A program made the position numbers and the translations under genes. Shown here one piece after another: positions 1-30,800 of a stretch of 30,800 bases of DNA. The DNA is from a virus, in the IMG/VR virus record IMGVR_UViG_3300020472_000112, positions 1 through 30,800 of that record, one strand, 5' to 3'. Below the pieces are notes generated by a model. The model was not told where the DNA came from and ran no database searches. It saw nothing but the letters and a program-made list of their open reading frames with translations. Within the stretch, counting starts at the first letter, position 1. Each line of letters starts with the position of its first letter.

Positions 1-1
1 T

Positions 2-40
2 TTCAACACGGGAGTGACTGAATCAAACTTGCTGGCATAA
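2..40 (+). CDS. possible 3' end of an upstream gene
   Basis: An open frame enters from the left edge and ends at a TAA at 38-40, leaving twelve codons that read FNTGVTESNLLA. The other two plus frames stop sooner. This could be the C-terminus of the gene that precedes gp32, but the piece is too short to recognise or to prove that it is coding. Confidence 0.3.
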   Translation, partial: FNTGVTESNLLA

Positions 41-142
41 GGCTAGTTAAGGTGACGAGACACAGGTGGTGCTGCACGTTGAAAACGTGAATCGACTTAC
101 CAGTCGGGTCTCGGACAGTAAGGTAAAAATCTACTAATGTAG
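30..142 (+). ncRNA. candidate structured RNA / leader upstream of gp32
   Basis: This stretch is visibly richer in G and C than the rest of the window and holds no convincing gene. It can fold compactly. CTGGC (32-36) pairs with GCTAG (42-46). An outer helix CGAGAC (56-61)/GTCTCG (108-113) encloses two hairpins: CACGTT (75-80)/AACGTG (84-89) and CGACT (93-97)/AGTCG (102-106). A last small hairpin is CTAC (131-134)/GTAG (139-142). The loop TACC (98-101) could pair with GGTA (122-125) as a pseudoknot. T4 gp32 is autoregulated through a leader pseudoknot, so a cis-regulatory role is possible. A free small RNA or a tRNA relic are alternatives. The class is not recognised and strand is assumed from gp32. 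Confidence 0.4.
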
Positions 143-216
143 CAATGCCCCTTACTTGTTGGTATACATTAATCCAACCTCCCACCCCATAAAACACTTA
201 ATCTTCAAACATCCAC

Positions 217-1125
217 ATGTCATTTGCAAAATTAAAAAAACAATCCAGATCAGGTTCCCTTACTGATAAGTTAATTAAACAAGTTGAGAAACTCAACGAC
301 AAGGGTAGCAACGTTGATGATCGTATTTGGAAACCATCCGTTGACAAATCTGGTAATGGTTATGCAATCATTCGTTTCCTTCCAGAACCAGAAGGATGTG
401 AACTTCCTTGGGCAAGAGTATACACACATGCATTCCAAGGGCCTGGTGGTTGGTTTATTGAAAACTCACTTACCACACTAGGACAGAAAGATCCTGTATC
501 AGAACACAATTCACAATTGTGGAATTCTGGATCTGATGCTAATAAGGATATAGCACGTAAGCAAAAGCGTAGACTATCATATTATAGTAATATTTTCATT
601 GTTAGTGATCCTGCTAATCCAGAAAATGAAGGTCGTGTATTCTTGTACAAGTATGGCAAGAAGATTCATGACAAGATTACAGAAGCAATGAAACCTGAGT
701 TCGCAGATGAAACTCCTATTAATCCATTTGATTTCTGGGAAGGTGCAAACTTCAAGTTGAAGATCCGTAGAGTAGAAGGTTATCAGAACTATGATAAGTC
801 AGAGTTCTCTTCACCAAGTGCTCTCTTTGATGATGATGCAAAACTAGAAGAGATCTACAACAAGTTGTATGATCTGAATGAGTTTACTGCACCAGATAAG
901 TTCAAGACTTATGATGCACTTAAGACTCGTCTTGAGAATGTTCTTGGTTTAAATCAACCAGTGAGAAGTCCTGTTCTTGATGAAGAACTAGGTGGTGAGG
1001 ACAATGATCGTGGTAGTTTCGTTGAACCTACTACACCAGCTCGTACTCCTGAACCAGTAGCATCTACATCATCCGATGAGGACGATGAATCTCTTAGTTA
1101 CTTTGCTAAGTTAGTTAATTCCTAA
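217..1125 (+). CDS. 32: gp32 single-stranded DNA-binding protein
   Basis: This is the T4-type ssDNA-binding protein of replication, recombination and repair. At 302 aa it matches the T4 protein (301 aa). The N-terminus is rich in Lys/Arg (residues 5-25), as expected for the cooperativity region. The core carries the family stretch around residues 50-110 (IIRFLPEPEG, AFQGPGGWF, LWNSG). The C-terminal tail (about 255-302) is acidic and Ser/Thr/Pro-rich, the usual protein-interaction tail. T4 gp32 binds zinc through a His and three Cys; here the matching segment (DPVSEHNSQLW) has no Cys, so zinc binding looks lost. The start ATG has no clear Shine-Dalgarno sequence and follows an unstructured A/C/T-rich leader, which fits translational autoregulation. 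A strong terminator follows the stop. The assignment is secure. Confidence 0.95.
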   Translation: MSFAKLKKQSRSGSLTDKLIKQVEKLNDKGSNVDDRIWKPSVDKSGNGYAIIRFLPEPEGCELPWARVYTHAFQGPGGWFIENSLTTLGQKDPVSEHNSQLWNSGSDANKDIARKQKRRLSYYSNIFIVSDPANPENEGRVFLYKYGKKIHDKITEAMKPEFADETPINPFDFWEGANFKLKIRRVEGYQNYDKSEFSSPSALFDDDAKLEEIYNKLYDLNEFTAPDKFKTYDALKTRLENVLGLNQPVRSPVLDEELGGEDNDRGSFVEPTTPARTPEPVASTSSDEDDESLSYFAKLVNS

Positions 1126-1132
1126 GATACAC

Positions 1133-1157
1133 AACCCACCGCAAGGTGGGTTTTTTT
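1133..1157 (+). terminator. intrinsic terminator after gp32
   Basis: A perfect 8-bp stem AACCCACC (1133-1140)/GGTGGGTT (1145-1152) with a GCAA tetraloop is followed by an uninterrupted T run to 1157. It lies eight bases past the gp32 stop. The T run overlaps the stop codon of the convergent gp53 gene, so the hairpin sits between convergent transcripts. In the minus direction the hairpin is not followed by a T run. Confidence 0.93.
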
Positions 1158-1815
1158 ATACCCCAGATTCGTTTGGATTATATGTTGACTTTGTTATCTT
1201 ATTAATGTAATCTGATGACTTGTCATATAGCATAAGATTTCTCATATCTGTAACGAAGACAGATAAGTAATCTGCTTTTAGTATTTTAATTTTTCTTTTC
1301 TCTTCATTCACTTCTGTTTCATATTGGTAGTTACTAACAGGTGCTGTTGGAGTAACTGTTAATATTGTATTTGTATAATCTTTATATTTAATTGTGAATG
1401 TTTCATCTACGGTTAGTCCCTTTTTCAATACAACTCTACCATAAGTATCTTTTACTTCAGTAGTTTCATGATGGTGAACTCCTTGTATACCTGCTTCAGA
1501 ACCATACTTATCCAACATGTATTGATGTAGATCATAGTGATTTAACGGCCATTGATCTCTTATGTTAGTAATATTGTTTGATATTAATACAACCCAATCC
1601 AATTCTGGATCTTCATAGACTCGTTGAGCAAGAGTGTCTGGTCTTTCACCTTCTTTGATTTGATAATATGTGAATGCAGTTGCAGCAGCATCAATATCAT
1701 CTCTGAGTTTTGCTCTCTTGAATATATTTTTAACATCAATTCTTTCGTTACTTCTTTTTTTAGAAGGAAGACGAGAGAGGTATGCTATGTTTGGTAGTTC
1801 GTTAAAGTATGCCAT
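1156..1815 (-). CDS. 53: gp53 baseplate wedge subunit
   Basis: A 219-aa protein of the T4 gp53 family, which joins the inner part of the baseplate wedge. The recognisable part is the N-terminal half: FNELPNIAYLSR near the start, then FKRAKLRDDI, YYQIKEGERPDTLAQRVYED and LDWVVLISNNITNIRDQWPL, the gp53 LysM-like core that precedes a Pro-Leu and Tyr-rich helix. The remainder is beta-rich and ends near the gp32 terminator. It is the last gene of the minus-strand operon and starts one base after the gp48 stop, which implies coupled translation. Confidence 0.9.
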   Translation of the reverse strand: MAYFNELPNIAYLSRLPSKKRSNERIDVKNIFKRAKLRDDIDAAATAFTYYQIKEGERPDTLAQRVYEDPELDWVVLISNNITNIRDQWPLNHYDLHQYMLDKYGSEAGIQGVHHHETTEVKDTYGRVVLKKGLTVDETFTIKYKDYTNTILTVTPTAPVSNYQYETEVNEEKRKIKILKADYLSVFVTDMRNLMLYDKSSDYINKITKSTYNPNESGV

Positions 1816-1816
1816 T

Positions 1817-3292
1817 TTAGTAACCTACCGCATCTGGTGAAACTGGATCTAGATCTTCTCGATCCATGAAGTCGAAATAATTATCTGAATAATCAGTATC
1901 GAATATTGGTTCGAGTTCTTTGAATCGTAATGCCATTGTTACAGACACTGGTTGACCTTTTTCATATGCTTGCCAACCACTAGTACCAGGAGTATATTCT
2001 ACTCCACATGAAACTAATGCACATGTCTTGATCTTCATAACAGATATGTTTTCATTCGTAAGTTCGTTCTTATACTTTGAAGTCTTGAATGCTATATCAA
2101 AAACGTTTGGTGTATGCAAGAATAGTGATGCACCTCCAGCAGTTCCTTTTTTCTTTTTAACTGCCATACCTTGTTTAAAGAATCGAATAATATTATTGAC
2201 TTTCTTTGCTTCTTCTCTACTTCTTGGACTTATAATCCAACTGAATGTGAACTCTCTTAGAGTAGGACTTCTAAAGAGTAATTCCATGTTGTCATTTGGA
2301 ATGACACCGAATCCCCTTGCCAAGATTGATTCTGCTGAAGCACCAAATCCAATCATGTTTAGGACACTTGATCCTATCATGCTATTAGCCATTGCTTGTG
2401 CTTGAGATCCACTTGTTTTAATTGCCTTAAATATTTCTTTTCCTTCACCAAGAACACCACCAGCAGCATTTTTTACTTGCTGAAATGCTTCTCCAAAATT
2501 ACCTGACATTACATCTCCTATAGTATCATATGCACCAGGAATTCCTCTCATGACTGCACCTGCCATTGCAGCAGTAAGAGTATTCATTTGATCTTGATCC
2601 CAACTGACATTGTTTGTGTCTTTTAGATCATTGGGCATTGGGAGTTTTACCAATCCAATTGGTTTTTCTATTTTGGATGTGGTTGGAATACCTTTCGTTA
2701 TTTGTCCTGCAAATGATTGAGTATTTTCTGATCCGAATATTACATTTCTATTGGGTGCTTTGTATGTGAATTGATTTATTTGAATATAGTCTTGTGTATT
2801 TCCATAGTCAGCATCTATTGGATATTTTAGATTACGTAGACTGAGTTTTTGTAGTATATTATCTGTTCCTCCAAAGTCATTAGCAAATAGTTCTGCATCG
2901 AATCCTATCCAAGGTTCTACGTCTACACTACCTTTTTGCTCTTCGTCTAGTTCTTCAGTTCCTAAGACTGAATCTTTTTTATTGTCTACCCATGCTGGTA
3001 ATACTGAACCATTTGCAGTTCCACCAGAGTTTTGAAAGGCAGTATTGATATCTTTCAGTATATCATTTTGAACGTTTTGAAGTCCTGCTGCCGAAAGGTT
3101 GCTATCATTTGCACCTTCTTCATTAAAACCACCTCCACCTGCAGGAGTACCATCAAATACAATAGTATGTGATATAAATCCATGTCTTTCTAGTGTATGT
3201 GAACCTGTCTCACGATCATAGAAAAGGTGATACCTTTTATTACCATAAGTATAAGTTTTTACTTTATTTTTTTTATTTGATATACTTGACAT
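1817..3292 (-). CDS. 48: gp48-like baseplate tail-tube cap protein
   Basis: A 491-aa protein, longer than T4 gp48 (364 aa). The C-terminal third (about residues 330-470) carries the tube-protein-like segment FRSPTLREFTFSWIISPRS, then SCGVEYTPGTSGWQAYE and VSVTMALRFKELEPI, typical of cyanophage gp48 proteins. The middle (about 230-325) is rich in Ala, Gly and Met and is probably helical. The N-terminus (GNKRYHLFYDRETGSHTLER) is an extra region not seen in T4. The role expected from the family is to cap the baseplate hub and start the tail tube. The ATG overlaps the stop of the upstream 177-aa gene as TAATG. Confidence 0.83.
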   Translation of the reverse strand: MSSISNKKNKVKTYTYGNKRYHLFYDRETGSHTLERHGFISHTIVFDGTPAGGGGFNEEGANDSNLSAAGLQNVQNDILKDINTAFQNSGGTANGSVLPAWVDNKKDSVLGTEELDEEQKGSVDVEPWIGFDAELFANDFGGTDNILQKLSLRNLKYPIDADYGNTQDYIQINQFTYKAPNRNVIFGSENTQSFAGQITKGIPTTSKIEKPIGLVKLPMPNDLKDTNNVSWDQDQMNTLTAAMAGAVMRGIPGAYDTIGDVMSGNFGEAFQQVKNAAGGVLGEGKEIFKAIKTSGSQAQAMANSMIGSSVLNMIGFGASAESILARGFGVIPNDNMELLFRSPTLREFTFSWIISPRSREEAKKVNNIIRFFKQGMAVKKKKGTAGGASLFLHTPNVFDIAFKTSKYKNELTNENISVMKIKTCALVSCGVEYTPGTSGWQAYEKGQPVSVTMALRFKELEPIFDTDYSDNYFDFMDREDLDPVSPDAVGY

Positions 3293-3825
3293 TAAGGACT
3301 ATCCCAGACTTTTTGTAATTCGACCTTCCGACCATATTTATTAACGAAATTCTCAGTTACCAGTTCTGCAACACTTCCCCATTCATCAGAGTCATTGGGT
3401 ATAATGAATGTATCTCCCATATTAGTAAAGAAATACCTATGTAATGTCTTCTTTGGTAAAGTAACACTAACTTTATTTATCAAGCCTTTTGCAACTGCTC
3501 CACGATAGTTAGGACTTAGGTAGTGTAAGTTCGATGCAAGTATCTTATCTTCTTCATATGCTTGTATAAATGCGAGTGGTCTTCTATCCCAATAAGGATA
3601 CTTATCTGGGTATGCAGCAGAGTATGAGAAGTAACATAACTCTCCTATCTTTGGGAATCGTACCTCTGCTACTTCTGAAAGTTCAGAATATAATTCATTA
3701 GCATACCAGTCAGCATCAGTTCCACCAGACATTTCTGCTTTTGCTTTGATTCTACCACCAATGGTTGCATCTGCAGCACGAGCAGCATCTCTTTCTTGTC
3801 TTTGTTTTAATGTTTTTCTTCCCAT
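3292..3825 (-). CDS. unknown protein in the baseplate operon
   Basis: A 177-aa protein lying between gp4 and gp48, overlapping both by TAATG junctions, so it should be made in step with them. The N-terminal 35 residues are charged and probably helical (KTLKQRQERDAARAAD). A folded part follows with FPKIGELCYFSYSAAYPDK, YWDRRPLAFI and NLHYLSPNYRGAV. I have an impression that this aromatic motif set (Y-W-D-R-x-P, L-H-Y-L-x-P) recurs in marine T4-like phages without a firm function, but could not check it. A role in head completion or baseplate assembly is inferred from position only. No catalytic motif is visible. Confidence 0.8.
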   Translation of the reverse strand: MGRKTLKQRQERDAARAADATIGGRIKAKAEMSGGTDADWYANELYSELSEVAEVRFPKIGELCYFSYSAAYPDKYPYWDRRPLAFIQAYEEDKILASNLHYLSPNYRGAVAKGLINKVSVTLPKKTLHRYFFTNMGDTFIIPNDSDEWGSVAELVTENFVNKYGRKVELQKVWDSP

Positions 3826-4268
3826 TATTTCTTGATACCTAGATCGTATTCAGTCATAATTTTAAATTCGTATCCACGGTCTTTACAATATTCTCTTGCT
3901 GCTTTCCACTTTGCTTGATTGATTGCCCATGTTCTAACCGAGTATGCCCATGACTTAGTTCTCCTTTTGGGATTTGTGATTGGCATTTTTGTTTCTTTAT
4001 CTGGTTTAACTTCTACAACCATTGATCGTCGTTTACCATTTGTGTCATTATATTTAAGAAAGAAATCGGGAAAGTAACGATGTACTTTATTATCAAGTGG
4101 TGATTTATATGGAATCCAAAATTCTTCAGAGGCCCATTCATTAACACTCTCTGTGATATCACAGTAGTTCATGAATTTTCTTTCCCAAAGTGACCTATAA
4201 ACTATGTTAGTTGGGTCTCCTCTATACTTTCTGGGATACCTCGGATAGTATTTACCACTTTTGGACAT
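3825..4268 (-). CDS. 4: gp4 (gp50/65) head completion protein
   Basis: A 147-aa protein matching T4 gp4 in length (about 150 aa). Diagnostic stretches are YPRKYRGDPTNIVYRSLWER, the basic/aromatic N-terminus, then NEWASEEFWIPYKSPLDN, HRYFPDFFLKY and MVVEVKPDKET. The pattern E, then PDF, then E-V-K is the active-site pattern of the PD-(D/E)xK nuclease fold, consistent with the TnsA-like relation of this family. In T4 it acts in head completion before tails join. It is the first gene of the minus-strand operon, with a late-promoter-like motif 26 bases upstream. Confidence 0.92.
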   Translation of the reverse strand: MSKSGKYYPRYPRKYRGDPTNIVYRSLWERKFMNYCDITESVNEWASEEFWIPYKSPLDNKVHRYFPDFFLKYNDTNGKRRSMVVEVKPDKETKMPITNPKRRTKSWAYSVRTWAINQAKWKAAREYCKDRGYEFKIMTEYDLGIKK

Positions 4269-4294
4269 ACATATATTAGTATAACTATAAAATC

Positions 4295-4302
4295 TATTTA
4301 GA
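4295..4302 (-). promoter_or_regulatory. possible late promoter for the gp4 operon
   Basis: On the minus strand this reads TCTAAATA, seven of eight bases of the T4 late -10 element TATAAATA, 26 bases before the gp4 ATG. The plus strand of the same gap contains TATAAAAT at 4286-4293, close to the divergent start at 4302. The region is AT-rich, so chance matches are likely. Confidence 0.35.
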
Positions 4303-5036
4303 TGTCTGTCGATACGGAATCACTATATTTGAATATGTCGGACGCAAGTTCGATCCTTTCTAAACTTGCAATCTCAAGTCAGTTTAAGGTTTCATTGGAT
4401 CTTGTTCGTAGATCTCCTACGGGTAATGATTTGGATTTACTTGAATACTTAACTAATTGTGGTCTCTTCTTAGATGTTAAATCTACAGATGAGAAGTATG
4501 ATTTCTTATGCTCTGATGCAAGTCTTCCTCAAACTAACTTTGATATTGTAGAAGAGTATGGAGCCCGTCAGGGAATGATTGAGAAGATGGCTGCAAGAAG
4601 AGTATATACTGAATTTGATTTAACTTTCTATGTGGATAATCAATATAATATTTTAAGACTATTTGAGGAGTGGATGAATTATATTAATCCAATATACAAT
4701 GAGAGTAATGGTAGATATGATGGAAGAATTGTTGGACAATTGAATCAATACAGGGAAAGGAATTCATATGCAAGGATGAGATATCCTGATGAGTATAAGA
4801 GAGTGTTATCAATTACGAAATTTGAAAGAGATCTTGTACAGAGTCCAAATGCGAAGAGCAATAAGAGATTCACCAATCAACCTATGTTAACGTATAGGTT
4901 TATTGATGCTTTCCCAATTACTCTTAACTCTGTTCCATTAACATATGAAGGTAGTACAATCACTCAAGTGTCAGTAACTTTTAGTTATCTACGACACACT
5001 GTTGAAAAACATGGAGAGGTTAGACTTACCATCTAA
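4302..5036 (+). CDS. tail tube / gp54-like tube initiator protein
   Basis: A 244-aa protein of the gp19/gp54 tail-tube superfamily. Signals are LPQTNFDIVEEYGARQG, which corresponds to the P-x-N beta-hairpin region of tube proteins, then VYTEFDLTFYVDNQYNILRLF and EEWMNYI (the conserved F-x-x-W helix), and near the end AFPITLNSVPLTYEG and VSVTFSYLRHTVEK, the family's C-terminal strand pair. It is divergent from gp4 and precedes gp26. Because gp48 and the hub genes surround it, gp54 (tube initiator, 320 aa in T4) is favoured over the main tube protein gp19, but the sequence alone does not separate the two. Confidence 0.75.
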   Translation: MSVDTESLYLNMSDASSILSKLAISSQFKVSLDLVRRSPTGNDLDLLEYLTNCGLFLDVKSTDEKYDFLCSDASLPQTNFDIVEEYGARQGMIEKMAARRVYTEFDLTFYVDNQYNILRLFEEWMNYINPIYNESNGRYDGRIVGQLNQYRERNSYARMRYPDEYKRVLSITKFERDLVQSPNAKSNKRFTNQPMLTYRFIDAFPITLNSVPLTYEGSTITQVSVTFSYLRHTVEKHGEVRLTI

Positions 5037-5039
5037 ATA
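5032..5039 (+). promoter_or_regulatory. possible late promoter before gp26
   Basis: TCTAAATA lies across the stop of the preceding gene and 25 bases before the gp26 ATG. It is the same octamer found before gp4 on the other strand, at almost the same distance. It differs from the T4 late element TATAAATA at one base. Confidence 0.35.
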
Positions 5040-5064
5040 ATCATACTGAGGTGCTACAAACATT

Positions 5065-5790
5065 ATGCCTTTACCAAAAATTACTACTCCAACCTATGAG
5101 TTGGTATTACCTTCCTCTGGGAAGAAGATAAAATATCGTCCATTTCTTGTACGAGAAGAGAAGATACTAATTCTTGCAATGGAAAGTGGAGATCAGAAAC
5201 AAATTACTGATGCCATTAAAACAACTTTAAAATCTTGTATTACCACAAGGGGAATTAAAGTTGATGACCTACCAACATTTGATATTGAATATATCTTTCT
5301 GAATATTCGAGGAAAGTCAGTTGGAGAAGCAATTGATTTAGTTGTGACATGTCCCGATGATGAAGAAACTCAAGTCGAAGTCAAAATTTATATTGATGAG
5401 ATAAAGGTTGATAAACCAAAGGAGCATAGTCGTGATATTAAATTGGATGATACGTTGACATTAAGAATGAAGTATCCTTCTCTTAATGAATTTGTTAAGA
5501 CTAATTTTGATTTTGGTGGAGAAGATGCTGCACAAATTGAACAGTCATTTGAAATCATTTCATCATGCATTGATGTAGTTTATAATGAAGAAGAGTCTTG
5601 GGCAGCTGATGACTGTACTAAAAAAGAATTGACTCAGTGGATGGAAGGATTAAACTCTGGTCAATTTAAGCAGATTGAGTCTTTCTTTGAGACGATGCCT
5701 AAGTTATCCCATACAATTAAAGTAAAAAATCCAAACACAAAAGTTGAAAGTGACGTGACGTTGGAGGGTCTAACGAGTTTTTTCGTTTAA
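5065..5790 (+). CDS. 26: gp26 baseplate hub subunit / tail assembly chaperone
   Basis: A 241-aa protein of the T4 gp26 family (T4: 208 aa). The N-terminus PLPKITTPTYELVLPSSGKK followed by YRPFLVREEKILILAMES is the family hallmark. Next come TLKSCITTRGIKVDDLPTFD and YIFLNIRGKSVGE. The C-terminal half is acidic and helical and ends LEGLTSFFV. T4 gp26 was assigned to the hub, but its place just before gp51 and the tape-measure region fits a tail assembly chaperone. The end of the gene overlaps a complete -1 frameshift signal that would extend it into gp51, giving a product of about 301 aa. GAGGTG (5047-5052) is a distant ribosome site for the start. Confidence 0.9.
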   Translation: MPLPKITTPTYELVLPSSGKKIKYRPFLVREEKILILAMESGDQKQITDAIKTTLKSCITTRGIKVDDLPTFDIEYIFLNIRGKSVGEAIDLVVTCPDDEETQVEVKIYIDEIKVDKPKEHSRDIKLDDTLTLRMKYPSLNEFVKTNFDFGGEDAAQIEQSFEIISSCIDVVYNEEESWAADDCTKKELTQWMEGLNSGQFKQIESFFETMPKLSHTIKVKNPNTKVESDVTLEGLTSFFV

Positions 5791-5818
5791 TTATGGCTCA
5801 TATTGATCTTGAGTCATA
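5763..5818 (+). promoter_or_regulatory. programmed -1 ribosomal frameshift signal (gp26/gp51)
   Basis: Three standard parts are present in the right order and spacing. An SD-like GGAGGG (5763-5768) is followed nine bases later by the heptamer T_TTT_TTC (5778-5784), placed exactly in the gp26 reading phase (AGT TTT TTC). After a 7-base spacer an 8-bp stem TATGGCTC (5792-5799)/GAGTCATA (5811-5818) with one G-T pair closes an 11-base loop. Slipping back one base continues as CGT TTA ATT ATG into gp51 with no stop. Without slipping, gp26 ends one codon after the heptamer. Confidence 0.8.
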
Positions 5819-5969
5819 TTATAAACTTAACTTTTCGTTGATGCAACACCATAAATACTCACTAACTGAGATTGAAAACATGATGCCGTGGGAACGAGAA
5901 GTATATCTCGGTCTTTTAAATCAATACATTGAAGAGGAAAATTTAAAAGCACAACAGGCAAATAGGTAG
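5793..5969 (+). CDS. 51: gp51-like hub assembly factor / C-terminal part of frameshifted chaperone
   Basis: A 58-aa reading frame in the -1 frame relative to gp26, beginning MAHIDLESYYKLNFSLMQHH and containing MMPWEREVYLGLLNQYIEEE. The M-P-W-E-R-E-x-Y-L-x-L-L pattern resembles the short T extension of phage tail chaperones. Gene 51 also follows gene 26 in T4. There is no ribosome site at a normal distance from this ATG (the nearest, GGAGGG, is 24 bases away), so the main product may be the gp26-gp51 fusion (240 residues + RLI + 58), with a free 58-aa protein optional. The stop codon abuts the next ATG directly. Confidence 0.8.
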   Translation: MAHIDLESYYKLNFSLMQHHKYSLTEIENMMPWEREVYLGLLNQYIEEENLKAQQANR

Positions 5970-7244
5970 ATGGCAATTTCTCCATTCTTTAAACCAACAA
6001 AAGTAATTAGACCTGCAGGAGGAGGTTTGATTAGTGCTGCAAAGAATAATATTAGATCATTACAGACTAAAACGCAGAACATATCAGAACCCAGAAGTGA
6101 TAATAAGTCTCAGAAGTTTGGAGCAGCATATACAAATTTCTTTGGTTCTAAGAAGACAGTAAAGATACTACAAAAAAATCTAACAGCAATTAAGAAATCT
6201 CTTGCTTCAACCTTTGAGATTGCTATTGCATTGAGAAAGGCAATTGCTCAAACAGCAAAAGGTTTTGGTGGTGGAGGTAAAAAAGGTGGATTGTTTGGTG
6301 GACTTGGTGGTATATTAGGTATTGGTGGTGGTTTGATTGGATTGATTGGTGGACTTGCTAGTATACTTACAAATCCGTGGGTGTTAGGGATACTTGGTGC
6401 AGGTTCGTTGCTTGCAGCTATTAAATTGGTAACGGGTAACGGTCAAGTTGAAAGATTTTTGAGAGAGTTTATTAAAGATTCATTAGCAGAGTCAATTTTT
6501 CCAGGAATTAATGACAATCAAAACACAAATGAACTGCAAATGGATCAAACTATAGATGAACTTGGTTCTTCGGATGCACTTGCTGTTTTTAAAGCAAGAT
6601 TGGCATCGTTGAAAGAAGAACGAGGATTTGGTAAGTGGAATTGGTTTAGTGATAGTAATAAAGAAATCAGAGATTTGAAGTACAAAATTGGTGTAATGGA
6701 AACAGCAGGTGTGAAACCTGGTGAGATGTCTGGTAGTAAATTTGAAAATAATGTTTCTAATTTTGGAACAAAGGTAGAAAATAGGGCGAATTTGGAGAAG
6801 GAATTTAAAACTAAAAGAGATGAAGCAGGACTGAAAGTATTAGATGATAGAATGGCTGCTATGCCAGAAGATCTTAAGGATATGATCTTTAATGATCCCA
6901 CTAATCCCAGATTAAAAGCATATAATGCTGAAACTACTAGACAGTATGATGCAGTACAACAGGCAATCAGAGATGATTACTTACCTAAAATTACAAATAC
7001 AGAAGTACAAAATAAAAATAAAGTTAAGGAAGTATCTTCAGTTAATAAAAATAACAATGCTATGGGTGGTACGGTAATTCCATATGAGATTGGGAATAAA
7101 TCTGGTGCTGTTAATAGTGGTCAAACTTTAAAAAATAGTATTGGAGATACTACTACTGGTTCTGATATTGCTTGGTTTAATTCTAGAAACACTGATATGT
7201 ATGGGTGCTTTAAAACAGCAGCAGAATGTAATATAACAGTATGA
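5970..7244 (+). CDS. probable tape-measure-region protein with hydrophobic segment
   Basis: A 424-aa protein in the slot just after the tail chaperones, where a tape measure is expected. It begins MAISPFFKPTKVIRPAGGG. Residues about 60-95 form a basic amphipathic helix. Residues about 97-155 are a long Gly/Leu/Ile-rich hydrophobic stretch (GGLGGILGIGGGLIGLIGG, then LASILTNPWVLGILG), the type of membrane-active segment seen in tape measures. The region from 185 to 330 is charged and helical; the C-terminus is Asn/Gly/Ser-rich. It is shorter than expected for a sole tape measure. The next gene, with a similar plan, overlaps it by ATGA. The assignment is by position and composition. Confidence 0.6.
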   Translation: MAISPFFKPTKVIRPAGGGLISAAKNNIRSLQTKTQNISEPRSDNKSQKFGAAYTNFFGSKKTVKILQKNLTAIKKSLASTFEIAIALRKAIAQTAKGFGGGGKKGGLFGGLGGILGIGGGLIGLIGGLASILTNPWVLGILGAGSLLAAIKLVTGNGQVERFLREFIKDSLAESIFPGINDNQNTNELQMDQTIDELGSSDALAVFKARLASLKEERGFGKWNWFSDSNKEIRDLKYKIGVMETAGVKPGEMSGSKFENNVSNFGTKVENRANLEKEFKTKRDEAGLKVLDDRMAAMPEDLKDMIFNDPTNPRLKAYNAETTRQYDAVQQAIRDDYLPKITNTEVQNKNKVKEVSSVNKNNNAMGGTVIPYEIGNKSGAVNSGQTLKNSIGDTTTGSDIAWFNSRNTDMYGCFKTAAECNITV

Positions 7245-8344
7245 AGTTAAAAATAAAACCTACTAAGAATACTGTTGCTCTTAGAAAAGTAAAGTTTAGG
7301 AAGGAGAGTGACTTTAATAAGTTCTTAAAGATAGTATCTAAGAATACTAAGGAGTTGCAAAGAATTAAGTTACCATCAAAGAGTGATGTAAAAAAGAAAA
7401 GTGGATTTAATTTATTACCATTACTTGCATTGGGGGCTTTGATTGCTGCTCTTCTCAATAAAGGTAAAGGTAGTGGAGATGATGATGGTGTTAGTGGAGG
7501 TGATGGTATTATTAGTGGTGGTGATAAAATTGATTCTACTTCTAATGTTTTAAGGAAAAGGACAATGAATAATACTAAAAATGATAAAAAGAATAGAAGG
7601 AAAATTGATCTTAGGAGAAAGAGTAGAAGAAAGAAAAGATTACTTAAAAGGATTAGAAATAAAAGAAAGATTGATCTTAAAAATAAGAGGAAAACGAATA
7701 CCAAAACAAAAACTAAAACAAAAATAGAAACTAAAACTAAAACTAAAATTAAGGTTGGAAAGAATGATATAAAAAACCAACTAAAGCAAAAAAGAAAACT
7801 TCAAAAGATAACAAGAGAGACGTTGAAAGCATCAAAATTGCTTGGTGCTGCAGCTAAAAGTCCTCAAGCTCTTGCTGGAGCATTGATTGTTAATGATATT
7901 ATGAACAATCCAGTGGCTGATGGTACTATGGATGCTCATCTTGCTTATGAAAAGCAATTACAAAAGGAGAAGTTCAAAACACAAGCAAATAAACAAAAGG
8001 ATCTTATTAATAAAGAGATAGATCAGTTGATATATACTAGATCACAACTTGATGTTAGTGATCGTAGAACTTATCAACACTTGACTGCCAAGATTGAAGG
8101 ACTATTGGTTAAGTCTGCAGCAATTACACCAAAGGCTATAGAACAACAATACATTAAAAAATCATCTGAAAATCCAGTTATATTATATCCAATAGATTCA
8201 CAAAAAGTTCAACCAATAATTAATGCACCAACTTCTAATCAACAATCCCAGTCACAATCGCAAGCAGGTAATGATGTAGTTGGTGGTCAATCTGATTCAT
8301 TAAATATATCAGAACTATTATTACTCAATAAACTCTCTCACTAA
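7241..8344 (+). CDS. highly basic tail protein, possible second tape-measure component
   Basis: A 367-aa protein whose ATG overlaps the previous stop (ATGA). It starts MKLKIKPTKNTVALRKVKF, sharing K-P-T-K with its neighbour's N-terminus. Residues 56-73 are a single hydrophobic segment (FNLLPLLALGALIAALL), then a Gly/Asp linker. Residues about 105-175 are extremely basic (RRKIDLRRKSRRKKRLLK, then Lys-Thr repeats). After that come helices with LLGAAAKSPQALAGALIV and a Gln/Ser-rich tail ending LNISELLLLNKLSH. A hydrophobic segment plus a nucleic-acid- or membrane-binding basic arm fits a protein held in the tail and ejected with DNA. It ends at the TAATG junction with gp27. Function is inferred. 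Confidence 0.55.
   Translation: MKLKIKPTKNTVALRKVKFRKESDFNKFLKIVSKNTKELQRIKLPSKSDVKKKSGFNLLPLLALGALIAALLNKGKGSGDDDGVSGGDGIISGGDKIDSTSNVLRKRTMNNTKNDKKNRRKIDLRRKSRRKKRLLKRIRNKRKIDLKNKRKTNTKTKTKTKIETKTKTKIKVGKNDIKNQLKQKRKLQKITRETLKASKLLGAAAKSPQALAGALIVNDIMNNPVADGTMDAHLAYEKQLQKEKFKTQANKQKDLINKEIDQLIYTRSQLDVSDRRTYQHLTAKIEGLLVKSAAITPKAIEQQYIKKSSENPVILYPIDSQKVQPIINAPTSNQQSQSQSQAGNDVVGGQSDSLNISELLLLNKLSH
7697..7752 (+). repeat. ACTAAA-type hexamer repeat encoding Lys-Thr
   Basis: A degenerate six-base period (ACTAAA/ACAAAA) runs for about nine units inside the basic tail gene and encodes alternating Lys and Thr with one Ile-Glu interruption (residues about 153-171). Such a tract can gain or lose units by slippage without changing frame. 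Confidence 0.75.
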
Positions 8345-9687
8345 TGGCAGAAGCACTATCGGCACTAAAATATCATTATCTGATGCTCGAATCCGTAGAT
8401 GGATCAAAGAGAGTTGACTTGACTAATGCTGTTCAATCTACAGATTACTTTGAAGATATCTTAGAACCAACTGTAAGTATGACTCTACAGATAATGACGA
8501 ACTTAAATCTCGTCAGTAGTTTACCGATACGTGGTGGCGAGAGAGTCGCAATGAGTTATGAAACAGCATCAGGAACATTCACTTTTGGAACTGAAGATGG
8601 TGAGGGAGATGATGATAATTCATTGTATGTTTATAAGGTAAGTAATTTATCTGCACAAGGACAATCCGAAACTTTTACTTTGAATTTAGTTTCAAGAGCA
8701 TTTATTTCAAATGAAACGTCAAGATGTTATAAGAAATATTCTGAGGACAATACAATTGATACTCATGTTAAAAGTATTCTCACGGATCAATTGAAAATTT
8801 CTGATGATAATATATCTGAAATAGAAAAGACTAGTAATAGATTTGGATTTTATGGTAATAGTAAGAAACCATTTCACATATTTCAATGGTTATCACCAAA
8901 GGCTTTGTCTGCGAGTGGAGTCAAGGGAACATCTGGTGAGGATGGAACTAAGAATGGAAAGGCAAAAGGAACTGCAGGATTTTTATTCTTTGAAAACAAA
9001 GATGGTTTTAATTTTAGAAGTATTGATAAGATGGTTGTTGATACCACAACAAAAGATGTTGGTTCCAATAAAAAGAAAAATAAGAAAGTAACCAAATACT
9101 TCTGGACATCATTGGGTTCTGTAGAACATAATAAATTAGAGAATAATCTTAGGATTCTTAAATGGAAACTAGATAAGAATATTGATTTGAGAAAGTCATT
9201 GACAGTTGGAATGTATTCCAATCGAACTGTCTTTTATAATACGAGAAGTCAGAGAGTATCAGTGTATGATTATAATCTGAAGGAAGAACTTTCAACTAAG
9301 TTGGGTGGAAATGATTTATCAGTTCCAATTGATAATATGTCTAGACAAGTTGTAAGGACTTCTGATCATGGAGTTACAAGTTTAGATGTAAATAAAACTT
9401 CTGGAAGAGATGATGCTGATATGGCAAAATCATTCTCCAGATATAACTTATTGTTTACACAAGCACTAAATATCCTTGTACCGTGTAATATAAACCTTAA
9501 GGTAGGTGATATTATTGCATGTGAGTTCCCTGCTTTAAAGCAAGGGCAATCAACTGAAGTAGATCATGAAGCAAGTGGTAAGTATCTTATTAAGGAGTTA
9601 CGTCATCACTTTGCTATCAGTCAGAGCACTACCTCACTTAAGTTAATTAGAGATTCCTATGGGTTCTCTTCACCAGAAAAAAGTTAG
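8344..9687 (+). CDS. 27: gp27 baseplate hub protein
   Basis: A 447-aa protein with the plan of T4 gp27 (391 aa), the trimeric hub ring that holds gp5. The N-terminus has a beta domain (YHYLMLESVDGSKRVDLTN, then SMTLQIMTNLNLVSSLPIRG), followed by LNLVSRAFISNETSRCYKKY and a helical segment (IDTHVKSILTDQLKI). KPFHIFQWLSPKALS is the characteristic gp27 middle motif. The C-terminal tube-like domain contains LFTQALNILVPCNINLKVGD and GKYLIKELRHHF. Its ATG overlaps the upstream stop (TAATG), and a His/Asp-rich small gene follows, then gp5, its expected partner. Confidence 0.88.
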   Translation: MAEALSALKYHYLMLESVDGSKRVDLTNAVQSTDYFEDILEPTVSMTLQIMTNLNLVSSLPIRGGERVAMSYETASGTFTFGTEDGEGDDDNSLYVYKVSNLSAQGQSETFTLNLVSRAFISNETSRCYKKYSEDNTIDTHVKSILTDQLKISDDNISEIEKTSNRFGFYGNSKKPFHIFQWLSPKALSASGVKGTSGEDGTKNGKAKGTAGFLFFENKDGFNFRSIDKMVVDTTTKDVGSNKKKNKKVTKYFWTSLGSVEHNKLENNLRILKWKLDKNIDLRKSLTVGMYSNRTVFYNTRSQRVSVYDYNLKEELSTKLGGNDLSVPIDNMSRQVVRTSDHGVTSLDVNKTSGRDDADMAKSFSRYNLLFTQALNILVPCNINLKVGDIIACEFPALKQGQSTEVDHEASGKYLIKELRHHFAISQSTTSLKLIRDSYGFSSPEKS

Positions 9688-9695
9688 GAGAAATT

Positions 9696-9962
9696 ATGTC
9701 AGAAATCAAACACGATTTAGACCACGAAGTTTACTTAGATCCAAAGGATCATAAGGAACATGTTAATCATGGAATGTTGGAGTACACCGAAGCAGATCTG
9801 AAAGATGTTCATGCAGATTATGATAAGTATCATGAGGGTGATGTAGTAGACAAGAATGATGGTGCAATCAATGACTATCATACAAGACATCAAGATCAAC
9901 ATCTTGAAGTGTATTGTGATAACCATCCAGATGCCTTTGAGTGTAGAGTATACGACGAATGA
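9696..9962 (+). CDS. small His/Asp-rich conserved protein before gp5
   Basis: An 88-aa acidic protein with eleven His, many Asp and two Cys, without a hydrophobic core segment. It ends CDNHPDAFECRVYDE, where two Cys bracket a His. A strong ribosome site AGGAG (9686-9690) sits five bases before the ATG, and its stop overlaps the gp5 start (ATGA), so it is clearly expressed with the hub genes. The pattern VYLDPKDHKEHVNHGMLEYT looks like one I associate with cyanophages, where it is uncharacterised. Metal binding is plausible from the composition; a role at the spike is suggested only by position. Confidence 0.85.
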   Translation: MSEIKHDLDHEVYLDPKDHKEHVNHGMLEYTEADLKDVHADYDKYHEGDVVDKNDGAINDYHTRHQDQHLEVYCDNHPDAFECRVYDE

Positions 9963-12169
9963 TAGACGAATCTTTATTTAAATCTAATCAACTCGGAAGA
10001 GATGGGTTTACTTGGTGGATTGGCCGAGTAGCCCATTCTGATGTTTGGAAAAAACAAGCACAGGAAGATGGTAAAAAAGGAGATGGACTCCAAAGAGTAA
10101 AGGTTAGAATTATTGGATACCATCCTTGGGATAATTCATTACCTGAATCGGATCTTCCTTGGGCTCATATTATGAATGACCCAATCGTTGGTGGAGGAAC
10201 TGGAGCTCGTGGAGAGACCCATGCCTTGAGGGGTGGGGAAACTGCAATGGGTTTCTTTTTGGATGGAGAAGAAGCACAGCAACCAGTGATTATGGGATTG
10301 CTTGATCGTCCTGCTTCAGTGGATACAAGTATTACTGAGGATGAACTTAAGAGTAATGATAGTAATGCATTTGAGGTATGGACAGGTCATCCAGATAATG
10401 ATGTTGATGCACATGCAATAGATGCAAAGCATACTAAATTAAATGAACAGGGAACCGTTGCTATTAATAAGAATGGTAATTTCAGTGGAAGTAATGCAAC
10501 TACAGCATTTGAGGCAACGACAACGAAATATACTACAATGGATGATCCATGTAGAAAGAACTCAATTGGTAAGATAACTCTAGCACTTCAGAATTTTATT
10601 GCATATACTCAGATGCTTGAGCAGAATGCTGGTAAGTGGGTGAATCCAATTACTAATGAGATTGTGAATATGAAGCATCAACTTACTAAACTTAAAAAGC
10701 AAGTCTCTGGCATTCTAAAAGGTATTATAAATCGAGTTAAGAAAAAAGTTATTGGTAAACTCACTAAAATATTTGGTGATTTCTTGGGTCTACTTAAAAT
10801 TACACCTGCAGGTGTAACAGCATTTATTAATGATTCAATACTACAGAAAGGTTTAAAAGGTATTGTTGCATTAATTTATTGTGTTTTTCAAAAAGTAATT
10901 GGTAATATTGGAAGTTTTATTTTTAATATGTTCCAAAATTTACTTGGAAGATTAATTAATGGCCCAGTTTGTGCTGCAGAACAATTTGTTTCAGGTCTTC
11001 TTGCAAAAGTTTTTGATAAACTTGAGGGTTTATTGAATCCAATTTTAAAGGGATTGCAATGGTTGACTGGTGGGTTGGGTAAAGTTCAAGGTTTTCTTAG
11101 AAATGTTAGTAGTTTAGCATCAGCAATTTATAGTTTTATTGGATGTGATGAATTCAAATGTACAAAACCTTCTCAATGGATATCTTCTGTTAATGGTGTA
11201 ATTCCAAAACCACCAGACAATTGGGAGAAACAAGTGAAGAGTATGAATATCTTTACTGGTATAAGTTCCAGTCTCACTAATATTGGAAAGAATCTTGAGG
11301 ATGCAATCTCTGGTATTGGAGGAGATGATGAGGAAACTGTATTGAGTAAAGATTATAATGGAACTCCTGTTAAGGATCTTCTTTCTAGTGTCGATACCTT
11401 GACTGGAGGAGATTCTTCTGCTAAACTAGATAAAGGTCTTGGTTCAATTGAATCTGCTGTTGCTACTATTACATTATTTGGTGGAAAGAATTCCATCTTT
11501 GATGCATGTAATAAGAGAAATGATAATCCTACTGATCAAGATGACATCTCTCCTGCATATCCTGGATATGTTTATCCTAAATGTATTCCACCTAAAGTGG
11601 AAGTTACTGGAGAGGGAACTGGTGCAGATCTAAAAATTATTGTTGGAAATGATAGTAGAATATTCTCTATTGAAGTTCTGAATGGAGGTAGTGGATATAC
11701 TGATAATGTATCAATTAGTATAATTGATAATACTGGTCATGGTGGCGGTGCAAATGCAAGAGCAATTATAGATGATAATGGTACAATCACTCAGGTCGTT
11801 CTTTTGGATCGTGGTTATGGATACTGTAGTAATACCGTTGGTCTTACTACGAGTGTTGTTGGAATCGTGACGAGCATTTATATTATTAGACCAGGAATAG
11901 GTTTCACTGGTGGTGATACAATTGGTATTGGTAATAGTAATTTCCCAATTACTATAACACCAGGTGGATCGATTGTTGACGTTACTGTTCCATTTGTTCC
12001 AGATCAGTTTGGAACTGCTCCAGGTATTAAAATAAATAGTGATACTGGATACGGAGCAGAATTTATTCCAGTGATGTCATATAAAGATCTTTCTATTACT
12101 GATGATGGTGCAGAGACCAGAAGGAAGAAACCATTGATTGGTATCACAAGTGTAATTGATTGTCCATAG
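9959..12169 (+). CDS. 5: gp5-like baseplate hub/spike protein without lysozyme domain
   Basis: A 736-aa protein. Residues about 10-120 form the gp5 N-terminal OB domain: FTWWIGRVAHSDVW, QRVKVRIIGYHPWDN, LPWAHIMNDPI and the Ala-Met-Gly-Phe-Phe-Leu-Asp-Gly strand leading to PVIMGLLDRP. After it, T4 gp5 has a lysozyme and a triple beta-helix. Here no lysozyme Glu/Asp/Thr motif is visible. Residues about 235-400 are instead amphipathic and hydrophobic (ITPAGVTAFINDSILQ, LIYCVFQKVIGNIGSFIFNM). The C-terminus (about 545-700) is beta-rich with Gly-rich GGSGYT and DRGYGY modules. The needle is probably supplied by the next gene. The OB assignment is firm; the role of the middle is unknown. Confidence 0.85.
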   Translation: MIDESLFKSNQLGRDGFTWWIGRVAHSDVWKKQAQEDGKKGDGLQRVKVRIIGYHPWDNSLPESDLPWAHIMNDPIVGGGTGARGETHALRGGETAMGFFLDGEEAQQPVIMGLLDRPASVDTSITEDELKSNDSNAFEVWTGHPDNDVDAHAIDAKHTKLNEQGTVAINKNGNFSGSNATTAFEATTTKYTTMDDPCRKNSIGKITLALQNFIAYTQMLEQNAGKWVNPITNEIVNMKHQLTKLKKQVSGILKGIINRVKKKVIGKLTKIFGDFLGLLKITPAGVTAFINDSILQKGLKGIVALIYCVFQKVIGNIGSFIFNMFQNLLGRLINGPVCAAEQFVSGLLAKVFDKLEGLLNPILKGLQWLTGGLGKVQGFLRNVSSLASAIYSFIGCDEFKCTKPSQWISSVNGVIPKPPDNWEKQVKSMNIFTGISSSLTNIGKNLEDAISGIGGDDEETVLSKDYNGTPVKDLLSSVDTLTGGDSSAKLDKGLGSIESAVATITLFGGKNSIFDACNKRNDNPTDQDDISPAYPGYVYPKCIPPKVEVTGEGTGADLKIIVGNDSRIFSIEVLNGGSGYTDNVSISIIDNTGHGGGANARAIIDDNGTITQVVLLDRGYGYCSNTVGLTTSVVGIVTSIYIIRPGIGFTGGDTIGIGNSNFPITITPGGSIVDVTVPFVPDQFGTAPGIKINSDTGYGAEFIPVMSYKDLSITDDGAETRRKKPLIGITSVIDCP

Positions 12170-12179
12170 GAGGTAAATT

Positions 12180-12806
12180 ATGACAGAACAAGAGATGGAA
12201 CAAATAGTAAGAGATGAAGCTAGACAAGTCTTTAAAGATTACTATCGTAGAGGATTTCCTGGATTCGAGATAACGTCTGGTGGTGATACTACTGGTCATG
12301 GAGAAGCAGAGTATTGTATGACCACAAAGAGTGCTCAAGGTTTGCATTTTTATAAGCAAGGAAATATGAAGATGCGAGCAATTAAATCAATGGAATTATA
12401 TACAGGCGATAGTGAAGATGTAAGACCTGAAAGTCTTGCATTTAAAGTACATGCTGAGAATGGTAGTATTATAATTGAAGCATTGAGTGGTGATCTTACT
12501 TTGAGGGGCGAGAATGTTACCATTGAAGCTACTGGTGCAGACACAGAAAGTTCAAGACCACAGGGTCAAATTAAACTTATATCGGAAGGTCAGACATCAG
12601 TAGAATCTGGAGAAAAATTAGAACTGGAAGGAAGTGGTGTAGACATAAGAACAGAACTAGATCTTTCAATATATGGTGGTAGTGCTGTTGATTTGCACTG
12701 TGCTTCTGCTCCAGTTTCACTTTCTTCTGGTACGGATAGTCCTCTTGCAGGTAGTTTAATGGATAAGATTATAAATGTTGTGGATAAATTCAAATCATAT
12801 TATTAA
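12180..12806 (+). CDS. beta-helical spike/needle-like protein (gp5 C-terminal analogue)
   Basis: A 208-aa protein that starts behind a perfect ribosome site AGGAGGT (12168-12174, five bases before ATG). After a helical start (EMEQIVRDEARQVFKDYY) residues about 60-175 show short alternating strands: SLAFKVHAENGSIIIEALSG, DLTLRGENVTIEA, GQIKLISEG, KLELEGSGVDIRTELDLSI. This spacing is like the triple-stranded beta-helix of T4 gp5C and other spikes. It directly follows the gp5-like gene, which lacks such a domain, so it probably forms the membrane-piercing needle as a separate subunit. The C-terminus is a short helix. Function is inferred. Confidence 0.65.
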   Translation: MTEQEMEQIVRDEARQVFKDYYRRGFPGFEITSGGDTTGHGEAEYCMTTKSAQGLHFYKQGNMKMRAIKSMELYTGDSEDVRPESLAFKVHAENGSIIIEALSGDLTLRGENVTIEATGADTESSRPQGQIKLISEGQTSVESGEKLELEGSGVDIRTELDLSIYGGSAVDLHCASAPVSLSSGTDSPLAGSLMDKIINVVDKFKSYY

Positions 12807-12815
12807 TAGATTGAT

Positions 12816-13655
12816 ATGTCAATAAGACAAGCAGAGATACAGACTGGCGCACTTCATGTAGGAACACCAGACCTTTCAAAATTAAGTCTTCCAAATGTTC
12901 TACCTACAGGGACATTAACATGTCCTGGATTGACTATTTTTGGTTTTAGTTTACCAGGAATTCCACGAGCAGCAGTTAGTATTGGCCCACCAGCAACAAT
13001 ACCAGGATTATCATTACCATTTTCCCTTGAGGTTCTTGGTGTATCTAATTTTGTGGGTGCTACCAATCAACTTGGATTGTATACGTGTACTGGAGCATCA
13101 TTCTTTAATGGAGCACATACCGTAACAGGTTTCCATAAAGTGACTGGTGCTGCAAAGTTTACTGGTGCAACTAGTTTTACTGGGGCTACATTTGCTGTTG
13201 GTTTATTCGTTGCACCAAAAGCAGTTATCAACAGACAGGCATGGAAAGGATTTGATATAGAACATCCCAAAAAGAAAGGACATAGGGTAAGACATGTCTG
13301 TGTAGAAGGTCCAGAGGCAGCAATATATGTAAGAGGAAAAGTAAAGGATAGTGAAACTATAGAACTTCCAGAGTATTGGGATGGGTTGGTTGATTATGAT
13401 AGCATTACAGTATCTTTGACTCCTGTAGGAAAGACACAACACCCATACGTGAAGTCTGTAGATAAGAATAAGATAACTATTAGTAATAGAAGAGGAGATG
13501 AGTGTTTGCCATCATGCTATTATGAAGTATGGGCTTCTAGAATTGATGGAGAACCTTTGGTTGTTGAGTATGAAGGAGAGTCACCAAAAGACTATCCCAA
13601 AGACCCTGAACAATTCTCTATTGCTGGATACGATTATGGAAGAGGTGTATCATGA
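12816..13655 (+). CDS. virion structural protein with beta-repeat stalk and conserved C-terminal domain
   Basis: A 279-aa protein. The N-terminal third is Pro/Gly-rich (LPTGTLTCPGLTIFGFSLPG, IPRAAVSIGPPATIPG). Residues about 80-130 are short beta repeats (GASFFNGAHTVTGFHKVTGA, AKFTGATSFTGATFAVG), like a fibre stalk. Residues about 140-275 form a compact domain: KGFDIEHPKKKGHRVRHVCV, EGPEAAIYVRG, IELPEYWDGLVDYDSITVSL and SIAGYDYGRG. I have seen this type of C-terminal domain in phage and bacterial fibre-like proteins, but its function is not known to me. Placed after the needle gene, it could form part of the spike complex or a short fibre. Its end overlaps the next ATG (ATGA). Confidence 0.75.
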   Translation: MSIRQAEIQTGALHVGTPDLSKLSLPNVLPTGTLTCPGLTIFGFSLPGIPRAAVSIGPPATIPGLSLPFSLEVLGVSNFVGATNQLGLYTCTGASFFNGAHTVTGFHKVTGAAKFTGATSFTGATFAVGLFVAPKAVINRQAWKGFDIEHPKKKGHRVRHVCVEGPEAAIYVRGKVKDSETIELPEYWDGLVDYDSITVSLTPVGKTQHPYVKSVDKNKITISNRRGDECLPSCYYEVWASRIDGEPLVVEYEGESPKDYPKDPEQFSIAGYDYGRGVS

Positions 13656-14458
13656 CAAGAAGATTAGACATCATTGCAAAATGTAATGATGAACTTACAT
13701 TGATAACGGAGCAGATTCAAGCTATCAATGAGATACAGATGCCTGAATCGGAAGCGAATATACAACGTCTTCTTCCAGTAGCAGCAAAATTTGATAAGAC
13801 AGTTGCTGATATGACAATACCTGTCAATGCTTTAGTGAGAGAACTACAAGTTCTTAGTAATCTTATCAGTGCTGGTGGTAATACTGGTTGTGGAAGTAAA
13901 GATGGTGATGGTGATCCTATTGGAACTAGTGTAAGTTATGATGTTGTTCAGGGCGGTAGGAATGATTGTGAAGACCTTACTCACGTTGGTCAGACACCAT
14001 ATTCAACAGGGGTATTTGGTCCTGCTACTGACATGACTACAGGAACAAATCCTACAACAATAATTACAGGGAATTTGGGAAAAGGTATTGATACTAGAAT
14101 CGGTGCAACTGGAACTTTCTTAGCACAACAGAGTGATTCTACTGATGATGATGGTGATCCTTGTGTGATTACGAATGGTGATTCATATGATACTTTATAT
14201 CCTGGACATGTAACATCACCTGCTACCACTTATGCAGCAAGAAGAACTGCATTACTTGGTTTAATATCTGCCGAGAGAACCAAGAGAGATAACTATATGA
14301 ATTCCTCAATTATTCATATAAAAGCAGAACTTCTAAAGGAATACGTTGAGAGATGGGCATCTGTTGCTGGAATAGATTCGTTGGAGAAGAGAAGGACTGC
14401 AGTGGAAGGAATTAAATTTCTTGCTGAAGATCCTAATCATGAAAGTTATTTTGCTTGA
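13652..14458 (+). CDS. unknown structural-module protein
   Basis: A 268-aa protein with helical ends and a Gly/Asp/Thr-rich middle. Residues 1-70 are a charged helix (LTLITEQIQAINEIQMPESE). The middle has two acidic loops, SKDGDGDPIG and DSTDDDGDPCV, which resemble metal-binding loops, and several Cys. The C-terminal part (about 195-268) is helical (YAARRTALLGLISAERTKRD, then LLKEYVERWAS). No known family is recognised. It is translationally coupled to the preceding gene, so it probably belongs to the same assembly. Its stop lies within the -35 box of a sigma70-like promoter. Confidence 0.75.
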   Translation: MTRRLDIIAKCNDELTLITEQIQAINEIQMPESEANIQRLLPVAAKFDKTVADMTIPVNALVRELQVLSNLISAGGNTGCGSKDGDGDPIGTSVSYDVVQGGRNDCEDLTHVGQTPYSTGVFGPATDMTTGTNPTTIITGNLGKGIDTRIGATGTFLAQQSDSTDDDGDPCVITNGDSYDTLYPGHVTSPATTYAARRTALLGLISAERTKRDNYMNSSIIHIKAELLKEYVERWASVAGIDSLEKRRTAVEGIKFLAEDPNHESYFA

Positions 14459-14483
14459 CAGAATGATCTTTCTTTGTTATTAT
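14455..14483 (+). promoter_or_regulatory. near-consensus sigma70-type promoter
   Basis: TTGACA (14455-14460), an exact 17-base spacer and TATTAT (14478-14483) match 11 of 12 consensus bases. Transcription would start near 14490, about 15 bases before the ATG of the 57-aa ORF. It lies among genes expected to use late promoters, so host-polymerase or early expression of the small gene is suggested. Confidence 0.65.
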
Positions 14484-14505
14484 AGTTCAATAGTGTAGGT
14501 TTCCT

Positions 14506-14679
14506 ATGGAGATTCGTAGAGATCAACTCAGAGAATTGCAGGATCTTCAGGATGATATGGCAGCATATTTTACTGATGAGAATCTTGTGAGTGGAGAAAC
14601 CTATTGGACATGTGTAGAAGCTCTTGCTACTACTAAACTTGCTGAGTTAAGAGGAGAAATAATCTTTAGTGATGAATGA
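14506..14679 (+). CDS. small unknown protein behind a sigma70-like promoter
   Basis: A 57-aa reading frame starting MEIRRDQLRELQDLQDDMAA and ending LAELRGEIIFSDE. It is acidic and mostly helical with a central YWTCVEAL; there is no signal peptide or membrane segment. A modest TAGGT ribosome site lies six bases before the ATG. It follows the promoter at 14455-14483 with a very short leader and ends just before a late-promoter-like AATAAATA. The frame uses codons like its neighbours, and the gap is otherwise empty. I do not recognise the family. An early-expressed small host-directed protein or a structural-gene accessory are both possible. Confidence 0.6.
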   Translation: MEIRRDQLRELQDLQDDMAAYFTDENLVSGETYWTCVEALATTKLAELRGEIIFSDE

Positions 14680-14686
14680 ATAAATA
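14679..14686 (+). promoter_or_regulatory. possible late promoter before the fibre gene
   Basis: AATAAATA matches the T4-like late element NATAAATA and lies 27 bases before the GTG start at 14714, a usual distance for a late transcript leader. In AT-rich DNA single matches are weak evidence. Confidence 0.45.
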
Positions 14687-14713
14687 ACTTTTAGGTTTTA
14701 TAAAAGAAATTAA

Positions 14714-16828
14714 GTGGCAATATTCCACACATACATTGATGATTCTACTCCTGGTGGAGAGGATGCTGTCGCTGGTATAGGTAGTGACACTCTTTATGGT
14801 GTATTTGCTAGTCGAGATTTTAAAGTTACTGGAATAAGTACATTCAGTGGTAGTACAGAATTTGAGAAGGTAAAACATTTAAAGGATAGTACTGGAGACA
14901 TTGGAAATTCAGGTCAGATACTTTCTTCTACTGGTTCTGGAATTGATTGGATAAATTCCAATACTACTACTGTTAATGCTGCAAGTAATGTAGGAGTCAA
15001 TGAAGATTCAACTGATGCTGAACAATGGTTAACATTTGTTGGTGCAAAGAGTGGTAATAATCCAATTAGAGCTGATGACGATTTAAGATATAATCCAAGT
15101 ACAAATGTTCTTTCTGTTAAAGGTATCACTTTACCAGGTGATGATCAAAAGATATCAATAGGTGCTGATAATCCATTAGAGATTAAGCATGACTTCACTT
15201 CAGGTCAAGTAGAACTTAAGTCTGATGCTATTATCTCCATAATGAGTGGAAATAGTGTTGAGATTGAAGATGAGAGTGGTGGTAATATTGCTAGATTTGT
15301 TAAGACTACTGGATGTGAGTTATATCATAGAGTTGATGGTGCTGGTGTAGTAAGACTTGCAACCAGTGCTGCAGGAGTAACGGTAACAGGAACTGTTAGT
15401 GCTACTACATTTAGTGGAGCATTAACAGGTAATGCATCTGGTTCTTCTGGATCTTGTACTGGTAATGCTGCTACTGCAACAGCACTTGCTACAGCAGTAA
15501 ACATTGGTGGTGTGTCATTTGATGGTAGTGCTGATATTACACCAGGAACTGCTGGTGGTCTAACTGGAACCCCAGATATTGAAGTTACAGATATAGACAT
15601 TGCAGGATCTCTGACTGACAAAAATGATATCACAGGTACTGCTGGACAGGTTCTAACATCAACGGAAACTGGTGTTGCATGGGCAAATGCAGGAACTCTT
15701 GCAGCAGGAGCAGCAGCACAAGTAGCAGTTGGTAATGAAGTAACTGATACAAGTTGTTTTCCTGTATTTGGTATAAAAGCAACTGGTTCTGATATTGCTC
15801 TTAAAAGTAATGCTGGTTTAAAATTTGATTCTTCTACTGCTGCATTGGAAGCAGGATCATTCGTAAAGACTAGTGGAACCTCATCAGAATTCTTAAAGGC
15901 AGATGGGTCTGTTGATACTAGTACATATCTATCTTCACAAGTTCAGAGTGATTGGGATTCTAGTACTGCACCTGCTGCAATATTAAATAAACCTACATTA
16001 TTTTCTGGAGCATATGGTGATTTAACTGGTAAACCAACTTTAGTAACTGCTTTTACAGGACTATCAGATACACCTGGTACTTTTATTGCAAGTAAGTTTG
16101 TTGCAGTTAAATCAGATGGAACTGGTCTGGAGTTTGTCAATAATCCCAATACTGATAACCAAAGAGGAATTGATACTACTCCAGTAGAGAATGAATCAAC
16201 AGAATCAATTAGTTCTGGTTGGGCTTATGATCATAAGGAACTTGAAGGTAATAGTGCTCATGTTCCTGCAGCAGGAACTGGTAATGGAGGTAAATTCTTA
16301 GCTAATAATGGTAGTTGGCAAACTCCAAGTTATACTACTAATACTAATACAACTTATGGATTGCATTGTACACAGGATGCTGCTGGTAGTAATTCTTCTG
16401 ACAATGATGATCCATACTTATGGTTAAATGCTTCTTCTGGAACTGATGATTCTGTTAAGATAGTCGGTGGAAATCATGTTGTTGTAACTAGAGATAGTGA
16501 TGAGCAACTTACCATTTCTTCACTACCCACAAGCAGTGTAACTCTTTCTGGTACTAGTGCTCAGACTGTTAGTACAATTGCTTTGAGTGCTGCTTATTGT
16601 TCCGAATTTACTATGCATATTACACACAGTTCAAGCATACAAGCATGTAAACTTTTAGTTATGGATAATGGATCTACTCCTTATTGTACTGAATATGCTG
16701 TGATGTATAGTGGATCTTCTCTCGGATCATTTAGTTGTACTACTAGTGGTAGTAATATTCTTGTACAGTTTACTCCAGCTAATAGTGGTACAACAAGTGT
16801 TAGATTTATTACTCAACAGGTGACTTAA
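14714..16828 (+). CDS. tail fibre-like structural protein
   Basis: A 704-aa protein starting at GTG; the first in-frame residues (AIFHTYIDDSTPGG) look like a true fibre N-terminus. It consists of short repeated fibre modules: IGNSGQILSSTGSGIDWI (about 72-90), GVTVTGTVSATTFSGALTGN (about 223-242), TAGQVLTSTETGVAWANAG (about 310), EFLKADGSVDTSTYLSS (about 395) and FTGLSDTPGTFIASKF (about 446). The C-terminal 130 residues form a separate beta-rich Ser/Thr domain with several Cys. This is typical of trimeric phage fibres, which place a receptor-binding domain at the tip. It heads the fibre cluster, with a late-promoter-like element upstream and the protease gene four bases downstream. The exact fibre type is unknown. 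Confidence 0.8.
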   Translation: MAIFHTYIDDSTPGGEDAVAGIGSDTLYGVFASRDFKVTGISTFSGSTEFEKVKHLKDSTGDIGNSGQILSSTGSGIDWINSNTTTVNAASNVGVNEDSTDAEQWLTFVGAKSGNNPIRADDDLRYNPSTNVLSVKGITLPGDDQKISIGADNPLEIKHDFTSGQVELKSDAIISIMSGNSVEIEDESGGNIARFVKTTGCELYHRVDGAGVVRLATSAAGVTVTGTVSATTFSGALTGNASGSSGSCTGNAATATALATAVNIGGVSFDGSADITPGTAGGLTGTPDIEVTDIDIAGSLTDKNDITGTAGQVLTSTETGVAWANAGTLAAGAAAQVAVGNEVTDTSCFPVFGIKATGSDIALKSNAGLKFDSSTAALEAGSFVKTSGTSSEFLKADGSVDTSTYLSSQVQSDWDSSTAPAAILNKPTLFSGAYGDLTGKPTLVTAFTGLSDTPGTFIASKFVAVKSDGTGLEFVNNPNTDNQRGIDTTPVENESTESISSGWAYDHKELEGNSAHVPAAGTGNGGKFLANNGSWQTPSYTTNTNTTYGLHCTQDAAGSNSSDNDDPYLWLNASSGTDDSVKIVGGNHVVVTRDSDEQLTISSLPTSSVTLSGTSAQTVSTIALSAAYCSEFTMHITHSSSIQACKLLVMDNGSTPYCTEYAVMYSGSSLGSFSCTTSGSNILVQFTPANSGTTSVRFITQQVT

Positions 16829-16832
16829 TAAA

Positions 16833-18866
16833 ATGATTGGTACTGAATCTACTGGTGGAACTACACCAGTTATAAATTATACTCCTCAAGCTATTGATGA
16901 GTATATTGTAGTTGTTAACTTACCAGAAGATTGGGAAACCGTTCATTATTATATTATTAATGAAAATGAAATAGATGGGATACCAAATAGAAAGATAGAT
17001 TGTTCTAATGCACAAGAATTTTCATTGCGAACTGCAATCTATGAGATGAGTGCTGCAGAAGCAGATATTTTAAAGACACATGAGAAGGTAGAGTGTGTTG
17101 AATTAAATCCTGATAAGTATCCACAACCAGTGGATAATGATGCCAATAGGTTCAATAAACTTGTTGCATTTAATAAACCTATTATACCTGCCAATATGTT
17201 AGGTAATGCTTCTACAGTGCATACAAATGGAGTTCGTTCAAATTGGTCAATGTTGAATGTGGGTGATCCATCAAGTGAACCATATCAGGGTGAAGGAATT
17301 AATATTGTTGATACTGTTGATCGTGACTTGGAATATGTTGTTACTGGAAGTAATGTTGATGCAGTTATTATTGATAGTGGTGTGAGTGTTTTGCATCCAG
17401 AATTTTTAAAAAGTGATGGAACAACTAGAGTAAGAGATGTTATTCTTGATGGGCCAATGTTAGTGGATCCAGCTGCATTTAGTGGATATACAGGGAGTGT
17501 AACTATAGACGGTGTTAATATTGGTACTCGTGCTCAAGAAGCAAGAGCACGTTCTTGGTGGTCAACTACTTCAATAAGGTCTTCTACATTTCAAAGTCTT
17601 GGTACTGCATCAATAAGTTCTAGTTATACAAGAATACATGCACACAGTAAAAATGGAACTAATGCTATGACAAGTGGACATGGAACGGCATGTGCATCAC
17701 AAATTGGTGGAAAATCATTTGGATTGGCATTTGAATGTAATTTATGGGGTATAAGAATTAGTTTTGGAGACGGGTTTATATCTGCTTCAACTGCATTAAA
17801 TGTTTGTACGATATTTCATAATGCTAAAAAAGCATTATCATCTGATCCTGATCCTACACTAATAAACAATAGTTATGGTGTTACTAATGAAACTGCAAAT
17901 AGTAGTGGTACTACTTATTATCATACTTATAGGGGGAGTAATACAACATATACTGGTAATGATTCCAATGTAAATCCACCATCTGGTTCTGGTGGATTGA
18001 GAAATCATAAGTATTTTACATATTATTCAGGTACTTCACCTACATATAACGCATATGGTGGAACTGGTCAGTATATGAATTCTGCTTCTACTACTAGTAG
18101 TGCTGCAGAAAATGCCATTGCTGCTGGATGTATTGTTGCTGCATCTGCTGGAAATAGAAATATGAAGATATCAGATAAAAATGATGTAGATTTTAATAAC
18201 AAATATTATGGAACAAGTTCTTCATATTCTGGAGGTTCTTATACTAATCGGGTTGGTGGAGTTCAGAAAGGATTTTCAGGTGACCATGATCAGGGTAAAG
18301 GAACAATTAGGGTTGGTGCAATGGATTGTGCTGTGGAACCTGCTGATGAGAAGCAAGGTGCAACTGCGTATAGTATGAGAAAGGTTTGTTATTCTTCAAA
18401 TGGCCCAATGGTTGATATTTTTGCTCCTGCTGAAATGAGTATGGCAGCAGGATACGCATCAGGTGAAAGTTATGCAAGATCAGATGATAGTAATTATTAT
18501 GATAGATGGTTCAATGGAACAAGTTCTGCAACTCCAAATGCTTGCTCTGTTATAGCACTTTATTTGGGTGTAAATAGATCTGCAGATCAAAGTGCAACTA
18601 GATCATGGTTGACAGGAACAGCATGTAAAACTAATTTACTATCTGATCCTTATCCTGGTGTGAATGATACTGGTTATTGGTCTCTTAATTATAACGCTTC
18701 AACTGATTCAGCAAGTTTAAATAGATCTTATAATTTTCGTGGTAATGGTAATTTGAGAGGTGCTCCAAATCGTACATTATTTAATCCATATGAATCTGGA
18801 ACAGCAACTGAATACACATTAACTGGACCATTAAATGTTACTGGTTCATTAAACATTACAACATAA
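16833..18866 (+). CDS. subtilisin-like serine protease (S8) with fibre-type C-terminus
   Basis: A 677-aa protein with all subtilase signatures. Asp181 lies in VIIDSGV, His283 in SGHGTACAS, the oxyanion Asn441 in ASAGNRN and the nucleophile Ser564 in FNGTSSATPNA; LINNSYG matches the substrate-binding strand. Residues about 20-100 (EYIVVVNLPEDWE, then MSAAEADILKTHEKVECVEL) look like an inhibitor I9-type propeptide. The spacing from Asp to His (102 residues) shows a large insertion. There is no signal peptide. The end (LTGPLNVTGSLNITT) is a tail-fibre motif also found in the next gene (ITGDLNVTGS). A virion-bound enzyme that trims fibres or attacks host surface protein is inferred; the protease fold itself is clear. 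Confidence 0.92.
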   Translation: MIGTESTGGTTPVINYTPQAIDEYIVVVNLPEDWETVHYYIINENEIDGIPNRKIDCSNAQEFSLRTAIYEMSAAEADILKTHEKVECVELNPDKYPQPVDNDANRFNKLVAFNKPIIPANMLGNASTVHTNGVRSNWSMLNVGDPSSEPYQGEGINIVDTVDRDLEYVVTGSNVDAVIIDSGVSVLHPEFLKSDGTTRVRDVILDGPMLVDPAAFSGYTGSVTIDGVNIGTRAQEARARSWWSTTSIRSSTFQSLGTASISSSYTRIHAHSKNGTNAMTSGHGTACASQIGGKSFGLAFECNLWGIRISFGDGFISASTALNVCTIFHNAKKALSSDPDPTLINNSYGVTNETANSSGTTYYHTYRGSNTTYTGNDSNVNPPSGSGGLRNHKYFTYYSGTSPTYNAYGGTGQYMNSASTTSSAAENAIAAGCIVAASAGNRNMKISDKNDVDFNNKYYGTSSSYSGGSYTNRVGGVQKGFSGDHDQGKGTIRVGAMDCAVEPADEKQGATAYSMRKVCYSSNGPMVDIFAPAEMSMAAGYASGESYARSDDSNYYDRWFNGTSSATPNACSVIALYLGVNRSADQSATRSWLTGTACKTNLLSDPYPGVNDTGYWSLNYNASTDSASLNRSYNFRGNGNLRGAPNRTLFNPYESGTATEYTLTGPLNVTGSLNITT

Positions 18867-18869
18867 ATA
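18862..18869 (+). promoter_or_regulatory. possible late promoter before the S74 fibre gene
   Basis: CATAAATA matches the NATAAATA late element and overlaps the protease stop, 14 bases before the next ATG. The leader would be only a few bases long, so it is weaker than the elements at 14679 and 21645. Confidence 0.35.
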
Positions 18870-18883
18870 TTTAAAAAATAATT

Positions 18884-20989
18884 ATGGCAACCAAGGCATT
18901 TGGAGTAAAAGAATTAAAGATAGATGGTAGTGGTACTCCTACCATTGAGAGTCCTAGTGGTGGAAATCTTAATTTAACTGCTGCGACTTCTATATTCAGT
19001 GGTCATATTTCATTGGGGGATAGTAAGATAATTAAATTGGGTGCAGCCCCAGACATGTCTATATTTCATGATGGTACTAATGGTAGTATAAATGTTGCGA
19101 CTGGTTCATTAACAACTCGTGTTAAGGATACTGCTGGTAAGGGATTTTACATAGAAGATCCTAATGGTGGTACTGCTCAGACAATAGCAAAGTTTGAGAA
19201 GAACGCAACTGGTGGTGCTGGTCGTTGCGAATTGATGTATGCAGGATTAAAGAAATTTGAAACTACTTCTGCAGGTGTAACTATAACAGGAGATTTAAAT
19301 GTTACTGGTAGTGGGGGAGGAGGTGGTGGTAGTACTACTTTCATAGGACTTACAGATACTCCTAGTAGTTTTACTGCAAGTAAGATGCTTAGAGTTAATT
19401 CTAGTGGTAATGCTATTGAATTTAGTGATGTTGAGGCACTTACTATTTCTACTGCTGAATCTAGTGATGATAATAATGCATACAATATTCCATTTTTAAC
19501 TTCAACAGGTGCTGGTGGAGCTCAAAAAGGACTTCAAGTAGATAACGGTGGTTTATGGTTTAATCCAGGAACAAATTACTTTGGATGTCAGAATATTGTA
19601 CTTGGTGGTTCAAGTAATTTTGCTGGATCCATGACTGTATGGAATAGTTCTGGTAGTAAGTTTGGTCAAATAAATGGTATTGGTTTTGGTATAGGTGATA
19701 ATTCAAGTTCTACAACTAATGTTATTATAGGTCAGACTGATACTGGTTCAACTATTGGTGGTATGAATGTTGGACTTGGCTATCAGGTTTTACAGGGTAG
19801 TGGTGCTGCATCATATAATGTTGCAGTTGGTTTTCAGGCATTGATGGGTAATGATGGGGCATATAATATTGCATTAGGAGATAATGCTCTTAGTGGGTCT
19901 GGTTCTTATAATATTGGAATAGGAAGACAGGTTGGTCATCAAATAAATGGAGCCCAGTTGAATATTTTTATGGGATATCAATGTGCAAGATTAGCAACTA
20001 GTATTGGGCATTCTTTTGTTGCTGGATATAATGCTTTAGACTCCATAACGAATGGATTGATGAGTGGTCAGTCTGGAACTGGTAATAATTATGGTCATAT
20101 TGCTATTGGATACAATTCTCAAAAGGAATTTCAAGGAGTCGATGCAACTGGTTCTCCTAATATTGCAATGGGAATATTTACTTTGGAAAATAATGTTCAA
20201 GCTGGACACAATATAGCAATTGGTAATGCTGCATTGCGATATTTGGGTAAAGATATGACCAGTACCAGTAATACTGGTGGGTACGGAAATATTGCTGTTG
20301 GTACATATGCATTACAAGGTGGATATAGTGGTACTTTTAATAGCACCTCTACATTTAGAGGTGATTATAATGTTGGTGTAGGCTGGGGTGCTCTTCAAAA
20401 TCTAACAAGTTATACTTCTGATAAAAATACTGCTGTTGGGGTGGAAGCAGGTCGATACATATCGACGGGAAGTAATAATATCTGCATTGGTAATCAAGCA
20501 GGACTACAAGCTTCTCCTTCAGGTCAACTGACAACCAACTCCAATATTATTTGTCTTGGTAATGATAGTATTTCTGCTCTATATTGTGCCGATACAAGTA
20601 TATCGGATTCAGACTCTAGAGATAAAACTGATGTTGTTAACTTTACACATGGATTAAATTGGGTTAATCAATTGAATCCTGTAACATATCGTTGGGATAA
20701 ACGTACTTGGTATGGAACAGGAGTTGAAGGAGCATCAGATGAATTTTTAGGAACACCAGATGGTAGTAAAAAAGCATCTAAAGTTAACATAGGATTCTTA
20801 GCTCAAGATGTTTTGACTATTGAAGGTAATCCTAATAAAGATAATATGTTAATTGTAAATTTAAACGAAAATGAAACAAGATACGGTCTTAAATATGAAC
20901 GCCTAGTTCCCGTGCTTGTGAATGCAATCAAAGAATTATCTACAAAGAATGATGCACTCGAAGCGAGGATAGCGGCCTTAGAATCTTAA
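18884..20989 (+). CDS. tail fibre with YadA-like head repeats and S74 chaperone domain
   Basis: A 701-aa fibre. Residues 1-160 hold fibre modules (SIFSGHISLGDSKIIKLG, GVTITGDLNVTGS, a Gly6 linker, FIGLTDTPSSFTASK). Residues about 290-560 are repeats of the type YNVAVGFQALMGN, YNIALGDNALSGS, IGIGRQVG, NIAVGTYAL, like the left-handed beta-roll head of trimeric autotransporter adhesins. The C-terminus (about 570-701) is a peptidase S74 intramolecular chaperone: the SDSRDK motif with Ser576 and Lys581 as the likely self-cleavage pair, LNPVTYRWDKR, IGFLAQDV and LKYERLVPVLVNAIKEL, then a coiled coil. The chaperone drives trimer folding and is then cut off. It overlaps the oxygenase-like gene by TAATG. 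Confidence 0.9.
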   Translation: MATKAFGVKELKIDGSGTPTIESPSGGNLNLTAATSIFSGHISLGDSKIIKLGAAPDMSIFHDGTNGSINVATGSLTTRVKDTAGKGFYIEDPNGGTAQTIAKFEKNATGGAGRCELMYAGLKKFETTSAGVTITGDLNVTGSGGGGGGSTTFIGLTDTPSSFTASKMLRVNSSGNAIEFSDVEALTISTAESSDDNNAYNIPFLTSTGAGGAQKGLQVDNGGLWFNPGTNYFGCQNIVLGGSSNFAGSMTVWNSSGSKFGQINGIGFGIGDNSSSTTNVIIGQTDTGSTIGGMNVGLGYQVLQGSGAASYNVAVGFQALMGNDGAYNIALGDNALSGSGSYNIGIGRQVGHQINGAQLNIFMGYQCARLATSIGHSFVAGYNALDSITNGLMSGQSGTGNNYGHIAIGYNSQKEFQGVDATGSPNIAMGIFTLENNVQAGHNIAIGNAALRYLGKDMTSTSNTGGYGNIAVGTYALQGGYSGTFNSTSTFRGDYNVGVGWGALQNLTSYTSDKNTAVGVEAGRYISTGSNNICIGNQAGLQASPSGQLTTNSNIICLGNDSISALYCADTSISDSDSRDKTDVVNFTHGLNWVNQLNPVTYRWDKRTWYGTGVEGASDEFLGTPDGSKKASKVNIGFLAQDVLTIEGNPNKDNMLIVNLNENETRYGLKYERLVPVLVNAIKELSTKNDALEARIAALES

Positions 20990-21540
20990 TGATTAGAAAC
21001 CACTTTAGTAATGATATAAGTGATCGGATTCTTAATATTGTTGGAGATATTATTCCAACAATAAAGGGTGATTATAAGTGTTTTAATAAAACTGGTCGTG
21101 ATTGGGAGTATAATTTATCCAAAGAGTATCTTGATGGGATTCAGAAACCACTTAATGTTAGTGAGAATAAATGTTTTTTTAAATTCGATAAGGTATTAGT
21201 TAGAGATAGTTTAGTTCCTATGATTCAGGAACTGTATCCTGATAAGAAGATAAAAACCAGTGGACATTTTCATTATCCAGATAAAGGTTACATGGGTTGG
21301 CATACAAATTGTAAGAGACCATGTAGAAGAATGTATATTACATATGCATCCGAAGATAAGAAATCATTCTTTAGATATCTTAAGGATGGAGAGGTGATTA
21401 CTGATTATGATGACAAAGGAATTACTATTCGTGAATTTGATATACCTAAACCTCCAGATTATTTCTGGCATTGTGTGGGGAGTGAATGTGATAGATATAG
21501 TTTTGGATTTAGGATAAAGGATGTTTCGGAAACTAAATAG
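20989..21540 (+). CDS. 2-oxoglutarate/Fe(II) oxygenase-like protein
   Basis: A 183-aa protein with the C-terminal shape of the prolyl-hydroxylase type of 2OG-Fe(II) enzymes: SGHFHYPDKGYMGWHTN, then RMYITYASEDKKSFFRY and FWHCVGSECDRYSFGFRI. His105 and His161 would be metal ligands and Arg169 or Arg175 the 2OG contact. The usual acidic ligand two residues after the first His is Asn107 here (H-T-N), so activity or metal geometry may differ. It is coupled to the S74 fibre by a TAATG overlap and followed by a terminator, which ties it to the fibre cassette. Hydroxylation of a fibre or host protein is inferred only. Confidence 0.7.
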   Translation: MIRNHFSNDISDRILNIVGDIIPTIKGDYKCFNKTGRDWEYNLSKEYLDGIQKPLNVSENKCFFKFDKVLVRDSLVPMIQELYPDKKIKTSGHFHYPDKGYMGWHTNCKRPCRRMYITYASEDKKSFFRYLKDGEVITDYDDKGITIREFDIPKPPDYFWHCVGSECDRYSFGFRIKDVSETK

Positions 21541-21606
21541 AATTTAATATGATTTACTGAAACCAAAATCGACTTTTAATTCCAAAAATCGGGCAAAAAA
21601 AACTCA

Positions 21607-21634
21607 GGTATTTTTTTGGTGAAATACCCTTTTT
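21607..21634 (+). terminator. intrinsic terminator after the fibre cassette
   Basis: GGTATTT (21607-21613) pairs with AAATACC (21622-21628) around an 8-base loop, followed after one base by five T. It closes the operon that ends with the oxygenase-like gene and lies before a late-promoter-like motif. The stem is AT-rich and moderate in strength. Confidence 0.7.
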
Positions 21635-21644
21635 AATTAACTTT

Positions 21645-21652
21645 GATAAATA
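21645..21652 (+). promoter_or_regulatory. possible late promoter before the 2385-aa gene
   Basis: GATAAATA matches the T4-like late element NATAAATA. It lies just after the terminator and 30 bases before the ATG, in a 142-base intergenic gap, which makes it the most convincing of the late-promoter candidates here. Confidence 0.55.
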
Positions 21653-21682
21653 AATCAGAAGAAAAATTAGTGTGCTAATACA

Positions 21683-24600
21683 ATGCCTCTTTCTAGGTTA
21701 GAAAACTTTCTGATTAATACGGATGGAAATATTCTTTATGTTAATCCATCTGACTTGGATTCAACAGATAGTTTTGATAATAAAGGTAATTCGTTAACCA
21801 GACCTTTTAAAACAATCCAAAGGGCATTGTTAGAGGCTGCAAGGTTTGCCTATCAGTCAGGTCAAAATAATGATAGGTTCGATAGGACGACTATCTTACT
21901 ATATCCTGGTGAGCATATCATTGATAATAGACCAGGACTTTCCATTGCAGAAGATAGTGGAGTAAAGTATTATGATGTCACAGGGTCAGTAGAAAGCACG
22001 AGTGCAACATATTTAGATTTAAGTAATTCAACAATTTTTGATTTAAATAACTCTGATAATATTCTTGCTAAGTTTAACTCAGTACATGGTGGAGTTATTG
22101 TACCTAAAGGTACATCGATTGTTGGTCTTGATTTAAGAAAGACAAAGGTAAGACCACTTTATGTTCCAAATCCTGATGTAGATGATAGTAATGTAGCAAG
22201 ATCAGCAATATTTCGTGTAACTGGTGGTTGTTATTTCTGGCAATTCAGTATTTTTGATGCAAATCAAGCAGTATATTACAGTAAGAACTTTAATGAGAAG
22301 AGAAATCCTGCAATATCTCACCATAAATTAACTGCATTTGAGTATGCGGATGGATTAAACAAAGAAGATTTAACTGGAACCAGTGATCTTCAACAGTATT
22401 ACTATAAGTTGATGAATGCTTATGGTGCAAATACTGGTAATAGAACTATACCTAATTTCCCAACGTTTAAGGATTTTGAACCAAATACTTCTGAATTTAA
22501 AATTGTTGGTGATCTTAGATCTGATGATAATACGATACAATCATTAACATCTAGTGGAACAGTTGCGACTGTTACTACAATAAATGCACATGGTCTGACA
22601 GTTGATGATCCTGTTCGTATTGCTGGTATCAGTTCTACTCTTTATGAAGGAAGTTATAGAGTATCTGGAATTAGTAGTGAGAGACAGTTTAGTTATGTGT
22701 TACTTGATGATGCAAGTGATGATGTAATTAATCCTACTTCTTCTTCTAAAGTCGTTATTGAAGCTGATAACGTAACAGGTGCATCACCATATATCTTTAA
22801 CTGTTCATTGAGATCTGCTTATGGTATGTGTGGAATGCACTGTGATGGATCAAAGGCAACTGGATTTAAGTCTATGGTTGTTGCTCAATTTACTGGTATT
22901 GGACTACAGAAAGATGATAATGCATTTGTAATCTATAATAAGACAACTGGAGATTATGACACAAGTGCTACCGTAGGTTCTGGTGTTAAGAAACCACTTT
23001 ATATTAATCAGGATGCAACTTATAGAACTAGGTATAAGAACTATCATATTAAAGCAACCAATGATGCTGTAATTCAAGCAGTATCAACATTTGCTATTGG
23101 ATTTGCGAATCATTTCGTATCAGAGTCTGGTGGTGAGCAGTCTATTACAAACTCTAACTCAAACTTTGGTGCTAAAGCTTTAATTTCTCATGGATTTAGA
23201 AAGAATTCATTTGATCGTGATGATACAGGTTATGTTACTCATATTGTTCCACCAAAAGATATAGAGAATACGGAAATTAATGTTATTTGGAGACTCTTGA
23301 ATCCTTCATTGATGGCACAAAATATTGGTGCTGGAGGAACATCTAAATTGTATATTGATGGTGCAACAGATAAAGATAATCCACCAAATAATATTACTAA
23401 TGGATTTAGAGTCGGTTCTCAGAAAGGTGAGAAAGTTTATCTTGATACTCTTGCTGGTGGTGCAAATGTTACCTATGAAAGTCCTATCTTAATGACAGCA
23501 CCTTCTGGTGAAGGTCCAAGTGCGGAGAAAAGATTCAATGTTGCAAGAACAGCAACACATACTAATAATATTACTTCTAATCAATTAACATTAGTTGGTA
23601 CTCATAACTTCTTTACTGGAGAATCTGTAAGGGTTTATAGTGATGATGGTAGAGTTCCAGATGGTTTGGAAAATGGAAAGTTATATTATGTTGTTAGTAC
23701 TGGTGCAAGTACTATTAAATTGGCAACTACATTCAACAATGCTCTTGCTACAACCCCTGTAGTTACTATTAGTAATCAGAAAGGTGGTGTTTTAAGTCTA
23801 GTAAGTAGAGTAACTGATAAGTTGCCTGGTGAATTTGGTCATCCAATTCAGTGGGATACTGGTAAGTCTAATTGGTATATTACTGGTACAGATACAACAA
23901 CTACTAATTCAATCTATCAAGGAATTGTTGGATTCTCTACAGATATTGCATCAAATAACTCCTCATTGTATGTGAGAAGAGTACCTGAGACTCGTGCTTT
24001 ATCTGATCGTATTTACAAATTACGTTATGTTATTCCTAGCAGTTATACTGATACCATTGCTAAGAAACCAGAAAAGAATTATGTCCTTCAAGAGTCAAAA
24101 AGTGTTGGAGAAGAACCTACAATTCAAAATGTAATTTCTAATCGTAACCCAAGAATTATTTCAGGTATTAGTACTGATACTGCAAATGCCTATCAGGCCA
24201 ATGTCGTTTCTGAAACTCCACATGGACTTAGTATTGGAGATAAAGTTCGTATTAAGAATGTAAAGAGTTCTACTAATACAACTGGAGTACAGGATGAAGG
24301 TTATAATGGTTATTATTCAGTAACAAAAGTAACATCAACAAGAGGTTTTAGTTATATAAGTTCAAATCTTGGTGGAACATTTGATGATAACATTCGTAAC
24401 TTACGTGTTGCTGGTGGTCAGGGATCATCTTTACCAGCATTTGAGAGAAATGAGTATGATACAACATATACTATTCAAGAAGTAGACACACTTCAGGACT
24501 ATGTTTCTGGTAGTCAGGATGGAATCTATTATCTAACTTGTTTACTTGGTAATGTTAAACCAACAGTATCTGAGTATTCAAATCTTAAGTTTAAACAAAA

Positions 24601-27600
24601 CATTACTCAACTTTACCCTACAGTTGATAAGGATAATGCAACTAATGACCCTCAACAATCAGTAACTGCTGCTTCTAACAGTCTTATTGGTAAGGTTGTT
24701 GTTAATGATCCTTTGAATAGTATTACAAAAGAAACAGCAATTAACTATCTAAGAGACAATAGAGTTGGATATGCGGTTACCTTTGCAGAGAGTAAGCATT
24801 CTGGTATAACAACTGTATTCTCTGACACTAATCATAGTTTAAACGGTGTTACCAATGTTTCCATCACTGCACAAGGTGCTGGATATTCACCATCATCTGG
24901 TGTTGGAACTGAATATTATAATGTAAATTTAGTTGGTACTAATATTGTTGGTGATTCAGCAACTGCAAATGTTATAGTAAGTACTGCTGGAACAATTACT
25001 GCGGTTCAGATTGTAGACGGTGGTTCTGCATTTGGTATTGGTAATACAATGGTTGTTTCTGTGCCTGGTCTAACTGGTGTTACGGCAAATTCTATTGTTC
25101 AGGTGACAGGTATTAGTAATAATATTGGTGATGTTGTTCAAGTTATGGGTGTTGGTACTCTTGATGATAGAAATAATGGATATGATGGTGCGTATAAGAT
25201 AACAAGTATACCAAGTGCTAAGTCAATTACTTATACAAATGTTCCAGTAGGGCAAACTACAGGATCTAATGTTGGTATCTACACTGGACCTGTAGGTGTA
25301 ACAACTGGTATTTTCTTTGTTACTGATGAATCAGTTGGATTCTCAAATATAGTTGGTGTTGCTAACACTTCAGTTGCTGGTATTGTTACTGTTACGACTA
25401 ATAAGGCTCACGGTTTATCTGTAGGTAATAGGATTCAGATTGCTGGTCTTGTGGGAACTGCAGCAACCGTTTATAATGGATATAATTTTATTGTTAAGGA
25501 AAAGGTTGGACTAACTACATTTACATTTAATTCTACCATCGGTATTCCTACAACTGGAGAAACTGGTGGAGAAGTCTATAAACTTGGTCTTCAATCATAT
25601 GGACAAAGTGATTCACTAGAACTAGAAAATATTTCTGAGAATCTAATACCTCTAACTTCAGGTATTAGTACCACAATGTCTGCTGGTATCAATACTGCTA
25701 ACACTAATACTACTTTATCACTAAGCAGTTATGTTGGAATGAGCACTGGTGATTTCTTGCAGGTTGATAATGAAGTAATGAGAATTAAGAGTAAGTCTCT
25801 TGCGAATGGTAATGATGTAACTGTTATTCGAGGTGTATTAGGAACCAAGTCTGTTTCTCATGAGAATGGATCAGTTGTTAGAAATATTAAAGTAGTTCCA
25901 TCAGAGACTCATAGATTCTCTAGTGTTCGTGCTTCTGGTCACACATTCGAGTATGTTGGTTATGGGCCAGGTAACTACTCAACTGCATTACCACAAAAAC
26001 AAACAAGAGCATTAACTGTTGAAGAAGAAATACTATCTAATTCTAAGGAAGAGAATGGTGGTGTTGTATTTTACTCTGGTATGAATGATCGTGGTGATTT
26101 CTTTACTGGAGAAAGAGCAACTGCAAGAGAGAATTTCCTTGGAGAACTTACAGATGATTCAGCAACAGCAACATTTGATGATGTTTATATAAGAAATACA
26201 TTACGTGTTGGTGGTGGTCCTAATCGTAACTTACCATCTGAGTTTAGTGGTCCTGTTAACTTTACTAATAAGTTAACATCTACTTCATTGGAAGGTATTG
26301 AAGCACTTAAGATAGCAATTAAGGGAACCGCACTCAATAATCCATACTTTGTAGTTGGTCCAGAAGCAAACCCTTCATTTGTCATTAACAAAGCAAGTCA
26401 GTTTGTTGGTATTAAGACTGCAACACCTGCATACGAGTTGGATGTTAATGGATCAATTCGTGCTAATGTTTATGAGAACTTTAAATTAAGTGATTTACCT
26501 GTAGGTGTTGATGAAGAAGTTACTTTCGGTAGAAATAAAGTTCTTAAAGTTAATAATGCTGGAACAGGTTATGAACTAGTTGACCCACATGAATTGGATG
26601 CATATAGATTAAGAAGTTATAATATTAGTAATGATGGTTCCGTCTATTCAGGTATGGGAGCAATTGTTGATAGTAAATTGACAATTAGTGGTATATCAAC
26701 TGCTAAATTTAATATTGGTGAAAGAGTTAAGATGTTTGGTGTTACCAAATCTTCTGATAGCGTAACTGTTTCTGATCCTATAGTTGGAAGTACTGTTAAT
26801 ATTACACAGGTTCCGACAGCTGGTGCTGATACCACAATGACATATTATTACTGGCAAGCACAGTATCATTATAGAAATGGTAAGGTTGGTATTTCTTCTC
26901 AGATTTCTCCGACAGGAAATTATTCTGGAGGTGCAACTGCAGCAAGAGCAGGAGTTGCTAACACTACTTTAGATAATTTCAATGATGTAAATCATAATGT
27001 TCTTAATCTAAGTAGATCGGATGCTAATCATGGTCTTTTAATCTATCGTCAAAATTATACTGGTTCGGGAACTGCATCAAATGCAGATCGTGGCCAAGCA
27101 AAATTGATTGCTGTTTTGGGACAAAAGGAATTGGGTTCTGATACTGCTAATATTTCATGGAAAGATTATGGAGTTTATGAGCAAACAGAATGGTCTGCTA
27201 AAGGAACTGTTAATGAATTTGTTGGATTCCATACAAGTACTGTTGCAAGCAATCAAATTCACTTCCCATGTATTGGTACAGAAGGACAAAGAAGAGGATG
27301 GGATATTGATTCAGTTACTGCAATAGGATCTAATTCTATTACTGTAAGTGGTAATTATCTACTTAATGGTGTAGTTGGATTTGGAACTACTGCAGTTGTT
27401 AAAGTGGTTCATGAGAATACTAAATCACTTACTGAAGCAATTGCTGATACTGTTGCATCGGGTGGTAATTATCTAGATCTTCCTAGTGGAACATACTTAT
27501 CAAATCAGATTGTAATTCCTACAAACTTTACTCTTACTGGTGAAGGTAAGAATACATTCTTGAAGCAACAATATTATGCAACTGATGCTACAGATCTAGG

Positions 27601-28840
27601 TAGTTCTGGTGGAACTACATTACCTTTTGATGGAACCTTTATTGGTATTGGTACAACACTTGGTAAGGATGTTACAATATCCAATTTAACGATTGATGGT
27701 AACGGTAGTAATAACCTTACATTTGTACAAGATGTAGACAATTATCTTGTTTATATGAGATATATTGATTCTGCACTATTCAAGGATATTGAAATTAGAA
27801 ATAGTCCAGGTAGTGGATTATACCTTAGAGATTCTAATAGAGTTTCGGTAGAAAATTCTACTTTTGTTGATGGTGGTCAAACTGATAGGTTCCCATTCCA
27901 ACCATTGGATGCTCAGAATTCTACTGTTATTAGAATTAATGATAACTTATTTGAGAACTATCCTGGCCCTGTTGATGTGTCAGTAACTGAGATTGTTTCT
28001 ACTGGTGGTAATATTATTAGAAATTGTGGTAGTGGTTTAGAATCTTATGCAACTGGTAAGATTACTACACAGAATAATATTATTCTTGGACCATCTGATG
28101 AATGGATTCCATCTCCAGATATCTACGATAGTGATTGGGATTCAATCAATATGACTATTAAAGCAGGTCAGAGTTTTGAAGGACCAGAGTTATTATACTT
28201 GGAGGATGGTGAACCTAAGAATATTAGCGAATCTAAGGTTACAATTGTTGCTGGAATCGGTACAATGATTGGATTGTATAGCACAACTACTGCAACAACT
28301 CTTGGATCTAAGTTTATCGACTTTAATATTTTGACTCCAAATACTGAACCAGATGGAACAGGTAGAGACAATGGTTACATTCAACTTAATATGAATGCAA
28401 CAGATACAGCAACTCTTGCTGGATCAGCAACATCTGCTTTAGGGTATGAGATTGTTGGTACTGGTTTCTTAGATCAACCAGCAGGATTCGGAACTTACAT
28501 TGGTATTTCTACTGGATTCTGGGCAAATAATGACACAGAACCTGCAGTTGGTACTGCTTGTACTCAGTATGTTGTTACCCTAACCACTCCTGCACAGTTT
28601 AGTGGAATTTGCACAGGAGATATCGTTAAATTACCAGGACATCAAATGAGTCCAAACGTAAGTTCGACAGAACTAACAGTTCAGAAGAAATGGGATGTAA
28701 ATAGTATTACTAAGAGAGTAGTATTGACTACACCTAACCCACCAAACTCTTATACTTCTATAAGTAATGGAGTGGATAAGGGATATATATCTATAAGGAA
28801 AGTATTCACCATCGCCAAAGGAAGAGTCGGAGTAGAGTAA
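21683..28840 (+). CDS. giant multidomain beta-helical virion structural protein
   Basis: A 2385-aa protein, the largest in the window. Residues 1-150 (NILYVNPSDLDSTDSFDNKG, then RPFKTIQRALLEAARFA, ILLYPGEHIIDNRPG) look like a beta-helix start common in cyanophage structural proteins. Repeated modules of the form HGL-x-x-G-D-x-V-x-I occur at His303, His847 and His1243, with a related THNFFTGESV at His641. A VGIKTATPAYELDVNGSIR fibre motif lies near 1575. Residues about 1905-2140 form a pectate-lyase-type beta-helix (LDLPSGTYLSNQIVIP, FTLTGEGKNTFL, ISNLTIDGNG, FKDIEIRNSPGSGLYLR, VENSTFVDGG). A baseplate-linked fibre or receptor protein, possibly binding or cutting polysaccharide, is likely. The exact counterpart in T4 is not clear. 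Confidence 0.82.
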   Translation: MPLSRLENFLINTDGNILYVNPSDLDSTDSFDNKGNSLTRPFKTIQRALLEAARFAYQSGQNNDRFDRTTILLYPGEHIIDNRPGLSIAEDSGVKYYDVTGSVESTSATYLDLSNSTIFDLNNSDNILAKFNSVHGGVIVPKGTSIVGLDLRKTKVRPLYVPNPDVDDSNVARSAIFRVTGGCYFWQFSIFDANQAVYYSKNFNEKRNPAISHHKLTAFEYADGLNKEDLTGTSDLQQYYYKLMNAYGANTGNRTIPNFPTFKDFEPNTSEFKIVGDLRSDDNTIQSLTSSGTVATVTTINAHGLTVDDPVRIAGISSTLYEGSYRVSGISSERQFSYVLLDDASDDVINPTSSSKVVIEADNVTGASPYIFNCSLRSAYGMCGMHCDGSKATGFKSMVVAQFTGIGLQKDDNAFVIYNKTTGDYDTSATVGSGVKKPLYINQDATYRTRYKNYHIKATNDAVIQAVSTFAIGFANHFVSESGGEQSITNSNSNFGAKALISHGFRKNSFDRDDTGYVTHIVPPKDIENTEINVIWRLLNPSLMAQNIGAGGTSKLYIDGATDKDNPPNNITNGFRVGSQKGEKVYLDTLAGGANVTYESPILMTAPSGEGPSAEKRFNVARTATHTNNITSNQLTLVGTHNFFTGESVRVYSDDGRVPDGLENGKLYYVVSTGASTIKLATTFNNALATTPVVTISNQKGGVLSLVSRVTDKLPGEFGHPIQWDTGKSNWYITGTDTTTTNSIYQGIVGFSTDIASNNSSLYVRRVPETRALSDRIYKLRYVIPSSYTDTIAKKPEKNYVLQESKSVGEEPTIQNVISNRNPRIISGISTDTANAYQANVVSETPHGLSIGDKVRIKNVKSSTNTTGVQDEGYNGYYSVTKVTSTRGFSYISSNLGGTFDDNIRNLRVAGGQGSSLPAFERNEYDTTYTIQEVDTLQDYVSGSQDGIYYLTCLLGNVKPTVSEYSNLKFKQNITQLYPTVDKDNATNDPQQSVTAASNSLIGKVVVNDPLNSITKETAINYLRDNRVGYAVTFAESKHSGITTVFSDTNHSLNGVTNVSITAQGAGYSPSSGVGTEYYNVNLVGTNIVGDSATANVIVSTAGTITAVQIVDGGSAFGIGNTMVVSVPGLTGVTANSIVQVTGISNNIGDVVQVMGVGTLDDRNNGYDGAYKITSIPSAKSITYTNVPVGQTTGSNVGIYTGPVGVTTGIFFVTDESVGFSNIVGVANTSVAGIVTVTTNKAHGLSVGNRIQIAGLVGTAATVYNGYNFIVKEKVGLTTFTFNSTIGIPTTGETGGEVYKLGLQSYGQSDSLELENISENLIPLTSGISTTMSAGINTANTNTTLSLSSYVGMSTGDFLQVDNEVMRIKSKSLANGNDVTVIRGVLGTKSVSHENGSVVRNIKVVPSETHRFSSVRASGHTFEYVGYGPGNYSTALPQKQTRALTVEEEILSNSKEENGGVVFYSGMNDRGDFFTGERATARENFLGELTDDSATATFDDVYIRNTLRVGGGPNRNLPSEFSGPVNFTNKLTSTSLEGIEALKIAIKGTALNNPYFVVGPEANPSFVINKASQFVGIKTATPAYELDVNGSIRANVYENFKLSDLPVGVDEEVTFGRNKVLKVNNAGTGYELVDPHELDAYRLRSYNISNDGSVYSGMGAIVDSKLTISGISTAKFNIGERVKMFGVTKSSDSVTVSDPIVGSTVNITQVPTAGADTTMTYYYWQAQYHYRNGKVGISSQISPTGNYSGGATAARAGVANTTLDNFNDVNHNVLNLSRSDANHGLLIYRQNYTGSGTASNADRGQAKLIAVLGQKELGSDTANISWKDYGVYEQTEWSAKGTVNEFVGFHTSTVASNQIHFPCIGTEGQRRGWDIDSVTAIGSNSITVSGNYLLNGVVGFGTTAVVKVVHENTKSLTEAIADTVASGGNYLDLPSGTYLSNQIVIPTNFTLTGEGKNTFLKQQYYATDATDLGSSGGTTLPFDGTFIGIGTTLGKDVTISNLTIDGNGSNNLTFVQDVDNYLVYMRYIDSALFKDIEIRNSPGSGLYLRDSNRVSVENSTFVDGGQTDRFPFQPLDAQNSTVIRINDNLFENYPGPVDVSVTEIVSTGGNIIRNCGSGLESYATGKITTQNNIILGPSDEWIPSPDIYDSDWDSINMTIKAGQSFEGPELLYLEDGEPKNISESKVTIVAGIGTMIGLYSTTTATTLGSKFIDFNILTPNTEPDGTGRDNGYIQLNMNATDTATLAGSATSALGYEIVGTGFLDQPAGFGTYIGISTGFWANNDTEPAVGTACTQYVVTLTTPAQFSGICTGDIVKLPGHQMSPNVSSTELTVQKKWDVNSITKRVVLTTPNPPNSYTSISNGVDKGYISIRKVFTIAKGRVGVE

Positions 28841-28842
28841 AC

Positions 28843-30800
28843 ATGGCAGACAACACTAATGTTAATAATAATGCGGCTGTCACAGTCGTAGGTAGAACTG
28901 CTCCAGTTCCTCCTGGTCAACAGAAAGCGGAGAAATCCATTCCTGTTGTTATTGCGAGTGATCAGTCAACTATTCCTGTTGCGGAACAGAATAAAGTTGC
29001 ATCTGAAGTTGCATTATCACTTTTAGGTATACCAAGATCAGAAGTTGCTCTTGGTATTTTTGCTGATGTTAATACTTACGATGTAAACCCTTCGGAATGG
29101 ACTTCGACTCCTGAACAGTTTGCAACAGTTGATACTTCGACTGGTAAGTATGCTGGTATTACTCAAGATATGGGATGGGGTTTGACTCACGTTCCAGAAG
29201 AGTCTGGTGCGCTTTTAGAAGCACCTTCCGATGAACATGCTGTCCTAACTTCAAAACGTTTCTTCAGGTATCAGCCTGGTCGTGTTTCTGCTGCTACATT
29301 TGGTGTTAAAACTACTATACAGAATGTTCAATCTACTGATAGTAATGTTGTAGATACTTCAGATATTGGATCATCAATTAAAAACCCATGTGTTCGTAAG
29401 TATGGTATATTCGATAACTATGATGGATATTATTGGGAAACAAGAAATAATGGTCAAGGAGATAATTTTAGCGTAGTAAGAAGAACACAATCAGTTTTAT
29501 TTAAAAATCCAGTTGAATTTTCAAATACTGCAAATCCTGGACAAACAGCAGATTATGGAGCAACTAATCCATTAGATTTACTAGCACCAAGAGGATCAGA
29601 ATCTGATGGTACTCAGAATGTTGGTAGTGGTGTTACTGGTAAGACAGTTTCGTATGAAAACGTAAAACTTGGTGATCTCTGCATTTATAGAGACAACTTA
29701 ATGCTCACTCATGCAGGTTGTTATGATACCTCACTTTTGCAAGAGAAAGTAGAAGTAGGTATCACATCAACCTTTGATAATGTACTTTATTCTAGTGTTG
29801 GTCTTGGTGTAAGTGTTCATAGTGCTGATTATGACATTGATACTGGATTGATGACAGTATATACTCATGGTGTTCATGGGTTTGGTGAAGGTAAGTACTT
29901 AACCTTGGGCGGTATTGGCATGACATGTCAGTACAGTTATACTGGTGGTAGTCTTAATGGTATAGGAATTAAGACATATCCAAATAGAACATATGGATAT
30001 AATGTTCAGACAGTAGGTACAACAACTTCATTCATAGTTAATGTTGGTGTTTCAACTGTTCCTACATTCTATCATTCTGGTGGACATGCTATTGGACTTT
30101 CTACTAACCAGTATGTAAGTTATTCTAAGAAGAGTAATGATAATGTTCTTACTGGATTGGCTGATGATAACATCTATAAAGTTTCAGAAGTTACTTATGA
30201 TTATCCAACTGGAGTTACTTCAGTAAGACTTAAGACTCTTAATACTGGTTCTGGAGAAAATAATCTTACTGGGATAACAGATGTAAATGCTGCTACAATG
30301 GTAACTGGGCATACATTAATTACTCCTGTTCCATTCATACAACCAACTGCTAACAATGTGTTAGGAAACAGTACTCAGATGTACAATACTGTTAAACCAT
30401 CTGGTATGTTCCCATACATGTATGAATCTTCTGATGGATCACAGGAAGGTTATGTTAATACAAGTTTACCTGTTGGATCTACTTCGACAATTAAAGGACA
30501 AATTCTTGCACTCAATACTTTCTATAGGGATTGGGTCAATCAAAATATCAAGAAAGAATATTGGAATGTTTATGAGTATCGTATTCCACGTTCACGATTT
30601 AGTGGTGATAGATTAGACGGATCAACTGCTGAACTACTTTACAGTGATGTTTCTGCAGACAAGAGAGCAGGTTCAAATGTTATTGATGAGTCAACTGGTG
30701 AGGAGAAGGAAGATACCAGTTTATGGAACCTTGAATTCGATAAGGTTACCATGTACAAGATCGAATTCTCATGGTATGGTGCTGTTGGTGCTCTATTCCT
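28843..30800 (+). CDS. virion structural protein, cut by the window end
   Basis: An open frame of 652 codons from ATG 28843 to the window edge with no stop, three bases after the preceding gene, so it is cotranscribed. The N-terminus is MADNTNVNNNAAVTVVGRTA followed by SIPVVIASDQSTIPV. Later come MGWGLTHVPEESGALLEAPS, RFFRYQPGRVSAATFGVKTT and, near the edge, YRIPRSRFSGDRLDG and TMYKIEFSWYGAVGALF. These beta-rich aromatic segments resemble structural proteins I associate with cyanophages, encoded beside the very large fibre-like gene. There is no enzyme motif. It is probably baseplate- or fibre-associated; the T4 equivalent is unknown and the C-terminus is missing. Confidence 0.85.
   Translation, partial: MADNTNVNNNAAVTVVGRTAPVPPGQQKAEKSIPVVIASDQSTIPVAEQNKVASEVALSLLGIPRSEVALGIFADVNTYDVNPSEWTSTPEQFATVDTSTGKYAGITQDMGWGLTHVPEESGALLEAPSDEHAVLTSKRFFRYQPGRVSAATFGVKTTIQNVQSTDSNVVDTSDIGSSIKNPCVRKYGIFDNYDGYYWETRNNGQGDNFSVVRRTQSVLFKNPVEFSNTANPGQTADYGATNPLDLLAPRGSESDGTQNVGSGVTGKTVSYENVKLGDLCIYRDNLMLTHAGCYDTSLLQEKVEVGITSTFDNVLYSSVGLGVSVHSADYDIDTGLMTVYTHGVHGFGEGKYLTLGGIGMTCQYSYTGGSLNGIGIKTYPNRTYGYNVQTVGTTTSFIVNVGVSTVPTFYHSGGHAIGLSTNQYVSYSKKSNDNVLTGLADDNIYKVSEVTYDYPTGVTSVRLKTLNTGSGENNLTGITDVNAATMVTGHTLITPVPFIQPTANNVLGNSTQMYNTVKPSGMFPYMYESSDGSQEGYVNTSLPVGSTSTIKGQILALNTFYRDWVNQNIKKEYWNVYEYRIPRSRFSGDRLDGSTAELLYSDVSADKRAGSNVIDESTGEEKEDTSLWNLEFDKVTMYKIEFSWYGAVGALF

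Follow-up and report, generated by a model that had tools for sequence, protein, structure and literature searches.

We here show that the gp26/gp51 locus in a window of 30,800 nt, the stretch of cyanophage DNA analysed in this work, very probably encodes a pair of tail assembly chaperones (TAC), in which gp26 is the short form and a gp26-gp51 fusion produced by -1 frameshifting is the long form. Together, the conservation of the junction, the homology to T4 gp51 and a fold match to the HK97 chaperone lead us to assign gp26 as the short chaperone and the gp51 of cyanophages as the frameshift-encoded end of the long form. Judging from the junction sequences, the -1 frameshift itself is almost certain, and we have good confidence in the chaperone role of the gp26/gp51 pair.

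According to the proposed mechanism, most ribosomes would terminate at the TAA of gp26, yielding the short form of 241 aa, and some would be slowed by GGAGGG, base-paired to 16S rRNA at the rear of the decoding site, as well as by a hairpin 7 nt ahead. These slowed ribosomes would slip by -1 on T_TTT_TTC, where both Phe tRNAs could re-pair on TTT TTT, and would then add 61 residues to give the 301-aa long form. By analogy with gpG/gpGT of lambda, the short form would coat the tape-measure protein, while the long form would recruit tail tube subunits through its C-terminal extension. We infer the occurrence of the shift, whatever its efficiency, and the stimulatory roles of the two flanking elements from the signal, its phase and its conservation.

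Layout of the gp26/gp51 junction

The features of the locus are as follows.

4302-5036, + strand: tail tube protein gene, directly upstream of gp26 (Pfam Phage_TTP_2, PF23849, 7e-21)
5065-5790, + strand: gp26 ORF, 241 aa, zero-frame product and putative short tail assembly chaperone (PF12322, phrog_150, fold match of a relative)
5763-5768, + strand: SD-like GGAGGG, 9 nt 5' of the slippery site, putative internal anti-SD stimulator (sequence, conserved GAG codon)
5769-5777, + strand: spacer of 9 nt between GGAGGG and the heptamer (sequence)
5778-5784, + strand: slippery heptamer T_TTT_TTC in the gp26 phase (sequence, conservation in homologous junctions)
5785-5791, + strand: spacer of 7 nt between the heptamer and the stem (sequence)
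5788-5790, + strand: zero-frame stop TAA of gp26, which a -1 shift would bypass (sequence)
5785-5966, + strand: -1 frame extension, base 5784 being read twice, putative C-terminal domain of the long chaperone (phrog_634, phrog_150)
5792-5818, + strand: hairpin with a 9-bp stem (5792-5800/5810-5818) and a 9-nt loop, enclosing the gp51 ATG (MFE, covariation)
5793-5969, + strand: gp51 in its usual annotation, 58 aa from the ATG (no SD; ATG missing in some relatives)
5967-5969, + strand: TAG stop of the -1 frame (sequence)
5970-8344, + strand: two ORFs (5970-7244 and 7241-8344) in the tape-measure position, assigned by position

A preliminary description of this DNA had proposed a complete frameshift signal at the junction, and the series of GGAGGG, 9 nt, T_TTT_TTC in the gp26 phase and 7 nt was indeed read in the sequence, where the 3' end of gp26 is AGT TTT TTC GTT TAA. 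The stem-loop after the heptamer is likewise present; the 8 bp originally given for its stem were corrected to 9 bp, counting one G.U pair. No stop interrupts the -1 frame between the slip and the TAG at 5967-5969, and its translation yields a fusion of 301 residues (...LTSFFRLIMAHIDLES...), matching the product of about 301 aa that had been predicted to run into gp51. Among 20 ORFs of the window surveyed, gp26 is the only one whose last 45 nt contain an X_XXY_YYZ heptamer in phase.

The frameshift site in dnaX of E. coli combines an SD-like element about 10 nt upstream, the tandem heptamer A_AAA_AAG and a hairpin shortly downstream. The resemblance to dnaX that had been pointed out earlier holds for the window, where the SD-like element, a tandem heptamer and a hairpin within 5-9 nt are all found. 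In contrast, the shift in dnaX leads to an early stop and a shorter product, whereas here the product would be longer and the heptamer is U_UUU_UUC.

Conservation of the slippery site

Homologous loci were gathered from IMG/VR using gp26 queries of several clades, and annotated phages were added. Heptamer and phase proved to be conserved, as TTTTTT[C/T/G] in the gp26 phase was found in 181/185 homologous junctions with enough sequence, located 7-13 nt before the gp26 stop and followed by an uninterrupted -1 frame. Junctions without a slippery site or with stops between the two frames, the pattern that would speak against frameshifting, did not appear apart from the few exceptions described below. 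When 109 non-redundant junctions were compared, the codon 5' of the Phe pair (AGT, TCT, GAT, GCT or AAT) ended in T in 109/109, and the following codons were TTT in 109/109 and TTC in 105/109. Elsewhere in these genes, 33% of the Ala codons end in T and 32% of the Phe codons are TTC, and NNT TTT TTC is almost never used at other Phe-Phe pairs. For 24 junctions mutually <70% identical, codon usage gave a log10 P of about -20.5 for NNT TTT TTC, a rough estimate that ignores phylogeny. Judged from these comparisons, the heptamer at the gp26/gp51 junction is not a product of chance.

The slippery site is widely spread, T_TTT_TTC being found also in Kyanoviridae, Straboviridae (Emmerichvirinae and Schizotequatrovirus), Menderavirus and phage ORM_20, and as the variants T_TTT_TTG/T in Pootjesviridae. 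All five further annotated phages carry the heptamer, namely Mendera, two Vibrio phages (one of them filed as Schizotequatrovirus), Agrobacterium phage Atu_ph04, in which it reads TTTTTTT, and Ochrobactrum phage ORM_20.

A run of six Ts could also allow RNA polymerase to slip, and a net change of -2 or +1 base in the transcript would give an identical fusion. Polymerase slippage usually requires longer runs. Moreover, it needs no codon phase, SD-like element or RNA stem, yet all of these are conserved here, and the run is exactly six, stands in strict codon phase and is followed by C in the same 105/109 junctions; we therefore regard it as highly improbable. Another explanation would be that gp26 and gp51 are a single ORF split by a sequencing or assembly error, in line with the varying length of the T run between records (a single ORF in locus L139, and one T fewer in phage IME-SM1 than in Mendera). 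However, the two-frame layout is present in 181/185 records, including the isolate genomes of P-SSM2 and P-SSM4, and the single-frame cases are the exceptions, so that an error has next to no probability and is refuted for the group. Both polymerase slippage and assembly error were thus rejected as the source of the fusion.

The four of 185 junctions without an in-phase heptamer are those of L139, Stenotrophomonas phage IME-SM1, Vibrio phage K452 and Salmonella phage Vi01. In L139 (1501-2394), a 2-nt deletion at the slip site joins gp26 and gp51 into a single ORF, which from its sequence may mean either that the short form was lost naturally or that the T run contains an error, the latter being possible since the 236-kb contig contains only one PF12322 gene. 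IME-SM1 (L086, 2239) has five Ts, whereas its near relative Mendera (L199, 1248) has six and an intact heptamer; the annotated gp26 of IME-SM1 therefore continues in another frame and the slip site is hidden. Most likely, as the comparison with Mendera suggests, the missing T is a homopolymer error. Tandem heptamers are absent from Vi01 (L085, Ackermannviridae; ATT TTC ATT TAA) and K452 (L083; CTT TTT GCG TAA), where the -1 frame is still open into a gp51-like domain, and these two junctions possibly use a single-tRNA slip.

Conservation of the SD-like element and the stem

The SD-like element is found at one fixed distance 5' of the slip in 88/109 junctions, and its Glu codon is GAG in 88/102 relatives that have Glu at this position, compared to 29% GAG elsewhere. 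On the 3' side, the 46 nt following the slip in the window (5785-5830) fold at -12.7 kcal/mol (z -5.1), with 0/200 shuffles as good, and the corresponding 45 nt have a z below -2 in 61% of the 109 junctions as opposed to 5.5% of control windows. In 38 diverse sequences, the 9-bp stem was paired in 71% of cells compared to 62.6% in shuffles, and 25 cells with double changes were counted compared to 11.2 in shuffles (0/500 as high in both cases). The stem also outscored slid versions of itself in pairing and in covariation score. Compensatory variants of the stem include GCTCA/TGAGT, GCGCA/TGCGT and GCACA/TGTGT, and the stem arms of the S-N03 clade are ATGATGCAC/GTGCATCAT.

The expected conservation of the stem was therefore borne out as far as enriched pairing and compensatory changes are concerned, but not as a universal property. 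In L134/L143, L162-like, several P-SSM4-like, Aeromonas 65 and Rhizobium loci, the stem is absent or cannot be clearly recognised, and several of these clades keep the heptamer; a universal stem was accordingly rejected. An outer helix (GUUUA/UAAAC) of the predicted fold of the window was set aside as not conserved.

Expression of gp51

An ATG is found soon after the slip in 91/109 junctions and is absent in 18/109. In the 91 junctions that have this ATG, no SD of at least 4 nt precedes it at 4-18 nt, and this includes the window, in agreement with the earlier observation that its gp51 lacks a normally spaced ribosome site. The missing SD is modest evidence alone, since the gp26 starts in these phages have an SD of at least 4 nt in 39/104 only. 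In 15/109 junctions, including the Aeromonas phage 65.2 locus, no ATG, GTG or TTG precedes the conserved gp51 domain. Moreover, gp51 is unannotated in Aeromonas phage 65.2 (L082, 2193-2369) and Ochrobactrum phage ORM_20 (L205, after 2145), where the -1 frame encodes the gp51 domain and no usual start codon stands before its conserved part. Independent initiation of gp51 is therefore not conserved, whereas the heptamer is, and a separate gp51 gene as the sole explanation was rejected in view of the missing start codons in these 15/109 junctions together with the invariant heptamer. On this comparison, gp51 is unlikely to function, at least mainly, as a gene of its own.

Alternatively, ribosomes terminating gp26 could reinitiate at the ATG 2 nt past the TAA, with the stem hiding this ATG from free ribosomes and the heptamer being incidental. 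The ATG present in the 91/109 junctions is enclosed by the stem, mean stem pairing is 7.45 of 9 bp in junctions with the gp51 ATG compared to 3.4 in those without it (a difference confounded by phylogeny), and the inspected records, if they give gp51 at all, give it as a CDS of its own. Reinitiation nevertheless leaves the invariant NNT_TTT_TTC unexplained, does not account for the 15/109 junctions lacking any ATG, GTG or TTG, and does not fit with T4 gp51, which corresponds to the fused form and not to a free C-terminal domain. We consider it very unlikely as an explanation of the locus, and it could serve as a minor second route. Clades without the gp51 ATG are for the most part also without the stem; this association may reflect shared ancestry, or the stem may also hide the ATG. 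A dual device in which the slip makes the long chaperone and the ATG-enclosing stem also blocks or meters free initiation of gp51, thereby tuning three products, is conceivable and in our opinion rather doubtful.

Relation to gp26 and gp51 of T4

With frameshifting as the preferred reading, the domains of the two products can be compared with those of T4. The gp26 of the window matches Pfam PF12322 (T4_baseplate) at 2e-75, with 253.6 bits against a curated cut-off of 24.5, and phrog_150 at 7e-83 (279 bits). For the -1 frame product, the best-fitting family was phrog_634, "baseplate hub assembly catalyst" (3e-29); a further match fell in the C terminus of phrog_150 (positions 230-278 of 282, 1e-7), which suggests that in some phages the two parts are joined in a single chain. 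With the complete 301-aa fusion, the phrog_150 match covers residues 1-287 (7e-95). T4 gene 51 (249 aa) has a full PF12322 domain and the gp51 domain over its whole length, and aligned relatives of T4 gp51 match the fused form over the full length. The gp51 ORF of the window consists of the C-terminal domain only, unlike the separate full-length gp51 of the T4 type. T4 gp26 is homologous to gp26 of the window and T4 gp51 is homologous end to end with the fused product, but in T4 the long form would come from a separate gene without frameshift, whereas the cyanophage gp51 is a C-terminal piece.

Two PF12322 genes were found in T4, Aeromonas phage 44RR and Klebsiella phage KM3, and one in 17 records, several of which are fragments, including P-SSM2, P-SSM4, S-N03, Aeromonas 65.2, Vibrio D483 and Mendera. 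The window is itself a 30.8-kb genome fragment, and a second PF12322 copy could lie outside it. A tree of the PF12322 domain placed the duplicated copies on one side of a branch (95/95), which is compatible with a single duplication, subject to long-branch and rooting caveats. Schizotequatrovirus and Emmerichvirinae have retained the frameshift layout even though they are filed with T4 in Straboviridae. The sequences suggest that T4 makes the pair from two duplicated genes, 26 for the short and 51 for the long form.

Comparison with known frameshifting chaperones

A ribosomal slip that yields a shorter and a longer protein is usual among the tail assembly chaperones of phages. In lambda, gpG and gpGT are tail assembly chaperones produced by -1 frameshifting (Levin 1993; Xu, Hendrix and Duda 2004, cited in PMC12859696; review PMC5009743). 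The window resembles lambda in having a short and a predicted -1 extended form, with an N-domain fold, seen in a relative, like that of HK97 gp13. It is distinguished from lambda by the putative slip on T_TTT_TTC, the upstream SD-like element and the downstream stem, and by its PF12322 proteins, for which sequence searches returned no lambda-type chaperone family. A TAC frameshift with a conserved GTTTTT is described for Vandenendeviridae and Andersonviridae (Adele paper, PMC12846349), similarly with a poly-T -1 site that is conserved where the short chaperone gene ends, a -1 frame without stops and a downstream piece mis-annotated as a gene. These are other families with another motif, and the parts of that paper dealing with the site mention neither an SD-like element nor a covarying stem.

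Tail assembly chaperone genes of T4-like phages were identified by Vladimirov et al. 2022 (cited in PMC10885494 and PMC12846349); PRFect (PMC10885494) cites this work for certain T4-like phages that carry a short gene together with a long, fused one, and the Adele paper cites it for poly-T slip signals in the chaperone genes of T4-like phages. Hence, according to these citing papers, frameshifted and two-gene chaperones of T4-like phages were already known and the idea is not new. In the literature searched, with Vladimirov et al. 2022 represented by the papers citing it, we found no description of a gp26-gp51 frameshift in cyanophages by name. The present analysis contributes a quantification of the three-part signal in cyanophages and of how widely it is spread, together with the gp51s that have no start codon and the complementary pattern of one-gene and two-gene phages. 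It also explains why the cyanophage "hub assembly catalyst" is about 60 aa while its T4 namesake is 249 aa, the cyanophage gene representing only the part of the long chaperone that is added by the frameshift. In several hundred public cyanophage records (377 phage records were DNA-matched), the two genes should probably be replaced by a joined CDS. In a review of the T4 tail, gp26 and gp51 are described as hub assembly chaperones, gp51 being listed as an essential protein whose function is unknown and which is not part of the finished particle (PMC3004832). The old question of the role of T4 gp51 becomes testable as a question of tail assembly chaperones, and a single locus with a ribosomal slip versus two duplicated genes offers a natural comparison for one protein pair.

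Fold and gene neighbourhood

The suggestion that gp26 and gp51, called hub protein and hub catalyst in T4, act as a tail chaperone pair gained support from the fold match to HK97 gp13, the gene order and the full-length homology of T4 gp51, from which we infer chaperone function in this phage. The protein modelled was that of L139, a natural single-frame relative and not the fusion of the window (pLDDT 88.8). The best two PDB matches of its N-domain were the HK97 tail assembly chaperone structures 2OB9 (Z 7.4; 84 residues, 3.7 A) and 3FGX (Z 7.3), the latter described as a tail assembly chaperone in PMC9603447; the matches span residues 1-96 and the next row has a Z of 3.6 (VIA-align). This constitutes moderate support, since the tool itself places a Z of 7.4 in the middle range. 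With Foldseek alone, the model had no match in the PDB at E <= 0.001, and sequence searches of the PDB gave no convincing relative.

The order of tail tube gene, chaperone, extension and tape-measure position would be the same as in V - G/GT - H of lambda. Neither of the two ORFs in the tape-measure position gave a confident Pfam or phrog profile hit, tape-measure profiles included; in Vibrio phage D483 the downstream gene matches the tape-measure phrog_58 (6e-8). The two ORFs of the window overlap by ATGA, and two large ORFs also occupy the tape-measure position in P-SSM2 (529 + 516 aa) and P-SSM4 (1064 + 1079 aa). Further downstream, the structural genes of the window include a subtilisin-like protease at 16833-18866 (Peptidase_S8, 1.5e-15), followed at 18884-20989 by a tail fibre-like protein with an S74 chaperone.

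Follow-up and report, generated by a model that had tools for sequence, protein, structure and literature searches.

A predicted subtilase encoded between tail-fibre joint domains in T4-like marine cyanophages

Little is known about how marine cyanophages recognise their hosts, Prochlorococcus and Synechococcus, or how they breach them. In phage fibres, S74 is a self-cleaving chaperone within the fibre polypeptide, and gp35 of T4, which is not an enzyme, is the hinge between the long-fibre segments. Subtilases have been recorded in cyanophages: an S8 peptidase, T4-GC518, appears in P-HM1/P-HM2 in the available part of one account (PMC3037559), and the T4-GC 292 / phrog_9158 family, to which the subtilase examined here belongs, includes the records PSSM2_297 (P-SSM2), SSSM7_232 and S-MbCM7_177, annotated as “contains PF00082 domain” or as “hypothetical” with no function stated. 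Because the P-SSM2 record already annotates PF00082, the existence of the gene is not new; what is newly found here is its setting between two joints, which we call UC and DN. No description of a virion-borne cyanophage subtilase was found among the matches listed from the open-licence PMC literature, and subtilisin is not mentioned in the available portions of PMC7824862, PMC6102473 and PMC10665884. A fibre-borne protease, if the reading developed below is true, would be an unusual adsorption tool and would bring in surface proteins as barriers or receptors.

The stretch of DNA analysed (the window) comes from a T4-like cyanomyophage and makes up a linear IMG/VR record of 30,800 bases; by Pfam and PHROG matches it encodes gp32, gp53, a baseplate hub and a series of fibre genes. 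The sole S8 peptidase found in it is the 677-aa product of the ORF at 16833..18866 on the + strand, which matches Peptidase_S8 in Pfam (PF00082; E 1.5e-15; score 57.7 bits, where the curated cut-off is 21.8) and phrog_9158 in PHROGs (4.8e-61). These are its only matches at E ≤ 0.1, and no prohead protease family (T4 gp21-type) is among them; the PF00082 profile is matched at E ≤ 0.01 by 52 of 53 homologues of the subtilase. Elsewhere in the window, a small protein within the baseplate hub cluster (9696-9962) carries a C-terminal CP12 motif (PF02672, 8.3e-8), with an annotated CP12 gene, gp156, at the same place in S-SCSM1, and the product of 12816-13655 matches phrog_28536 in its C-terminal half (1.7e-42) and looks by eye like chaperone-type fibre ends.

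By tblastn the window's subtilase matched 19 of 50,697 phage records, all of them marine cyanophages or marine single-cell viruses, and further queries matched 50 and 44 phage records, bringing in a second clade whose subtilases are annotated as subtilisin-like serine protease or as hypothetical. Atu_ph07 carries a homologue, and in IMG/VR at least 559 family members are present among the 600 candidates listed. In search of a cellular origin for the subtilase, one short pattern was scanned against cellular assemblies and picked out two loci, one in a Gammaproteobacteria MAG and the other in a Pelagibacteraceae single cell; both are probably phage contigs. In some members of the family the subtilase is joined in one polypeptide to a laminin-G lectin, tail-fibre or Ig domain, and that of S-TIM54 is a fused protein adjoining the portal gene. 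This S-TIM54 product (L008:9989-16411) is a 2140-aa virion protein in which the propeptide-like part is separated from the subtilase domain by an alpha/beta-hydrolase-like stretch, recognised by eye. Cupredoxin-like segments occur inside the subtilase at two other loci (L015:9989-12442, with a weak Pfam Cupredoxin_1 match of 0.0017, and L222:4282-6851, by eye), and segments like these inserts also end other cyanophage fibre genes.

The gene was originally predicted to sit between two fibre genes, and tail-fibre PHROGs are indeed matched on both sides. The upstream gene (14714..16828, +; 704 aa) ends 4 nt before the subtilase and has a weak match to a tail-fibre family (phrog_1833, 4.5e-4); the downstream gene (18884..20989, +; 701 aa) begins 17 nt after it, matches a tail-spike family (phrog_4636, 4.3e-63) and carries the S74 chaperone (PF13884, 1.4e-8) near its end. 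This linkage is regular among homologues, with an adjacent neighbour on the same strand upstream at 85 of 93 loci and downstream at 77 of 88 (the window being counted twice through L016), and with the PHROG class tail assigned to 10 of 10 upstream and 9 of 10 downstream neighbours scanned. Beyond the downstream fibre gene, a 183-aa ORF (20989-21540) has no Pfam or PHROG match and looks by eye like the 2OG-Fe(II) oxygenases that are common near cyanophage fibre genes.

What the neighbours of closely related subtilases have in common is largely confined to the ends that face the subtilase. For most upstream genes the shared part is just the final ~105 residues (UC) and for most downstream genes just the initial ~45 (DN), the rest differing from locus to locus. 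In the window, UC is the last 105 aa of the upstream fibre (16511..16825, +; 43.7% identity over 71 aa to the upstream gene of L003, E 5e-13; alignment A6) and DN the first 48 aa of the downstream fibre (18884..19027, +; 50% identity over 46 aa to the downstream gene of L003, E 7e-8; alignment A7). Pattern searches of the distinct neighbours found UC in 52 of 67 upstream genes, leaving 15 without it, and DN in 39 of 60 downstream genes, leaving 21 without it. In most of its relatives the subtilase gene is flanked by these two dedicated joints. The window's UC has no Pfam match, and neither UC nor DN has a clear sequence match in the PDB. A gp9-like domain (phrog_677), found in 7 of the 10 downstream genes scanned as well as in P-SSM2 and S-SCSM2R, was considered as a specific partner and rejected, since a relative occurs in 335 phage records. 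The UC-bearing fibre genes of S-T4 (L012) and Sf-CH8 (L006) are annotated as flagellar hook-length control protein, apparently a misannotation.

Among the same 50,697 phage records, tblastn found UC in 18 and DN in 16, all of them within the 19 that hold the subtilase. In profile searches of four whole genomes, P-SSM2, S-T4 and S-SSM7 each had a single UC and a single DN. The fourth, S-SCSM1, had two of each, and its second pair is empty: the further UC forms the end of gp143 and is followed directly by the further DN at the start of gp142. Neither joint was found by tblastn in S-TIM54 or in the second clade (S-RSM4, ACG-2014, S-H38), whose subtilases adjoin fibre or structural genes all the same; the joint is therefore not the sole way of carrying the enzyme.

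The slot between UC and DN is exchangeable: in metagenomic phages it usually holds a subtilase, and otherwise a lectin, a propeller, a Gly-rich protein or nothing. When IMG/VR was scanned with UC instead of the subtilase, 80 loci were obtained, at which the next gene was a subtilase in 59 and DN directly in 14, one locus being too short and six having something else (one of these has an extra gene and then a subtilase, another a divergent subtilase). The corresponding scan with DN gave 84 matches on 80 loci, with a subtilase just upstream in 74, UC in one and other arrangements in nine, three of which lie behind long fused subtilase proteins and four behind lectin or propeller proteins. Altogether we collected 146 distinct UC-to-DN intervals, in every one of which UC is the end of its gene; 127 contain a subtilase, 13 are empty and 6 contain other proteins, proportions that are biased because many of the loci were fetched by their subtilase. 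The other occupants include, by Pfam, laminin-G lectins (L312, L277, L351, L265), SBBP propellers (L351, L253) and a glycine-rich domain (L164), together with small proteins, and no further protease was seen among the non-subtilase occupants examined. One phage contig carries a tandem pair of complete UC-subtilase-DN units (L282:261-7405), and at another locus a gene that is glycosyltransferase-like by eye lies between UC and the subtilase (L220:4237-5331).

These intervals bear directly on the two roles originally proposed for the protein, the maturation of fibres and the cutting of host surface proteins. A maturation protease would trim both neighbouring fibres during assembly, for example by removing UC or DN, and such a role would suit the tight gene order, the zymogen-like architecture described below and the fact that in isolate records UC and DN (18 and 16 records) always occur with the subtilase. 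However, the joint exists without a protease in the 13 empty intervals and encloses a lectin, propeller, small or Gly-rich protein in the 6 others, with no protease seen among these substitutes, and the S-SCSM1 cluster has one joint with and one without a subtilase, although action in trans is possible there. Joints without a protease and the exchange with lectins count against an enzyme confined to fibre trimming and favour one that acts at the host surface; we accordingly disfavour fibre maturation and regard it as unlikely.

The enzyme occupying the slot was predicted to be intact, and this prediction held on each point examined. Its catalytic residues lie at the expected positions, Asp181 (17373..17375, +), His283 (17679..17681, +) and Ser564 (18522..18524, +), along with the oxyanion-hole Asn441 (18153..18155, +), and none of the four departs from D, H, N or S in any of the 53 aligned relatives, so that no homologue in the alignment has a degraded triad. 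They are likewise kept in 10 of 10 divergent members drawn from both subtilase clades, that of S-RSM4 included. The alignment (A3) omits 12 of 64 distinct complete homologues as near-identical copies or long fusions; three metagenomic homologues with frameshifts (L051, L053, L060), open-ended ORFs and loci fetched as annotated regions had been removed beforehand. Ratios of dN/dS of about 0.10-0.29 were obtained in 38 of the 40 pairs listed (of 91 close pairs), all 38 having dS > 0.04, and the two exceptions have almost no synonymous change; these ratios indicate that the subtilase is under purifying selection.

An AlphaFold2 model built with the alignment of 53 relatives (pLDDT 80, pTM 0.79) was used in preference to a single-sequence model, which reached a pLDDT of 31 and was set aside. 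Its predicted catalytic domain, residues 104-653 (17142..18791, +), has the subtilisin fold (Z 33). The best VIA-align matches are of the proteinase-K type (8c4z, Z 33.4; aqualysin I, 4dzt, Z 33.1, rmsd 2.2 Å over 272 residues), and the best 17 are all proteinase-K-like at Z 31-33, a likeness that concerns structure. PCSK9 and further subtilases among the matches are ordinary fold relatives, and the nearest viral structure, itself predicted, is an S-SCSM1 “baseplate wedge subunit”. Taking sequence and model together, we regard the subtilase as complete and probably active as a protease. This weighs on a second alternative, that the subtilase fold serves only as a hinge between fibre segments, with catalysis secondary or unused. 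Its position between UC and DN would be fitting for a hinge, as would the occupation of the same slot by proteins with no known enzyme domain, but a protein used solely as a hinge ought not to keep its four catalytic residues, and their invariance in 53 of 53 relatives makes a purely structural joint distinctly improbable in our judgement.

Ahead of the catalytic domain the original prediction saw an I9-like region, a claim that the model upholds in topology and that the sequence profile bears out poorly. Residues 22-91 (16896..17105, +) run beta-alpha-beta-beta-alpha-beta in the AlphaFold2 model, the order of elements in the I9 propeptide, whereas the Pfam I9 profile (PF05922) did not match the window's own N-terminal segment and matched only 3 of 25 homologous segments, all below threshold (best E 0.015). 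The fold matches of the model mostly span residues 104-657 only. In solved chains of the proteinase-K type the mature N-termini align at model residues 101-111; since those of the mature enzymes align near residue 104, the propeptide would be cleaved between about residues 92 and 104 (17106..17144, +). Many homologues have the I9-like domain beginning at residue 1-3 in the alignment, too close to the N-terminus for a signal peptide to precede it.

At its other end the protein closes with a beta-type tail, residues 660-677 (18810..18863, +), a candidate docking tag, and a short alternating motif such as SGVNISGISFTQS, seldom met in other proteins, ends many of the subtilases. The tail had been said to repeat the fibre motif of the next gene. 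In the window it does so, the 18-residue tail scoring 46 against that gene, a score reached by 1 of 300 shuffled tails; as a general trait it does not, a match to the neighbour at p ≤ 0.05 being found in only 12% of 66 homologous tails. Repetition of the next gene's motif is thus not the conserved trait, and the notion of the tail as a copy of its neighbour, clear as it is in the window, was dropped for the family. We also rejected a docking tag general to fibre proteins, because a tail profile scored 1538 other C-termini about as it scored internal stretches or shuffles; this profile was built from the subtilase tails after they had been seen, and its match to subtilases is circular. Outside the subtilases, the lectin that occupies the slot at L312 ends in SNMTLSGISITQS, with a tail score of 19.5 that exceeds all 1515 background C-termini. 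Among seven non-subtilase C-termini from the slot, this one matches, that of L192 is marginal (11 of 1515 score as high) and five do not match. The tail thus appears to be chiefly a conserved mark of the slot's occupant, common to at least one unrelated lectin, and a docking role for it is plausible. More tentatively, and with slightly less than even confidence, we suggest that cyanophage tail fibres hold a standard tool slot, made by UC and DN, for unrelated modules, at least some of which share a docking tail, and that the subtilase version is the protein-cutting counterpart of a depolymerase tailspike. UC and DN together offer a sequence handle by which further exchangeable modules can be found in uncultured phages.

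The presence of the window's subtilase in the virion is implied by a homologue. The available part of a study of S-SCSM1 reports 45 virion proteins identified by mass spectrometry, including NMNAT, an endoglucosaminidase and a D-Ala-D-Ala carboxypeptidase (PMC9602691). The GenBank record of this phage carries 47 “virion protein” labels by our own count (16 + 14 + 0 + 6 + 11), and since NMNAT and the carboxypeptidase are labelled and several predicted structural proteins are not, the labels follow the experiment, if not exactly. Four consecutive members of the fibre cluster bear the label: gp145 (UC), gp144 (a subtilase-lectin, the homologue in question), gp143 (DN together with the second UC) and gp142 (the second DN). 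The earlier view is supported in that the subtilase is intact and conserved, has a zymogen-type layout and is linked to fibre genes, and its S-SCSM1 homologue is labelled as part of the virion. A third alternative, that the enzyme breaks down host proteins inside the cell or at lysis and merely shares an operon with the fibres, would be in keeping with the absence of a signal peptide, but it sits badly with the covalent fusions to lectin and fibre domains, with the virion label of the S-SCSM1 homologue and with the co-occurrence of subtilase and UC/DN joints, and we consider it very improbable. Without a signal peptide, the subtilase would reach the outside as a part of the virion.

On balance we lean towards a virion-borne zymogen protease that is mounted at a fibre joint and cuts a host-surface protein during adsorption. 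The subtilase would be synthesised as a zymogen in the cytoplasm of the host, where its I9-like propeptide may keep it inactive during assembly. The order of the genes suggests that it would then be mounted where the UC of one tail fibre meets the DN of the following one, its C-terminal beta tail probably helping. Once the I9-like domain was removed, the displayed protease would be active, and at adsorption it would most likely cleave proteins at or close to the host surface, much as sugar-degrading tailspikes cut polysaccharide. Existing isolates, namely S-T4, Sf-CH8, S-SCSM1, P-SSM2 and S-SSM7, are suited to testing this proposal.

Set beside the proteinase-K-type subtilases (aqualysin I, 4dzt; keratinase, 5wsl; proteinase K, 2prk), the window's protein has the same predicted catalytic fold, the same Asp-His-Ser triad and Asn, and a putative N-terminal pro-region ahead of the mature domain, but differs in being about twice the size, in its large inserts, in lacking a signal peptide, in its C-terminal beta tail and in its phage fibre setting. 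From the cyanophage proteins of T4-GC 292 / phrog_9158 it shows no difference in kind, being of the same family. It shares with the endosialidase-type S74 chaperone, present in the downstream gene, a link between proteolysis and the fibre cluster, whereas the subtilase is a separate gene; with the T4 hinge gp35 it would share, to judge from the slot, a place between fibre segments, a likeness of position. The functional analogy is with the phage tailspike depolymerases, such as LKA1 gp49 in the available part of its description, which would work alike in displaying an enzyme on the adsorption apparatus; these have an unrelated fold and cut polysaccharide, whereas the subtilase of the window is expected to act on protein.
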